From Limnochorda sp. L945t (GTDB lineage Bacteria > Bacillota > Limnochordia > Limnochordales > Geochordaceae), in contig NZ_CP141615.1 of the NCBI RefSeq assembly GCF_035593305.1, forward strand, positions 620,001 through 684,000: a DNA stretch of 64,000 nt, given 5' to 3'. The position numbers and the translations under genes are program-made. The notes below the pieces were generated by a model. That model made no database searches and was not told the origin of the DNA. It saw nothing but the letters and a program-made list of their open reading frames with translations. Of this stretch, positions 1-64,000 are shown one piece after another (positions within the stretch are counted from its first letter, which is position 1; every line of letters starts with the position of its first letter).

Positions 1-1620
1 GCTGGAGGCGGTACCAACTCGTACCGCGAGATGGAGGATACGGACGTCCTGCTCCTCTGGGGTTCCAATGCCCGGGAGACGCACCCGGTCATGTTCTTGC
101 ACATGCTCCAAGGGGTGCGCCGGGGAACGCGCCTGTTCGTCATCGACCCGAGGAGGACGGCCAGCGTCGCGTACGCCCACCGGTGGCTGCCCGTCCGGGT
201 GGGCGCCGACGTCGCGCTGGCCAACGCCATGGGCCGGGTCATCATCGAAGAGGACCTGGCCCACCGCGAGTTCATCGAGGCGGCGACCGACGGCTTCGAG
301 GCGTACCGCCGCTCGGTCGAGCCGTACACCCTGGAGCGGGCGGAGGCGATCACGGGCGTGCCGGCGGCGCTCATCCGGGAGACGGCCATCGCCTACGCCA
401 CCGCGCCGCGGGCGATGATCGCCTGGACGCTCGGCATCACCGAGCACCACAACGCCACCGACAACGTCTTCGCCCTCATCGACCTGGCGCTTCTCACCGG
501 CCACGTCGGGCGCTACGGCTCCGGCCTCAACCCCTTACGCGGCCAGAACAACGTGCAGGGCGGAGGCGACATGGGCGCCCTGCCCAACCGCCTGCCGGGG
601 TTTCAGGATCTCACGGATCCCGCCGTGCGGCAGCGCTTCGAGCAGGCGTGGGGCTGCACCATCCCGCCGGAGCCCGGGCTGCACCAGACGGCCATGCTGG
701 AGGCCATGGAAAAAGGGGTCATCCGGGCCATGTACGTGGTCGGCGAAAACCCGGTGCGCTCCGAGGCCAACGGCGAGCGGGTGAGGCGGCTGTTCGAAGA
801 GCTGGACTTTCTCGTCGTGCAGGACATCTTCCTGACGGCCACCGGGGAGCTGGCCGACGTGGTGCTGCCGGCGGCGGTCGGATGGTGCGAGACGGAAGGG
901 ACCGTCACCTCGAGCGAACGCCGCGTCCGGCGGGTGCGAAAGGCGCTCGATCCTCCCGGCGAGGCCCGCGACGACATCGAGATCCTGCAGATGGTGGCCC
1001 GGCGGATGGGCTTCGACTGGCACTACGCCGGCGCCGAGGATGTCTGGAACGAACTGCGCAGCCTCTCGCCCATCCACCGCGGCATGAGCTACCGGCGGCT
1101 GGAGGCGATGAACGGCCTGCAGTGGCCGTGTCCCTCGGAAGACCACCCGGGGGAGACGTTCCTGCACGCTCGCCTCTGGAAACGCCCGGTCGAGGGGCCC
1201 CGGGCGCGGTTCATGCCGGTCGAGTGGGCGCCGCCGGTCGAACGACCCGACGCCGGCTACCCGTTCCTGCTCACCACGGGGCGGAGGCTCGAACAGTTCA
1301 ATACAGGCGTGCAGACGGCCCGGTATGCCGTTCCGTGGGGCCATGAGGAGCGGCTGTTGATCCATCCCGACGACGCGGCCCGCCTCGGCGTGAGCGACGG
1401 GCAGTGGGTGCGGGTCTGTTCCCGCAGGGGCGAGGTGAACGTGCGGGCGGCGCTGAGCCGGGTGGTGCAGCCCGGCCTCGTCTTCCTGACGTTGCACTCG
1501 CCCGAACAGGTGGCTACCAACCGCTTGACCATCGACGCCACGGACCCGAAGGCGGGGACCGCGGAGTTCAAGGCGACGGCGGTCTGCATCGAGCCCGTGC
1601 GGGAGGAGGTGGGGGCGTGA
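1..1620 (+). CDS. fdhA: Formate dehydrogenase catalytic (molybdopterin) subunit, 5' partial
   Basis: This frame is open from base 1, so the gene begins before the window. The 539 visible residues cover most of the molybdopterin oxidoreductase domain and the C-terminal molybdopterin dinucleotide-binding domain. Family-typical stretches are TNSYREMEDTD, WGSNARETHP, GQNNVQGGGDMGALPN, GENPVRSEAN, ADVVLPAAVGWCETEGTVTSSERR and, near the C-terminus, LLTTGRRLEQFNTG. The enzyme oxidises formate to CO2, or the reverse, at a Mo or W bis-dinucleotide centre. In this family the Sec/Cys active-site residue lies some 15-25 residues before the TNS(Y/I)-x-E motif, just upstream of base 1, so selenocysteine use cannot be seen. 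The stop overlaps the GTG of the next gene (GTGA), indicating coupling to the diaphorase. The dedicated selenium genes nearby suggest, but do not prove, a Sec-containing enzyme. Confidence 0.93.
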   Translation, partial: AGGGTNSYREMEDTDVLLLWGSNARETHPVMFLHMLQGVRRGTRLFVIDPRRTASVAYAHRWLPVRVGADVALANAMGRVIIEEDLAHREFIEAATDGFEAYRRSVEPYTLERAEAITGVPAALIRETAIAYATAPRAMIAWTLGITEHHNATDNVFALIDLALLTGHVGRYGSGLNPLRGQNNVQGGGDMGALPNRLPGFQDLTDPAVRQRFEQAWGCTIPPEPGLHQTAMLEAMEKGVIRAMYVVGENPVRSEANGERVRRLFEELDFLVVQDIFLTATGELADVVLPAAVGWCETEGTVTSSERRVRRVRKALDPPGEARDDIEILQMVARRMGFDWHYAGAEDVWNELRSLSPIHRGMSYRRLEAMNGLQWPCPSEDHPGETFLHARLWKRPVEGPRARFMPVEWAPPVERPDAGYPFLLTTGRRLEQFNTGVQTARYAVPWGHEERLLIHPDDAARLGVSDGQWVRVCSRRGEVNVRAALSRVVQPGLVFLTLHSPEQVATNRLTIDATDPKAGTAEFKATAVCIEPVREEVGA

Positions 1621-3563
1621 GCCAGGGCCCGGTCGCGCCGGCGCCGGGGAGAGGAGTAGACCTCTCCCGGCTGGAGCGGATGCCCGACCCGGAGCCGGAT
1701 GAGGCCGTGGCGCTCCAGGAGGTGTGGCGCGAGGTGGCTCCGGAGAGCCGCAGGGGCCGCCGCGATTTGCTGCTGCCGGCGCTGCAGGCGCTCCAGCGCG
1801 CCAGGGGGTGGGTCTCGTATCCGGCCCTGGCGGCGGTGTGCCGGGAGCTCGGCGTGCCGCTTGCGGACGCCTACGGCGTTGCTGCCTTTTACGCGCTGCT
1901 TCGCACCGAGCCTGGCCCGCGGCACATCGTCCACCTGTGCGACGACGTGGCGTGCATGCGCCGGGGGGCGGACCGGCTGGCCGCCCGCTTGCGCGAGCGC
2001 CTGGGCCCGCCGCTGCACGGTCCGGAGCATGGGGGGCTTCGCGGCCTGCCGGGCTCGGCCCGCCTGTCCGGCGCGCACGGCGACGGGGCCTCGCCGGGCG
2101 CCGCCGCTTCCGTCGGGTGGGCTTTTTCGCCGTGCCTGGGCCAGTGTGACCGGGCGCCTGCCGCGCTGGCCGGCGACGAGGTGTGGGGGGAGTTGACCCC
2201 GGAGGGGCTGGAGGCAGGCCTGCGAGACCTGGAGGCGGCCGGGCATCCGGAAGGCGCAAGAGGTGAGCCGGACGGTGCGGCCGCCGAGGCGCCGCTGCTC
2301 GCCGGTGGCTCGCCCGGCGTCCCCGGCCCGCGCGCCGGCTGCATGGGAGAGGCCACGCCCCTGCTGCTCGAGCGGGTGCTCTCGGGCGGTGCGACCACCC
2401 TCGACGCGTATCTCGCCCGGGGCGGGTATCAGGCGTTACGACGCGCCCGTGAGCTGGGTCCCGGGGGGGCCATGGCCGAGGTCGAAAGGGCCCGCCTCCT
2501 GGGGCGAGGCGGCGCTGCCTTCCCGTCCTCCCGTAAGTGGGCGGCCGTGGCCCGGGAGCCGGGGCCCCGGTACGTGGTCTGCAACGCGGACGAAAGCGAA
2601 CCCGGCACGTTCAAGGATCGGGTGCTGCTCGAGCTCGACCCGTTCGCCGTGCTCGAGGGCATGACCATCGCCGCCTTTGCCACGGGGGCCGAACGGGGCT
2701 GGATCTATGTGCGCGGCGAGTACCCCGATGCGTACCGCTCCATACGGCGGGCCGTCGAGGAGGCGAGGGCACGAGGGTACCTCGGGCACCACCTGCTGGG
2801 AGCCGACTGGAGCTTCGACGTGGAGGTGCGCAGGGGAGCCGGAGCCTACGTGTGCGGGGAAGAGACGGCTCTCTTCAACTCCATCGAAGGCCTGCGCGGG
2901 GAGCCGAGGGCACGGCCGCCCTTCCCGACCCAGCGGGGGCTCTTCGGCCGGCCCACCGTCATCCACAACGTGGAGACACTGGCCTCCGTCGTGCCCATCC
3001 TGCTGCGGGGCGGGAAGTGGTACGGCGCGCTCGGCACGGCCCGCTCGGCCGGCACCAAGCTGGTCTCGGTGAGCGGGGACGTGGCGGTGCCGGGGCTGTA
3101 CGAGGTGCCCTTCGGCACCCCCATCCGGGCCATCCTGGAGGAGCTGGCCGGCGGTGCGCCCGGAGGCCGGCGCATCCAGGCCGTCCTGTGCGGAGGCGCG
3201 GCCGGCACGTTCCTTTTCCCCGAGGAGCTCGACACGCCCCTGGCCTTCGAGACCCTGCAGGCCATCGGCGGCACCGTAGGCTCGGGAGCTCTGGTGGTGC
3301 TGGACGAGACGGCCGATCTGTGGGAGGTGGCCGAGCGCATCGCCCGCTTCTTCAAAGAAGAGTCGTGCGGCCAGTGCGTACCCTGCCGGGTGGGCACCCG
3401 CCGCCAGTGGGAACTGGTCCGGGCCATCCGCCGGCAGGGCGGCCGGGTGGACGGTGCCCTGCGGGCCCTCTTCGACGACCTGGCCCGGGTGATGCGGGAC
3501 AGCTCGATCTGCGGGCTCGGGCAGCTTGCCCCCAACGCGCTGGCCAGCCTCGTGCGGAGGTGA
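1617..3563 (+). CDS. NuoE-NuoF fusion, diaphorase subunit of formate dehydrogenase
   Basis: This 648-residue protein joins two subunits that are usually separate. The first ~190 residues are a NuoE/HoxE-type thioredoxin-like [2Fe-2S] domain with C108-x4-C113 and C173-x3-C177. An alanine/proline-rich linker follows, then a NuoF/HoxF domain with the FMN/NAD-binding stretch LGRGGAAFPSSRKW..VVCNADESEPGTFKDR and the Rossmann-like GAGAYVCGEETAL region. The C-terminal [4Fe-4S] motif is C584-G-Q-C587-V-P-C590 with C632. It should pass electrons between NAD(P)H and the formate dehydrogenase. The GTG start overlaps the preceding stop by four bases. The frame has no internal stop, so this is a true fusion rather than adjacent genes. 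Whether the acceptor is NAD+ or NADP+, and whether it bifurcates with ferredoxin, cannot be read from sequence. Confidence 0.93.
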   Translation: MSQGPVAPAPGRGVDLSRLERMPDPEPDEAVALQEVWREVAPESRRGRRDLLLPALQALQRARGWVSYPALAAVCRELGVPLADAYGVAAFYALLRTEPGPRHIVHLCDDVACMRRGADRLAARLRERLGPPLHGPEHGGLRGLPGSARLSGAHGDGASPGAAASVGWAFSPCLGQCDRAPAALAGDEVWGELTPEGLEAGLRDLEAAGHPEGARGEPDGAAAEAPLLAGGSPGVPGPRAGCMGEATPLLLERVLSGGATTLDAYLARGGYQALRRARELGPGGAMAEVERARLLGRGGAAFPSSRKWAAVAREPGPRYVVCNADESEPGTFKDRVLLELDPFAVLEGMTIAAFATGAERGWIYVRGEYPDAYRSIRRAVEEARARGYLGHHLLGADWSFDVEVRRGAGAYVCGEETALFNSIEGLRGEPRARPPFPTQRGLFGRPTVIHNVETLASVVPILLRGGKWYGALGTARSAGTKLVSVSGDVAVPGLYEVPFGTPIRAILEELAGGAPGGRRIQAVLCGGAAGTFLFPEELDTPLAFETLQAIGGTVGSGALVVLDETADLWEVAERIARFFKEESCGQCVPCRVGTRRQWELVRAIRRQGGRVDGALRALFDDLARVMRDSSICGLGQLAPNALASLVRR

Positions 3564-3570
3564 GGGAGCC

Positions 3571-4458
3571 TTGCGCCTGACCATCGACGGCCACCCGGTA
3601 GAGGGCCCACCCGGCAGTACCATCCTGGAGGCGGCCCGCTCGGTGGGCGTCCCCATCCCCACCGTTTGCTACCACGAGACCCTGGAGCCCATCGGGGCGT
3701 GCCGGGTCTGCGTAGTGGAAGTGGAGGGGGCACGGACGCTGGTCCCGGCGTGCCAGCGGCGGGTGGAGGAGGGGATGGTCGTCCGCACCGATACAGAGCG
3801 GGTGCGGGCCAACCGCCGGATGGTCGTGGAGCTCCTCGAGAGCTCGGCCGACACGCGCCTCGCCCCGGAGATCGGGCGCCTCGCCTCCGAGCTCGGCGCC
3901 GACCCTGGGCGATGGGCTTCGCTGCAGCACGAAAAGCCGCTGCCGGCCCGCGGCCCCAAGCTGGACAACGAGCTCTACGTCCGAGAACCGGACCGCTGTA
4001 TCCTCTGCTATCGCTGCGTCAAAGCCTGCGGAGAGCAGGTGCAAAACACCTTTGCCATCGCCGTGGCGGGCCGCGGCTACGAGGCGCGGATCGACCCGGG
4101 ATTCGACCTGCCCCTGCCGGACTCGGCCTGCGTCTTTTGCGGCAACTGCGTCGCCGTCTGCCCGACGGAGGCCCTGACCTTTCGCACCCAGTGGGAGATG
4201 CGGCGAGACGGGGCGTGGGACGAGTCCCGCCAGCGTACCGTCACCACGGTCTGCCCCTATTGCGGGGTGGGCTGCCAGCTACAGCTCACCGTCCAGGACA
4301 ACCGCATCGTGAAGGTCACCGCCCCGGTGGACGACCCGACCACCCGCGGCTACCTGTGCATCAAGGGGCGCTTCGGGTGGCAGTACGTGCACGCGGGGCT
4401 GCAAACTGCTCCGGAGGCCCTTCCGAAGGCGCAGACCGATGCCCGGCGCACGGCGTGA
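3571..4458 (+). CDS. NuoG/FdhA-type N-terminal iron-sulfur module ending in the molybdopterin Fe4S4 domain
   Basis: This 295-residue protein starts at TTG 3571 with GGAGG 10 bases upstream; no closer ATG or GTG is in frame. In order it carries a plant-type [2Fe-2S] ferredoxin domain (C33, GACRVC, VPAC), the NuoG His-Cys [4Fe-4S] region, a two-cluster ferredoxin domain (CILCYRCVKAC and CVFCGNCVAVCP), and then the opening Fe4S4 domain of a molybdopterin oxidoreductase (CPYCGVGC...GYLCIKGRFGWQYVH). The protein stops where a full formate dehydrogenase would continue into its catalytic domain. It follows the NuoE-NuoF fusion by 7 bases, so it probably wires the diaphorase to the catalytic subunit, much as HoxU does in hydrogenases. 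It may be one half of a split FdhA, a duplicated N-terminus, or a remnant. The first gene's N-terminus is needed to decide. Confidence 0.85.
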   Translation: MRLTIDGHPVEGPPGSTILEAARSVGVPIPTVCYHETLEPIGACRVCVVEVEGARTLVPACQRRVEEGMVVRTDTERVRANRRMVVELLESSADTRLAPEIGRLASELGADPGRWASLQHEKPLPARGPKLDNELYVREPDRCILCYRCVKACGEQVQNTFAIAVAGRGYEARIDPGFDLPLPDSACVFCGNCVAVCPTEALTFRTQWEMRRDGAWDESRQRTVTTVCPYCGVGCQLQLTVQDNRIVKVTAPVDDPTTRGYLCIKGRFGWQYVHAGLQTAPEALPKAQTDARRTA

Positions 4459-4466
4459 GCAGCCGG

Positions 4467-4567
4467 TGGCGGAAGGACGTGGGAATCGAACCCACCGAGA
4501 GACGCGACACGCGCCCCTCCCGAAGGGTTTGAAGCCCTCGGGGCCCACCAGGAGCCCATGTCCCTCC
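4467..4567 (-). tRNA. selC: tRNA-Sec (UCA), selenocysteine tRNA
   Basis: Read on the minus strand this is a selenocysteine tRNA. The acceptor arm is 8 bp (GGAGGGAC with GUCCUUCC, one G-U pair), followed by a G discriminator and an encoded CCA. The D arm has 6 bp (GGGCUC with GGGCCC) and a short loop. The anticodon loop CUUCAAA gives a UCA anticodon that reads UGA. The variable arm has about 10 paired bases (GAGGGGCGCG with CGCGUCUCUC), and the T arm is GUGGG-UUCGAUU-CCCAC. An 8+5 acceptor/T stack, 6-bp D stem and long variable arm are diagnostic for bacterial tRNA-Sec. It sits between the iron-sulfur module and selA but is transcribed against them. No convincing promoter is visible in the ~125 bases between its 5' end and the selA start. 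Confidence 0.95.
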
Positions 4568-4692
4568 GCGCATCAGCTTAGCGGATATCAGGAGGAGTTA
4601 GCAAACGCTTTACGAAGGCGTACCTACCCCGCGCGCACCGGCCCGCCGCCCTCACGACGGTGCCGGGCGGCGCGGGGTGGGGAGGCCGGGCC

Positions 4693-6111
4693 GTGGAGGC
4701 GGAGGATGCGCGCAGGGCGCTGCCGTCGGTCGACGAGGCCTTGCACCAGGCTGCCGTCCGGGAAACGACGAGCCGGTTGCCGAGGCCCCTGGCGGTGCGG
4801 GTGGTCCGGGAGGCCATCGACGCCGTGCGGGAGCGCCTGGAGGACGGCGGGGCCGGTGAGCCGGTGGAAGGCCTGGTGCAGGCGGAGGTGCGGCGCAGGG
4901 CCGAGGAGCTGGCGGCGCGCCGCCTGCAACCGGTCATCAACGCGACCGGCGTGGTGATCCACACCAACCTGGGCCGCGCCCCGTTGCCGCAGGCAGCCGT
5001 CCGGGCCATCGCGGAGGTGGCCCAGGGTTACTCCAACCTGGAGTGGGACATCCTCTCCGGCCGGCGAGGACGGCGCGACACTCGTATCGAGCCCCTGTTG
5101 CAGGCGCTCACCGGCGCAGAGGCCGGGCTCGTGGTCAACAACAATGCGGCCGCGGTGCTCCTGGTGCTCGCCGCGGTCGCCCGGGGGCGGGAGGTCATCG
5201 TCTCCCGGGGCGAGCTCGTCGAGATCGGCGACTCCTTTCGCATCCCCGAGATCATCGCCCACAGCGGTTGTGTGCTCAAAGAGGTGGGCACCACCAACCG
5301 CACCCGGCCCGATGACTATGAAAAGGCCATAGGCCCCCAGACCGGCGCCATCCTCAAGGCTCACCCGAGCAACTACCGCATCGTGGGCTTCACGGAGTCG
5401 GTAGAGGCCCGCACGCTCGCCGAGATGGCCCACCGGCGGGGGCTGTTGCTCCTGGTCGACCTGGGTTCGGGGGCCATGGTGCCGAGCGAGGCGTGGGGGG
5501 CCGGTTCGCACGAGCCGACCGCCCGGGAGATGGTGGAAGCCGGGGCGGATGCGGTCATGTTCAGCGGCGACAAGCTCCTGGGAGGGCCGCAGGCGGGCAT
5601 CGTGGCAGGGCGGCGAGACGTGGTGCAAATGGCCCGGCGCCACCCGCTCTTCAGAGCCGTGCGGGTCGGGAAGCTCACCCTGGCCGCGCTGGCCGCCGTC
5701 CTCGACCTCTACCTGGAGGGCCGGGTGACGGACGTGCCGGTCTGGGAGATGCTCCACCGCGCGCAGGACCAGCTCCTGGAGCGGGCGCACCGCCTGGCCG
5801 AGGCCATCCGGCAGCGCCTGGCGGGAGAGCTGGAGCAGGCGGTAACGGTGCGGGCCGTCGCGATGGAGGCGGAGGTGGGGGGCGGATCCCTTCCCGGGGC
5901 GGCGCTCCCGTCGGCAGGGGTCGAGATCGCTGCGGCGGGCGACGAGGGTCTTGCCGAGTGCCTGGCCCGGGCGCTGCGCCTGGGCAGGCCCCCGGTGGTG
6001 GGGAGGATCGAGCGGGAGCGGCTGGTGCTCGATCTGCGCACGGTATGGCCGGAGCAGGACGAGGCGGTCGCCGAGGCGGCCGCGCGGGCGGTGCGAGCGT
6101 GCCGGTCCTAG
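4693..6111 (+). CDS. selA: L-seryl-tRNA(Sec) selenium transferase
   Basis: SelA converts Ser-tRNA-Sec to Sec-tRNA-Sec using selenophosphate, in a PLP-dependent reaction on a large homo-oligomer. The 472-residue protein has the family-typical start RALPSVDEAL, NATGVVIHTNLGRAPL, the SGRRGRRD stretch and the PLP-lysine segment MFSGDKLLGGPQAG, with Lys294 as the likely Schiff-base residue. I chose GTG 4693 because GGAGG ends 7 bases before it and the product then matches normal SelA length; GTG 4660 in the same frame would add 11 residues. The gene overlaps selB by 13 bases and lies next to tRNA-Sec, forming a compact selenocysteine operon. Confidence 0.96.
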   Translation: MEAEDARRALPSVDEALHQAAVRETTSRLPRPLAVRVVREAIDAVRERLEDGGAGEPVEGLVQAEVRRRAEELAARRLQPVINATGVVIHTNLGRAPLPQAAVRAIAEVAQGYSNLEWDILSGRRGRRDTRIEPLLQALTGAEAGLVVNNNAAAVLLVLAAVARGREVIVSRGELVEIGDSFRIPEIIAHSGCVLKEVGTTNRTRPDDYEKAIGPQTGAILKAHPSNYRIVGFTESVEARTLAEMAHRRGLLLLVDLGSGAMVPSEAWGAGSHEPTAREMVEAGADAVMFSGDKLLGGPQAGIVAGRRDVVQMARRHPLFRAVRVGKLTLAALAAVLDLYLEGRVTDVPVWEMLHRAQDQLLERAHRLAEAIRQRLAGELEQAVTVRAVAMEAEVGGGSLPGAALPSAGVEIAAAGDEGLAECLARALRLGRPPVVGRIERERLVLDLRTVWPEQDEAVAEAAARAVRACRS

Positions 6112-8036
6112 CGACGGCGGGACACGTGGATCACGGCAAGAGCACCCTCATCCGGGCGCTGACCGGCACCGACCCCGACCGGCTGCCCGAGGAGAAGGCC
6201 CGGGGCATGACCATCGACCTGGGGTTCGCCTCCCTGGTGTTGCCGTCGGGGCGCCAGGTGGGGATCGTGGACGTCCCGGGCCACCAGCGGTTCATCCACA
6301 ACATGCTGGCGGGCCTGGGGGGCATCGACGCGGCGATGCTGGTGGTCGACCTTACCGAGGGCTGGATGCCCCAGACCGAGGAGCACGCCGAGATCCTCCG
6401 CCTGCTCCAGATCCCCCTGGCGGTGGTGGTCTTCACCAAGGCCGACCTGGTCGACGCCGAGTGGACCGAGATGGTGGCACAGGAGGTCCGGCGACACCTC
6501 GAGGAGCACCACTTCCACGGCGTACCGGCGCTGGCCGTCTCTGCCCCTGCCGGCCGGGGCCTCGAGGAGCTCCGGGCGCTGCTCGACCGCAGGCTTCAGG
6601 AGCTGGCGTCCGCCGAAGACCGTGGGTGGCCGCGGCTGTGGATCGATCGGGTCATCAAGATGAGAGGCACCGGCGTGGTGGTCACCGGGACGCTGGCCGG
6701 CGGCAGCCTCGTGCCCGGGCAGGAGGTGGGGATCCAGCCGGGAGGCCTGCGCGGGCGCATCCGGGGCCTGCAGAGCCACAACCGGCCGCTGTCGGCAGCC
6801 GCCCCGGGCGCCCGGGTGGCCGTCAACCTCCTGGGGGTCTCCTACGAACAGCTCAGCCGGGGCCAGGCCGTCGTGCACCCCGAAGACGAGGCCTTGAGCA
6901 AGACGCCGGTCGTGGAGTTGCGGGTGGCCCGCCATGCCGGCGCCGTCCGGACGGGGATGCGGCTTGCCTGCTTCGCCGGTTCGGCCGAGGTCATGGCCCG
7001 GGTACGGCTGCTGGGCGACGCGGGGGAGCTGGGACCGGCGGAGACGGGGCTCGCCCAGCTCTTGCTGGCCCACCCGCTTCCCCTGCGCTGGAGGGACCGC
7101 TTGATCTTGCGGGATCCGGGCCGGCAGGTGACGGCCGCGGGGGGCGTGGTCGCCGACCCTTCGGCCGATCCTCTGCGGGGCCGCAGGCTGGTGCGCCAGG
7201 TGGCGTCCCCCTCACGGGCATCCTGCCGGACCCTCCACGGCGCCTCCCGGCCGCCGGCCGACCCGGGGGCCATGCAGGCGCTTGCCTCGGGAGACGTGGA
7301 CGGCGCGGTCGAAGCCCTGGCGGCTACGTACGGGCCTCTGACCGCCGGGGAATTGGCCCGCCGTCTCCACCTCGCCCAGACGCCCGTCGACGAGGCGCTG
7401 GCCCGGCTGTCGGGCTCGGGACGGCTCGTGGCCCGGGGCCCCTTTTACCTCACCCCGGCGATGTGGGAGCGCGTGACGGGCGCCGTACATCGCACGCTGG
7501 GCGCCTATCATCGGGCGAACCCTCTTTCGCCGGGGCTGCCCCGCCAGACCCTGCTCTCCACGCTGGCCCTGGAGCCCAGGTTCTTCGACGTCGTGCTCGA
7601 AACCCTGGTGCGCCAGGGCGCGGTGGTGTGGGACAACCCCACCGTCCGGCTGCCGTCTTTCCAGCCCAGGCTTTCGCCCGAAGACGAAAAGGAGCGCCAC
7701 CGTCTGCTGGAACTGCTGGAGCGGCGAGGCTTCACGCCGCCTACCCTCGACGAGCTCACCCGTGACCAAGGCTTCTCGCTGCAGCTCATCCTGCTCCTCG
7801 TAGCCCAGGGCGAACTGGTGCGGGTGCACCAGGATCTGGTCTTCACCGCCGCCCGGATACGGCAACTGATGGAGCACGTCCGGGCCGTCGCCCGGCGCTC
7901 CGGTGGGCTGGTCGAGCCGGCCGCGGTGCGGGACGCGCTGGGTTCGACCCGGCGCTTCGTCATCCCGCTGCTCGAATACCTCGACCGGATAGGGTTCACC
8001 AGGAGAGCGGGGGACCGGCGGCAAATCGTGGAGTGA
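6099..8036 (+). CDS. selB: Selenocysteine-specific translation elongation factor SelB
   Basis: SelB is the GTPase that delivers Sec-tRNA-Sec to ribosomes stalled at a UGA followed by a SECIS hairpin. The 645-residue protein opens with the G1 motif GHVDHGKST, followed by the switch I region ARGMTIDLGF, the DVPGHQRF G3 motif and FTKADL as G4. EF-Tu-like domains II-III follow, then C-terminal winged-helix domains of about 200 residues that bind SECIS RNA. The GTG start at 6099 lies inside the end of selA, so the two genes are translationally coupled. SelD follows after 35 bases behind its own strong ribosome binding site. A full SelB, rather than a plain EF-Tu, confirms that UGA recoding is active here. 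Confidence 0.96.
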   Translation: MPVLATAGHVDHGKSTLIRALTGTDPDRLPEEKARGMTIDLGFASLVLPSGRQVGIVDVPGHQRFIHNMLAGLGGIDAAMLVVDLTEGWMPQTEEHAEILRLLQIPLAVVVFTKADLVDAEWTEMVAQEVRRHLEEHHFHGVPALAVSAPAGRGLEELRALLDRRLQELASAEDRGWPRLWIDRVIKMRGTGVVVTGTLAGGSLVPGQEVGIQPGGLRGRIRGLQSHNRPLSAAAPGARVAVNLLGVSYEQLSRGQAVVHPEDEALSKTPVVELRVARHAGAVRTGMRLACFAGSAEVMARVRLLGDAGELGPAETGLAQLLLAHPLPLRWRDRLILRDPGRQVTAAGGVVADPSADPLRGRRLVRQVASPSRASCRTLHGASRPPADPGAMQALASGDVDGAVEALAATYGPLTAGELARRLHLAQTPVDEALARLSGSGRLVARGPFYLTPAMWERVTGAVHRTLGAYHRANPLSPGLPRQTLLSTLALEPRFFDVVLETLVRQGAVVWDNPTVRLPSFQPRLSPEDEKERHRLLELLERRGFTPPTLDELTRDQGFSLQLILLLVAQGELVRVHQDLVFTAARIRQLMEHVRAVARRSGGLVEPAAVRDALGSTRRFVIPLLEYLDRIGFTRRAGDRRQIVE

Positions 8037-8071
8037 GGGCATGCCCGGGGCGGAAAGGAGGGTGGGCGGCC

Positions 8072-9145
8072 ATGGCGGAGCAACCCGACCATCGGGAGGA
8101 GCGCTTTCGGCTCACGTCGTTGAGCTCGAAGGCGGGTTGAGCATGCAAGATGGGTCCGGCGGACCTGTTCAGCATGCTGGCCGGCTTGAAGTTGCCGGAG
8201 CGAGGGCCTGAAGTGCTCTCGGGGCTCGAGGAGGCCGAGGACGCAGGCGTCTTCGTGGTCGGGGATGGGCTCGCGCTCGTGCAGAGCGTCGACTTCATCA
8301 CGCCCATCGTCGACGACCCGGAGACCTTCGGCGCCATCGCAGCGGCCAACGCCATGAGCGACGTGCTCCTCATGGGCGCTCGCCCGGTGGCCGCGCTCGG
8401 CATCGCCGGCTTTCCCACGGGCAAGGCAGAGCCTTCGGTGCTGGGGCGGATCCTCCAGGGAGCCATCGACAAGCTCCACGAGGCCGGCGCGCACCTGCTC
8501 GGCGGGCACACGGTGGAGGACCGGGAGGTCAAGTTCGGCCTGGCGGTGACCGGCGTGGTCGATCCGGCGCGCCTCATCCGGCGCGACGGGGCCCGTCCCG
8601 GCGACCTCCTGGTGCTCACCAAGCCGGTGGGCGGCGGCATCGTATCGACGGCGCTCAAGGCCGGCGTGGTCGATGAGGGCGATGCCCGGGAGATGTCCAG
8701 GGTGATGCTGGCGCTCAACGACTACGCGGACGAGATGCGGGCGACCGGGGTGCGGGCGGTCACCGACGTGACCGGCTTTGGACTGGTGGGCCACTCGCTC
8801 GAGCTGGCCCGATCGAGCCGGGTGGGCGTCCGCCTGTACTGGGGCAAGGTGCCGCTGTTGCCCCGGGCGAGGGAGCTGGCCGCCACGGGCAAGTACGTCC
8901 CGGGAGGCAGCCGCCACAACCAGATGTGGGCGCTCGAGGGCCGGGCGACTTTCGACGAGGTGCTGGACGAGGTCGACCGGACCCTGGCCTGCGACGCGAT
9001 GACGTCGGGTGGCCTCCTCATGGCGGTTCCGCGCCAGCGGGCCGAGGAACTGGTGGAGCGGGTCAAGCGACGGGGTGCCCCCGCACCCGGTATCGTGGGC
9101 GAGGTGGTGGCCGAGCACCCGGGCCAGGTGCACGTGCTCCCCTGA
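8072..9145 (+). CDS. selD: Selenide, water dikinase (selenophosphate synthetase), itself a selenoprotein with an in-frame UGA
   Basis: SelD makes selenophosphate from selenide and ATP, the selenium donor used by SelA. The reading frame starts at ATG 8072 behind AAAGGAGGG and contains an in-frame UGA at 8138-8140 (codon 23). It sits in the context SSKAG-U-ACKMGPADL, where the family has its catalytic Cys or Sec. With the UGA read as Sec the protein is 357 residues, the normal SelD length. Later motifs are intact: SVDFITPIVDDP, AAANAMSDVLLMGA, LLGGHTVED and TDVTGFGLVGH. A conventional gene caller would start at ATG 8150 and lose the ATP-binding N-terminus and the active site. A hairpin directly after the UGA fits a bacterial SECIS element. 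Self-insertion would make selenophosphate supply depend on Sec decoding. Confidence 0.94.
8138..8177 (+). promoter_or_regulatory. UGA-Sec codon and SECIS-like hairpin in selD
   Basis: Directly after the UGA (8138-8140), GCATGC at 8141-8146 can pair with GCATGC at 8172-8177. Inside this, GGGTCC (8152-8157) pairs with GGACCT (8161-8166), leaving a three-base GGC apical loop. The layout of a lower stem starting at the UGA and an apical stem-loop within ~40 bases is the standard bacterial SECIS plan read by SelB. The loop differs from the E. coli fdhF loop, as expected for a lineage-specific SelB. Confidence 0.8.
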
Positions 9146-9231
9146 GCGGGAGGTCGTGCCTCGATAGGCGGGCGCGGGAGAGACTGATCCTCGCCGGCCG
9201 GTCAACCGGCGAAGGCGGGGGCGGTCTTTCG

Positions 9232-10809
9232 ATGGGCTGCGTGAAGCCGGCTCGCCGCCCGTGGCCCGGGGCGCGTCGGTGGGCGGTGCTGTGGGCGGTG
9301 CTGTGGTGCTTCGTGGCGTTCCTCTTGGGCGTTTGCCCGGCAGAGGCTTCGGGCCAGCCCGTGAGGACGCCGCTCGTCCTTCCCCTCCCTGTGACCGGCC
9401 CCCCGGCGCCACGTGCCAGGGCACGGGGGCCTGCGCTCATCCTCATGTATCACCGGGTGGCGCCCGCCTCGGCGGGCGGCGCAACCGGGCTGCGGGTCGA
9501 GCCCCGCATGCTGGATGCCCAGATCCGCTACCTGCAGCGCCATGGATACCGCCTGGTGCCGCTCGGGCGTCTGGTCCGGCAGCTCTGCGGGGAGGAGCCC
9601 CTCATGCCCCGGACGGTCGCGATCACCTTCGACGACGGCTACGAGGAGCTCTTCCGCTACGCCTGGCCGATCCTGCGGGCCCGGTACGCGCCGGCCACCA
9701 TCTTCGTGGTGGCCGGCCTGTCCGCCAACCGGTGGGAGAGGGCCCGGGGCTACCCGCGCAAGCCGCTTCTCGGCGATCGGGAGTTGCAGCGCATGGTGGC
9801 CAGCGGCCTGGTGGAGGTCGGCTCCCACACCCTGACCCACCCGCATCTCGCGAGGATCCGGCTCGACCAGGCCTGGTACGAGATCCATCGGTCGCGCGAG
9901 CTCCTCGAGACCCGCATCCGGCGGCCCGTGCGGCTCTTCTCTTACCCGTACGGAGAGCTCGACCCCACCCTGCGTGCCATGGTCGAGCGGGCCGGGTACG
10001 TGGCGGCGGTTTCCACCATCCAGGGCGTCGAGTCCAAGCCGGCCCGCGACTGCTTCGCCCTGCATCGCATCCGCGTCCTGGGGAGCTACCGCCTCGCCGA
10101 CTTCGCCCTGGCCCTTTCCCGCCCGGTGGACCTGAGCTCCCCGGCACGCCGCTCCACGGCGACACCCGGGCGGCGACGGGCCTACGCGCGCCCGCCCGAG
10201 ACACACCTCCGCGAGCAAGGCGGCCACCCGGTGGTGCAGGTGCAGGGAGAGCCGCGCCGGCGCGAGCTCGTCCTGACCGTGGACGGGGCGCCCGACCCGA
10301 AGACCACGCCCGCCATCCTGGACGTACTGGACAGGCTCGGGGTGCGGGCCGTCTTCTTCGTGGTCGGGAGTCGCGCCGAACGTTACCCCTCCCTGGTGGC
10401 GGCCATCGCACAGGAGGGCCACCTCATCGGGGTCCACCCGTACGAAGAGCGGGACCTCACGACCCTGAGCGACGCCGGCATCTACAACGAGCTCGTCAAT
10501 TCCCGCATGGTGGTGCGGGCGATGACGGGCCGCGTACCGCACCTCTTCCGGCCCCTACCGGCACGCTGGAACTCGCGGGTGGTCCAGGCGGCCAGGGCCG
10601 CTGCCTTCACCACGGTGCTGTGGACTGCCCGGATCCGGACAGATCTACCCCTCGACCAGGCCGTGCGCCGGGTGGTGGGACAAGCCCGGCAGGGTGCCAT
10701 CGTGGCGGTAGACGGGCGAAGGCGAAGCGCGCCGGTCGAGATCGAGCGGATCGTGGACGGGTTGCGGGCTCAGGGATACCGATGGGTGACGGTCCGTGCA
10801 TGGCGGTGA
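9232..10809 (+). CDS. Two-domain polysaccharide deacetylase (NodB family), second domain degenerate
   Basis: The 525-residue protein has an N-terminal hydrophobic segment (WAVLWAVLWCFVAFLLGV) that could be a signal peptide or membrane anchor, so it probably acts outside the membrane on peptidoglycan or another N-acetylated glycan. The first NodB domain is complete: TFDDG with Asp134/Asp135, H199-x3-H203 and the YPYG motif. A second NodB-like domain starts near residue 345 but has TVDGAP in place of TFDDGP, GVHPYEERD in place of a two-histidine motif, and FRPLPARWN in place of RPPYG. It therefore probably lacks metal-dependent catalysis and may bind glycan. An inverted repeat (TCGCCGG/CCGGCGA, 9191-9212) precedes the start. 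The gene sits between selD and fdhD without an obvious functional link. Confidence 0.85.
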   Translation: MGCVKPARRPWPGARRWAVLWAVLWCFVAFLLGVCPAEASGQPVRTPLVLPLPVTGPPAPRARARGPALILMYHRVAPASAGGATGLRVEPRMLDAQIRYLQRHGYRLVPLGRLVRQLCGEEPLMPRTVAITFDDGYEELFRYAWPILRARYAPATIFVVAGLSANRWERARGYPRKPLLGDRELQRMVASGLVEVGSHTLTHPHLARIRLDQAWYEIHRSRELLETRIRRPVRLFSYPYGELDPTLRAMVERAGYVAAVSTIQGVESKPARDCFALHRIRVLGSYRLADFALALSRPVDLSSPARRSTATPGRRRAYARPPETHLREQGGHPVVQVQGEPRRRELVLTVDGAPDPKTTPAILDVLDRLGVRAVFFVVGSRAERYPSLVAAIAQEGHLIGVHPYEERDLTTLSDAGIYNELVNSRMVVRAMTGRVPHLFRPLPARWNSRVVQAARAAAFTTVLWTARIRTDLPLDQAVRRVVGQARQGAIVAVDGRRRSAPVEIERIVDGLRAQGYRWVTVRAWR

Positions 10810-10833
10810 CGGGGTGGCCCCATGCATAGCGCC

Positions 10834-10861
10834 TTGACATCGTTTATACTGCCGGTATAGA
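10834..10861 (+). promoter_or_regulatory. Sigma-70-type promoter upstream of fdhD
   Basis: A perfect -35 hexamer TTGACA (10834-10839) is followed after 16 bases by TATAGA (10856-10861). It lies about 50 bases before the fdhD start, in one of the few A+T-rich patches of this region. Confidence 0.75.
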
Positions 10862-10908
10862 AAGCGGTTCCCGAGCGCACGTCCCGTCGGTGCAGGGAGG
10901 CGGTCCGG

Positions 10909-11817
10909 GTGGGGGCAGGGCGAGGCCCCGTGGCTCGCTGGCGGGTGGGCCGGGTCGAGGGGGAGGCCCTGGCGTGGGCGATGGACACCCTGGTCGCCGA
11001 AGAGCCCCTGGAGATTCGGCTGCGATGGGGCGAAGGCGCTCGCTTTGCCCGGGTGGCCGTCACCATGCGGACGCCGGGGCACGACTTCGACCTCGCGGCG
11101 GGCTTTCTCTTCACGGAGGGCATCCTGGACGGGCTGCACCAGGTCTGGCGCCTCACCTACTGCGCCGATCCCACGGTCGACGGCGCCCAGCGGTACAACA
11201 TCGTCAACGTGTGGGTGCAGGATGCCGGCGTCTGCGAGCGGCTCGCCGCGGGCAGCAGGGACTTTCGCGTCAGTTCGAGCTGTGGGCTGTGCGGAAAGTC
11301 CTCCATCGAGAGCGTGCGCCTCCAGCCGGCTTACCGGGCTCGCCCTCGAGTGCCCCGGCTCGATCCACGGGTCATTGGGCAGTTGCCCGGCGAGCTCCGG
11401 CGGGCCCAGCGCCTGTTCGACCGGACCGGGGGGCTGCATGCTGCGGGGCTCTTTGACGCATCCGGCCACCTGGTCGCGGTGCGGGAGGACGTCGGGCGCC
11501 ACAACGCGGTCGACAAGGTCGTGGGCTCGGCCTTCCTCTCCGGCGGGTTGCCGCTTTCCCAGCACATCCTGGTGGTGAGCGGCCGGGCGGGCTTCGAGAT
11601 CGTCCAGAAGGCGGCGATGGCAGGCATTCCCGCGGTGGTCTCCGTCTCGGCGCCCACGAGCCTTGCCTGCGAGGCCGCACGAGAGTGGGGCTTGACCCTC
11701 ATCGGCTTTGCCAGGGGCGAGCGCTTCAACGTGTACGCCGGGGCCGAGCGGCTGTGCATGCGTGCCGGCGCGCACCCGGCCATGCAGGAACGGGAAGTCG
11801 CCGCACCGAACGGGTAG
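10909..11817 (+). CDS. fdhD: Formate dehydrogenase accessory sulfurtransferase FdhD
   Basis: FdhD moves sulfur from a cysteine desulfurase to the bis-MGD cofactor, giving the sulfido ligand that formate dehydrogenases need. The 302-residue protein carries the catalytic C-x2-C loop (SSCGLCGKSS, Cys125 and Cys128). Other conserved stretches are TPGHDFDLAAGFLFTEGI, DVGRHNAVDKVVG and the C-terminal GFARGERFNVY. The start is GTG 10909, eight bases after a GGGAGG site. A clear promoter sits upstream, so the gene has its own transcription start although it belongs functionally with the FDH at the start of the window. Confidence 0.96.
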   Translation: MGAGRGPVARWRVGRVEGEALAWAMDTLVAEEPLEIRLRWGEGARFARVAVTMRTPGHDFDLAAGFLFTEGILDGLHQVWRLTYCADPTVDGAQRYNIVNVWVQDAGVCERLAAGSRDFRVSSSCGLCGKSSIESVRLQPAYRARPRVPRLDPRVIGQLPGELRRAQRLFDRTGGLHAAGLFDASGHLVAVREDVGRHNAVDKVVGSAFLSGGLPLSQHILVVSGRAGFEIVQKAAMAGIPAVVSVSAPTSLACEAAREWGLTLIGFARGERFNVYAGAERLCMRAGAHPAMQEREVAAPNG

Positions 11818-11864
11818 CCCCGACAATCCGCGACATCCTGGTACGCGATTCGGGGGCTTCCCGG

Positions 11865-13154
11865 GTGCAAAACGCCATCGACGACGAGATCGATCTGCGG
11901 CTCTACGTCGAGCGGATCTGGCGGGGCCGCTACGTGATCGCCGCAGTGACCCTCGGGGCCGCCCTGCTCGCATTCCTGGTCAGCCGGTTGCTCCTGCCAA
12001 GGGTCTACGAGGCTTCCGTTTTGCTGGTGGTCCAACCGCAGGAGACGCAGGCTTCCCCCGAGAATGCGCCGGCTGTCCAGGTCGTCGCGCTGACGCCGGC
12101 CGGCTACAAGGAGATCGTCGCCTCCGACCCGTTCCAGGCTCTCGTCCGAGAGGGAATGGTCCGGGAAAACCGGGCCAATCTCGTGGGCTTCTCCCTGGAG
12201 GCCCGGGTCGTGGCGCAAAGCAACCTGTTGGAGCTCAAGGCAGAGGGCCCCGACGCGTTGAGTGCCGCACGCGTCGCCAACTACGCCGCGTCCCTCTTGA
12301 GAGACGAGGTCGTGCGGGTCAACCGGGCGAGCGTCCAGTCCACCTTGCAGCAACTGGCCGAGCAGCGGGATCATGCGAAGCAGGCGATGGACGAAGCGGT
12401 TGCCCGGCTCCAGGCTTTCAGTGAGCGGGGCGCGGCGGTCCAGGAGCTGCAAAGCGAGCGCGATTCCAAGCTACAACTGATCGCCCAGTACCAGACGCGC
12501 CTGTCCGATCTGGAGATATCGTTGGCGACCCAGCGCGCCGGGTTGGAAGAGCTGCGCAAACAACTGGCGGCTCAACCCGCCGTGATCAAACTGGACAGGG
12601 TGCTTTCCCCGGAAGGCGCGGCGTTGGCGCAGGCCGCCCGCTCGCTCGATTTGCAGCGAGCAGAGCCCCTCGTCAACCTTCAGGACGAGCAACTCAACCC
12701 GGTGCACGTGACGCTGGCGAGCGAGGTCAGCATCCGCGAAGCGTCAGTGGTCCAGCTGAGTACCGAGAGGGATCAGGTGAAAGAAGCCCTCGCACGTCTC
12801 TCCGACGACGTGAAGAAGCTCACCGGCGAGCTGGTGGCCCTGCAAGCCCAGCAGCGCGAACTCGAGTGGCAGGTCGAGAGCGCGCGGCGTAGCTACGAGA
12901 CGGCCTCGCAACAATACCAGCTGCAGCAATCGGTGTTGGCAGGCCGCACGGGCGACTCCGCCCTGACCGTGGTGCGTCCCGCGGTGCCTCCGGCGGCGCC
13001 CTCCCGGCCGCGGGTGCTGCTCAACACGGTCGTGGCCGCCTTCCTCGGACTGATGGCCAGCGTCTTCGGGGTGTTCGTGGTGGACTGGCTCCGGGAGCCG
13101 GCGCCGGCGGCCGCACCCGGCGCCGCCCGTGGCGTTCCCTCTGTGGGGCAGTGA
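11865..13154 (+). CDS. Wzz/chain-length-determinant-like membrane protein
   Basis: This 429-residue protein has the architecture of polysaccharide co-polymerases. The N-terminal IDLRLYVERIWRGRY motif and first membrane helix (IAAVTLGAALLAFLVS) come first. A large extracytoplasmic region follows, with long coiled-coil stretches at roughly residues 150-215 and 260-380, and then a second helix near the C-terminus (LLNTVVAAFLGLMASVFGVFVVDW). Such proteins set the length of exported polysaccharides. No tyrosine kinase or glycan polymerase lies beside it, so its partner is unknown. Start GTG 11865 gives the canonical N-terminus, but its ribosome binding site is weak. Confidence 0.8.
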   Translation: MQNAIDDEIDLRLYVERIWRGRYVIAAVTLGAALLAFLVSRLLLPRVYEASVLLVVQPQETQASPENAPAVQVVALTPAGYKEIVASDPFQALVREGMVRENRANLVGFSLEARVVAQSNLLELKAEGPDALSAARVANYAASLLRDEVVRVNRASVQSTLQQLAEQRDHAKQAMDEAVARLQAFSERGAAVQELQSERDSKLQLIAQYQTRLSDLEISLATQRAGLEELRKQLAAQPAVIKLDRVLSPEGAALAQAARSLDLQRAEPLVNLQDEQLNPVHVTLASEVSIREASVVQLSTERDQVKEALARLSDDVKKLTGELVALQAQQRELEWQVESARRSYETASQQYQLQQSVLAGRTGDSALTVVRPAVPPAAPSRPRVLLNTVVAAFLGLMASVFGVFVVDWLREPAPAAAPGAARGVPSVGQ

Positions 13155-13244
13155 GGGCGGGGCGGGCCACCGGGAAAGGACGGCGCTGGGCAAGGCGGGT
13201 CCATCCCCACAGGCGATCCGGAGACTCCCGGAGGGCTGCGGTCT

Positions 13245-13263
13245 CCTGCCCGCATAGGGCAGG
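13245..13263 (+). other. Hairpin with competing downstream repeat in the leader of the 86-residue gene
   Basis: CCTGCCC (13245-13251) and GGGCAGG (13257-13263) form a 7-bp stem with a five-base loop. The right arm is followed at once by CCTGCC, with which it could pair instead. No T-run follows, so it is not a simple terminator; it may be an attenuator-like or stability element. Confidence 0.35.
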
Positions 13264-13300
13264 CCTGCCGCTTCCCATATTAGCCCCGGAGTGAAGCACG

Positions 13301-13561
13301 ATGGACGAGCCGCACGAGCCCCGCGCCTCCTGGGAGCATGATGACCCTTCCCCGCCTCATGCCCGAGAGGAGGTCATCCGCCGGGTGATGGAGTACGTGC
13401 GCGAGCACCCGGAGTCGTTCGCCAGCCTGGCCGTGTGCCGGCGGGCGCTGGGCGCCGAGCCCGGCGGGGCCGTCGACGAAGGGACCCGCCGTCGCCTCGG
13501 GGCACGCCTCGAGACCGTGCCGGACGACGAACTGGAAGCGTACTACTATATCGTCTCCTGA
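13301..13561 (+). CDS. Small acidic protein of unknown function
   Basis: This 86-residue frame has ATG preceded by GGAG at a workable distance. The product is soluble, with an acidic and proline-rich first 20 residues, a charged helix (REEVIRRVMEYVREHPESF), a single Cys, and a C-terminus ending EAYYYIVS. I recognise no domain. It is convergent with the moeA-mobB gene, which ends 42 bases away. Codon use resembles that of its neighbours and the frame stays open with no rival gene, so it is probably real. Confidence 0.6.
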   Translation: MDEPHEPRASWEHDDPSPPHAREEVIRRVMEYVREHPESFASLAVCRRALGAEPGGAVDEGTRRRLGARLETVPDDELEAYYYIVS

Positions 13562-13602
13562 GGCCGGCGCGGCCCCATCTTGCCGGGCGCACGCGCCGGC
13601 GG

Positions 13603-15438
13603 CTACGGGCGAGCGGCCTCCCTGTCATGCCCGAGCACGGCTTCAGCCTTCTCGCGGTACCACCGCTCGAGCCACCGCTCGACGCGCTCGGCCACGGCGC
13701 CGAGGTCGGCAAAGGTCAGCCACTCCGGCTGCGGCGGGGGCTGCTGCCGGCTCACCACCGCCAGGAGCTCGGCGGCGGGGGAGAGCAGCGAGCCGCCTTC
13801 TGGCACGACCTCGATCTTGGGCATGCGGGCCGACTTGTAGCCTTCCGTGAGGACGAGCTGCAGGCCTTCGCCGAGCAACGCCACCATGGCATCGAAGGCG
13901 TACGCCTCCCGGTGCCACAAGACGGCGGACCGCCCCGGGCCGGCGATCCCCACGCGCTCCGCGCCCGCCCGCCCCAGCCGCCAGGTGTCCTTGCCCTCGT
14001 AGTCCATCACGAACCCGTGCACGTCGTGCTTGAGCGCGCCGGCCCGGATGCCCCGGCGGGCAAGCTCGGGCAACAGCGCCTCGATCAGGGTGGTCTTGCC
14101 GGAATCGTGCGGCCCTACCACGGAGAGCGTCGGGACCGGCAGCCAGTCGAAGGCCGGCACCTCGCCGGGCAGCGGGAGCACCTCCACGACGCTCCCCGCG
14201 GGCGCCTGCGCGACCTCCGCGGGGAGCGCGATGAGCGCGTTGGCGAGCGCCTGGCTGCGGATCACCGCGGTACCGGACGGGCCGGCCGGCCAGACGGCCC
14301 GAACGCCCCGGCACGACGCCATTCTCCCCCACAGGTAGTGAGGACGGCCCGGACGGACCCGCACCGGTTGCATGAGCCGGGCCGGCACCCGGCCGGGCAT
14401 GATCTCCTCGGGCGGCGCCCCGGCCATCGCGCGGACCGCCGGCGCCACAAGCAACCAGAAGGCGGTCATGGCCGCTCCGGGGTTGCCCGGCAGCGCAAAG
14501 GCCAGGCAACGGTCGGTGTGGGCAAAGGTGGCCGCCTTGCCCGGCTTGAGCAAGAGCCGGGTGAAGCGTACCTGTGCGCCTGCCCGCGCCAGCGTCGCCA
14601 CGGTGAAGTCCCGGTCGCCGACCGACGCCCCGCCGGTGATGACCAGCATGTCGAACGAGAGGCCCGTCCGGATGGCCTCCTCGAGGGCGTCCGGGTCGTC
14701 GCGCACGACCCCGAGAGGGCGGGACAAGGCTCCCAGCTCCTCCAGAGCGGCCACGAGCGCAGGGGTATTGGCGTCGTACACGCGGCCTGGCGGCGGGGCT
14801 CCTGCTCCCCGCTCGAGGAGCTCGTCGCCGACGGCCAGCACGGCGACCCGGGGCCGGCGCACGACCTCGACCTCGGCGATGCCCAGCGCCGCCAGCAGCC
14901 CCAGAGAAGAGGGCCCGATCCGGTGGCCGGCCCGCAGCACCACCTCCCCGGCGGCCGCGTCCTCGCCCTTCGGGAAGACGTTGGCGCCCGGCTCCAACTC
15001 CCTGGCGACCCGGATCATGGCGCCGGAGCCGCGGCCGGCGCTCGCCCCGGCCTCTTCCACCGTCTCGAGCGGCGCCACGGCGTCGGCTCCTTCGGGCATG
15101 ACGGCGCCCGTCATGACGCGAACCGCCTCACCCGGCCCGACCGCGAGCCCCGCTCGCCCGCTCCCTGCGAACGCCTCGCCGACCACCCGCAGCTGCGCCG
15201 GCGCGGCGGGCGACGCTCCTGCGAGGTCCCGGGCACGCAGCGCGTAACCATCCATGGCCGCCCGCATGAAGGGCCACACGTCGAACGGCGCCACGACCGG
15301 CGCGGCCAGGCGCCTGCCGAGAGCGCCGGCGACCGGCACGCGCTCGGCGCCCGCCGGCCGGGCGAGGGAGAGGACGAGGCTTTCGGCCTCCTCGACCCTG
15401 ACCGGCGCATGAGGAAGTCCCGTGAGCTGGTGACCCAT
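13603..15438 (-). CDS. MoeA-MobB fusion for molybdenum cofactor insertion and dinucleotide formation
   Basis: This 611-residue minus-strand protein fuses two Mo-cofactor proteins. Residues 1 to about 400 are MoeA, molybdopterin molybdenumtransferase: MDGYALRARD, VRVMTGAVMPEGADAV, the MoCF-biosynthesis core GDELLERG...GRVYDANTP, TGGASVGDRDF and ALPGNP. From about residue 432 comes MobB, a P-loop GTP-binding adaptor that helps attach GMP to the cofactor; its Walker A is GPHDSGKTT at about 441-449. ATG 15438 gives a normal MoeA N-terminus; an ATG at 15519 in the same frame would add 27 unlikely residues that overlap the MarR operator. The fusion fits the bis-MGD formate dehydrogenase in the same region. 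It is divergent from the marR gene. Confidence 0.92.
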   Translation of the reverse strand: MGHQLTGLPHAPVRVEEAESLVLSLARPAGAERVPVAGALGRRLAAPVVAPFDVWPFMRAAMDGYALRARDLAGASPAAPAQLRVVGEAFAGSGRAGLAVGPGEAVRVMTGAVMPEGADAVAPLETVEEAGASAGRGSGAMIRVARELEPGANVFPKGEDAAAGEVVLRAGHRIGPSSLGLLAALGIAEVEVVRRPRVAVLAVGDELLERGAGAPPPGRVYDANTPALVAALEELGALSRPLGVVRDDPDALEEAIRTGLSFDMLVITGGASVGDRDFTVATLARAGAQVRFTRLLLKPGKAATFAHTDRCLAFALPGNPGAAMTAFWLLVAPAVRAMAGAPPEEIMPGRVPARLMQPVRVRPGRPHYLWGRMASCRGVRAVWPAGPSGTAVIRSQALANALIALPAEVAQAPAGSVVEVLPLPGEVPAFDWLPVPTLSVVGPHDSGKTTLIEALLPELARRGIRAGALKHDVHGFVMDYEGKDTWRLGRAGAERVGIAGPGRSAVLWHREAYAFDAMVALLGEGLQLVLTEGYKSARMPKIEVVPEGGSLLSPAAELLAVVSRQQPPPQPEWLTFADLGAVAERVERWLERWYREKAEAVLGHDREAARP

Positions 15439-15459
15439 ACCGGTATGATACCCCGGAGC

Positions 15460-15488
15460 TTGATCCGGGCGCATCTCCTGCATACAAT
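15460..15488 (+). promoter_or_regulatory. Promoter of the marR-ABC exporter operon
   Basis: TTGATC (15460-15465) and TACAAT (15483-15488) are separated by 17 bases, ending 64 bases before the marR start. The palindromic operator begins 5 bases after the -10 box. Confidence 0.75.
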
Positions 15489-15493
15489 GAGTG

Positions 15494-15515
15494 AAGCTAA
15501 CAGTTAGGTTAGCTT
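15494..15515. promoter_or_regulatory. Palindromic operator, probably bound by the adjacent MarR regulator
   Basis: Perfect 8-base arms AAGCTAAC (15494-15501) and GTTAGCTT (15508-15515) flank AGTTAG. Its size suits a MarR dimer, and its place over the transcription start would let the repressor block the operon. It is A+T-rich against a 70% G+C background. Confidence 0.75.
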
Positions 15516-15552
15516 TCAATCAGGGCTTCACGACAGGGGGTGAAGGGCCACG

Positions 15553-16107
15553 GTGCGGCGCCAGTCGAGAGAGCAGGCGGAGCACGAGGCGGCCAAGGGG
15601 ACGACGGCGACGCCGGAGGCGTGCGCGCGAGAGATCATGGAGGTCGTGCCGCCCGTCATGCGGTTCATCCGCACCCAGATGCGCCGGCACTCGCAGCCGT
15701 CCCTGTCCATCCCCCAGTTCCGATCGCTCGCCTTCTTGAGCCGCTGCCCCGGGGCGTCGCTCTCTGCGGTGGCCGACCACCTGGGCGTCACGCCTCCGAC
15801 CGCCTCCTCGCTCGTGGAGCGGCTGGTGCGGCGGGGACTGGTCATGCGGGCCGTTGCGCCCGAAGAGCGCCGCAGGGTCGAGCTGCGCCTGACGCCGTCG
15901 GGGCTCGAGCACCTGGAGCAGTCCCGCTCGGCCACCCGTTCGTACCTGGCGACGTTGCTCTCGACGCTGCCGCCGGCCGAGCTCCACGCCCTGTCGCGAG
16001 GCCTGGGGATCCTGAGGGAGGCGCTCAAAGACGTTGCCTTTGACCGCAACGGCGGCTGTCCGGATGGAAGGGCTGACCCGGCGGTTCGGCACCCTCGTGG
16101 CGGTTGA
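15553..16107 (+). CDS. MarR-family transcriptional regulator
   Basis: This 184-residue protein has the MarR winged-helix plan: a dimerising N-terminal helix (VVPPVMRFIRTQMRR), the DNA-binding segment LSAVADHLGVTPPTASSLVERLVRRGLV, a wing (RRVELRLTPSG) and C-terminal helices. It precedes an ABC exporter and overlaps its ATPase gene by 74 bases. With the palindrome in its promoter, it is most likely an autorepressor released by a ligand that the transporter exports. The start is GTG 15553. The last ~15 residues lie in the overlap and look unstructured. Confidence 0.9.
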   Translation: MRRQSREQAEHEAAKGTTATPEACAREIMEVVPPVMRFIRTQMRRHSQPSLSIPQFRSLAFLSRCPGASLSAVADHLGVTPPTASSLVERLVRRGLVMRAVAPEERRRVELRLTPSGLEHLEQSRSATRSYLATLLSTLPPAELHALSRGLGILREALKDVAFDRNGGCPDGRADPAVRHPRGG

Positions 16108-16843
16108 CCACCTCACGCTGTCGGTGCCGCCGGGGTCGATCCTGGGCTTACTGGGCCCCAACGGTGCCGGGAAGAGCACGACCATCAAGATGCTCACCAC
16201 GCTCTTGCCGCCCACGAGCGGATCGGCGGAGGTGGCCGGCTTCGACGTGACCCGCCGGCCCCGGGAGGTGCGCCGGCGGATCGGCTACGTGCCCCAGGTC
16301 CTCTCGGCGGACGGGGCGCTCACCGGGTACGAAAACCTGCTCATCTTCGCCAAGATCTACGGGGTCCCGGCCTCCGAACGGCGCCGGCGCATCGAGGAGG
16401 CGCTGGCGTTCATGGGGCTGGCCGAGGCCGGCGGCACGCTCGTGCGCAACTACTCCGGCGGCATGATCCGGCGCCTGGAGATCGCCCAGTCCATGCTGCA
16501 CCGTCCCGCCGTGCTCTTCCTCGACGAGCCGACCGTGGGCCTCGACCCCGTGGCCCGTCGAGCCGTCTGGGAACACGTCCGGGAACTGCGCGACCGCCTG
16601 GGCACCACCATCGTCATGACGACCCACTACATGGAGGAAGCCGACGAACTCTGCGACGTGGTGGCCATCATGCACCTCGGCAAGGTGGCGGCGGTGGGTA
16701 CTCCGGGGGAGCTCAAGGCGGCGGTGGGCCCGCAGGCGACCCTCGACGAGGTGTTCGTCCACTACACCGGCAGCTCCATCGAGACGGGAGGGACGTTCCG
16801 TGATGCAGTCCGGACTCGGCGCACGGCACGACGGCTTGGCTGA
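16034..16843 (+). CDS. ABC-2 type exporter, ATP-binding subunit
   Basis: This 269-residue nucleotide-binding subunit has Walker A GPNGAGKST, Q-loop YVPQ, signature NYSGGM, Walker B VLFLDEPTVGLD and a switch histidine in MTTHYMEEAD. The type matches drug or lipid exporters that pair with an ABC-2 permease, which overlaps its 3' end by 44 bases. TTG 16034 is taken as the start, inside the end of marR; ATG 16064 is an in-frame alternative without a better ribosome binding site. The substrate is unknown. Confidence 0.92.
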   Translation: MPLTATAAVRMEGLTRRFGTLVAVDHLTLSVPPGSILGLLGPNGAGKSTTIKMLTTLLPPTSGSAEVAGFDVTRRPREVRRRIGYVPQVLSADGALTGYENLLIFAKIYGVPASERRRRIEEALAFMGLAEAGGTLVRNYSGGMIRRLEIAQSMLHRPAVLFLDEPTVGLDPVARRAVWEHVRELRDRLGTTIVMTTHYMEEADELCDVVAIMHLGKVAAVGTPGELKAAVGPQATLDEVFVHYTGSSIETGGTFRDAVRTRRTARRLG

Positions 16844-17648
16844 GGCGACGCTCCCGGCGCCGGGCGCGGCGTCGCTGCCGGCGGAGTTCGTGCGGCAGGC
16901 GCTGGCGGTGGCCGAGGCGGAGGTGCGCAAGCTGCGCCACGACCCCGTGGAGCTCTTGACCCGGGCGGTGCAGCCGACGCTGTGGCTCGTGGTGTTCGGC
17001 CAGGTGATGAGCCGGGTGCGGGCGATCCCCACGGGGCAGGTCAGCTACCTCGACTTCATGGCACCGGGGATCCTGGCGCAGAGCGTGCTGTTCATCGCCA
17101 TCTTCTACGGGATCTCCGTCATCTGGGAGCGGGACCTGGGAGTGCTCCACAAGTTCCTGGTGAGCCCGGCGTACCGGGGGGCGCTGGTCTTCGGCAAGGC
17201 GGTGTCGGCCGGGGTGCGGGCGCTCACGCAGGCGATCATCGTCTACCTGCTGGCGGTGCTCATGGGCGTACAGGTGCGGCTCACGGTCCCGGCGGTGGCG
17301 GGGGTGCTGGGGTTCGTCGTGTTGGGGGCCGCCATCTTCTCCACCTTTTCCCTGGTGGTGGCCTGCCTGGTCAAGACGCGGGAGCGGTTCATGGGCATCG
17401 GGCAGGTGCTGACGATGCCGCTGTTCTTCGCCAGCAACGCCATCTACCCGTTGAGCGTCATGCCGGCGTGGCTGCAGTGGATCTCGCGCGTCAACCCGCT
17501 CACGTACCAGGTCGATGCGCTGCGGGGGCTCATGATCCAGGGCGGGCAAAGCGTGGCCGGCCTCGGCGTGGACTTCGGGGTACAGGCCGCCGTGCTCCTG
17601 GCGCTGCTCTGGCTCGCCGCCCGGCTGTACCCCAACGTCATCAACTGA
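16800..17648 (+). CDS. ABC-2 type exporter, permease subunit
   Basis: This 282-residue membrane protein has about six hydrophobic helices and the ABC-2 family pattern. Recognisable stretches are QPTLWLVVFGQVMSR, YLDFMAPGILAQ, ERDLGVLHKFLVSPAYRGALVFGK, and NAIYPLSVMPAWLQWISRVNPLTYQVDALRG near the C-terminus. It follows and overlaps the ATPase, giving a half-transporter pair controlled by the MarR regulator. Start GTG 16800, with ATG 16803 directly after it. Confidence 0.92.
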   Translation: MMQSGLGARHDGLAEATLPAPGAASLPAEFVRQALAVAEAEVRKLRHDPVELLTRAVQPTLWLVVFGQVMSRVRAIPTGQVSYLDFMAPGILAQSVLFIAIFYGISVIWERDLGVLHKFLVSPAYRGALVFGKAVSAGVRALTQAIIVYLLAVLMGVQVRLTVPAVAGVLGFVVLGAAIFSTFSLVVACLVKTRERFMGIGQVLTMPLFFASNAIYPLSVMPAWLQWISRVNPLTYQVDALRGLMIQGGQSVAGLGVDFGVQAAVLLALLWLAARLYPNVIN

Positions 17649-17674
17649 ACCGGCGGCCGGATTTGTGGTATGCT
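17645..17674 (+). promoter_or_regulatory. Probable tatA promoter with extended -10
   Basis: An extended -10 element, TGG followed by TATGCT (17669-17674), lies 40 bases before tatA. A weak -35 (CTGAAC, 17645-17650) overlaps the preceding stop region. Confidence 0.45.
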
Positions 17675-17713
17675 CAGGGCGAACGGTCGGGGGACCAAAG
17701 GGGGACGTGACAG

Positions 17714-17923
17714 ATGCCCAATATCGGGCCGACCGAGCTCCTGGTCATCCTGCTCTTGGCGCTGATCATCTTCGGCCCGGGCAAGTTGCCTCAGCTCGGC
17801 AGGGCCATCGGCCAGAGTTTCCGGGAGTTCAAGGAGTCGGTCAGCGGCGCTCGACAGGAGCACGCCGAGACGGCCGACAAGAGTAAAGGCCAGCAGGCAT
17901 CCGGTACGGGGCCGCAGGCCTGA
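17714..17923 (+). CDS. tatA: Twin-arginine translocase component TatA/TatE
   Basis: This 69-residue protein has a short N-terminal membrane helix (PTELLVILLLALIIFGPGKLPQLGRAIGQ), the FGPGKLP hinge and an amphipathic helix with FREFKESV, then a charged tail. TatA forms the pore of the Tat pathway, which exports folded, often cofactor-containing proteins. tatC is not in the window. It has its own extended -10 promoter and a strong downstream hairpin, so it appears to be a single-gene unit. Confidence 0.93.
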   Translation: MPNIGPTELLVILLLALIIFGPGKLPQLGRAIGQSFREFKESVSGARQEHAETADKSKGQQASGTGPQA

Positions 17924-18026
17924 GGGGCCGGATGCGGGGTCTCGAGGGGCTCGTGAGGTCGCCGGCAGACAAGTAGCGAGACCGGCCCGTCTCCCGCGAT
18001 GTGACGAAAGTACCCCGAAAGCAAGG

Positions 18027-18060
18027 GCACCCGCCCCTGGTGGGGGGCGGGTGCTTCGCT
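18027..18060 (+). terminator. Rho-independent-like terminator after tatA
   Basis: GCACCCGCCCC (18027-18037) pairs perfectly with GGGGCGGGTGC (18044-18054) across a six-base loop. A short T-containing tail (TTCGCTT) follows. It separates tatA from the Rrf2-qNOR operon. Confidence 0.8.
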
Positions 18061-18069
18061 TATGGTCCA

Positions 18070-18102
18070 AAGCGGACATTACAGTCCACTTCATCCGATA
18101 CC
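18070..18102 (+). promoter_or_regulatory. Promoter and imperfect palindrome upstream of the Rrf2 regulator and qNOR
   Basis: Arms AAGCGGAC (18070-18077) and GTCCACTT (18084-18091) match at 7 of 8 positions around ATTACA. A possible promoter, CGGACA (18073-18078) and GATACC (18097-18102) with an 18-base spacer, overlaps it. A regulator bound here would cover the -35 box and spacer, fitting repression by the Rrf2 protein encoded next. Confidence 0.5.
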
Positions 18103-18213
18103 TCGCCGAGCACTCCGTGGGTTCCGGCTCGCGAGGCCCCCGGGAAGCGGGGAGGGCGGCTCGGGTTTGGAGAATGCCGGCGACCAGGGCGTGGGAGAGA
18201 GGGGGTAGAGGCG

Positions 18214-18654
18214 GTGCGGCTCACGAGGCAGACGGACTACGCCATCCGGGTGGCGCTGGACCTGGCCGGGCAGCCGGGGCACGGCTCCGATGTGCGCGCG
18301 ATCGCCGGGCGCCAGTGTGTGCCCGAGGCGTACGCGGCCAAGATCGTGCAGGCGTTGGCCCGGGCCGGCCTGGTCGTGACGGCCCGGGGGGCGCGCGGAG
18401 GGGTGCGCCTGGCCCGGGATCCGGCCAAAGTGACGTTGCTCGAGATCGTCGAGGCGGCCGAGGGGCCCACGCTCTTCACCCGCTGCATGCTCTGGCCCGG
18501 CGAGTGCCCGCCTCTCGCGCAGTGCGCGCTCCATCCGATCCTCGACGGGCTGCGGGAGGCCGTGCAGGGTTACCTGCAAAGCATGACCCTGGAGGAGCTG
18601 GCGCGCCGGGCGGGGCCGCAAGCGGGCGGGGCGGAGGAGCGCTCCGCGGGGTAA
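18214..18654 (+). CDS. Rrf2-family iron-sulfur regulator, NsrR-like
   Basis: This 146-residue protein starts VRLTRQTDYAIRVALDLA, the usual Rrf2 opening, followed by a winged helix (RAIAGRQCVPEAYAAKIVQALARAGLV...GARGGVRLAR). A three-cysteine cluster loop (C-MLWPGE-C-PPLAQ-C) has the spacing class that binds [2Fe-2S] or [4Fe-4S] clusters in NsrR and IscR. It is followed after 24 bases by nitric oxide reductase, so an NO-sensing repressor role is the natural reading. GTG 18214 was chosen because an AGAGGGGG site precedes it and the product begins exactly at the family start. Confidence 0.88.
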   Translation: MRLTRQTDYAIRVALDLAGQPGHGSDVRAIAGRQCVPEAYAAKIVQALARAGLVVTARGARGGVRLARDPAKVTLLEIVEAAEGPTLFTRCMLWPGECPPLAQCALHPILDGLREAVQGYLQSMTLEELARRAGPQAGGAEERSAG

Positions 18655-18678
18655 AGGGCAGCAGGGGGGCTGGAGCGG

Positions 18679-21132
18679 ATGGCAGCGCGGCTGGATGCGC
18701 GGCCGGTCTGGCCGGGCAAGGCGCAGGACATCGAGCGGTCGGGGTTTTGGAAGTACGCGCTGGTGCTCACGGTGCTGGCCGTCTTCACGGTCATGGTGGT
18801 GGGGGCGGCCACGACTCTTCGCGAGGTGCCGCCCGTGCCGCAGATCGTCGTGGTGGAGGGCACGGGCCGGGCATGGGACGGGCAGGCCATCCTGCAGGGC
18901 CAATCGGCGTGGCAGCGCTACGGCCTGATGGACTACGGCTCCGTACTGGGCAACGGGGCCATGCGCGGTCCGGACTTCACCGCCCAGACGCTTCGCCTGA
19001 TGGTGCAGGCGATGCACGAATACTACGCTGCGCGCCTGCCGGCGCCGGGCTCGGCTGAGGCGGCCGGGGATCGGCAAGCCCTCGTCGAGGCCCGGGTGCG
19101 CCGCGAGCTCAGCGCCAACCGGTACGACCCGACGACGCGCACGCTCACCATCACCCCGGCACAAGCCTACGCTCTCGAAAAGGTCGAAGGGTACTACCGG
19201 GAGCTCTTCGCCAGGGGCGATCCGGCGGCGTCGCTTCCGGCCGGGATCGTCTCGGCCCGGGACGTGCCGGCGCTTTCCCGGTTCTTCTTCTGGACGGCGT
19301 GGCTGTCGGCCGCCCGGCGGCCCGGGCAGGCCTACTCGTACACCAACAACTGGCCCTACGAGCCGGCGGCCGGCAACACGGTGACGCCGGGGTCCATCGT
19401 GGCGAGCGCCGTGAGTGTGGCGCTGCTCCTCGCCGTCCTGGCGCTGGTGCTGTGGGCCTACTTCCGATACCGGCTGCAGATGGAGCCGACCGCGGGCGAG
19501 GGAGTAGATCCGGGCGCCCGGGGCCTCTTCCTTCCCCGGGAGCTGACGGCCGGACAGCGAGCGTCCGGCAAGTTCCTGCTGGTCGTGGTGGCGTTGCTGC
19601 TGGCCCAGACCTTGCTGGGCGGCTGGATGGCCCACGGGTACGTCGCGCCGGACTTCTTCGGCATCAAAACGATCGCCGGCATCCCCATCGACCGGCTGTT
19701 GCCCTTCTCTGTCGCCCGGACGTGGCACTTGCAGCTGGCCATCTTCTGGGTGGCGACGGCATGGATGGCGGCCGGGCTCTTCCTGGCCCCTGCGCTCGCC
19801 CGATCCGGACAGCGGGCCGAGGAGCCGCGCGGGCAGGCGACATGGACGCACGTGCTGTTCGGGGCGCTCCTGCTGGTGGCTGCCGGCAGCCTGCTGGGCG
19901 AGTGGTGGGGCGCGACCGGGCGGCTTTCGGCCGGGGATGGCCCTGCCGGCGCAGGCCTCTGGTGGTGGATCGGGCACCAGGGGTGGGAGTACCTGGAGCT
20001 CGGCCGGCTGTGGCAGCTGCTGCTCATCGCCGGGCTTGGCCTGTGGCTCGTGCTCGTCTACCGCGGACTGCGCCGCGCCCTGAAGCGCCAGCAAGACCCG
20101 GGCAGCCTCGCCCACCTGCTGCTGTACGCGAGCGCCGCCATCCCGGTCTTCTACGGCTTCGGGCTGCTCTTCAAGCCGGGCACCAACTGGGCGATCGCCG
20201 AGTTTTGGCGGTGGTGGGTGATCCACCTGTGGGTCGAGGGAATCTTCGAGGTGTTCACCCTGGTGGTGACCGCCGCCCTGCTCGTCCACCTGGGGCTGGT
20301 GCGGCCCTCGTCGGCGTTGCGGGCCACGTACTTCCAGGTGATCCTGGTCATGGCCACGGGGGTCATCGGCACGGCCCACCACTACTACTTCGTCGGGCTC
20401 CCGGAGCTGTGGCTGGCGCTGGGGGCCACCTTCTCGGCGCTCGAGGTCGTGCCGCTCACCTTGCTCGGCGTGGAGGCGTACGACCAGTACCGCCTGATGC
20501 GGGCGGCGGAGCGCAGCGCCGGGCAGGCGGCATCCGGGCGGTTCGCCTACGCGCCCGTCTTCTGGTTCTTGATGGCGACGGCCTTCTGGAACCTGGTGGG
20601 AGCGGGCATCCTGGGCTTTTTCATCAACCTGCCCGCGGTCAACTACTTCGAGCACGGCACGTTCCTCACGGCGGCGCACGGCCATGCGGCTCTGATGGGC
20701 GTCTACGGGATGCTCGCGCTGGCCCTGCTGGTGTTCGTGCTGCGCAGCCTGGCCCGGCCCGACGCCTTCTCGGAGCGAGCCGTCCGGTGGGGCTTTTGGG
20801 GGCTCAACCTGGGGCTGGCCGGGATGGTGGCGCTGACCCTGATCCCGGTGGGGATCGGGCAGCTCCAGGCGTCGGCAGGCCAGGGCTTCGCCTTCGCCCG
20901 GGATCCGGCCTTCTACCAGACGCCGTGGGTGCACCGCCTGCTGTGGCTGCGGATGCTGCCCGACAGCGTCTTCATCGTGCTCGGCGTGGTGCCGATGCTG
21001 TGGGCCACGGTGAAAGGGCTGCTCCACATGCGCCCTGCGACGGCCGGGCCGCAACCGGCCGAGGCATCAGGAGCGCCCGAGCGAGCCGCCGCCCGCCCTG
21101 CCCTGGGAGCCGGCGGGGACGGCGCGGCCTGA
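18679..21132 (+). CDS. norZ: Quinol-dependent nitric oxide reductase (single-subunit qNOR)
   Basis: qNOR reduces two NO to N2O using membrane quinol, for respiration or detoxification. The 817-residue protein has the N-terminal helix and extracytoplasmic domain of the single-subunit type (YGLMDYGSVLGNGAMRGPDFTAQ), with no cytochrome c motif. About twelve heme-copper-oxidase helices follow. Metal ligands are recognisable: RTWHLQLAIFW, WVEGIFEVFTLVV with the FeB glutamate, His567-His568 in GTAHHYYF, and His667/His669 in HGHAALMG. It lies directly downstream of an Rrf2 regulator. No norC or norDQ partner is nearby, consistent with the quinol type. Confidence 0.95.
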   Translation: MAARLDARPVWPGKAQDIERSGFWKYALVLTVLAVFTVMVVGAATTLREVPPVPQIVVVEGTGRAWDGQAILQGQSAWQRYGLMDYGSVLGNGAMRGPDFTAQTLRLMVQAMHEYYAARLPAPGSAEAAGDRQALVEARVRRELSANRYDPTTRTLTITPAQAYALEKVEGYYRELFARGDPAASLPAGIVSARDVPALSRFFFWTAWLSAARRPGQAYSYTNNWPYEPAAGNTVTPGSIVASAVSVALLLAVLALVLWAYFRYRLQMEPTAGEGVDPGARGLFLPRELTAGQRASGKFLLVVVALLLAQTLLGGWMAHGYVAPDFFGIKTIAGIPIDRLLPFSVARTWHLQLAIFWVATAWMAAGLFLAPALARSGQRAEEPRGQATWTHVLFGALLLVAAGSLLGEWWGATGRLSAGDGPAGAGLWWWIGHQGWEYLELGRLWQLLLIAGLGLWLVLVYRGLRRALKRQQDPGSLAHLLLYASAAIPVFYGFGLLFKPGTNWAIAEFWRWWVIHLWVEGIFEVFTLVVTAALLVHLGLVRPSSALRATYFQVILVMATGVIGTAHHYYFVGLPELWLALGATFSALEVVPLTLLGVEAYDQYRLMRAAERSAGQAASGRFAYAPVFWFLMATAFWNLVGAGILGFFINLPAVNYFEHGTFLTAAHGHAALMGVYGMLALALLVFVLRSLARPDAFSERAVRWGFWGLNLGLAGMVALTLIPVGIGQLQASAGQGFAFARDPAFYQTPWVHRLLWLRMLPDSVFIVLGVVPMLWATVKGLLHMRPATAGPQPAEASGAPERAAARPALGAGGDGAA

Positions 21133-21267
21133 GGAAAAGGCGAGGAGGAGATCGGGCGCAGAGCGCTAAAAGCTTCCGATTGGGCAACGGCCCGCGGCAG
21201 GACGCGAGGTCGTGCGCCTGGCGTCAGCCCGCATCCGCAACCGTATCCTGAAGGGGAGGGACTGTGC

Positions 21268-22587
21268 GTGCGCTTGGCACGACGATGGAGCAGTAGGGCA
21301 GCAGCATGGCCGGCGATGGTGGCGGTGGCGGCAGCCGTGATGGTGGCCCTGGCGGTGGAGGGAGCTCTCGCTGCCTCCGCGACGTTCTGGAGCGCGCCCA
21401 ACCCCACCCAGGAGATCTTCTGGCGCGACATGGCCAAGGCGTTCATGGCAGAGCACCCGGACGTGAAGATCGACGTGCGGGCCATGGCAGAGTCCCCGAC
21501 GTCGGAGGCGACGATCCTGACGGCCATCGCCGGCAAGACCGCGCCGACCGGATCCGAAAACATCTTCATGGGCTTCGGCGCCCAGCTGTACGAGAGCAAG
21601 GCCCTGGTCCCGCTCGACACCCTGCCGGGCTGGAACGAGCTGCTCAAGAGCCGGCGCATGGAGGAGGCCATCCAGGGCTGGAAGTTTCCCGACGGCCACT
21701 ACTACGTGCTGCCCATCTATAGCAACGCCATGCTCTTCGGCTGGCGGCTCGACACCCTCAAGGAGCTCGGCTTCCAGGGGCCGCCCCGCACCTACGACGG
21801 GGTCTTCGGCGTGGCCCGCCGGCTCAAGCAGGCCAAGCCGCGGATGTTCTTGATGGCGCGGGCGGAGCTGCTGGACACCACGTGGTGGCAGCGGTGGTTC
21901 GACTTCTTCATGCTGTACGATGCGGCGAGCGACGGCCACCCGTTCGTCACGGGCCAGGAAGTGACCGCCGACTCCGAGGCCGCCGTGGGCGTGTTCAAGT
22001 TCTACCAGGACCTCAACAAGGAGCGGTTCCTGCTGACCCGGCCGTCGACCGATCCGTTCCTGACCGGCGTCTCCATCTGGTCGGACGTCGGGCCGTGGAC
22101 CTTCCCCGACTGGAAGCAGCGCTTCCCCGAGATGAAGCTGGGCCAGACCTTCACGCTGGCGCCGCCCCCCGTGCCCGACCGCTATCCGGCGGACAAGCCC
22201 ATCCGGACCTTCGCCGACGCCAAGGGGCTCGTGATCTACGCCCAGGCGCCCAAGGAGCAGCAGCTGGCCTTGTGGCAGTTCATCCGGTGGGTCTTCAGCA
22301 AGCCGGACAACGACCTGAAGTGGCTGCAGGCGACGTCGCTGCCGCCCGTGCGCGGGGATCTCGGCGTGTCGCCCACCTTCGCCGCCTACTTCAAGGAGCA
22401 TCCGGAGCTCGTGCCCTACGCCGAGGAGCTGCCGTACGCGGTCCCGCCGTTCGCCAACTCCCGGTTCTCCGACGTGCAGACGGCGCTGGGCGAGGCGGGG
22501 CTGGTGCCGGCCGTGCGGGGCACCAAGACCCCGGAGAAAGCCTGGCAGGATGCCAAGGCTGCCATGGAGGCCATCCTGAAGCGGTAG
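21268..22587 (+). CDS. Extracellular solute-binding protein family 1, carbohydrate ABC importer
   Basis: This 439-residue secreted protein has a Sec signal (AAVMVALAVEGALAAS, cleavage probably after ALA) and the family-1 binding fold. It opens ATFWSAPNPTQEIFWRDMAKAFMAEHPDVKIDV, as maltose and glycerol-phosphate type binders do. No lipobox Cys is evident, so it may be free or held by other means. It is the first gene of a three-gene set with two MalF/MalG-type permeases. GTG 21268 has AGGGGAGGG 7 bases upstream. The likely substrate is a sugar or polyol. Confidence 0.9.
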   Translation: MRLARRWSSRAAAWPAMVAVAAAVMVALAVEGALAASATFWSAPNPTQEIFWRDMAKAFMAEHPDVKIDVRAMAESPTSEATILTAIAGKTAPTGSENIFMGFGAQLYESKALVPLDTLPGWNELLKSRRMEEAIQGWKFPDGHYYVLPIYSNAMLFGWRLDTLKELGFQGPPRTYDGVFGVARRLKQAKPRMFLMARAELLDTTWWQRWFDFFMLYDAASDGHPFVTGQEVTADSEAAVGVFKFYQDLNKERFLLTRPSTDPFLTGVSIWSDVGPWTFPDWKQRFPEMKLGQTFTLAPPPVPDRYPADKPIRTFADAKGLVIYAQAPKEQQLALWQFIRWVFSKPDNDLKWLQATSLPPVRGDLGVSPTFAAYFKEHPELVPYAEELPYAVPPFANSRFSDVQTALGEAGLVPAVRGTKTPEKAWQDAKAAMEAILKR

Positions 22588-22596
22588 CGATGCGGC

Positions 22597-23553
22597 GTGC
22601 CACAGCATGAACTGCAGGCCCGGCAACGGGTCGTGGTAGCCGGCGCGGCGGTCGCGCCGCGCCGGCGGTCCGGTATGCGGCGGCGGGAGGAGATGCGGGG
22701 ATGGCTGCTCGCCTCCCCGTACCTCCTCTTCAGCCTGATCTTCTTCGTCGTGCCGTTCGCCTGGGCGGCGGTGCTGGTCTTCACCCGGTGGGACCTGATC
22801 TCGCCCCAGCGCCACTGGGTAGGGCTGGCCAACTTCGCCGAGGCGCTGGCGAGCCCTCGGGTGCAGGCGGCGTTCTGGACGCCGTTCAAGTTCATGGCCA
22901 TCTTCCTGCCCACGGTGCTGGTGGCGGCCATCGCCATCGCGCTCCTGGTCAACTCCCTGGGCCGGTGGAGCGGGCTGGCGGCGGTCGGTTTCTTCATGCC
23001 GTACCTGGCGTCGGGCGTGGCCATGGCCCTGGTCGTGCAGGGGATCCTCTCCTACAACAGCCCCGTCAGCGACGTCTTCTTCCGGCTCTTCGGGGACGTG
23101 CCCGACTGGCTCGGCGTGCCGGCGCTGGCCATCACCGTCATCGCACTCATGATCGCCTGGAAGTTCTCCGGCTACTACGCGCTCATCTTCCTGGCAGGGC
23201 TCCAGTCCATCCCCCGGGAGCTCTACGAGGCGGCGGCCATCGACGGCGCCGGCCAGTGGACTTCCTTCTGGCGCATCACGCTGCCGCAGCTCTACCCGGC
23301 GCTCTACTCGGTCATGATCCTGGCGGTGGGGCTGATGTTCGGTATCTTCACCGAGCCGTACATGCTGACGGGCGGGGGGCCGGACCTCGCCACCCACACG
23401 TGGTACCTGGAGATCTACTACCAGGCCTTCAGCGCGCTCAGGGCCGGGTACGCCTCCGCGGTGGCGGTCCTCAATGCGGTGGCCGTCTTCCTGGTCCTGA
23501 CGGTGGTACGGCGCCTGATGGAGTGGTGGGGGAGGGCCACCGGATGGGTGTGA
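22597..23553 (+). CDS. Carbohydrate ABC transporter permease, MalF/UgpA type
   Basis: This 318-residue protein has six predicted membrane helices and the EAA loop near ELYEAAAIDGAGQWTSFWRITLPQLYPAL, where the inner-membrane permease contacts its ATPase. The N-terminal motif WLLASPYLLFSLIFFVVPFAWA is typical of MalF-like subunits. GTG 22597 gives a 26-residue extension before the in-frame ATG 22675. Neither start has a strong ribosome binding site, so the N-terminus is uncertain. The gene overlaps the next permease by 10 bases. Confidence 0.9.
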   Translation: MPQHELQARQRVVVAGAAVAPRRRSGMRRREEMRGWLLASPYLLFSLIFFVVPFAWAAVLVFTRWDLISPQRHWVGLANFAEALASPRVQAAFWTPFKFMAIFLPTVLVAAIAIALLVNSLGRWSGLAAVGFFMPYLASGVAMALVVQGILSYNSPVSDVFFRLFGDVPDWLGVPALAITVIALMIAWKFSGYYALIFLAGLQSIPRELYEAAAIDGAGQWTSFWRITLPQLYPALYSVMILAVGLMFGIFTEPYMLTGGGPDLATHTWYLEIYYQAFSALRAGYASAVAVLNAVAVFLVLTVVRRLMEWWGRATGWV

Positions 23554-24380
23554 GGCGGGCGCGGGCGTTGCGGGCCGTGGGCAAGGCCATCCTGCTGATC
23601 GTGGGCCTCGCGGTGTCCATCTTCCCCTACGCGTACATGGTGCTGCAGTCGCTGGCCCCCTGGAGCGAGGTCAACCGGTCCATCGTGCCGACCCAGCTCA
23701 CGGTGCGCTCGTACGACTGGCTGCTGCACGGATCGGCCATCGCGCTGGCGCGACCATGGCTGCGGGCGTTCGGCAACAGCGCGCTGGTCACGAGCGCCTC
23801 GACGCTGCTCATGCTGGCCTCGGCACTGGTGGTGGGGTACGCGTTGTCCCGCCTGCGCTGGCGGGGGCGCGACGTGGTCAACCAGGTGATCTTGTTCCAG
23901 ATGTTTTACCCGGCGATCATCCTGCTGGTGCCGACCTTCCTGGTCGTGCGCCAGTTGGGGATGTACGACACGTACTGGGGCATGATCGTTCCCAAGGCCG
24001 TCAACTTGTGGGCCATCTTCATGTACGTGTCGTTCTTCAAGTCCATTCCCCAGGAGGTGCTGGAGGCGGCCCGGATCGACGGGGCCGGGGAGCTCCGGAT
24101 CATCTCCCGGATCGTCCTGCCCATGTCCATCCCGATCACGGCCGTCGTGGGGCTCTTCCTCTTCATGGAGCGGTGGTCCGAGCTGCTGTGGGACCTCATC
24201 GTCGTCAAGGAGTACCGGATGATGACCCTCAACGTGCTGATCGCGACGATGAGCGGGCCGTACGCGACCTATCCGGGGCCGCTGTACGCGGCCAGCACGC
24301 TGCTCACGCTGCCCATCGTGCTGGTCTTCGTGGCGGCCAGCCGCTACTTCACCCGGGGCATCCAGCTGGTCTTCAAGTGA
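23544..24380 (+). CDS. Carbohydrate ABC transporter permease, MalG/UgpE type
   Basis: This 278-residue inner-membrane protein has six helices, the MalG-type opening IFPYAYMVLQSLAP and the EAA motif EAARIDGAGELRIISRIVLPMSIP. ATG 23544 lies in the end of the first permease gene, so the two are coupled. No ATP-binding subunit follows; the operon ends against the convergent pseudouridine synthase gene. A shared MsmX-type ATPase elsewhere is a reasonable inference for Bacillota. Confidence 0.92.
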   Translation: MGVRRARALRAVGKAILLIVGLAVSIFPYAYMVLQSLAPWSEVNRSIVPTQLTVRSYDWLLHGSAIALARPWLRAFGNSALVTSASTLLMLASALVVGYALSRLRWRGRDVVNQVILFQMFYPAIILLVPTFLVVRQLGMYDTYWGMIVPKAVNLWAIFMYVSFFKSIPQEVLEAARIDGAGELRIISRIVLPMSIPITAVVGLFLFMERWSELLWDLIVVKEYRMMTLNVLIATMSGPYATYPGPLYAASTLLTLPIVLVFVAASRYFTRGIQLVFK

Positions 24381-24385
24381 GCCGT

Positions 24386-25381
24386 TCAAGCGAAAGGGGC
24401 AAAGGGCACCGGGCTTTTCAACACCAGCCGCCGCCCGGTGACCGGATGCGCCAGGCTCACCTTGTGCGCGTGCAGCGCCATGCGAGCCGCCTCCTCGCGG
24501 CCGGGCGGAGAGGGCGGCCCGGCTTCGACCGCGGGCCGGCCGTAAAGGGGGTCGCCGACCACCGGGTGGCCGAGGTGGGCCATGTGCACCCGGATCTGGT
24601 GGGTGCGGCCGCTGCCGAGGGATAACGCCACGACGCTGGCCTCCCGGCCGTCCGGCAGGCCAACGTAGCAAAGCGACCGGTAGCGGGTCAGGGCCGCTTT
24701 GCCGCCTCCGGCCAACGCGGGGGTGCGGGTCGCCGACTCCGGCGGAGGCTCCTGGATGGCCACCGCCACCGTGCCGGCGGCCGGCTGCAGCCGGCCGTGC
24801 ACCAGCGCCACGTACCAGCGCTTGAGGGCCGCCCGCCCGGACGGCGAGTGCGGCGCCAGCCGCTCGTGGACGTAGGGGTCCTTGGCGATGACCATCAGCC
24901 CGGAGGTCTCCTTGTCGAGACGGTGCACGGGATGCACCCAGGGCGGCTCGCCCCTCTCCAGCCGGTGGTAGACGACCCCGTTGACGAGGGTACCGCCGAG
25001 ATGTCCCCGCGACGGGTGCACGACGAGGCCGGCCGGCTTGTCGACCACCATCACGTGGGCGTCCTCGTAGACGACGGGCACGGCCACCGGCTCGGGCGCC
25101 GCCGGCAACTCGGCGGGCAGGGACAGGACGAGGGCACGGTCGCCCGGGCCGAGGACGTCGCTAACGCGGGCCGGGCGACCGTCCACCCGGATCCCCCCGC
25201 ATGCCTTGAGCCTGCGCAACAGCGAACGGGAAAGATGCAGCCGCCCCAGCAGCACCTGGCGCACGGTACGCCCGGCGTCGCACGGCCCGAGGGCCAGGGT
25301 GGCGAAGGCGGCAAGAGGCGCCCCCGATGCGCCGCCGGCCGGCCCGGCCGGTGGCGCAACATCGTGACGCGGCGTCTGCAT
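24386..25381 (-). CDS. RluA/RluD-family RNA pseudouridine synthase
   Basis: This 331-residue minus-strand protein has an S4-like RNA-binding start (GRTVRQVLLGRLHLSRSLLRRLKACGGIRVDGRPA). The catalytic RluA domain includes VVDKPAGLVVHPS and the active-site motif HRLDKETSGLMVIAK, whose Asp attacks uridine. Downstream motifs LGSGRTHQIRVHMAHLGHPVVGDPLYG are intact. It modifies rRNA or tRNA uridines; the site cannot be assigned. It converges with the sugar permease gene, with 5 bases between stops, and diverges from the calcium ATPase. There is no evident ribosome binding site before ATG, so a leaderless or alternative start is possible. Confidence 0.93.
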   Translation of the reverse strand: MQTPRHDVAPPAGPAGGASGAPLAAFATLALGPCDAGRTVRQVLLGRLHLSRSLLRRLKACGGIRVDGRPARVSDVLGPGDRALVLSLPAELPAAPEPVAVPVVYEDAHVMVVDKPAGLVVHPSRGHLGGTLVNGVVYHRLERGEPPWVHPVHRLDKETSGLMVIAKDPYVHERLAPHSPSGRAALKRWYVALVHGRLQPAAGTVAVAIQEPPPESATRTPALAGGGKAALTRYRSLCYVGLPDGREASVVALSLGSGRTHQIRVHMAHLGHPVVGDPLYGRPAVEAGPPSPPGREEAARMALHAHKVSLAHPVTGRRLVLKSPVPFAPFA

Positions 25382-25538
25382 GGGCTCATTCTACCACCGG
25401 CATGCTTTGTGGTAGATTGGGAGCAGACCGGGACAGGCTCACGCGAATCCACCCATTCGAAGCCTGGCCGACGCGAAGGGAAGACCTGCGATAGCCCGCA
25501 CCGGTGCTCCGGCGGCTCGCCCCGAAGCGCGCCCCGAC

Positions 25539-28421
25539 ATGGGTGACGCCGCCCCCGCCCCGTCGACCCCGTGGCATGCCCTGGCTCCCGAAGAAGCGTG
25601 TCGTCGCCTGGAGACGGACCCCCAACGGGGCCTCTCCCCTACCGAAGTCGAGGCCCGGCTGAGGCGTTTCGGCCCCAACGCCATCCCGGAGGCGCCCGGG
25701 CGTACCATCTGGGCCATGGCGTGGGACCAGGTCCGGGAGCCGCTCGTCCTCATCCTCATCGCAGCCGCCGTGATCTCGGTGGCGCTCGGCGAGTGGTCCG
25801 ACGCCTTCGTGATCCTGGCCATCGTGATCCTCAACGCCGTGCTCGGTGTCACCCAGGAAAGCCGCGCCGAGCATGCCCTGGCCGCCCTCAGGGAACTGAT
25901 GCACCCCAACGCCCGGGTCTTGCGCGGCGGCCACCTCGTGGACGTCAACGCTCGAGAGCTCGTCCCCGGCGACGTGGTGCTGGTCGAGGCCGGCTCACGG
26001 GTGCCCGCGGACCTGCGCCTGGTCGAGGCGGCCAACCTGCAGGCCGACGAGGCTCCGCTCACGGGCGAGTCGGTGCCCGTCAGCAAGGAGGCCGCCCAGG
26101 TGCTCCCGCCGGAGACGGCGGTGGCCGACCGGACCAACCTCCTCTATATGGGCACGGTCATCACCTACGGCCGGGGCGTCGGCGTGGTGGTCGGCACCGG
26201 GCTGCAGACGGAGATGGGGCGGATCGCCGCGTACCTTCGCCAGGAGGAGCCGGAGCCGACGCCGCTGCAGCGGCGACTGGCCGAGCTCGGCAAGGTGCTC
26301 GGCGGGATCGCGCTCGGCGTGGTCGTCGTCGTGTTCGCGGTGGGCCTGGCCCGGGGCGAGCCGCTGCTGGACATGTTCATGACGGCGGTGAGCCTGGCCG
26401 TGGCGGCCATCCCGGAGGGCCTGCCGGCCATCGTGACCATCGTGCTGGCCCTGGGCGTGCAGCGGATGGCGGCGCGCCAGGCCATCGTCCGCCGCCTGCC
26501 TGCCGTGGAGACCCTGGGGGCGGCGACGGTCATCGCCTCGGACAAGACCGGCACCATCACCCAAAACCGCATGGAAGCGGTGCGGGCCTGGATCGAGGGC
26601 GTCGTCGTGGACCTGAGGGGGCTGGGGCAGGAGAGCCGGCCCGGCGGGCCCGCAGCCCGGCACTCCGGGGTGTGGCAGAGCCTCGATCCTGTTGCTGCTG
26701 CCGCGCTCGAGTGGGTGCTGCGGGGCGGTTCGCTGGTCAACGACGGCCGGCTGGAGCGCCTGGAAGAGGACCGGGGCTGGCGGGCCGTGGGGGATCCCAC
26801 CGAGACGGCCATCCTGGCCGCGGCCGCCCGGGCCGGCTTCTGGCCCGAAGACGAGCACCGGCGCTTTCCCCGCATCGGCGAGGTGCCCTTCGAGTCCCGG
26901 CGCAAGCGCATGTCCACCCTGCACCGCAACGCGCCCGCCGGGGACGAGTCCTCGCCGGGCGACGAGGTGGCGGCCGCCGGCGACGGCGGGCTGAGCGCTA
27001 CGCTGACCCGCAGCGCGGGGCGGGGGAGTCTCGCGTGGCCGGGGCCGGAGCTGCTGGCGGGCGCGCCTTACCTGCTCTTCACCAAGGGCAGCCCGGAGTC
27101 GGTGCTGAGCCGCTGCCAGGCCATCCTCCGGGGAGGGCGGGTGGAGCCGCTCGACGAGCAGGCCAGGCAGGAGGTCATGGAGGCCAACGCGGCGATGGCC
27201 CGTGACGCGTTGCGGGTCCTGGCCGTAGCGGTGCGGCCCCTGCAGGTCCCCCTCGAGCCCATGCGAGAAGAGGTAGCCGAGCAGGCACTGGTGCTGCTGG
27301 GGCTGGTGGGACTCATCGACCCGCCGCGGCCGGAGGTGGCCGAGGCGGTCCGGGTCAGCCGCAGGGCCGGAGTGCGGCCGATCATGATCACGGGAGACCA
27401 CCGGGACACGGCCACCGCCATCGCAAGCCAGGTGGGGCTGATGCGCTCCGGCGGCACGGCCCGGGTGCTGACGGGCGTGGAGCTCGACCGGATGAGCGAC
27501 GAGGATCTCGAGAGGGTCGTCGAGGACGTCGACGTGTACGCCCGGGTCACGCCGGAGCACAAGCTGCGGGTGGTCGAAGCGCTCAAGCGACGGGGGCACG
27601 TGGTGGCCGTCACGGGAGACGGGGTCAACGACGCCCCGGCGTTGCAACGGGCCGACATCGGGGCGGCCATGGGGATTACGGGCACCGACGTCGCCAAGGG
27701 AGCGGCCGACATGGTGCTGGCCGACGACAACTTCGCGACGGTGGTGGCCGCGGTCTCCGAAGGCCGGACCATCTTCGAGAACATCAAGAAGTTCGTGCAC
27801 TACCTGCTCTCCTGCAACCTGGGGGAGATCGTGACCATCTTCGGAGCGATCCTCCTCGGCCTGGGGCGCCCGCTCACCGCCATCCAGATCTTGTGGGTCA
27901 ACCTGGTGACGGACGGGCTGCCCGCGCTGGCGCTCGGCGTGGACCCGCCCGAGCCGGGCCTCATGGAGCGGCCGCCGCGCCGGCGCGGGGAGGGCGTCTT
28001 CGCCGGCGGTATGGCGTGGCGAGACGCCTACCAGGGGCTCATGCTGGGTGCGCTCACGCTGGCCGTCTACTCGTGGGTGCTGAGCGAGGGGCACGGCATC
28101 GAGCGGGCCCGGACGGCGGCCTTTGCGACGCTCGCCCTGTCCCAGCTGGTGCACGCGTTCAACATCCGGTCGAGCCGCCAGTCGCTCGTGCAGGTCGGGC
28201 CGCTGTCCAACCGGTGGCTGCTCGGCGCGTTCGCTATCTCGGCCGCCCTCGAGTTGGTGGTGCTCCTGTGGCCGCCCCTGGCCGGCGTGTTCGGGGTCAC
28301 GCCCCTCAACGGCCCCGAGTGGGAAGGCATCCTGCTTGCGACCTTCGCCCCGATCCCGATAGTAGAGGCAGTGAAGGCGGTGGAACGGGCGGTCGCCCGC
28401 CGCCGGTTCGCGCACGAATGA
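25539..28421 (+). CDS. P2A-type calcium-transporting ATPase
   Basis: This 960-residue cation pump has an N-terminal cation-ATPase domain, TGES (175-178) in the actuator domain, phosphorylation site DKTGTITQ with Asp335, GDGVNDAPAL in the P domain, and about ten membrane helices. The M4 motif AAIPEGLPAIVTI and the M6 stretch NLVTDGLPALALGVDP carry residues typical of Ca2+ sites in SERCA- and PMR1-like pumps. Ca2+ export is therefore more likely than Mg2+ or heavy-metal export. It is divergent from the pseudouridine synthase gene and followed after 12 bases by an OsmC-like gene, suggesting co-transcription. Confidence 0.93.
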   Translation: MGDAAPAPSTPWHALAPEEACRRLETDPQRGLSPTEVEARLRRFGPNAIPEAPGRTIWAMAWDQVREPLVLILIAAAVISVALGEWSDAFVILAIVILNAVLGVTQESRAEHALAALRELMHPNARVLRGGHLVDVNARELVPGDVVLVEAGSRVPADLRLVEAANLQADEAPLTGESVPVSKEAAQVLPPETAVADRTNLLYMGTVITYGRGVGVVVGTGLQTEMGRIAAYLRQEEPEPTPLQRRLAELGKVLGGIALGVVVVVFAVGLARGEPLLDMFMTAVSLAVAAIPEGLPAIVTIVLALGVQRMAARQAIVRRLPAVETLGAATVIASDKTGTITQNRMEAVRAWIEGVVVDLRGLGQESRPGGPAARHSGVWQSLDPVAAAALEWVLRGGSLVNDGRLERLEEDRGWRAVGDPTETAILAAAARAGFWPEDEHRRFPRIGEVPFESRRKRMSTLHRNAPAGDESSPGDEVAAAGDGGLSATLTRSAGRGSLAWPGPELLAGAPYLLFTKGSPESVLSRCQAILRGGRVEPLDEQARQEVMEANAAMARDALRVLAVAVRPLQVPLEPMREEVAEQALVLLGLVGLIDPPRPEVAEAVRVSRRAGVRPIMITGDHRDTATAIASQVGLMRSGGTARVLTGVELDRMSDEDLERVVEDVDVYARVTPEHKLRVVEALKRRGHVVAVTGDGVNDAPALQRADIGAAMGITGTDVAKGAADMVLADDNFATVVAAVSEGRTIFENIKKFVHYLLSCNLGEIVTIFGAILLGLGRPLTAIQILWVNLVTDGLPALALGVDPPEPGLMERPPRRRGEGVFAGGMAWRDAYQGLMLGALTLAVYSWVLSEGHGIERARTAAFATLALSQLVHAFNIRSSRQSLVQVGPLSNRWLLGAFAISAALELVVLLWPPLAGVFGVTPLNGPEWEGILLATFAPIPIVEAVKAVERAVARRRFAHE

Positions 28422-28433
28422 GGAGGGCTTGCA

Positions 28434-28964
28434 TTGGCAGCGATGGACGTGGTCGTGCGTCACGCAGGAGGCATGGCCTTCGTGGGCTACGGGCCGTCGG
28501 GTCACTTCACCGTCATGGACGGCCACGAGCCGGGAAGCGACGAGCCCCAGCGGGCTCCCGGCCCCATGGAGATGCTGCTCATCGCGCTCGGGGGATGCAC
28601 CGGGATGGACGTGGTGAGCATCCTGCACAAAAAGCGCGTGCCCTTCACGGGGGTGGAGCTGCGGATCCATGGCGAGCGGGCGCCCGAGCACCCGCGCCGG
28701 TACACGTCGATCGAGATCGAGTACGTGGTGCGGGGGAGCGCCTTGCCCCGTAAGCCGGTGGAAGACGCGGCCCGGCTCTCCTTCGAGAAGTACTGCTCGG
28801 TGGCGGCCACGCTCAAGGCCGGCACCCGGCTCACCTACCGCGTGACCCTGGAAGAGCCCGCCGTCCATGGGGCTGCGCCCGGCGGCGCAACGACCGGGGT
28901 GGAGCGGGCGGCCCCCGCGGCCTCCCTCCCGCCGGCGGAGGGGGGCGCCGGGCCGCAAGGCTGA
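28434..28964 (+). CDS. OsmC/Ohr-family protein
   Basis: This 176-residue protein has the OsmC fold with two reactive cysteines in typical places, LGGCTGMDVVSIL and EKYCSVAATL. Family members reduce organic hydroperoxides or act on related thiol chemistry. It is of the YhfA-like subgroup rather than classical OsmC, judging from the opening and the GGCTGMD motif. TTG 28434 follows AGGAGG by 7 bases and is preferred over ATG 28443. The last ~30 residues are an Ala/Pro/Gly-rich tail. It trails the calcium ATPase. Confidence 0.87.
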   Translation: MAAMDVVVRHAGGMAFVGYGPSGHFTVMDGHEPGSDEPQRAPGPMEMLLIALGGCTGMDVVSILHKKRVPFTGVELRIHGERAPEHPRRYTSIEIEYVVRGSALPRKPVEDAARLSFEKYCSVAATLKAGTRLTYRVTLEEPAVHGAAPGGATTGVERAAPAASLPPAEGGAGPQG

Positions 28965-28990
28965 GCGTGCGCAAAGACTACGAAACGGCA

Positions 28991-29030
28991 GGGCCGGGGG
29001 CACCTGCGAGGCCGCAGGCCGCCCCGGCCC
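28991..29030. terminator. Long hairpin between convergent osmC-like and thiT genes
   Basis: GGGCCGGGG (28991-28999) pairs with CCCCGGCCC (29022-29030), with an inner CCTGCG/CGCAGG stem. No T-run follows on either strand. Its place between two convergent stop codons suggests bidirectional termination or transcript-end protection. Confidence 0.55.
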
Positions 29031-29039
29031 CCCTCACGT

Positions 29040-29594
29040 TCACCCTGCCGGCAGGGCCACCCGGCGGAACAGCTCCGTGCGGGTGCGCAGCGCCCAGACG
29101 ACCACCACGGTGACCACGGCCTCGGGGACGAGGTAGGTCACGTTGTAGACGAGGGAGTAGAGGGCCACCGGCTGCCCGGCCGGCGCATAGCTGGCGAAGA
29201 AGACGATCCCCGACAGCCAGTGCGCGGCGAGCCTCCCCAGCGAACCGGCCGCCACGCCCCACTCGGGCGAGCGAAACGCGCCCGCTATCCCCAGCACGCC
29301 GAACGCCACCGGATAGTCGAGCAGCGCTTGCGCCCAGTGCACGACGTAGCCGCCGAACGCCATCTGCAGGAGCCCTGAGGCTGCACCGGCGACGATCCCG
29401 GGCCAGACGCCCCAGCGCGCCGCGAGGACGAAAAGCGGCACCATCTCGAGGGAGACGGAGCCTCCCTGCGGCATCTGGAAGAGCTTGAGAGCGCTCAGCG
29501 CCACAGAGAGGGCCACCGCGATGCCGCCTTCGGCCACCAGATGGGTGGGAGTCCGGCGGGTCCAGTAGGACGACACCCTGGCTCGTTGCTGCAT
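29040..29594 (-). CDS. thiT: Thiamine ECF transporter substrate-binding subunit ThiT
   Basis: This 184-residue membrane protein has about six helices and the ThiT (YuaJ) signature region, GGSVSLEMVPLFVLAARWGVWPGIVAGAASG with GGYVVHWAQALLDYPVAFG. These aromatic and polar residues bind thiamine in known ThiT structures. ThiT works with the shared ECF energising module, which is not in the window. ATG 29594 follows GGAGG on the minus strand. A TPP riboswitch lies about 160 bases upstream, so expression is expected to fall when thiamine pyrophosphate is abundant. Confidence 0.9.
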   Translation of the reverse strand: MQQRARVSSYWTRRTPTHLVAEGGIAVALSVALSALKLFQMPQGGSVSLEMVPLFVLAARWGVWPGIVAGAASGLLQMAFGGYVVHWAQALLDYPVAFGVLGIAGAFRSPEWGVAAGSLGRLAAHWLSGIVFFASYAPAGQPVALYSLVYNVTYLVPEAVVTVVVVWALRTRTELFRRVALPAG

Positions 29595-29602
29595 GATGCG
29601 AA

Positions 29603-29670
29603 GTGCACCTCCTTCCCGGCCGGCCCGGCGGCCGACCTCTGCCGAAGCAGGCAGGGAGCGGAGGGTGCAC
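29603..29670 (-). promoter_or_regulatory. Possible Shine-Dalgarno-sequestering stem in the thiT leader
   Basis: The minus-strand ribosome binding segment GGAGGTGCAC (29612-29603) can pair with GTGCACCCTCC (29670-29660), with one bulged C. This would hide the thiT ribosome binding site, so the riboswitch may act on translation initiation. No T-run terminator is seen between aptamer and start. Confidence 0.5.
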
Positions 29671-29752
29671 CTCACGCGCCTGAAGACACGACGGCCATCG
29701 CTCGCGCACAGGCAGGCGATGGCCGACCAGAGGACGTAACCCCAGCGGCGGC

Positions 29753-29868
29753 CCCTTCCCTCCGCAGGCATTACCCTGATCAGGTCCGAGGGGTCCCGGG
29801 ACCCCCTGCCGCCGGCCTGCCGGCGTCGCGGAGGCACCCCGGGTCTCAGCGCACCTGGCTCCCCCAGT
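29753..29868 (-). ncRNA. TPP riboswitch (THI element) upstream of thiT
   Basis: On the minus strand the leader reads ACTGGGGGAGC, then GCTGAGA, then a GC-rich extended P3 hairpin. After that come GGACCTGATC, AGGGTAATGCC and TGCGGAGGGAA. These are the conserved core blocks of the thiamine pyrophosphate aptamer, in the right order. The thiamine transporter downstream confirms the assignment. Confidence 0.92.
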
Positions 29869-30037
29869 GGCTCGCCGGAAACCCTGGATGGTCGGAACGG
29901 ATCCCAAACCCGATGGGGTGATTCGGTGCCGGCATCCGATTCCCTTCCGCTTTCGCGCGTCGAGACCTGGGCGCAGCAGGGGGCGCCCGCGGCCACGGCG
30001 AAATCGGCCCCAACGCCGAGGGAGGAGGCCGCCCCTG

Positions 30038-31048
30038 TTGGCCCGATACGTGTTGATGCGCCTGGGCCTTGCCGTTCCCATCATCCTGATCCTGGTCAGT
30101 ATCATGTTCCTGATCCTGCGGGTGATGCCGGGCGACCCGGTGCTGGCCATGCTGGGAGGCCGCAACGTCAGCCCGCAGGTGATCGCGGAGTACCGCCAGC
30201 GGCTCGGGCTCGACCGCCCGTTGCTCCTTCAGTACGTCGATTACCTCGGGCAGGTGGCCCGGGGAGACTTCGGGACCTCCATCCGCACCGGCAGACCCGT
30301 CATCCGGGAGTTGCTCGACCGGTTCCCGGCCACGCTCGAGCTGGCCGTCTCGGGGATGCTGGTCGCCTTCGTGCTGGGGCTGGCCGGCGGGATGATGGCC
30401 GCGACCCGGGCTGACCGGGCCCCGGACCATGCGATGCGCCTGGCCAACGTGGGCTTCTTCGCGATGCCCATCTTCTGGTTCGGCCTGATGCTGCAGATGA
30501 TCTTCGCCGTGCGGCTCCACTGGTTTCCGGTGGGCGGGCGGCTCGACCCGGTGACGGCGGCCCTGTTCGAGCCCCGCACGGGCTTCTACGCGCTCGACGC
30601 GCTGCTCGAGCGCGACTGGGAGGCGCTGGGCAGCGCGCTGCATCACATGGTACTGCCGGCGGTGACGCTGGGCGTGGTGCTCTCCGGGGTCGTGGGCCGC
30701 TTGAGCCGCACGCGCCTTCTCGAGGTGCTGGACGCCGACTACGTGCGTACCGCTCGTGCCAAGGGCCTGGCGGAGCGCCGGGTGCTCTGGGTGCACGCGC
30801 TGCGCAACGCCATGATCCCCATCGTCACCGTCGTGGGCATGCAGTTCGCGCTGTTGCTGGCCGGCGCCGTGCTGACGGAGACCGTCTTCTCGTGGCCCGG
30901 GATTGGCAGGTATCTCCTCATGAGCATCGACTACCGGGACTTCCCCGCCATCCAGGGCAGCGTGGTCTTCATCGCCCTCTTCATCTCGGTGATCAACTTG
31001 CTGGTGGACATGACGTACCCGCTGCTCGACCCACGGGTGCGATTCTGA
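30038..31048 (+). CDS. Peptide/nickel-type ABC transporter permease (DppB/OppB family)
   Basis: This 336-residue protein has six helices and the family opening ARYVLMRLGLAVPIILILVSIMFLILRVMPGDP, together with the permease loop YVRTARAKGLAERRVLWVHALRNAMIP. Start TTG 30038 follows GGAGGAGG by about 10 bases; GTG 30050 and ATG 30056 are in-frame alternatives. It is the first gene of a permease-permease-binding protein operon. It starts 170 bases from the riboswitch of the divergent thiT gene. Imports oligopeptides or a related solute. Confidence 0.92.
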   Translation: MARYVLMRLGLAVPIILILVSIMFLILRVMPGDPVLAMLGGRNVSPQVIAEYRQRLGLDRPLLLQYVDYLGQVARGDFGTSIRTGRPVIRELLDRFPATLELAVSGMLVAFVLGLAGGMMAATRADRAPDHAMRLANVGFFAMPIFWFGLMLQMIFAVRLHWFPVGGRLDPVTAALFEPRTGFYALDALLERDWEALGSALHHMVLPAVTLGVVLSGVVGRLSRTRLLEVLDADYVRTARAKGLAERRVLWVHALRNAMIPIVTVVGMQFALLLAGAVLTETVFSWPGIGRYLLMSIDYRDFPAIQGSVVFIALFISVINLLVDMTYPLLDPRVRF

Positions 31049-31060
31049 GGGGAAAGCGCG

Positions 31061-31951
31061 ATGGCATCATCCAGTACAGTCGAGACGGCCACGTCGACCG
31101 CCTGGGGCGTCCGGGCGCTGGGGCTGCACCGTTTGGTTCGCCACTACCTCCTGGCCGTCGGAGGCGGCATCGTCGTCTTGGCCGTCGCCTTGACGCTCCT
31201 GGCGGGATCCATTGCTCCCTACTCGCCTACGGACGCCGTGGGCGAGCGGCTGCAGCCGCCCGGGGCCGGCCACTGGATGGGCACCGACCAGTTGCGCCGG
31301 GACGTCTTCAGCCGGGTCGTGTGGGGAGGCCGCGTGCCCCTCACCGTGGCGGCGGTGGCGACGCTGGCGTCGTTCGGCGCCGGTTCGTTGTTGGGCTGGG
31401 TCTCGGGCTTCTGGGGCGGTACGGTGGATCGGGTCTTGTCGCTGGTCATGGACGCGGTCTACTCGTTTCCCGCGCTGGTGCTGGCCATCGTGGTGGTGGC
31501 GATGCTGGGCCCCGGCATGCTCAACATGGTGCTCGCCATCGCCCTTGTGTACGTCCCTACGTACTTCCGTCTGGCCCGGAGCCAGACGCTGCAGGTGCGG
31601 GAGATGGAGCACGTGGAGGCGGCCCGGGCGCTGGGAGCCTCGAGGCTGCGCACCCTCTTTTTGCACGTCGCACCCCTGACGCTGCCGGCTCTTCTGGCGG
31701 TCTCGTCCTTCACCGTGGCGGACGCCATCCTGACGGAGGCCGCGCTGGCCTTCTTGGGGTTCGGCCTGCCGCCGCCGACGCCCGATTGGGGGTTCGACAT
31801 CCAGAATGGCCAGAAGTTCTTGCAGGCGGGGCACTGGTGGCTGGTGACGTTCCCGGGGCTGTTCATCATCGTGGTGTCCCTGGGCTTCGGGATGGTGGGG
31901 GAGGGGATCAATGACTGGCTGGATCCCCGGCGCAAGCGGCTCACGACGTGA
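31061..31951 (+). CDS. Peptide-type ABC transporter permease (DppC/OppC family)
   Basis: This 296-residue second permease subunit has the DppC-like N-terminal helix, the MGTDQLRRDVFSRVVWGGRVPL motif that follows it, and the EAA loop VEAARALGASRLRTLFLHVAPLTLPAL. Its C-terminal motif EAALAFLGFGLPPPTPDWG is highly typical. It lies 12 bases after the DppB-like gene and 64 bases before the binding-protein gene. Confidence 0.93.
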   Translation: MASSSTVETATSTAWGVRALGLHRLVRHYLLAVGGGIVVLAVALTLLAGSIAPYSPTDAVGERLQPPGAGHWMGTDQLRRDVFSRVVWGGRVPLTVAAVATLASFGAGSLLGWVSGFWGGTVDRVLSLVMDAVYSFPALVLAIVVVAMLGPGMLNMVLAIALVYVPTYFRLARSQTLQVREMEHVEAARALGASRLRTLFLHVAPLTLPALLAVSSFTVADAILTEAALAFLGFGLPPPTPDWGFDIQNGQKFLQAGHWWLVTFPGLFIIVVSLGFGMVGEGINDWLDPRRKRLTT

Positions 31952-32015
31952 GGCGCGGGCAGGAATTGGTGGACCAGGAAGGGAATAGAACGGCCAATCC
32001 GAAGGGAGGAAGGAC

Positions 32016-33587
32016 ATGAGAGCGGTAGGGCGCTTTTCCTGGTGGGTGGTGCTGGCCCTGGTGGCGATGATGCCGGCGGGGGCGCTGGCCGCCCAGGATT
32101 CGACCCTCATCATCGGCACGACGGACAAGGTCACGCAGCTCGAGCCCGCCAACTCGTATGACTTCTGGACGTGGCACGTACTGGAACAAACCACCGGGAC
32201 GCTGGTCACACCCGAGCCGGGCACGGCCAGGCTGGTGCCGTCGCTGGCGGAGCGGTGGCAGATCTCGTCCGACGCGAAGGTGTACACCTTTTATCTGCGC
32301 CGGGGGGTGACGTTCACAGACGGGACCCCGTTCAACGCGCAGGCCATGAAGTGGAGCCTCGAGAGGGCGCTGAAGCTGGACGGCCCCGAGGGCGCCGTCG
32401 GGCTCATCAAGGGCATCGACAAGATCGAGGCGGTCGACGAATACACGTTGCGTATCACCCTCAAGCAGAGCGACGCCACGTTCCTGGCGCGCCTCGCCGA
32501 CCCCATCGCTCCGGTGATGGCGTTCAGCCCTAAGTCGATGCCGGCGGACAAGATGGTCAACGGGCAGTACGCGGGCACCGGGCCGTACAAGCTCGTGCGC
32601 TACGACCCGGACCAGCGGGTGGTGCTCGAGGCGTACGACAAGTACTGGGGGCCCAAACCCAAGACGCAGCGCGTCATCGAGGTCTTCTACTCGGACGCGT
32701 CGGCGCTGCGGGCGGCGCTCGAGTCCGGGCAGATCGACGTGGGCTTCCGGACGTTCAACCCGGAGGACATCGCCAGCCTGGAGAAGGACGGGCGGTTTGC
32801 CGTCATCAAGGGCAAGGGGAGCCTCTCGGTCCGCTATATCGTGTTCAACGTGACGCAGAAGCCCTTCGACAACCCTGCGCTGCGCCGGGCGCTGGCGCTG
32901 GCCATCGACCGGGAGCGGATCGTGAGCGACGTCTTCGGCGGGCTCAACGCGCCGCTCTACAGCATGGTGCCGCCGGGTATGTGGAGCCACATCGAGGCGT
33001 ACCCCAAGCGTGACGTCGAGGGCGCCCGCAAGGCGCTGGCCGCGCTCGGGTACTCCCAGAGCAAGCCGCTCACCATCACCCTCTGGTACACGCCCAGCCA
33101 CTACGGCACCACGGAGGGCGACGTCGCAGCGGTGGTAAAGGACAGCCTGGAAGAGACCGGGCTGGTCAAGGTGGACGTGCAAGCCCTCGAGTGGGGCACG
33201 TACGTGACCCGCATGAGCGAGGGCGCGCTCGGGATGTTCTTCCTGGGCTGGTACCCCGACTTCCTCGACCCGGACAACTTCCTGGCGCCGTGGCTCACGG
33301 AGGCGCCGGGGTCGCTGGGCACGCACCTCGACCGGGCGACCAGCGAGGCCGACCGGGCGTACTACCGGGAGTTCGTGCGGCTGCTCACGGCGGCCAAGCA
33401 CGTGAGCGACCAGGACATCCGCGAGCGGTTCTACGTGCAGGCCCAGCAGAAGCTGGCGGAGAGCGCGATCCTCATCCCGCTCTGGCAAAACAGCATCCAG
33501 CACCTGGCCATCGCCCAGCGCAACGTCGAGGGGATCGTGCTGGATCCGTCCATGAACTTCCGTACCTGGTTGATGTACAAGAAGTAA
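32016..33587 (+). CDS. Peptide-type ABC transporter substrate-binding protein (family 5)
   Basis: This 523-residue secreted protein has a signal peptide (WWVVLALVAMMPAGALA). The SBP family 5 fold shows LVPSLAERWQISSDAKVYTFYLRRGVTFTDGTPFNAQAMKWSLERAL, the family signature, and GQYAGTGPYKLVRYDPDQRVVLEAYDKYWG. No lipobox Cys is evident. A strong GGGAGGAAGG site precedes ATG. The gene closes the operon after the two permeases; the DppD/DppF ATPases are absent here. Ligand could be a peptide, an opine or a sugar oligomer. Confidence 0.92.
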   Translation: MRAVGRFSWWVVLALVAMMPAGALAAQDSTLIIGTTDKVTQLEPANSYDFWTWHVLEQTTGTLVTPEPGTARLVPSLAERWQISSDAKVYTFYLRRGVTFTDGTPFNAQAMKWSLERALKLDGPEGAVGLIKGIDKIEAVDEYTLRITLKQSDATFLARLADPIAPVMAFSPKSMPADKMVNGQYAGTGPYKLVRYDPDQRVVLEAYDKYWGPKPKTQRVIEVFYSDASALRAALESGQIDVGFRTFNPEDIASLEKDGRFAVIKGKGSLSVRYIVFNVTQKPFDNPALRRALALAIDRERIVSDVFGGLNAPLYSMVPPGMWSHIEAYPKRDVEGARKALAALGYSQSKPLTITLWYTPSHYGTTEGDVAAVVKDSLEETGLVKVDVQALEWGTYVTRMSEGALGMFFLGWYPDFLDPDNFLAPWLTEAPGSLGTHLDRATSEADRAYYREFVRLLTAAKHVSDQDIRERFYVQAQQKLAESAILIPLWQNSIQHLAIAQRNVEGIVLDPSMNFRTWLMYKK

Positions 33588-33962
33588 GGCCCTGAGCCGT
33601 TATACTGGGAGACGCAGGTACCGCCCCGGGGTCTGTGGCTGAAAGTCGATGCCAGCCGCGGGCGAAGCGACCCACGTAAGGCGCCGCCGCCGGCCGGCAC
33701 GAGGAGGCCGGCGGCGGCGACCGAGCATGGCGCGGCTTAGCTGTAAGTCCTGCCCGCCGGCCCCTTTGGGCGGGCCAGGCGGAGAGGGAGCGAAAGCCCG
33801 GAGATGGGATCCTCGAGACGGCCCGGGACTGGGTGGGCTGAGCTCCCCGGCAGGCGGGTGTGGGGGCAAAGGCCAGGTCAGCCCGGTGGCGGGCCTGCCC
33901 GGCGGAGCTTCGGGTTACGGTATGGAGTGTCAGGTCGCGCACGGAAGGAGCGGTGGGGCACC
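33588..33962 (+). other. 375-base intergenic region with strong hairpins, possible structured leader
   Basis: No supported gene lies here. The main feature is a 13-bp perfect stem, GCCGCCGCCGGCC with GGCCGGCGGCGGC, around 33684-33719 with a ten-base loop. A second hairpin with CCCGCC/GGCGGG arms lies around 33752-33775. TATACT at 33601-33606 could be a -10 box but lacks a matching -35. The length and structure suit a 5' leader for the amino acid importer downstream, but I could not match it to a known riboswitch class. The one open frame through it has extreme Arg/Gly bias and no ribosome binding site. Confidence 0.45.
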
Positions 33963-34769
33963 ATGAGAAGGGGAGCGCTGGAGCCCAGCTGTCGACGAAG
34001 CATCGTGCGGCGCGCCGGATGGACGGCGGCCCTGGTCGTCCTGGCCGCGATGGCATGGGGCGCCGGGGCGGCCGGCGTGGGGGCCGCGCCCCGGCCCGGT
34101 GTGCCGGAGACGCTGCGGGTGGGCACGGACGCGACGTACCCTCCGATGGAGTTCATGGAGGGCGACGAGTTTCGCGGGTTTGACATGGATCTGATCCGCG
34201 AAATCGGCAAGCGCCTGGGAGCCAAGGTCGTCATCCAGAACGTCGGCTGGGACGGGCTCATTCCCGGGCTCAACAACCGCAACTACGACGTCGTCATCTC
34301 GGCCATGACCATTCTCCCCGAGCGCCAGGAGGCGGTCGACTTCTCCGACCCTTACTTCAACGCCGGCCAGATCATCGTGGTGCGCAAGGGCGACACGCGC
34401 GTCAAGGGGCCCAATGACCTCAAGGGCAAGGTCGTCGCCGTCCAGATCAACACGACGGGGCAGTTCGCCAGCGAGAAGATCGCCGGCGTCACCCGGATCG
34501 ACAAGTACGACACGACCCCGCTGGCGGTCCAGGCGGTCATGCAGCGTTCGGCCGATGCCGCGGTCATCGACCTGCCGGTGGCGGTCGAGCTGGTGAAGGA
34601 GTACCCAGGCCAGATCGAGTTCGTCGGCAAGCCCTTCACGGAGGAGTACTACGGCATCGCGGTGCGCAAGGGCCGGCCGGAGTTGTTGAAGGCCATCAAC
34701 GAGGTGCTCCAGGAGATCAAGCGCGACGGTACCTACGACAAGATCTATGCCCGCTGGATCGGACGGTAG
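33963..34769 (+). CDS. Polar amino acid ABC transporter substrate-binding protein (family 3)
   Basis: This 268-residue secreted protein has a positively charged start and hydrophobic signal (AGWTAALVVLAAMAWGAGAAGVGA). The SBP family 3 signature follows: LRVGTDATYPPMEFMEG, GFDMDLIREIGKRLG and DVVISAMTILPERQEAVDFSDPYF. It binds an amino acid outside the cell and hands it to the permease encoded 31 bases downstream. Ligand class (Glu/Gln, Arg/Lys/His or cystine) cannot be fixed from sequence. ATG 33963 lies after an AAGGAG site within a long structured upstream region. Confidence 0.93.
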   Translation: MRRGALEPSCRRSIVRRAGWTAALVVLAAMAWGAGAAGVGAAPRPGVPETLRVGTDATYPPMEFMEGDEFRGFDMDLIREIGKRLGAKVVIQNVGWDGLIPGLNNRNYDVVISAMTILPERQEAVDFSDPYFNAGQIIVVRKGDTRVKGPNDLKGKVVAVQINTTGQFASEKIAGVTRIDKYDTTPLAVQAVMQRSADAAVIDLPVAVELVKEYPGQIEFVGKPFTEEYYGIAVRKGRPELLKAINEVLQEIKRDGTYDKIYARWIGR

Positions 34770-34800
34770 CCGGGCGTAGGATGCCGGCCTCGAGCAAACG

Positions 34801-35460
34801 ATGGGCTTTCGTTGGGACATCGTCTGGAGCGCGTTTCCCTATCTGATGGCGGGCGTCGAGACGACGCTCGTGTTGAGCGTGCTTTCGGTGAGCGCAGGCG
34901 TCGTGCTCGGCACGGCGCTTGCGCTCTTGCGTCTTTCGCGTTTTCGCCCTCTGTCCCGCGTGGCCTCCGGGTACGTGGACGTCTTCCGGGGCACGCCGCT
35001 TCTGGCGCAAATCCTGTTCGTCTTCTACGGGCTTCCGCAGATCCTGGGCTTTCCGCTCTCCAGCCTGGCCGCGGGCCTCCTGGCGCTCAGCCTCAACAGC
35101 GCGGCCTACATCGCCGAGATCGTGCGGGCCGGGATCCAGTCCATCGAGAAGGGGCAGATCGAGGCGGCCCAATCGACCGGCATGAACTACTCGCAGACCA
35201 TGCGCTACATCGTCCTGCCCCAGGCCTTCCGGCGGATCCTGCCGCCCCTGGGCAACGAGTTCATCGCGATGCTGAAGGACTCGTCCCTGGTCTCGGTCAT
35301 CGCCCTCGAGGACCTGATGCGGCGCGGGCAGCTCCTGGGCAGCCGTACTTTCCGCTACTTCGAGGTGCTCCTGGCGGTCACGATCCTCTACCTGGTCATG
35401 ACCAAGGTGGTATCCTACCTCCTGGCCTGGATGGAGCGCAGGTTGCGGGTGACCGCCTGA
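34801..35460 (+). CDS. Polar amino acid ABC transporter permease (HisM/GlnP family)
   Basis: This 219-residue protein has about five helices and the family motifs GVETTLVLSVLSVSAGVVLGTALALLR, FRGTPLLAQILFVFYGLPQ and the loop EIVRAGIQSIEKGQIEAAQSTGMNYSQTMRYIVLPQAFRRILPPLGNEF. It probably works as a homodimer with the preceding binding protein. The usual third gene, the ATPase, is absent; the hibernation factor gene follows instead. Confidence 0.93.
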   Translation: MGFRWDIVWSAFPYLMAGVETTLVLSVLSVSAGVVLGTALALLRLSRFRPLSRVASGYVDVFRGTPLLAQILFVFYGLPQILGFPLSSLAAGLLALSLNSAAYIAEIVRAGIQSIEKGQIEAAQSTGMNYSQTMRYIVLPQAFRRILPPLGNEFIAMLKDSSLVSVIALEDLMRRGQLLGSRTFRYFEVLLAVTILYLVMTKVVSYLLAWMERRLRVTA

Positions 35461-35568
35461 GCGCGCTCCCTCCGAAGAGGGATTGGACGGATCAAACGGA
35501 AGGATCCCTCCGTGAGGCGCAGGCGTCCCGGGGGCGAGAGAGGACCGTAGGGAGGTACGGTTGCCGCG

Positions 35569-36150
35569 ATGGGTACCAGTGCTGAGAGCACCGGGATGGT
35601 CGTGGTCGTCAAGGGCAAGAACGTGGACGTGGTGCCGGCGCTGCGGGAGCAGGCGATACGCAAGGCGTCCAAGCTCGGCCGCTACTTCAACAACCACGCT
35701 GCCGTCCGCGCCGAGGTGGCGCTGGGCTTCTTGCGGGGGCAGTACACGGCCGAGGTGACCTTGCAGTTCGGCGGCGTCTTCCTGAGGGGCGTCGGGCGCT
35801 CCGGCGAGGCGCTGGGCGCCGTGGACGAGGCGGTTGAGCGGGCAGAGCGGCAGTTCTTGCGCTTCAAGTCGCGCTTCGAGCCCAAGAGCCAGCCCGCCCG
35901 CCAGGGCGAGGAGGCCGAAGCGCCGGAGGTCGCCGCGCAGGAGCCGGCCGAAGCCTCCGAGGCCGGCGCGCCCAGGGTCGTTCGGGTCAAGCGCTTCGTC
36001 ATGAAGCCCATGGCTGTCGACGAAGCCATCCTGCAGATGGAGATGCTGGGGCACGACTTTTACGTCTTCCGCAACGCCGCCACCGACGAGATGAACGTGC
36101 TGTACCGGCGGCGGGACGGCAACTACGGACTCATCGAGCCCGGCGAATAG
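35569..36150 (+). CDS. hpf: Ribosome hibernation promoting factor, long form
   Basis: This 193-residue protein has an N-terminal S30AE domain (VVVKGKNVDVVPALREQAIRKASKLGRYF) that binds the 30S decoding region. A ~40-residue acidic, Ala-rich linker follows, then the C-terminal dimerisation domain (VRVKRFVMKPMAVDEAILQMEMLGHDFYVFRNAATDEMNVLYRRRDGNYGLIEP). The long form pairs 70S ribosomes into inactive 100S dimers in stationary phase. It sits just upstream of secA and prfB, a common order in Bacillota. ATG 35569 is used; ATG 35596 would remove nine residues. Confidence 0.94.
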   Translation: MGTSAESTGMVVVVKGKNVDVVPALREQAIRKASKLGRYFNNHAAVRAEVALGFLRGQYTAEVTLQFGGVFLRGVGRSGEALGAVDEAVERAERQFLRFKSRFEPKSQPARQGEEAEAPEVAAQEPAEASEAGAPRVVRVKRFVMKPMAVDEAILQMEMLGHDFYVFRNAATDEMNVLYRRRDGNYGLIEPGE

Positions 36151-36166
36151 GGCTCGGCCTCTCTCC

Positions 36167-37279
36167 ATGGTGAGCCTCGTCATCTTCGAAGGGGGGCAGG
36201 CCGCCAGTAGCGTCGAACGTATGCTCGCCGCGGTGCGGCGGGCGGTGGTCGTCGACACCACGCGAAGGGCGTTGGGGTGCGGGGCCATCGATCGCGTGAT
36301 CGTCGCCACCGACAGCGAGGAACTGGCGGCCTCGGTCCGGGCGGCCGGAGCCGAGGTGGACTGGGACGGGGGACAGCCGTCCTTCCACTTCGGCAAGCGT
36401 CTGGGGGAGATCATCGAGCGGCGCCGCCTGGACCGGGTCATCTACATGAGCGGAGGGTTGGGGGCCCTGGCCACCCCGGACGACCTGGCGTGGGTCGCCC
36501 GAGAGCTCGCCCGTCACGACCGGGTGGTCATCGCCAACAACGTGCATTCGGCCGATCTGGTCGCTTTCACGCCCGCGAGCGCGATCCGGGGCATCGATCT
36601 GCCCGCCATGGACAACAGCCTTGCCATGGCGCTCAATCTCGACGCAGGCCTGCCCCTGGCTCACCCTCCTCGCACCCTCGGCCTCCACTTCGACATCGAC
36701 ACACCCGTCGATCTGCTGGCGTTGAGCATCCACCCGGGCACAGGCCCGGAGACCCGGCGGGCGCTCGAGGCGCAGCCGCTCGACCTGCGCCGGGTGAAGG
36801 CGGTGATGGGGGTGATGGACGACCCTGCGGCGGACCTGTTGATTTTCGGCCGGATCGGGTCTCCCCTGTTTCATTACCTGGACGATCGTACCCGATGCCG
36901 GCTGCGGGTCTTCTCCGAGGAGCGCGGCATGAAGTCCCTGGGGCGGGACGTACGAGGCGAGGTCGTTTCGTTGATCGGTTTTCTGTGGGAGAGCGTGGGC
37001 AGCCGGGGGCTGTTCGAGCGGATCGCTCGGATCGCGTCCGCAGCGCTGCTCGACACACGGGTGTTGTTCGCCCATCGCCGGTGGGCTCTGACCCAGGCCG
37101 AGCGTTTTTGGTCCGATGTGGGGGCGTGGGAGGAGATTCGCCATCCCGGGTTGCGCGAGTTCACCCGGGCGGCGCAGGAGGCGACGATCCCTACTTTGCT
37201 CGGTGGGCATTCCCTGGTCAGCGGAGGGGTGTGGGCTCTCGTAGACGCCAGGTTGCGGGGGGTCGGCGGCGCGCGCTGA
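36167..37279 (+). CDS. Unknown protein with a nucleotidyltransferase-like N-terminal region
   Basis: This 370-residue soluble protein opens MVSLVIFEGGQAASSVERMLAAVRRAVVVDTTRRAL and continues CGAIDRVIVATDSEELAASVRAAGAEVDWDGG. This resembles the sugar-nucleotide or MobA/CofC-type alpha/beta transferase fold. The usual GGxGxRxG nucleotide-binding loop is missing: GGQAASSVERM stands in its place. A later HFDIDTPVDLLAL segment has closely spaced Asp residues that could bind a metal. The second half (from about residue 210) has no similarity I recognise. It follows hpf by 16 bases and is probably co-transcribed. Function is not assigned; a GTP-transferring or cofactor-related role is only a guess. 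Confidence 0.6.
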   Translation: MVSLVIFEGGQAASSVERMLAAVRRAVVVDTTRRALGCGAIDRVIVATDSEELAASVRAAGAEVDWDGGQPSFHFGKRLGEIIERRRLDRVIYMSGGLGALATPDDLAWVARELARHDRVVIANNVHSADLVAFTPASAIRGIDLPAMDNSLAMALNLDAGLPLAHPPRTLGLHFDIDTPVDLLALSIHPGTGPETRRALEAQPLDLRRVKAVMGVMDDPAADLLIFGRIGSPLFHYLDDRTRCRLRVFSEERGMKSLGRDVRGEVVSLIGFLWESVGSRGLFERIARIASAALLDTRVLFAHRRWALTQAERFWSDVGAWEEIRHPGLREFTRAAQEATIPTLLGGHSLVSGGVWALVDARLRGVGGAR

Positions 37280-37478
37280 GGTCCGTTGCGCTTGCGAGAA
37301 GGGGCACTCTCTTGCGACGAGCGGCCGGGACAAGCGTGCTCCTCTTACTACGGCCACAGGCAGGTGAGCGGCTCTGACAAAACCATCGGTGGGTTCCCAT
37401 GACCCTCGCCCGACCCGCCCCCGCGCCGACAGGCAGCCCGGTCCCGCCGGTCAGGCCGAATCCGGTGAAGACGTGTCG

Positions 37479-38366
37479 ATGCGGTTGCCGGCGGAGCGTC
37501 AGCTCGAAGAGCTGATCGAGACCATCGAAGGGGTGGTCGGCTGCCGCGTCCTCTGGGACCGGGAGGGGCGCCCGAGCGAGATCCACGTGGTGGTGACGGG
37601 CGAGCGTCCTCCCAAGCTGGTGGTTCGGGATATCCAAACCCTTTTGTTGGTACATTTCAACGTTTCGATCCCTCACCAGAAAGTCAGCGTGGTGGTCACG
37701 CGAAGCCGGGGGGCATCCGAGGGGGGCCCCCGCTCCCGGACGGGGGCTCGCCCTGGTCCCCCACCGGGACCTGCGCCCGTGGTGGAGGGGCGGGCCGGCC
37801 CCGTGTGGGAGCCGATCGAAGAGGCCGAGGGGCCCCTCGAGCCTCGCCCCGAGCCTTCGGAGCCGGTGGGGCAGGCCCTCCCGGGGCCGCCCCCGCTCCC
37901 GTCTGCTGCGCAGCGCCCGATGGTCTCGCCGCGCCTTCCGGCGGCCGTGGCGGTACGGCCCGAGTTTCCGTGGCGGCTCGAGTCCGTCACGATCCGGATG
38001 GCGCCCGGCGAGACCGAGGTGAGCGTGGCCCTGTCGGACGGCGAGAGCCGGCAGGTGACGGGCTCGGCGCGGGGGCCGCAGGGCGAGAGCCTGGCTTCGC
38101 TGCTCGGCGCCCGGGCGGTGGTCGACGCCCTGGGGGGCCGGCTCCCGGGCGGGGGGCCTGCCGTGCTCCACTGGGTGGACGTGGCGGGGCCTTCGTCGGT
38201 ACCGGCGGTGGTGGTCATGGTGCTCCAGGCGCCGGCCGGCGCACCGTCGCCTCCACGCTGGGCGAGCGGCTCGAGCCCGCTGTCGGATAACGCCGCCCTG
38301 GCCGGGGCCCTTGCGGCCCTCGAGGCGCTGGCCAAACTTTCGCCGCCGGAGGGGGCCGGGTTATAA
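37479..38366 (+). CDS. Conserved-looking protein of unknown function upstream of secA
   Basis: This 295-residue protein has two ordered regions separated by a proline-rich linker (about residues 85-150). The first ([64 protein letters not shown]) reads as an alternating beta-alpha-beta fold. The second ([24 protein letters not shown]...[11 protein letters not shown]...[24 protein letters not shown]) is similar in rhythm. No catalytic motif or membrane segment is seen. ATG 37479 is preferred on spacing to a GGTGA; GTG 37473 is an alternative. Its stop overlaps a TATAAT box that probably drives secA. Confidence 0.65.
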
Positions 38367-38367
38367 T
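38339..38367 (+). promoter_or_regulatory. Probable secA promoter
   Basis: A consensus -10 box TATAAT (38362-38367) overlaps the stop codon of the preceding gene, 40 bases before the secA start. The matching -35 (TTCGCC, 17-base spacer) is weak. Confidence 0.5.
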
Positions 38368-38407
38368 AGCGGCGGCCTTCGGGCCCGGGAAGTGTGGCGG
38401 AGGTCCG

Positions 38408-41392
<2,985 letters not shown>

Positions 41393-41430
41393 CGCGGGCG
41401 TGACCCGTAGCAGGAGAGGACGAGCGAGGC

Positions 41431-42607
41431 ATGGACAAACCGGCGCGCCCCATCTGGGCGTGGGGCACCCTGGCAGAGGAGATCGAGACGCGGCAACGGC
41501 GCATCGCCGAATTGAGGGAGTTTCTTTGACATCCCCGGCAAGCGCGCCCGGGCGGACGCCATCGAGCAGGAGATGGCGGCGCCGGGCTTTTGGGACGACC
41601 AGGAGCGGGCCCGCTCGCTGATCGAGGAGATGCGCCGGCTGCGGCGCATCCAGGAGTCGTATGAGGAGGTGGCCCGCCAGGTCGACGACCTCGCGGTGCT
41701 CTTCGAGCTGGCCCGGGCGGAGGCCCGGGAGTCGGGCCAGCAGGACGCGGCGGTCGAGCAGTCGCCCGCCGGCCGGGAGATCCTCGAGGAGTTCGAGCGC
41801 GCCTCGCAGGCGTTGAGGCGGCTCGAGCTCGAGACCCTGTTGAGCGGCGAGTACGATCCTCACGACGCCATCCTCTCCATTCATCCGGGGGCGGGGGGCA
41901 CGGAGTCGCAGGATTGGGCCCAGATGCTCTTGCGGATGTATCGCCGGTGGGCCGAGGAGAGCGGCTTCAAGGCGGAGCTCCTCGATCTCCTGCCCGGGGA
42001 CGAGGCGGGGATCAAGAGCGCCACGCTGGCCATCAAGGGGACCAACGCCTACGGGTACCTCCGGTCCGAGAAGGGCGTCCATCGCCTGGTGAGGATCTCC
42101 CCCTTCGACGCCTCGGGCCGGCGCCACACCTCGTTTGCCTCGGTCGACGTGCTGCCGGATCTGCCGACCGACGTCGCCGTGGAGGTCGACCCGGAAAGTA
42201 TCAAAGTCGAGACATTTCGTGCCGGCGGGCACGGAGGACAGTACGTCAACAAGACCGAATCGGCTGTACGCATCACCCACTTGCCGACGGGCATAGTGGT
42301 GAGCTGTCAGAGCGAGCGCTCCCAGCTCCAAAACCGTGAGGCGGCCATGCGCATCCTCAAGGCGAAGCTGCTCGAGCGCAAGATGGCCGAGCAGCGGGAA
42401 AAGCTGGAGGCGCTGCGGGGCGAGCAGGGCGAGATCGCCTGGGGCAACCAGATCCGGTCGTACGTGTTTTGCCCGTATACCATGGTGAAAGACCACCGGA
42501 CCGGGTACGAGACTTCAGACGTCCAGGGCGTCATGGACGGCGAGCTCCAGCCGTTCATCGAGGCCTACTTGCGCTGGCAGGCGGCCGGCGCGCCGGCCCG
42601 CCGATGA
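41431..42607 (+). CDS. prfB: Peptide chain release factor 2, with programmed +1 frameshift
   Basis: RF2 releases finished peptides at UGA and UAA. The reading frame starts at ATG 41431 and meets UGA after 32 codons at 41527-41529, within CTT-TGA-C and after an SD-like AGGGAG. This is the standard RF2 autoregulatory frameshift site. After a +1 slip at CTT the frame continues at 41528 and gives a 391-residue protein with the GGQ motif (RAGGHGGQYVNKTESAVRITH). Low RF2 favours the slip, so RF2 controls its own level. In a genome that also recodes UGA as Sec, RF2 competes with SelB. Confidence 0.96.
41512..41530 (+). promoter_or_regulatory. prfB +1 frameshift site
   Basis: An SD-like AGGGAG lies a few bases before the slippery CTT (41524-41526) and the in-frame UGA with C as the fourth base (41527-41530), as in E. 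coli and B. subtilis prfB. Confidence 0.93.
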
Positions 42608-43353
42608 GAGGGGCGTTGCCGAGGCGCCGAGGGCCCGGCCTGCTGGTGGCGGCGGGTGCAGCGGCGATCCTCCTCGGAGCTGCCGCCGTCGGGGTGCTGG
42701 CCTGGAGCAGCGGCCTGCCGCGTTCGGCGGAGCAGCGGATCCGGGACGCGCTCCTGTCGAGCCTGGACGGTGCCGGTTCGCTGGAAGTGCGCCTGGAGAC
42801 CCGCCCCGGATACCGGGTGCTGGCCGGGCAGATCGACCACCTGGAGATCTCGGGCACCGCGCTTCGCGCCGGGGAGCTGGTGGCGGACCGGTTCTCGCTG
42901 GTAGGCGACGCCCTGCAGCTCGACATGGGCAAGCTGGCGGGCGGCGGGGGGCTTTCGGTCTCCAGGGCCCGGCGGCTCGACATGGAGATGGTCGTGAGCG
43001 AGGAGTCGGTCAACCGGTATCTCCAGGCCACCTACGAGCTGGCCCGGCTGTTGCACGTGCAGCTTCTGCCGCAGGGGCCCCGGCTGCTGATGGACGCGCA
43101 GCTGCAGGACCAGGCGGTGCGGATCAGCCTGGACAGCAAGCTGCAGGTCGAGCCCGGCAACGTGGTGGCCGTGGTGCCGGACCGCCTCGCCATCGAACGG
43201 GAAGGCGCGCAGGCGCTGGCGTTGAGCCTGGCGGGCGCAGACAGCCCCCTGCGGATCGAGATCGGGCAGCTTCCGGTGCCGGTCGCCATCGACAGGGTGA
43301 CCGTAGGGGAGGGCGAGCTCCATCTTTTCGCGAGTTACCGGCCTCCATCGTAA
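42604..43353 (+). CDS. DUF2993 (LmeA-like) envelope protein
   Basis: This 249-residue protein has a single N-terminal membrane helix (LLVAAGAAAILLGAAAVGVLAWSSG) and an extracytoplasmic DUF2993 domain: PRSAEQRIRDALLSSLDGAGSLEVRLETRPGYRVLAGQIDHLEISG, then VVSEESVNRYL and a beta-rich remainder. Proteins of this fold probably bind lipids at the outer face of the membrane. ATG 42604 overlaps the prfB stop (ATGA), so it is translationally coupled to RF2. Exact role unknown. Confidence 0.82.
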   Translation: MRGALPRRRGPGLLVAAGAAAILLGAAAVGVLAWSSGLPRSAEQRIRDALLSSLDGAGSLEVRLETRPGYRVLAGQIDHLEISGTALRAGELVADRFSLVGDALQLDMGKLAGGGGLSVSRARRLDMEMVVSEESVNRYLQATYELARLLHVQLLPQGPRLLMDAQLQDQAVRISLDSKLQVEPGNVVAVVPDRLAIEREGAQALALSLAGADSPLRIEIGQLPVPVAIDRVTVGEGELHLFASYRPPS

Positions 43354-43417
43354 CGGGCGGCGCTCCGACGGCCCCGGCGCGCACCTCACGCTGGCATGGG
43401 TCGCGGGCGGGCTGCTG

Positions 43418-45343
43418 GTGGCCCTGGGGGTGGCAGGGGCCGCGGGGGTGCTGGTGCCACGCCTTGCCCGGGAGCAGGCTTCCCGGGGCCCCGTGGAACT
43501 GACCTTCGACTGGCCGTCGCTGCAAGCGGCCGCGGAGCAGTGGGACCGTCCCCCGGCCGAGCTCGTCCGGGAACTGGCGAAGGCCGGCGTGACGTCGCTG
43601 GCCGTCCCCGAGCAGACCGCCGGCGAACTCGTCAGCCGGGGCGACGCGCTCTTGATGACACCGGTACAGATGGAGATGCTGCGCCTCCCCGCGCCCGCGG
43701 CTCCGGTGCAGTCCCCGGTGACGTGGTTGCTGCAACCGGGCCAGCCGCCGCTCGCCATTCCGGCGGCGGCGCCAAGAGCGCACGCCTTCGGCGTGGGGCT
43801 CCCGCAGGACGCGCTGGCCGCCGCACGGGAGGCGGGCCTGCCGGTCTTGCTGCGCTACGCCGACCGCCCGCGGATCGTGCCGTGGTTCGACGCACAGGCG
43901 ACGAAGGGCGTGCCGGCGAGCCGCGTCGTCATCTTCGAGGGGGCCCGGGTCCCGGACCTCGAGACCGTCCGGCCGCCCATGGAAGAAGGGCACTTCGCGG
44001 TAGGCCTGGTGGAGTTCGCCGGGCAGGCGGGCGCCGCGGAGCTGGCCCGCTCGCTGGGCATGGCGGGCGTCGCGGTGCACAGCATGAAGTCGGAAGAGAT
44101 CGAACGGGCCGGCGTGGACGCCTCCATCGACCGGTACGTGCGGGCGGTACGGGAGCGCGGGGTGCGGGTGCTGTACCTGCGGCCGGCACCGCAGGAGCAG
44201 GACACCCTGGCCCTGGTGGCCGGGCTCGCCGGGCGGTTGAGGGCTGAAGGGTACACCATGGGGCTTGCCCGGCCGGCGCCTCTTTGGAGGGGGCCCGGCG
44301 CCCTGACGCTGTTGCTGGCGGGCGTGGGCGCGGCCGGGCTGTTGCTGTGGCTCGTGGCCGGGTGGGCATCGGCCGGCGGTGCGGGCGCCCGTGCGCTGGC
44401 CTCGCCGCTCGTGGCCGTCGCGGCGGCCGCCCTGGGGGTGCTCTCCGGGGCGGTGCTGGTGGTGGCCCACGCCCGGGGATGGGATAGTGCCCTGTCGGTG
44501 CTGGCCAGGCAGATGGGGGCGTTCGGGGTGGCCCTGGTGGCGCCGGTGGCGGCCATGGCCGCCGGGCTGTCCGTAGCCGGGCGGCCGCAGCGCCCGGACG
44601 GCAGCCTCGTCGGGAGCCGGGGGCAGGGCAGCACGCTGCGGGCGCTCGGGGCGTGGCTTGCGGTCGCGCTGGTGGGCCTGATCGGGGGGCTGCTGGTAGC
44701 GAGCCTGCTCAGCGACAGTCTGTTCATGCTGCGGCTGGAACAGTTCAGGGGGGTCAAGCTCGTGCACGTGCTGCCGCCGGTGACGGTGGCGGCGGGTGCC
44801 CTGGCGCTGGCGGGGGCCGATGGGGAGCAGGTGCGCCGCTGGCTGGTCCGGCCCGTGCGCTGGGTTGACGCGGCACTGGCCGTGGTGCTGGTCGCCGCCG
44901 GAGCCTACTACGTGCTGCGCACCGGCAACGAGGCGGGGGCCGTCTCGGAGCTCGAGCGGGCGCTCCGGGGCTGGCTCGAGACGGGCCTTTCGGTGCGGCC
45001 CCGGACCAAGGAGTTTCTCATCGGGTATCCGGCCCTGGCCGCCGGGCTGTTCATGTGGAGCCGGGGCTGGGCCCGGGAATGGCCTTTGCTGTGGGCCGGC
45101 GTGATGGGGGCTGCCTCCATCGCTCCCGTCTCCGTGACCAATACTTTCGCCCATCTCCACACGCCGCTCGTCATCACGCTGCAGCGGGAGTTGAACGGGA
45201 TGGCCCTGGGGCTGCTCGCCGCGGCGCTCGTCTGGGCGGTGGCCGGCCGGCTCGAAGCGGGCGCCAGGCGGCGTGCCCGGCTGCGGGCGGTGGCCGGGGG
45301 GCAGCAGGAGCGATCGCAACGGGGACTCGGCGTCACCCCCTGA
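43418..45343 (+). CDS. DUF5693-family multi-pass membrane protein
   Basis: This protein of at least 641 residues has an extracytoplasmic N-terminal half (roughly residues 20-280; note RLAKAGVTSLAVPEQTAGEL-like repeats of a TIM-barrel type and RYADRPRI). A C-terminal half follows with about ten hydrophobic helices. In many Bacillota DUF5693 genes sit next to csaB, as here, which suggests a role in pyruvylated cell wall glycan or S-layer attachment. The first standard start, GTG 43418, falls inside a hydrophobic helix. In-frame sequence encodes more of that helix upstream, so a CTG (43391 or 43412) or other rare start is likely. Confidence 0.75.
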   Translation: MALGVAGAAGVLVPRLAREQASRGPVELTFDWPSLQAAAEQWDRPPAELVRELAKAGVTSLAVPEQTAGELVSRGDALLMTPVQMEMLRLPAPAAPVQSPVTWLLQPGQPPLAIPAAAPRAHAFGVGLPQDALAAAREAGLPVLLRYADRPRIVPWFDAQATKGVPASRVVIFEGARVPDLETVRPPMEEGHFAVGLVEFAGQAGAAELARSLGMAGVAVHSMKSEEIERAGVDASIDRYVRAVRERGVRVLYLRPAPQEQDTLALVAGLAGRLRAEGYTMGLARPAPLWRGPGALTLLLAGVGAAGLLLWLVAGWASAGGAGARALASPLVAVAAAALGVLSGAVLVVAHARGWDSALSVLARQMGAFGVALVAPVAAMAAGLSVAGRPQRPDGSLVGSRGQGSTLRALGAWLAVALVGLIGGLLVASLLSDSLFMLRLEQFRGVKLVHVLPPVTVAAGALALAGADGEQVRRWLVRPVRWVDAALAVVLVAAGAYYVLRTGNEAGAVSELERALRGWLETGLSVRPRTKEFLIGYPALAAGLFMWSRGWAREWPLLWAGVMGAASIAPVSVTNTFAHLHTPLVITLQRELNGMALGLLAAALVWAVAGRLEAGARRRARLRAVAGGQQERSQRGLGVTP

Positions 45344-47493
45344 AAATACTTTTCTCGGGTTATTACGGGTTCGGCAACCTGGGGGACGAGGCCGTCCTGG
45401 CCGGCGCGCTGCGGGGCCTTCGTCACCACCTGGGTGAAGACGCCCGGCTGGTGGTGCTCTCTTCCGATCCCCCGGTCACCCGGCAACTGCACCGGGTCGA
45501 AGCAGAAAGCCGCGCCCCGGGCGCCACGTGGCGTGCCGTGCGGGGCGCGACGGTGCTGGTGAGCGGCGGAGGGAGCTTGCTCCAGGACGTCACCAGCGTG
45601 CGAAGCCTCCTCTACTACCTCTTCGTGATGGAGCTCGCCCGCCTGCACGGCGCGCGCGTCGTCTGGTTCGCCCAGGGCATCGGGCCCGTGCACCGGCCAT
45701 GGCTGAGGCGCCTGGTCGCCTGGGAGGCGAACCGGGCGGCGGCCGTCACGGTACGCGACGAGGCGTCGCGCCACGACCTGGTCGCCATGGGAGTGGATCC
45801 GGCCAGGGTGCAGGTGGTGGCCGACGCCGCGTGGCTCCTCGCAGAGCCGCACGGGGCTGCCGGCTCCTCGCGCTTCCCCACGGCCTTGCCTTCCCCTGAG
45901 GCGCCGGGCGGCCGGGACGAGGAGCGGGCCGGTCTCAAGGCCGGCGTGGTATGGCGCGAGTGGAAGGGCCAGCCCGTGACGACCGCCGAGGCCGGCGTGG
46001 CGCTGGGCCGGGCGCTCGCTCGCCTGGGAAGGCCCGGCCTCGAGGTCGAGGTGATGGCCTTCCAGCCTGGCCTCGACCTCCCGGCCTGCCGGGAGATGGC
46101 CGGGAGCTTGCAGCGCGGGGTGCGGGCGGAGACGGGGGCAGCGGTGCGGGTCACGGTGACGCAGGCTCCCCCGAGCCCCGAGGAGGCGCTCGATCGCCTC
46201 GCGTCGTGGGACCTGGTGGTCGCCGTGCGGCTGCACGCTTTGATCCTGGCGGCCATGGCGGGCGTGCCGTTCGTCGGGGTGGCCTACGACCCCAAGGTCG
46301 AGGCCGCCGGGGCGGAGCTTCGGTGGCCGATCCCTCCCCTGGCTCCGGAAGACGGGGCGGACGTGCGGGCGTGGGAGATGCGGCTGCGGTCCGCGCTCGC
46401 CGACCGGCCGGTGCTGGTTACCCACCTCCAGCGCCTGCGGCCGGCCATGGTGGCGAAGGCCATGGGGGCGGTCGAGGCCGTTCGCCGGGCCGTGCTCGCC
46501 ACCGAGCAGCAACCTCCCGTCCCCGCTCCGCCGGGACCCGTCTCGCCCCCGAGGCGGGAGCCCGTCCGTCATGCAGGGGCGCTCCCGCCCGCGGGCGAGG
46601 TGCTGGGCGTGCCCGTCCACCTGCTGGGGCTCGAGGAGGCAGCGAGGGCCATCGAGCGGTGGATGGCGGAGCGAGAGGGCTCCTGCGAGCCCCGGGCGCA
46701 GCCGGTGCGGCACGTGGTGACCCTCAACCCCGAGATGATCATGGCGGCCCGCCACGACCCGGGCTTCCGCCGGGTCCTCGAGCAGGCCGACCTGCTGGTG
46801 CCCGACGGGATCGGCGTCGTGTGGGCGTGCCGCCGGCTGGGCTGGCCGGCCGTGGGCCGGGTGCCGGGCATCGAGCTGGCCGAACGATGCCTGGCCGCCT
46901 GCGCGGCTTCCGGCCGGCCCGTCGTCTTCGTCGGCGGCGCCCCGGGCCAACCGGCCGCCTCGCGGCTGCCCGTGGCCCAACAGGCGGCGCTGCGGCTCCG
47001 GCAGCGCCTCCCGGGGCTGCGGGTGGTCGCGACGCACCACGGATACTTCCGCCCGGACAGCCCCGAGGAAGAGGCCCTGCTCGCGGCGATCGAACAGGCC
47101 CGGCCGGCGCTCTTGCTCGTCGGCATGGGCTCGCCTCGCCAGGAACTCTGGATCGCCCGCCACCGGGAGCGCCTGGCGGGCGCGGTGAGGGTGGCCATGG
47201 GCGTGGGGGGCAGCTTCGACGTCTGGGCCGGCAAGAGCCGCCGCGCCCCGGCACTGGCCCGAAAGGCCGGGCTCGAGTGGCTCTGGCGGTTGGTGCGTGA
47301 GCCCCGGCGGGCCGGCCGCATGCGGGTGTTGCCGCTTTTTGCCGCGCACGTGCTCGCGGCGCGGTGGGGACGGCATGGCCGGGCCCGCGCCCCGAATCCT
47401 GCCGAGAGTGCCCGGTCGGCGTCAAATACCTCTATAATGGGTGAGCAGGGCAGAAGCACCCGCGGTCCCGGATCCGGGGAGGCGAGCGCTTGA
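45340..47493 (+). CDS. csaB: CsaB-TagA fusion: polysaccharide pyruvyl transferase joined to a WecG/TagA/CpsF glycosyltransferase
   Basis: This 717-residue protein has two enzymes. Residues 1 to about 385 are CsaB, which adds a pyruvyl ketal to cell wall polysaccharide so that SLH-domain proteins can bind: KILFSGYYGFGNLGDEAVLAGAL, VSGGGSLLQDVTS, WFAQGIGPV and VRLHALILAAMAGVPFVGVAYDPKV. A proline-rich linker (about 388-417) leads to a WecG/TagA-type glycosyltransferase: TLNPEMIMAARHDPGF, VPDGIGVVWACRRLG, VGMGSPRQELW and GVGGSFDVWAGK. The natural start aligned with CsaB (MKIL..) is CTG 45340. It overlaps the previous stop as CTGA, and no ATG, GTG or TTG is close in frame. The fusion links glycan building and pyruvylation. 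Confidence 0.88.
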   Translation: MKILFSGYYGFGNLGDEAVLAGALRGLRHHLGEDARLVVLSSDPPVTRQLHRVEAESRAPGATWRAVRGATVLVSGGGSLLQDVTSVRSLLYYLFVMELARLHGARVVWFAQGIGPVHRPWLRRLVAWEANRAAAVTVRDEASRHDLVAMGVDPARVQVVADAAWLLAEPHGAAGSSRFPTALPSPEAPGGRDEERAGLKAGVVWREWKGQPVTTAEAGVALGRALARLGRPGLEVEVMAFQPGLDLPACREMAGSLQRGVRAETGAAVRVTVTQAPPSPEEALDRLASWDLVVAVRLHALILAAMAGVPFVGVAYDPKVEAAGAELRWPIPPLAPEDGADVRAWEMRLRSALADRPVLVTHLQRLRPAMVAKAMGAVEAVRRAVLATEQQPPVPAPPGPVSPPRREPVRHAGALPPAGEVLGVPVHLLGLEEAARAIERWMAEREGSCEPRAQPVRHVVTLNPEMIMAARHDPGFRRVLEQADLLVPDGIGVVWACRRLGWPAVGRVPGIELAERCLAACAASGRPVVFVGGAPGQPAASRLPVAQQAALRLRQRLPGLRVVATHHGYFRPDSPEEEALLAAIEQARPALLLVGMGSPRQELWIARHRERLAGAVRVAMGVGGSFDVWAGKSRRAPALARKAGLEWLWRLVREPRRAGRMRVLPLFAAHVLAARWGRHGRARAPNPAESARSASNTSIMGEQGRSTRGPGSGEASA
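47433..47438 (+). promoter_or_regulatory. Possible -10 box before ctpA
   Basis: A consensus TATAAT lies within the last codons of the csaB-tagA fusion, about 50 bases before ctpA. No good -35 is visible, so this is tentative. Confidence 0.35.
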
Positions 47494-48743
47494 AGGGTCC
47501 TATGGGGAAGGCGTGGCCGGCGATCGTCATCGTCACCGCCCTGGCCGTTGGGGCCCTGGTGGGCGTGAGCCTCTTGAGCATGGGCGCTCCTCCCTCCCAG
47601 GGCGCCTCGGCGCGATCCGGCGACGACCTCGCCACGGCGCTCGAGGTGATCGGCGTCATCAAGACCCACTACCTCGAGCCCGTCAGCACCGTCGACATGC
47701 TCGCCGCCTACATGCGCACCGGCACCATCAACGGGATGCTCAAGGAGTCGGTCAAGGACCCGTACACCCGCTACATGGACGCCGAGGCGTACAAGCAGTT
47801 CCAGATCGACACGAGCGGCCACTACGGCGGGATCGGGATCTACATCGGCATCCAGGACAACAAGCTCACCGTCGTTGCCCCCATCCCCGGCACGCCCGCG
47901 GCCAAGGCGGGGCTCCAGGCCGGCGACTGGATCGTGGAGGTCGACGGGCGACCGACCAGCGAGATGGCCCAGGAGGAGGCGACGACCCTCATCCGGGGGC
48001 CCAAGGGCTCCACGGTGGAGCTCACCGTCGAGCGCAAGCAGAAGCGGTTCAAGGTGCGCATCGCCCGGGAAGAGATCGTCGTGCCCGCCGTGTCGACGGT
48101 GCAACTGTTGCCCGGGCAGATCGGGTACGTGCGCCTGCTGCAGTTCTCCGAGGACGCGCCGGCCGAGATGGAGCGGGCGCTGTCGACCCTGGAGCAGAAA
48201 AACTACCGCGCCCTCATCCTCGACCTGCGCAACAATCCCGGCGGGCTGTTGACGGCCGCCATCGACGTCGCCAGCCTTTTTCTGCGAGATGGCCCGGTCG
48301 TCCACGTCGTCGGCCGCAGCGGCGAACGGCACACCATCGAGGCAGGCTCGGTCCGGGCGCACCCGCTGGTGCCCACGGTGGTGCTGGTCAACAAGGGGTC
48401 GGCCAGCGCCTCGGAGATCCTGGCGGGCGCCCTGCAGGATCGCAAGGTCGCGACCCTGGTGGGGACCAAGACGTTTGGCAAGGGGCTCGTGCAGACCGTG
48501 ATCCCGCTGGGGCGCGGCGACGCCCTGACGGTCACCACCCAGAAATACCAGACGGCCGGCGGGCGGTACATCGGTAACGAGGGCATCGAGCCCGACGTGG
48601 TCGTCAAGGTGCCGGAGGGCGACCAGGAGGCGCCACCGCTCGCCTCCGGCAAGGTCGACCTCAACGACGTGCAGATCCAGAAGGCCATGGAGATCTTGAC
48701 CCGGCAGCTCGCGCAGGCGGGCGGGCGCGCCGAAGGAGGCTGA
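47490..48743 (+). CDS. ctpA: Carboxy-terminal processing protease CtpA/CtpB (S41 family)
   Basis: This 417-residue serine protease has an N-terminal membrane anchor (PAIVIVTALAVGALVGVSLLS), a PDZ domain (GHYGGIGIYIG...AAKAGLQAGDWIVEVDGR) and the S41 catalytic core. The core includes ILDLRNNPGGLL, the Ser region NKGSASASEILAGALQD and the Lys region GTKTFGKGLVQ. It cleaves C-terminal segments of envelope proteins; in Bacillus the relative CtpB signals during sporulation. TTG 47490 overlaps the previous stop and has GGGGAGG 7 bases upstream. The MinJ-like gene follows, the same order as in B. subtilis. Confidence 0.95.
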   Translation: MKGPMGKAWPAIVIVTALAVGALVGVSLLSMGAPPSQGASARSGDDLATALEVIGVIKTHYLEPVSTVDMLAAYMRTGTINGMLKESVKDPYTRYMDAEAYKQFQIDTSGHYGGIGIYIGIQDNKLTVVAPIPGTPAAKAGLQAGDWIVEVDGRPTSEMAQEEATTLIRGPKGSTVELTVERKQKRFKVRIAREEIVVPAVSTVQLLPGQIGYVRLLQFSEDAPAEMERALSTLEQKNYRALILDLRNNPGGLLTAAIDVASLFLRDGPVVHVVGRSGERHTIEAGSVRAHPLVPTVVLVNKGSASASEILAGALQDRKVATLVGTKTFGKGLVQTVIPLGRGDALTVTTQKYQTAGGRYIGNEGIEPDVVVKVPEGDQEAPPLASGKVDLNDVQIQKAMEILTRQLAQAGGRAEGG

Positions 48744-48751
48744 CCGGCCAC

Positions 48752-50038
48752 TTGCCTGTGGGCGACCTGCTGCGGCTCATCGGAGAGAGCCTGCTGGGGC
48801 TCATCGCATCCCCCACGGCGCTGTTGCTGCTGTCGGTCGTGGTCTGGTTCGTTTACGTGCAAGCCGCCCGGTCGGCTGCCGTCGAACAGTACATGTTCGG
48901 CGTCGTGCGCACCTCGACCCGCCGGCAAACGCTGCAGGCGCTCGGCATGGGGCTGCTGGGTGGGGCGCTGGCGACGGCGCTTTTCGTGGGGCTCGGCATC
49001 ACCTTCGACATCAGCTTCATCGACACCTGGCGCATCCTGTTCCTCATGGCGCTCGCCCTGGCGCTGGTGCAGCCACGGTTCATGTGCTTCGCGTACGCGG
49101 GCGGGCTCGGTTCCCTCGCGTCGCTGGTAGCAGCGCTGTTCGGCTGGAGGCTGGGCGTGGACGTGCCGGCCGTGATGGCGCTCGTGGGGGCGCTGCACCT
49201 GGTGGAGGCGCTCCTGGTCTGGCTCGACGGCCACATCAGCCCGACACCGCTTTACATCAAGCAACCTGACGGCCAGGTGGTGGGCGGCTTCGCCCTGCAG
49301 AAGGTGTGGCCGCTGCCTTTCGTGGCGGCCGTGGGGTTCGTGGTCGCCCGGGAGATGGTGACCGGCCAGACGGTGCCGATGCCCGACTGGTGGCCGCTCT
49401 TCGGCCCGCGCACGCCGGTGCCGGCCGGCCACGAGATGGTCTTCCACCTGCTGCCCGTGGTGGCCGGCCTCGGCTACGGGGACTTCACGGTGACCCGCGA
49501 CCCCCGGGTGAAGGCGCGCGACTCGGCGGGCGGGCTGGTGCTGTTCAGCCTGCTGCTCCTGGCGCTGGCCCTGGGGGCGCGGCAGGTGACCGCCCTGGCG
49601 TGGGTGGCGGCCATCTTCTCCCCCCTCGGGCACGACCTGTTGATCCACTGGGGGCGCCGGCGGGAGCACGGCGAGCCGGTCTTCGTGAGCCGGGACGGGG
49701 TCATGGTGCTGGACGTGCTGCCCAACACGCCGGCGGCGCAGATGGGGCTGCATCCCGGGGATCTGATCCGGGCGTTCAACGGGCAGGCGGTGCGCAACCG
49801 GGAGGAGCTCCAGGCCGCCATGGAGCCGTGGTCGGTGGATGTCGAGCTCGAGGTGGAAAACCGTCTCGGCCCTTCCCGGGGCCGCCGGGTGGTGCGCTAC
49901 CCGGGCAGGGTGCCCCCGCTCGGCATCGTGCCCGCCCCCGAGCCCGACGAACCCCGGTACGTGACCCTGCAGATGTCGGGTCCCCTGCAGCGCTGGTGGC
50001 GGCGGTTGCGCCGGCGCCTGGAAGGGCGACCTCTTTGA
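48752..50038 (+). CDS. MinJ-like polytopic membrane protein with C-terminal PDZ domain
   Basis: This 428-residue protein has about eight membrane helices in its first 310 residues. A PDZ domain follows (VLDVLPNTPAAQMGLHPGDLIRAFNGQAVRNREELQAAM), then a basic C-terminus (WWRRLRRRLEGR). This topology, next to a ctp protease gene, matches B. subtilis MinJ, which links MinCD to DivIVA at the septum and poles. Sequence similarity alone cannot show that the division role is kept. TTG 48752 is the start; the next gene begins inside its stop codon. Confidence 0.78.
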   Translation: MPVGDLLRLIGESLLGLIASPTALLLLSVVVWFVYVQAARSAAVEQYMFGVVRTSTRRQTLQALGMGLLGGALATALFVGLGITFDISFIDTWRILFLMALALALVQPRFMCFAYAGGLGSLASLVAALFGWRLGVDVPAVMALVGALHLVEALLVWLDGHISPTPLYIKQPDGQVVGGFALQKVWPLPFVAAVGFVVAREMVTGQTVPMPDWWPLFGPRTPVPAGHEMVFHLLPVVAGLGYGDFTVTRDPRVKARDSAGGLVLFSLLLLALALGARQVTALAWVAAIFSPLGHDLLIHWGRRREHGEPVFVSRDGVMVLDVLPNTPAAQMGLHPGDLIRAFNGQAVRNREELQAAMEPWSVDVELEVENRLGPSRGRRVVRYPGRVPPLGIVPAPEPDEPRYVTLQMSGPLQRWWRRLRRRLEGRPL

Positions 50039-51111
50039 CCGTCAGAGGCGGGGGCGCGGCGCCGCCGGCCGGCGGCGTATGGCCCGCGGGGGTGATGCCC
50101 ACCGGGGAGGGCACGGGCCGGCGCCCCCGCGCCCCCGGCGGGCCGTGGCGCACGCGGTGGCCGGTGCTCGCAGGCGTTTTCCTCTTGGCGGCTCTTGCCG
50201 GCGGGAGCTTCGCTCTCCTCTGCCAGGGCCTGGCGGTGTACACGCGTCTCGTCGCAGCACAGGACGCGGCCACGTACCGGGCGCTGGCCGAAGGATGGCC
50301 CAAACCGCCAGCAGTGACGCCCCTGTCTCCGCTGTGGACGATGGGGTTTGCTCCCGAGCGCATGGCCGTGCTCCCCGGCGAAGAGCTGCCGGGCGGCGGC
50401 GTGCCGCCGGGCCTCCGCCCCGGCACACCCCTGGGACGTGAGGGCATCCGGGCGCGCCTTGCCATCGTCATCGACGACTGGGGGTACGACTGGCAGGCGG
50501 CCGAGCGCCTCCTGAAGCTCGACGCCCCCATCACCGTGGCGATCCTGCCGTTCTTGCCGTACAGCCGCGAGCAGGCCTTGCGGGCGCGAAGCCGCGGCTT
50601 CGAGGTACTCGTGCACCTTCCCATGGAACCGGACGACCCCTCCGTCAGCCCCGGCCCCGGCGCCGTCACCACCCAGATGAACGACGTCGAGGTCCGCGAG
50701 GCGGTGCGCCGCGCCATCGAGGCGGTGCCGGGAGCGGTGGGCGTCAACAACCACATGGGTTCCAGGGCGACCGCCGACCCGCGGGTGATGCGGCAGGTGC
50801 TCGCGGAGGTGGCGCGCCACGGGATGTTTTACGTGGACAGCGCGACGAGCCCTCACTCGGTAGGGGCCGCCGTGGCGAGTGCGATGGGGGTGCCGTGGGC
50901 GCGCAACCAGCTCTTCCTCGACGGCGAACCCAGCGTGCAGGCCGTGCGCTCGCGCCTGCAGCTCGCCGTGCAGCGCGCCCTGCGAACGGGCGCGGCCGTC
51001 GTCATCGGCCACGTGCGCCCGGCCACGGCGGCGGCCCTCGAGTCCATGCTCCCGCAGCTGCGCCGGGAGGGCGTCCTGCTGGTCCCCGTGTCGGCGCTCC
51101 TGCACCGCTGA
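50035..51111 (+). CDS. Divergent polysaccharide deacetylase family protein (YibQ-like)
   Basis: This 358-residue protein has a membrane helix at about residues 42-65 ([22 protein letters not shown]) and an extracytoplasmic domain of the divergent deacetylase family: [66 protein letters not shown] and [13 protein letters not shown]. The family keeps Asp and His metal ligands and acts on envelope glycans. TTG 50035 overlaps the preceding stop (TTGA) and follows GGAAGGG by 8 bases; ATG 50095 is an in-frame alternative. Confidence 0.85.
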
Positions 51112-51147
51112 ACGCACCGGTTTGCACCCTCGTAACGCCCTGTTCGG

Positions 51148-51176
51148 TTCCCGGTGCCGGCGGGGAATGGTATAAT
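51148..51176 (+). promoter_or_regulatory. uvrB promoter with extended -10
   Basis: TGG followed by TATAAT (51171-51176) forms an extended -10 element, with a partial -35 TTCCCG (51148-51153) 17 bases upstream. It lies 45 bases before the uvrB start. No SOS-box-like palindrome was recognised. Confidence 0.6.
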
Positions 51177-51220
51177 CGCAGGCGAGTCCGAATGGGTGTA
51201 CGGGAGGAGCGTGAGGCCCG

Positions 51221-53257
51221 GTGGCGATGGCGGTTCGGCCTGCGCAACTGCCGGGGCGCTTCCGGGTCGTCTCCGACTTCGAGCCGGCGGGAGATCAGCC
51301 CAAGGCCATCGAGGCGCTGAGCCGGGGGGTCGAGCAAGGGCTCAAGTACCAGACGCTGCTCGGCGTGACCGGCAGCGGCAAGACCTTCACGATGGCCAAG
51401 ATCATCGAGCGGGTGCAAAGGCCGACGCTGGTCATCGCGCACAACAAGACCCTGGCGGCGCAGCTGGCCAACGAGTTCCGGCAGTTCTTCCCAGACAATG
51501 CGGTGCACTACTTCGTCAGCTACTACGACTACTACCAGCCCGAGGCCTACGTGCCGCAGACCGACACCTACATCGAGAAGGACGCCAACATCAACGACGA
51601 GATCGACCGGCTGCGGCACGCGGCGACCAGCGCCCTCTTCGAGCGGCGCGACGTCGTCATCGTGGCGAGCGTCTCGTGCATCTTCGGCCTGGGGTCGCCC
51701 GACGACTACGTGGGGATGACCCTGAGCCTGCGCCACGGCGATTTCCGGGACCGCGACAACATCCTGCGCCGGCTCGTCGGCGTGCACTACGAGCGCAACG
51801 ACGTGGGATACAAGCGGGGCACCTTCAGGGTACGGGGAGATACGATCGAGATCTACCCGGCCTACTCGGAGACGATGCTGCGCATCGAGTTTTTCGGCGA
51901 CGAGGTCGACCGCATCCTGGAGATCGACCCGGTGACGGGCGAGGTGCTGGGGCAGCCCGAGACGGTGACCATCTACCCGGCCACCCACTACGTCACGACG
52001 GAGGAGAAGCTGCGGCGGGCCCTCGAGACCATCGAGCAGGAGCTCGAGGAGAGGCTCGCTTACTTCCGCAGCGAGGGCAAGCTCCTGGAGGCGCAGCGCC
52101 TCGAGCAGCGCACCCGCTTCGACCTCGAGATGCTGGCGACGGTGGGCTACTGCAACGGGATCGAAAACTACTCCCGCCACCTGAGCGGGCGGGCGCCGGG
52201 GTCGACGCCGACCACGCTGCTCGACTACTTCCCGCGGGACTTCCTCATGTTCATCGACGAGTCGCACCAGACCATCCCGCAGCTGCACGGCATGTACAAC
52301 GGCGACTACTCGCGCAAGAAGACGCTGGTCGACTACGGCTTCCGGCTGCCGTCGGCGCTGGACAACCGGCCGCTCAGGTTCGAGGAGTTCGAGCGGCACA
52401 TCCACCAGGTGATCTTCGTCTCGGCGACGCCGGGGCCGTTCGAGCGGGAGAAGAGCCAGCAGATCGTGGAGCAGATCATCCGGCCGACCGGGCTGGTCGA
52501 CCCGGAGGTCGTCGTGCGGCCCATCCAGGGGCAGATCGACGACCTCGTCCACGAGATCCGCGAGGTGGTGGCCCGGGGCGAGCGGGTGCTGGTCACGACC
52601 CTCACCAAGAAGATGGCGGAGGACCTCACCGACTACCTGGCCGACATGGGCATCCGGGTGCGCTACCTGCACTCGGAGGTGGAGACGCTCGACCGGGTGG
52701 AGATCCTGCGGGGGCTCAGGCTCGGCGAGTTCGACGTGCTGGTGGGCATCAACCTGCTGCGGGAGGGGCTCGACCTGCCTGAGGTGTCGCTGGTGGCCAT
52801 CCTCGACGCCGACAAAGAGGGGTACCTGCGGTCGGAGACCAGCCTCATCCAGACCATCGGGCGGGCGGCTCGCAACGTGCGCGGGAAGGTCATCATGTAC
52901 GCCGAGGTCGTGACCGAGTCGATGCAGCGGGCCATCGACGAGACCAACCGGCGCCGGCGGCTTCAGATCGAGTACAATGAGGCGCACGGCATCGTGCCGC
53001 GCACCATCCAGAAGGCCGTCACCGACATCGTGCAGGCCTTCCGCGCCGAGCAGGAGCAGCAAAAGCAGCAGGGCCTGCGCGGGCTGCAGCAGAAGGCCCG
53101 GGAGATGGCGCCCGAGGAGCTGTCGGCGCTCATCCGCGGTCTCGAAGAGGAGATGTACGAGGCGGCCCGGCAGCTGGAGTTCGAGAAGGCCGCCGAGCTG
53201 CGGGACCAGATCAAGGCCTTGCGGCAGGAGCTGCTCGGTTACGTGCCGGTAGGGTAG
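51221..53257 (+). CDS. uvrB: Excinuclease ABC subunit B
   Basis: UvrB is the damage-verifying helicase-like subunit of nucleotide excision repair. The 678-residue protein starts [20 protein letters not shown] and has Walker A GVTGSGKT, the beta-hairpin region [21 protein letters not shown] and helicase motifs DESHQT and QTIGRAARN. The C-terminal UVR motif ([32 protein letters not shown]) contacts UvrC. Start GTG 51221, with ATG 51227 close by. It is followed by uvrA; uvrC lies a little further on, beyond two spore coat-like genes. Confidence 0.97.
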
Positions 53258-53312
53258 GCGCCGGCTGCGCCGGCTACTTTGGCTTCGCCGCCACGAGGGG
53301 TCTTGAACGCCG

Positions 53313-56294
<2,982 letters not shown>

Positions 56295-56461
56295 ACCTCT
56301 GGGGGCTTCTCCGAGGGCGGTGGGACGGCAGGGGCGCACCCGCCCTCATGCCTGGACAGGCAGATCGGTGGCCGCCGACCCCGCCGGCGGGAGGTATACG
56401 CATGCGCTCGCCGGGCATCCTGAGGGCTGGTGCAGCTTCCACCGAAAGGAGGAGAGGGCCC

Positions 56462-56764
56462 GTGTTGCGCGACATCGACATGATCAACCACACCGCCAAC
56501 GAGATGCAGCTTCTCATGAACAAGTGCCATTTCTACGCGCAGCAGGTGCAGGATCCGGTCATCCGCCACCTGCTCCAGGATGCCGCCCGCGTGCACCAGC
56601 GCCACCTCTCGATGCTGTCCACGGCCCGCAGCCAGCTCCAGCAGCAACTGGGGGCGGCCCAGCCGTCGCCGCAGCAATTGCTGGGCGTTCAGCCGCAGCA
56701 GGCGGGGGGCCAGGCGCAAGCGCCGGCCTGGGGCGTCCAGTCCGAGTTCCGCTGGACGCAATGA
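56462..56764 (+). CDS. Spore coat-like small protein
   Basis: This 100-residue protein starts at GTG 56462, nine bases after AGGAGG. Residues 1-50 (LRDIDMINHTANEMQLLMNKCHFYAQQVQDPVIRHLLQDAARVHQRHL) form a helical-hairpin pattern like that in ferritin-like coat proteins. The rest is Gln-rich and Ala/Pro-rich. It is followed by a CotF-domain gene, so the pair probably makes a coat or similar assembly. It could also be a general stationary-phase structural protein. Confidence 0.68.
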   Translation: MLRDIDMINHTANEMQLLMNKCHFYAQQVQDPVIRHLLQDAARVHQRHLSMLSTARSQLQQQLGAAQPSPQQLLGVQPQQAGGQAQAPAWGVQSEFRWTQ

Positions 56765-56802
56765 GGACGTGACAGGGACGCAGGAGGGGGCTCGACGCAC
56801 CG

Positions 56803-57171
56803 ATGCTGTCGGAACGGGACGTGTGTTTCGACGTCGTCAAGGACCTCAAGTACCTGAGCTTCATGGAGACGGTGCTGGGAGGCGAGGCATCTCCGGACCT
56901 CAAGCCGCTCTTCCTCTCCCAGCTCCAGGACCACCAGCAATTGCAGACGCAGTTCTTGCGGCTCATGGAACAGCGCAACTGGTACCCGCGGGTGCCCGGC
57001 GACTGGGCGTACAACGAGCCGTACACGTTCCAGGGAATGCCGGTCCAGGCGGCGGCCTTCGGCCAAGCGGCTACCACGCCGGCCTGGCAGGCCACGCAGC
57101 CGGCCGGAGGCAGCCTGGGTGGCGCCCAGGCGCTGCAAGCCCTGCAGCAAAACCTCCGCGAGCAGCGCTAG
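56803..57171 (+). CDS. CotF-like spore coat protein
   Basis: This 122-residue protein has a CotF-type domain: LSERDVCFDVVKDLKYLSFMETVLGGEASPDLKPLFLSQLQDHQQLQTQFLRLMEQRNWY, ending with the typical NWYP. A Gln/Ala-rich C-terminus follows. CotF-domain proteins are inner coat components in endospore formers. With the preceding gene it forms a two-gene unit closed by a strong terminator, set between uvrA and uvrC. This supports a sporulating, or formerly sporulating, host. Confidence 0.78.
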   Translation: MLSERDVCFDVVKDLKYLSFMETVLGGEASPDLKPLFLSQLQDHQQLQTQFLRLMEQRNWYPRVPGDWAYNEPYTFQGMPVQAAAFGQAATTPAWQATQPAGGSLGGAQALQALQQNLREQR

Positions 57172-57186
57172 AGCGAAGGCGCCGGA

Positions 57187-57216
57187 GGCCCGGGCAACGA
57201 GCCGCCCGGGCCTTTT
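57187..57216 (+). terminator. Rho-independent terminator after the coat genes
   Basis: GGCCCGGGC (57187-57195) pairs perfectly with GCCCGGGCC (57204-57212) across an eight-base loop. TTTT follows at 57213-57216. Confidence 0.85.
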
Positions 57217-57229
57217 CGCGAGCGGCGCG

Positions 57230-57238
57230 TGCTATGCT
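57230..57238 (+). promoter_or_regulatory. Extended -10 promoter element before uvrC
   Basis: TGC followed by TATGCT (57233-57238) lies just after the terminator and 46 bases before the chosen uvrC start. The -35 is not clear. Confidence 0.5.
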
Positions 57239-57284
57239 GGAGAGGAGGGCGCGCCCGCAAGAGGGGAGAGCGATCGGCGCGACG

Positions 57285-59411
57285 ATGGTACGGCTCACCA
57301 GACTGACTCGCCACAGCCGCCGCGAGACAGGTGAGGATCTCGACGGCCGGCACCCGGGCGGCGGAGCCCCGGTGGGGCAAGCGCCTGCCACTGCGGCCGC
57401 GCCCGCCTCCGCCGGCCTCTCGCTCCCGGAGAAGCTGGCCCTCCTGCCGGCCCGCCCCGGTGTCTACCTCATGAAAAACGCCGCCGGCGAGGTCATCTAC
57501 GTGGGCAAGGCCTCGTCGCTTCGGAGCCGCGTCCGCTCCTACTTCCAGTCGAGCCGCACCGGCAACCCCCGGGTCGACGCCCTCGTCGCGGAGATCGCCG
57601 ACTTCGAGTGGATCGTGACGGCCTCGGCGATCGAAGCCCTCGTCCTCGAGTCCAACCTGATCAAGCGCTACCGCCCCTTCTACAACGTCAAGCTCCGTGA
57701 CGACAAGGCGTACCCCTACCTCAAGGTCACCACCGACGAACGCTACCCCCGGGTGCTGGTCGTTCGCCGCATCAAGCGCGACGGCGCCCGCTACTTCGGA
57801 CCGTACACCAACTCCGGCGCCGTGCGGGAGACCATGCGCTTCCTGCGCAAGCTGTTCCCCATCCGCACCTGCGACCTCGACCTCAACGGCAACCGCCGCT
57901 ACCGCCTGTGCCTGCAGTACTACATCGGGCGTTGCCTGGGGCCCTGTGCCGCCAGGACGACGGAGCAGGAGTACCGGCAGATGATCGACCAGGTGTGCCT
58001 TTTCCTCGAGGGCCGCCAGGAAAGGCTCATCCCCGGCCTCGAGGCGAAGATGCGCGAGGCCGCCGCTCGCCTGGAGTTCGAGCGGGCGGCCCGCCTGCGC
58101 GACCAGGTCCAGGCCCTGCGCAAGGTCGTCGAACACCAGAAGGTCGTCGCCGCCGGCGAGGACGACCAGGACGTGGTGGCGTTCGCCCGCTTCGGGGAGA
58201 CGGTGTGCGCGCAGGTGTTTTACGTGCGGGGCGGCAAGCTGATCGGCCGCGATCACTTCATCCTCGAGAGTTCGGAGAAGGTCTCCGACACGGAGGTCAT
58301 GAGCTCGTTCGTGCAGCAGTTCTACGAGCGGGCGCCCAACGTGCCGCCCTCGGTCACCCTGCAGCACCCGGTCGAAGAGCCCGAGCTCCTGGAGCGCTGG
58401 CTCACCGAGCGCCGGGGCGCCCGGGTGCGCCTGGTCGTGCCGCAGCGGGGCGACCGGCGACGCCTGGTGGAGATGGCCGCCGAAAACGCCGCCCTCGTCC
58501 TCGAGGAGCTGCGCAGCCAGGCGGGCCGCCGCGCCGCCGAACGGGAGCGCGGCCTCGCCGTCCTGCGGGACGTGCTGGCCCTCGACCGGCTGCCCCGGCG
58601 CATCGAGGCGTTCGACATCTCCAACATCCAGGGGACGGACGCCGTGGCTTCCATGGTGGTCATGGAAGACGGCGAACCCAAGAAGAGCGACTACCGGCGC
58701 TTCAAGATCCGGCTGGCGGGCGGCCCCAACGACTTTGCCATGATGAAAGAGGCCGTGCACCGGCGCTTTTCCCGGGGCCTCAAGGAACGCGAAGAACTCA
58801 AGGCCCTGCGCCAGCGGCTCGAGGCGGCGGAGAGCCGGGCTCCCGCCGCCGCCGCTTCCACGCAGAACGGCCACGCCGGCGGGGTGCTGGCGCCCGGGCA
58901 GCGCGCGGCGGAGTCCCCGGAAGAGCTCCGGGCCCGCCTCGAGAAGGCCGAAGCGGAGGCCCGCTTCGCCGTCTTTCCCGACCTGCTGCTCATCGACGGC
59001 GGCAAGGGCCAGCTCAACGCCGCCCGGGAGGCGCTGCGCGACCTCGGGCTCGACGAGGAGGTCCCGGCCATCGGCCTGGCCAAGCGCCTGGAGCAGATTT
59101 TCGTGGAAGACGAGCCCGACCCCATCGAGCTGCCCAGGGACTCGTACGCCCTGCACCTCTTGCAGCAGATCCGGGACGAGGCGCACCGGTTCGCGGTCGG
59201 CTACCACCGCAAGCTGCGGGGCGAGCGGGCCACCCACTCTGCGCTCGACGACATCCCGGGCGTCGGCCCCCGCCGCAAGAAGCAGCTCATCGAGCACTTC
59301 GGTTCGGCGAAGCGGGTCATGGAGGCGACGCTGGAGGAGCTGCTGGCCGTGCCGGGGCTGCCCCGTTCCGTCGCCGAGCGCATCCACCAGGGCGCCCGCC
59401 CCGAAGCGTGA
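57285..59411 (+). CDS. uvrC: Excinuclease ABC subunit C
   Basis: UvrC makes both incisions in nucleotide excision repair. The 708-residue protein has the GIY-YIG domain (PARPGVYLMKNAAGEVIYVGKASSLRSRV), a UVR motif (EAAARLEFERAARLRDQVQAL), the RNase H-like nuclease core (RIEAFDISNIQGTDAVASMVV and LLIDGGKGQLNAA) and a C-terminal helix-hairpin-helix pair (LDDIPGVGPRRKKQLIEHFG). It is longer than the usual ~600 residues because of an N-terminal extension of ~45 residues and a low-complexity insert near residues 519-560. ATG 57285 is the first available start and has a poor ribosome binding distance, so the true start may be internal. Confidence 0.95.
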   Translation: MVRLTRLTRHSRRETGEDLDGRHPGGGAPVGQAPATAAAPASAGLSLPEKLALLPARPGVYLMKNAAGEVIYVGKASSLRSRVRSYFQSSRTGNPRVDALVAEIADFEWIVTASAIEALVLESNLIKRYRPFYNVKLRDDKAYPYLKVTTDERYPRVLVVRRIKRDGARYFGPYTNSGAVRETMRFLRKLFPIRTCDLDLNGNRRYRLCLQYYIGRCLGPCAARTTEQEYRQMIDQVCLFLEGRQERLIPGLEAKMREAAARLEFERAARLRDQVQALRKVVEHQKVVAAGEDDQDVVAFARFGETVCAQVFYVRGGKLIGRDHFILESSEKVSDTEVMSSFVQQFYERAPNVPPSVTLQHPVEEPELLERWLTERRGARVRLVVPQRGDRRRLVEMAAENAALVLEELRSQAGRRAAERERGLAVLRDVLALDRLPRRIEAFDISNIQGTDAVASMVVMEDGEPKKSDYRRFKIRLAGGPNDFAMMKEAVHRRFSRGLKEREELKALRQRLEAAESRAPAAAASTQNGHAGGVLAPGQRAAESPEELRARLEKAEAEARFAVFPDLLLIDGGKGQLNAAREALRDLGLDEEVPAIGLAKRLEQIFVEDEPDPIELPRDSYALHLLQQIRDEAHRFAVGYHRKLRGERATHSALDDIPGVGPRRKKQLIEHFGSAKRVMEATLEELLAVPGLPRSVAERIHQGARPEA

Positions 59412-59423
59412 GCCGCCCCGCTG

Positions 59424-59870
59424 TTACGAGGGAAAGGTGTTGGCGACGTCCGGGAAGTCGCTCCCGTTCACGGTACATACCGGAAGTCCCGAGCGGCGAG
59501 CGCGCACGGTGAGCCACGCGTCGACGAAGCCTCCCCACTTGGGACCCTTCTCCGCCCAGCGCTCCAGTGCCGCCAGCAACTCCTCCTTGTCCGGGCACTG
59601 AATGGCATCGATGAGCAGGATGCTCGTCAGGTACTCGGCCACTTCTCCTGGGGTGGGGAACTTGTCCGGCAATACCTTGAACAGCGCGTAACTCGCCTCG
59701 TGAATGGTCAGGGGATCGATGCGGGCTTCGGTGCGTCCTTCCTGAAGCTCTGCCAGGTTGCGCCGGCATCGGTCCCGGTGAGGGTCGTTGGCAACGAGCG
59801 CATGAACGAGGATGTTAGCGTCCAGCCACCCGAGGTGGGGCTTCCGGGTGCCGGCCTTCAGAGCGGACAT
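59424..59870 (-). CDS. PIN-domain toxin, VapC-like ribonuclease
   Basis: This 148-residue minus-strand protein has the PIN fold with acidic residues in the usual places: WLDANILVHAL, IHEASYAL, GFVDAWLTVRA and TVNGSDFPD. VapC toxins cut specific RNAs and are held inactive by a partner. ATG 59870 was chosen; it lies inside the end of the antitoxin gene (56-base overlap). An in-frame start further upstream would give an unlikely Ser-rich N-terminus. Confidence 0.85.
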   Translation of the reverse strand: MSALKAGTRKPHLGWLDANILVHALVANDPHRDRCRRNLAELQEGRTEARIDPLTIHEASYALFKVLPDKFPTPGEVAEYLTSILLIDAIQCPDKEELLAALERWAEKGPKWGGFVDAWLTVRARRSGLPVCTVNGSDFPDVANTFPS

Positions 59871-60129
59871 GTTCGGCAATGGCCTGCGCCATCGCTTCCT
59901 GGATTGCTTGGTCATCGACGACTCCCGGCCCTTCGAACCGTGCCCACAACTGCTCGAGGGACACCCTCTTGAGGAGTCGAAGCTCGATTCTCCCGGCCCC
60001 GGCGGCGCGAGCAAGGACGACGTCGCCCGGCTCGATGCCTGCCGCTTTGCGGACGGCAGCCGGGATGGTTACTTGTCCTCGCGCCTGCACAGTGCCCAGC
60101 CCCATGGCCATGCCCTCCTCGGCCGTCAT
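59815..60129 (-). CDS. AbrB/SpoVT-type antitoxin
   Basis: This 104-residue minus-strand protein has a swapped-hairpin AbrB DNA-binding domain (GTVQARGQVTIPAAVRKAAGIEPGDVVLARAAGAGRIELRLLK). A C-terminal part should wrap the toxin. ATG 60129 follows GAGGAGGT by 6-7 bases. A TATAAT overlaps the start codon, so transcription begins elsewhere upstream. It precedes and overlaps the PIN toxin gene, the standard order for a self-repressing VapBC-type pair. Confidence 0.85.
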   Translation of the reverse strand: MTAEEGMAMGLGTVQARGQVTIPAAVRKAAGIEPGDVVLARAAGAGRIELRLLKRVSLEQLWARFEGPGVVDDQAIQEAMAQAIAEHVRSEGRHPEAPPRVAGR

Positions 60130-60281
60130 TATAGCACCTCCTCGCCGCAGTGTATGTAGCAGCGCGCAGAGTATGTAAACGCGACTCGCGTGCGCAGCGT
60201 CGGCAGTTTACAGAATGGCCCGCGGGGCGGGGGCTTCTCAAAAGGTTAAGGTCGCATATAAGAGATGTGCATATTCAGTAT

Positions 60282-60310
60282 TGACTTTCTCCACGCGCCA
60301 GCGTATGGTA
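60282..60310 (+). promoter_or_regulatory. Promoter of the small basic protein gene
   Basis: TTGACT (60282-60287) and TATGGT (60305-60310) are separated by 17 bases within the 238-base region between the antitoxin and the next gene. Just upstream, GCATAT occurs twice in an A+T-rich patch (about 60255-60276). Nothing else is seen in this intergenic stretch. Confidence 0.6.
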
Positions 60311-60367
60311 GAGGCGGCACGAGGGATGCCGCCGGCGGCGCCCGTCTTCGACAGCGAGGTGGGCGCC

Positions 60368-60616
60368 ATGGATTTCACAGGACACACGTTTGACTACCGC
60401 CTGGCCCGGGCCAGGATGGAAGAGCAATTGCGGGAGGCCGCCCTCCAACGGGAGATCCGGAGGGCACGCGGCCGCCACGGTCGCGGCGGGCCAGGCCATG
60501 GCCCCGCCCGCACCGGCAGGCCGGCCGGGCGTTTCGCCGCCGCCCTGCGGGCGCTGGTCGCCCGCTTGCGCCGGGGCACCCTAAAGGGGCCGGGCATGCT
60601 CCGGCCGCTCCTATGA
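60368..60616 (+). CDS. Small basic protein of unknown function
   Basis: This 82-residue protein starts MDFTGHTFDYRLARARMEEQLREAALQREIRRA and continues into a strongly Arg/Gly-rich region and a hydrophobic-basic end. ATG has GAGGTG six bases upstream, and a good promoter lies ~60 bases further up. The arginine content suggests nucleic acid or membrane-surface contact, but no family is recognised. It is the first gene of a plus-strand set leading to the DUF2089/DUF4097 cluster. Confidence 0.55.
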   Translation: MDFTGHTFDYRLARARMEEQLREAALQREIRRARGRHGRGGPGHGPARTGRPAGRFAAALRALVARLRRGTLKGPGMLRPLL

Positions 60617-60677
60617 GGGGCGGGCCCCGGTGCAGCCGGCGCCCGCGGCCGGCTGCAGGAAAGGAAGGATCGCACGG

Positions 60678-61181
60678 ATGCCGGGCAAACCGGTGGCGCC
60701 GGGTATCTGCCCCGTCTGCAGCGCACGCCTGGAGGTGGAGCGCCTCCGCTGCCCGACCTGCCGCACGGCGCTCGAGGGGTCGTTCGCCCTCTGCTCTTTT
60801 TGCGCCCTGAGCGCCGAACAGCGGGAGTTCGCCGAGCTTTTCATCGCGGCCCGCGGCAACCTGCGGGAGATGGAGCGGATGCTCGGCCTCTCCTACCCGG
60901 CCATCCGTGCCCGGCTCGAGTCGGTCATCGAGGCGCTCGGCTACCGGCTGGAGCGGGGCGAGGTCGTCGGCCGGGTCGAGGAGCCCGGGCCTCCGCCGCC
61001 GCCTTCGCCACCCCCGCCGCCCCGCCAGGCGCCTCCCTCCCTCGCCGCGGCCGTCGTGGCCTTGCCGGAGCGCCGCAGGATCCTCGAGGCCCTGGAACGG
61101 GGCGAAATCACCGTCGACCAGGCGCTCGCCCGCCTCCGCGGGCTTCCGGGCGGCGCCGGCGAGGAGTCCCGAGGAGGCTGA
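60678..61181 (+). CDS. DUF2089-family protein
   Basis: This 167-residue protein has an N-terminal zinc-ribbon-like region (CPVCSARLEVERLRCPTCRTALEG with CSFC). A helix-turn-helix-like part follows (LSAEQREFAELFIAARGNLREMERMLGLSYPAIRARLESVIEALGY), the hallmark of DUF2089. After a poly-proline linker a SHOCT-like module (RRRILEALERGEITVDQALARL) closes the protein, a motif shared with the next two genes. It is likely the regulator of the envelope cluster that follows. Confidence 0.85.
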   Translation: MPGKPVAPGICPVCSARLEVERLRCPTCRTALEGSFALCSFCALSAEQREFAELFIAARGNLREMERMLGLSYPAIRARLESVIEALGYRLERGEVVGRVEEPGPPPPPSPPPPPRQAPPSLAAAVVALPERRRILEALERGEITVDQALARLRGLPGGAGEESRGG

Positions 61182-61253
61182 CCGCCCCGAGGGCCGCCAG
61201 GGCCTCGAGGGCGAAGGTCGACAGGGAGACCCATTACAGGAAGGTGATCAAGC

Positions 61254-62477
61254 ATGGCTGACGACGTCGCCGAAGAACGGCGCATGATCCTCAAGATGCT
61301 CGAGGAGGGCAAGATCACGCCCGACCAGGCCGTCGAACTGCTGAAGGCACTGCAGGGGCCGGCCGCCGAGGGCGCCCCCGAGCCCGGCTCCGAACGCACC
61401 GTCGACCTCGGCCGCTGGGCCGAGCAGTTCGGCTCGCGGGTCTCGGAGCTTGCCGACGAGTTCGCTCAGCGGGTCCAGCGGGTCGTCGCCTCCGCCGACG
61501 TCGGCGAGAAGGTGGGCGACGTGGCCGACCGGATGGCCGACGTGGGCCGCACGGTGGCCGACCGCATCGCCCAGGCGTTCGGCCAGTTCGGGACCCTGGC
61601 GCTGCCGGCCCACGCCTTCACCGACGAGATGGCCGGCGAGTTCGCCGAGGGCGCGGTGCCCCAGGTGCACCTGGCGACTCCCAACGGCACGGTGCGGGTC
61701 CACACCGACCCCCAGGCCGGCCGCACCTGGCGCCTCACGGTGCGAAAGCGCGTCCGCGCCCGCACGCCCGAGGAAGCCCGCTCCCAGGGCCAGCACCTCG
61801 TCTCCGTGACCCAGGGCCCCACCGGCCTCACGGCCCGCGCCGAGAGCTGGAGCATCGGCAGCGCCGACCTCGAACTCGTCCTGCCTCCCGTGACGGTGCG
61901 CCTCGAGGTGGAGACGTCCAACGGGTCGGTCGCGGTGCGGGGGGTGCGCGGCACGACGGTCGACGTGCGCAGCAGCAACGGTCGCATCGACCTCTCCCAG
62001 GTCGAGGCGCAGCGGGTCGTGGCCCGCACTTCCAACGGCTCCCTGGTGCTGGAGGGGGTGCAGGCCGACGTGCTCGAGGCCCGCTCGTCCAACGGCGCCG
62101 TGACGGGCAGCGTGGGCGGCGCCGAGATGGAAGTGTCGACGTCCAACGGTTCCGTGACGCTGCGGCCGCTGTGGCGGCCCGAGGGCGCCGCCCACCAGCG
62201 CCTCGACGTCCAGGCGTCCAACGGTGGCGTGCGGGTCATCCTGCCGGCGGCCGTGCGCGAGGCGGCCGAGCGCAAGGAGCTCGGGCTGTCGCTGCGGGCG
62301 TCGACCAACTGGGGCTCCACGCAGGTCGAGGTGCCCGGCACGGTGCTCATCACCCAGACGGCCCGCATGGGCCGCCAGCAGGTCGAACACCAGAGCCCGC
62401 ACCTCGCCGAGTCGGCCCGTACGCTGCACGTCGACGTGCGCACCATCACCGGCAGCGCCAGCATCACGAGCGAGTGA
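61254..62477 (+). CDS. DUF4097 (YvlB/LiaX-like) repeat protein
   Basis: This 407-residue protein begins with a SHOCT-like helical module (EERRMILKMLEEGKITPDQAVELLKAL). An amphipathic stretch with Val/Ala/Asp heptads follows (residues ~50-115). From about residue 142 to 325 it carries seven repeats built on S/P-N-G (TPNGTV, TSNGSV, SSNGRI, TSNGSL, SSNGAV, TSNGSV, ASNGGV) spaced about 20-40 residues, typical of a DUF4097 beta-solenoid. YvlB of B. subtilis and LiaX of enterococci, which have the same plan, take part in envelope stress responses. No signal peptide is visible. GGAAGGTGATC precedes ATG. Confidence 0.88.
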   Translation: MADDVAEERRMILKMLEEGKITPDQAVELLKALQGPAAEGAPEPGSERTVDLGRWAEQFGSRVSELADEFAQRVQRVVASADVGEKVGDVADRMADVGRTVADRIAQAFGQFGTLALPAHAFTDEMAGEFAEGAVPQVHLATPNGTVRVHTDPQAGRTWRLTVRKRVRARTPEEARSQGQHLVSVTQGPTGLTARAESWSIGSADLELVLPPVTVRLEVETSNGSVAVRGVRGTTVDVRSSNGRIDLSQVEAQRVVARTSNGSLVLEGVQADVLEARSSNGAVTGSVGGAEMEVSTSNGSVTLRPLWRPEGAAHQRLDVQASNGGVRVILPAAVREAAERKELGLSLRASTNWGSTQVEVPGTVLITQTARMGRQQVEHQSPHLAESARTLHVDVRTITGSASITSE

Positions 62478-62508
62478 AGCCGGTGCGGGGAGGAAGGGGG
62501 CGGCAGGC

Positions 62509-63099
62509 ATGTGGCCCGATGCACCCAGCGACGAACGAGAGGAGCCGGGCGGCGTAGCCGGCGCCCGCGAGCGGCGGGGGGCAGGGGAGGAAGGCGAGAA
62601 GAAGCCCCTGCCGCAGGCCTCGCCGCGCCCGGAAGAAGCCTCGCCGGGCGCCGGGAAAGCCGCGCCGTCCGGCGGCACGGGTGAGGGCGAGCCGTCCGAC
62701 GACCGCCTGCGCATTCTCCGGATGGTGGAGGCGGGGCGCCTGCGCCCGGAGGAGGCGCTCCGGCTGCTCGAGGCGCTCGCGCCGGCTCCGGGCGCACCGG
62801 GCGGGATAGGTACGCCCGGCGGTACCCGCGCACAGGGCGGCGCCGGCCCGCGGGGCGGCGAGATGCGAGGCAGGACGCTGCAGATCCGGGTCTTCGAAGA
62901 GGGGGAGGACCGGATGCGCCTCAACATCCCGATCGCCCTGGCCCACTCGGCGCTGCGGCTCGTGCCCAGGTCGGCGGCCAGGCACCTCGAAGGGATCGAT
63001 CTGAAGGAACTCCTGGCGCAGATCGAGTGGGGGGCGTACGGCAAGATCCTGGAAGTGCGCGACGAAGACGACACCGGCGTCGAGATCGTCGTCGAATGA
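62509..63099 (+). CDS. Protein with SHOCT-like module, envelope cluster
   Basis: This 196-residue protein has a disordered Glu/Pro/Gly-rich first 60 residues. A SHOCT-like module comes next (DRLRILRMVEAGRLRPEEALRLLEAL), and after a Gly-rich linker an ordered C-terminal domain (RTLQIRVFEEGEDRMRLNIPIALAHSALRLVPRSAARHLEGIDLKELLAQIEWGAYGKILEVRDEDDTGVEIVVE). That last domain is the one often fused to or placed next to DUF4097 proteins. It follows the DUF4097 gene by 31 bases. Role unknown, probably a partner in the same envelope response. Confidence 0.8.
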   Translation: MWPDAPSDEREEPGGVAGARERRGAGEEGEKKPLPQASPRPEEASPGAGKAAPSGGTGEGEPSDDRLRILRMVEAGRLRPEEALRLLEALAPAPGAPGGIGTPGGTRAQGGAGPRGGEMRGRTLQIRVFEEGEDRMRLNIPIALAHSALRLVPRSAARHLEGIDLKELLAQIEWGAYGKILEVRDEDDTGVEIVVE

Positions 63100-63150
63100 G
63101 GGGCGAGACGTCCCGAGAACGGAAGCATCCTGGGGGGACGGGGCACCGCT

Positions 63151-63498
63151 ATGAAAGGCTGGGTGGCGCGCTGGCTCATCAACGCCGTGGCCCTTCTGAT
63201 CGTGGCCGGCATCATCAAAGGTATCGACGTCCATGGGGTCCTGGCGGCGCTGCTGGCGGCAGCCGTGCTGGGGCTGGTCAACGCGTTCATCCGGCCCCTC
63301 TTCCTGCTCCTGACCCTGCCGATCAACCTCCTGACCCTGGGCCTGTTCACCCTGGTGGTCAATGCCCTCATGCTGTGGCTGACCGCCGCCCTGGTGCCGG
63401 GGTTCTCGGTGGCGGGGCTGTGGTCGGCCCTGTGGGGGAGTCTCCTGCTCAGCATCGTCAGCGCTGCCATCGGCTGGCTCATCCAGGACGGGGCCTGA
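63151..63498 (+). CDS. YvlD-like phage holin superfamily IV membrane protein
   Basis: This 115-residue protein is nearly all membrane, with four helices (WLINAVALLIVAGIIKGIDV, LAALLAAAVLGLVNAFIRPLF, LPINLLTLGLFTLVVNALMLWL and LWSALWGSLLLSIVSAAIGWLI). The family signature is NAFIRP and LPINLLTLGLFTLVVNALML. In B. subtilis yvlD lies with yvlB in an envelope-stress operon, matching this order. It is annotated as holin-like by fold; a lysis role is unlikely here. Confidence 0.9.
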   Translation: MKGWVARWLINAVALLIVAGIIKGIDVHGVLAALLAAAVLGLVNAFIRPLFLLLTLPINLLTLGLFTLVVNALMLWLTAALVPGFSVAGLWSALWGSLLLSIVSAAIGWLIQDGA

Positions 63499-64000
63499 GC
63501 GAAAGCCGGCCCTGCCCTCCGGCCAGGGCGTCGCCGGAAGCAGCGCCATCGGCAGGAGGCCCTGGGCCGAGCCTGGTTCGCGCGCCAGCAGTTAGCCAGC
63601 CTTGCCCGGCAGGAGGGCTAAACACCGGTATGTAACATCACCAGCGCACAGGAAGCGCTCCCTCGCCCGAGGCGCCCGCGAGCGTCTCGGACGTCACGCA
63701 GGGCCGCCCGCAAGGAAAGGCGGCGGCCGCGGGCGCCCGGGCGGGGGCCCTCCACGGAAGGTCCGGCACCTTCACATCCCCCATACCGTTGCAAGACCCT
63801 TGGAGAGCCACGGACGGAGCTCCACCCTTTCACGCCACCTCCGGCGGCCCGGGAAGGGGGGCCGCAGCACATACGGTCGCCGGCAACATGGGTACCGCAC
63901 GGCGCCGAGGGGCCGCAGCCGGTCGAGGCGTGAGGGTCGCACCACCCGTCACAGCCGGGGAGCCGCCGGCAGGGTGAGGGAGAGCCGTTCGGGAGGCAAC
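63499..64000. other. 502-base region with no supported gene
   Basis: No convincing gene is visible up to the window end. GCCCTG/CAGGGC (63509-63529) can form a small hairpin after yvlD but lacks a T-run. The open frames on both strands (63618-63872 minus, 63789-63977 plus) are Arg/Gly/Pro-rich, lack a good ribosome binding site and look like G+C artefacts. The last 40 bases may be the leader of a gene that starts beyond the window. Confidence 0.5.

Follow-up and report, generated by a model that had tools for sequence, protein, structure and literature searches.

The window, i.e. the whole 64,000-nucleotide stretch of DNA that was analysed, carries selA, selB, selC and selD together between positions 4471 and 9145. 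The tRNA-Sec gene selC (4471..4567, anticodon TCA; Rfam RF01852 at 68.2 bits, also called by ARAGORN) lies on the minus strand just before selA, and selA, selB and selD follow in that order on the plus strand with ends that overlap or nearly abut. selA (4660..6111, with an approximate 5' end) matches the L-seryl-tRNA(Sec) selenium transferase model TIGR00474 at 544 bits. selB (6099..8036), encoding the selenocysteine (Sec)-specific elongation factor, matches TIGR00475 at 326.6 bits and has SelB winged-helix domains; its most likely start is GTG 6099, which overlaps selA. The last of the four genes, selD (8072..9145), would encode a selenide, water dikinase (selenophosphate synthetase) of 357 aa with Sec as residue 23.

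The selD frame from ATG 8072 to the TGA ending at 9145 contains exactly one internal stop, the TGA at 8138-8140 (plus strand, codon 23), and the translation around it reads ...LSSKAG-U-ACKMGP..., in which UACK conforms to the motif UxxK. When this UGA is read as an amino acid the frame gives a full-length SelD, as the sequence-only reading had claimed: the product scores 328.4 bits with the SelD equivalog TIGR00476 against a cut-off of 125 bits, protein residues 13-323 cover positions 1-310 of the 311 in the model, and the AIRS and AIRS_C domains are both present. The solved structures nearest to the product are 2yye and 3u0o, which we take to be the SelD proteins of Aquifex and E. coli, respectively. 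In the alignment with the 3u0o chain, the UGA position falls on the Cys of GCGCK and Lys26 falls on the Lys of that motif.

SelD was searched for in 61 genomes (the window's own and 60 relatives) and in the genome_contigs collection, and a set of 39 SelD sequences was drawn from both searches, with relatives that span several phyla. The alignment to Sec- and Cys-type SelD, run as had been proposed, bears out the assignment of codon 23 to the catalytic Cys/Sec position, since the column holds Sec (UGA) in 32 sequences and Cys in 7, with no other residue among the 39. Lys at +3 from the Sec or Cys is found in 39/39. Apart from the window's own gene, 31 of 38 homologues have the UGA at the same place, and so does the closest named relative, Limnochordaceae bacterium Bu05 (a MAG), which is 97.7% identical in DNA sequence across this region and in which the UGA and the SECIS (see below) are unchanged. 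The in-frame UGA aligns with Cys in the 7 Cys-type homologues, two of them from the same class. These Cys-type proteins occupy two separate places in the tree. In one of the two they are nested within Sec-type sequences from this same class, a placement that fits the Sec-to-Cys trend published for SelD (PMC1794560). The class relatives with such a nested Cys-type SelD are L025 and L027; the pair that closed the loop of the former SECIS is broken in each of them, which is what a decaying remnant would be expected to show. The window SelD itself sits on a long branch, with about 50% identity to its best relatives outside its own species. Over the ten codons 5' of the UGA, comparison with order and class relatives gave 125 synonymous and 60 non-synonymous codon differences; since the changes before the UGA are mostly synonymous, translation runs into the UGA.

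Under the standard code the longest ORF runs from ATG 8150 to 9145 (plus strand, 331 aa), and this is the mis-call that had been predicted for ordinary annotation. Since this ORF is without residues 1-26, both Sec23 and Lys26 are lost and with them the active site, as had also been foreseen. Furthermore, since the ORF still scores as SelD (303 bits on TIGR00476), the mis-call would be silent. The significance of the locus is therefore mainly a matter of annotation, since a truncated call that passes the SelD cut-off would leave the databases holding a SelD without an active site. Misannotation of selenoproteins has been reported as usual (PMC4561486). It might be supposed from the presence and SelD score of the 331-aa ORF that the UGA is a true stop and that a working SelD is made from ATG 8150, or that the UGA arose by nonsense mutation or by an error in sequencing. 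Such a protein would, however, have neither the Sec/Cys position nor the invariant Lys, and its start is not conserved, since just 4 of the 31 UGA-type sequences have ATG at 8150; the relatives were searched for a functional downstream start and none was found. ATG 8150 also has no good Shine-Dalgarno sequence in front of it and sits within the stem of the SECIS hairpin, and the UGA is shared with Bu05 and the other UGA-type homologues. We therefore give this explanation next to no chance of being correct.

Directly after the UGA lies a predicted bacterial SECIS hairpin (8140..8178, plus strand), which is based on folding, a synonymous-codon control and conservation of the apical stem. Its lower stem is formed by 8140-8146 and 8172-8178, its upper stem by 8149-8157 and 8161-8169, and its apical loop is GGC (8158-8160). 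The 61 nt from 8130 to 8190 have a minimum free energy of -33.7 kcal/mol (z -4.8) and no shuffle was as good, while the 45 nt from the UGA fold at -23.2 against a mean of -13.9 in synonymous recodings (p 0.003). The energy of the whole hairpin beat synonymous recodings at p < 0.02 in only 3 of 20 UGA-type class sequences (the window, L014 and L023), so most of the signal lies in the apical stem. As the 45-nt folding energy was weak in most relatives, it was replaced by a count of apical pairs compared with the synonymous-codon control. In the 31 UGA-type sequences that were counted, 129 of the 155 possible pairs at the five innermost positions are formed, where synonymous codon redraws lead one to expect 95.5 +/- 4.3; fully paired apical stems number 13, with 1.7 expected. 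The structure also tops every slid version of itself in both percentage paired and covariation score. On this comparative evidence selD contains a putative SECIS, the apical stem of which is kept far beyond codon constraint. Its likeness to known bSECIS elements lies in the hairpin directly following the UGA, the G in the first loop positions, the spacing of 17 nt between UGA and apical loop, and the adjacent selB, whose product would be the reader. Because the UGA/Cys column is conserved over 39 sequences and the hairpin after the UGA is conserved as well, chance is excluded as the origin of the in-frame UGA, as judged by sequence comparison.

The pair 8155-8163 varies across the relatives in a compensatory manner (U-A, A-U, G-C and G-U), and the encoded residue changes with it between Asp, Val and Ala. 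In terms of the protein, the middle codon base of residue 31 pairs with the wobble base of Gly28 and the two change together, U-A being found with Asp, A-U with Val and G-C with Ala. It is conceivable, though somewhat doubtful, that SelD residue 31 (Asp/Val/Ala) is dictated by the SECIS and not by the enzyme, relatedness not being fully separated from covariation in this comparison. If true, this would mean that the protein sequence is steered by an RNA signal within its own gene, and this protein-RNA coupling is the only aspect of the selD finding itself that is mildly novel.

We conclude that selD 8072-9145 almost certainly encodes a Sec-type selenophosphate synthetase, the UGA of which would be read as Sec23 via the SECIS. 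In the proposed mechanism, SelB with Sec-tRNA-Sec would recognise the hairpin right after UGA 8138-8140, so that the ribosome would add Sec at residue 23 and not terminate. The position of the catalytic nucleophile, which is Cys in other SelD, would be taken by Sec23, acting with Lys26. SelD would then produce selenophosphate from selenide and ATP, and SelA would use the selenophosphate to make Sec-tRNA-Sec. Since SelA needs selenophosphate for this step, the making of SelD would depend on the compound that SelD itself produces. This dependence of Sec-type SelD on its own product is a long-known bootstrapping loop, and one that is testable in such an operon. A full-length protein would also be obtained by readthrough alone, i.e. 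if near-cognate suppression placed an ordinary amino acid and not Sec at the UGA. This is very improbable, since the genome also uses UGA as an ordinary stop, as at the ends of both selB and selD, and complete selA, selB and selC genes adjoin selD. Moreover, the conservation of the apical hairpin beyond codon constraint and the alternation of Sec and Cys at the site, which marks Sec insertion, both argue for insertion of Sec.

The Sec-type SelD proteins are a textbook case of a selenoprotein family. A review includes SelD, with the motif UxxK, among the selenoprotein families that have been verified by experiment (PMC9312934), and Sec-type proteins constituted 19% of prokaryotic SelD in a reference survey (PMC4561486). 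The window SelD resembles Sec-containing SelD/SPS2 (COG0709) in its predicted catalytic Sec, the Lys three residues on, the AIR-synthase fold and the SECIS within the coding sequence; there is no difference of substance beyond the divergence of its sequence. The Cys-type SelD proteins 3u0o and 2yye belong to the same family and show the same active-site alignment, but in the sequences that were aligned they have Cys and not Sec at the active site, and they need no SECIS. The reading of the gene as a Sec-type SelD is right but not new, and the gene is ordinary for its kind.

The start codon of selD is less certain than the sequence-only reading had claimed. The strong ribosome binding site named in that reading is present, the Shine-Dalgarno sequence AAAGGAGG (8054..8061, plus strand, by direct reading) lying 10 nt before ATG 8072. 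Upstream of 8072 the selD frame stays open over 40 codons or more, and an alternative in-frame GTG start (8033..8035, plus strand) overlaps the selB stop (GTGA). When the selB-selD junction of Bu05 (L049) was compared with that of the window (8033-8110), a -1 and a +1 indel were found, both lying between the region of 8033 and the UGA, that cancel each other. The Bu05 frame is open from the GTG equivalent to 8033, while the GTG equivalent to 8072 is out of frame, and the frame from GTG 8033 is open in both sequences. This suggests that either Bu05 has assembly errors or selD translation starts at 8033. Initiation at GTG 8033 would be coupled to the selB stop and would add 13 residues while leaving the Sec reading unchanged, and it is the start from which the Bu05 frame stays open. 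We nevertheless consider it unlikely, given that 8072 has a strong Shine-Dalgarno sequence at the right distance that is retained in Bu05, that the N-termini of the homologues are short, and that indel errors are possible in the Bu05 MAG, which shows 21 alignment gaps over 9.3 kb. A start at ATG 8072 is preferred because of its ribosome binding site and the length of the homologues.

The genome of 3.31 Mb, in one contig, was searched for SelD, formate dehydrogenases and selU. A second complete selD elsewhere in the genome had been named as evidence against the selenoprotein reading, and none was found over the cut-off, the single match being the UGA-containing gene. The weaker matches were rejected as ThiL, HypE, PurM, an AIR-synthase paralogue and two proteins without strong family assignment; the AIR-synthase paralogue reads KAGKLPPEKL and has no catalytic Cys/Sec. 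There was likewise no match in the genome to selU/ybbB (selenouridine synthase), and the idea that SelD is needed here for making selenouridine was rejected.

The relatives differ in their complement of Sec genes. One order relative, G004, has SelD twice, each gene being full-length and carrying the Sec UGA (L039 and L040, at C1:368728-369726 and C1:3420750-3421778), and two SelB over the cut-off. Four genomes of the same class (G034, G036, G044 and G047) have SelB, SelA and tRNA-Sec over the cut-offs, but none of their SelD-like proteins reaches the SelD cut-off, and the one that scores best is a paralogue lacking Cys/Sec. In G014, SelB and tRNA-Sec are present with no SelA or SelD over the cut-offs, and G040 has only SelB. 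These six genomes with Sec genes and without SelD could represent incomplete assemblies or orphan Sec machinery. Neither SelD nor SelB was found in G001 and G002, the two same-family genomes in the relatives set, where the best matches appear to be other family members or are under the cut-off.

A formate dehydrogenase cluster lies upstream of the sel genes, and at the start of the window (1..1620, plus strand) it holds the catalytic part of a Sec-type formate dehydrogenase alpha subunit, which matches TIGR01591 positions 52-672 at 689 bits and has one TGA. This gene begins upstream of the window, with its UGA approximately 41 nt before window base 1, and its product is one of the proteins that the Sec machinery serves. 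Elsewhere in the genome, at G000:C1:602453-604354 on the minus strand, there is another gene for formate dehydrogenase alpha with a Sec UGA and hairpin. In both Sec-type formate dehydrogenase genes the hairpin loop lies 18-19 nt after the UGA, and whereas the loop of the selD SECIS is GGC, the formate dehydrogenase hairpins carry other loop sequences. According to a published study, Bu05 is apparently the same species as Carboxydochorda subterranea L945 (97.13% AAI), the probable cultured representative, which is reported to use formate or CO for growth, oxygen being the acceptor (PMC11456536); the source of the window is probably this organism or one very close to it. A full selenocysteine system is retained in this Limnochordales lineage. 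Elsewhere in the window, a raiA RNA (RF03072, 112.5 bits) is found at 33622-33891 on the plus strand.

The formate dehydrogenase catalytic subunit is split (window 1-4458; G000:C1:619728-624458). The split catalytic gene is without the N-terminal [4Fe-4S] domain, its TIGR01591 match beginning at position 52, and TIGR01591 positions 1-50 are represented by the C-terminus of a Fer2/Fer4 protein (~3568-4458) encoded by the second gene downstream, which follows one for a NuoE-NuoF fusion. Neither a literature search nor a review yielded a description of a split formate dehydrogenase catalytic subunit, and the split is probably a more unusual feature of this neighbourhood than selD. The same gene order and the same split are found in G004, G262 and G214, which belong to three other families.
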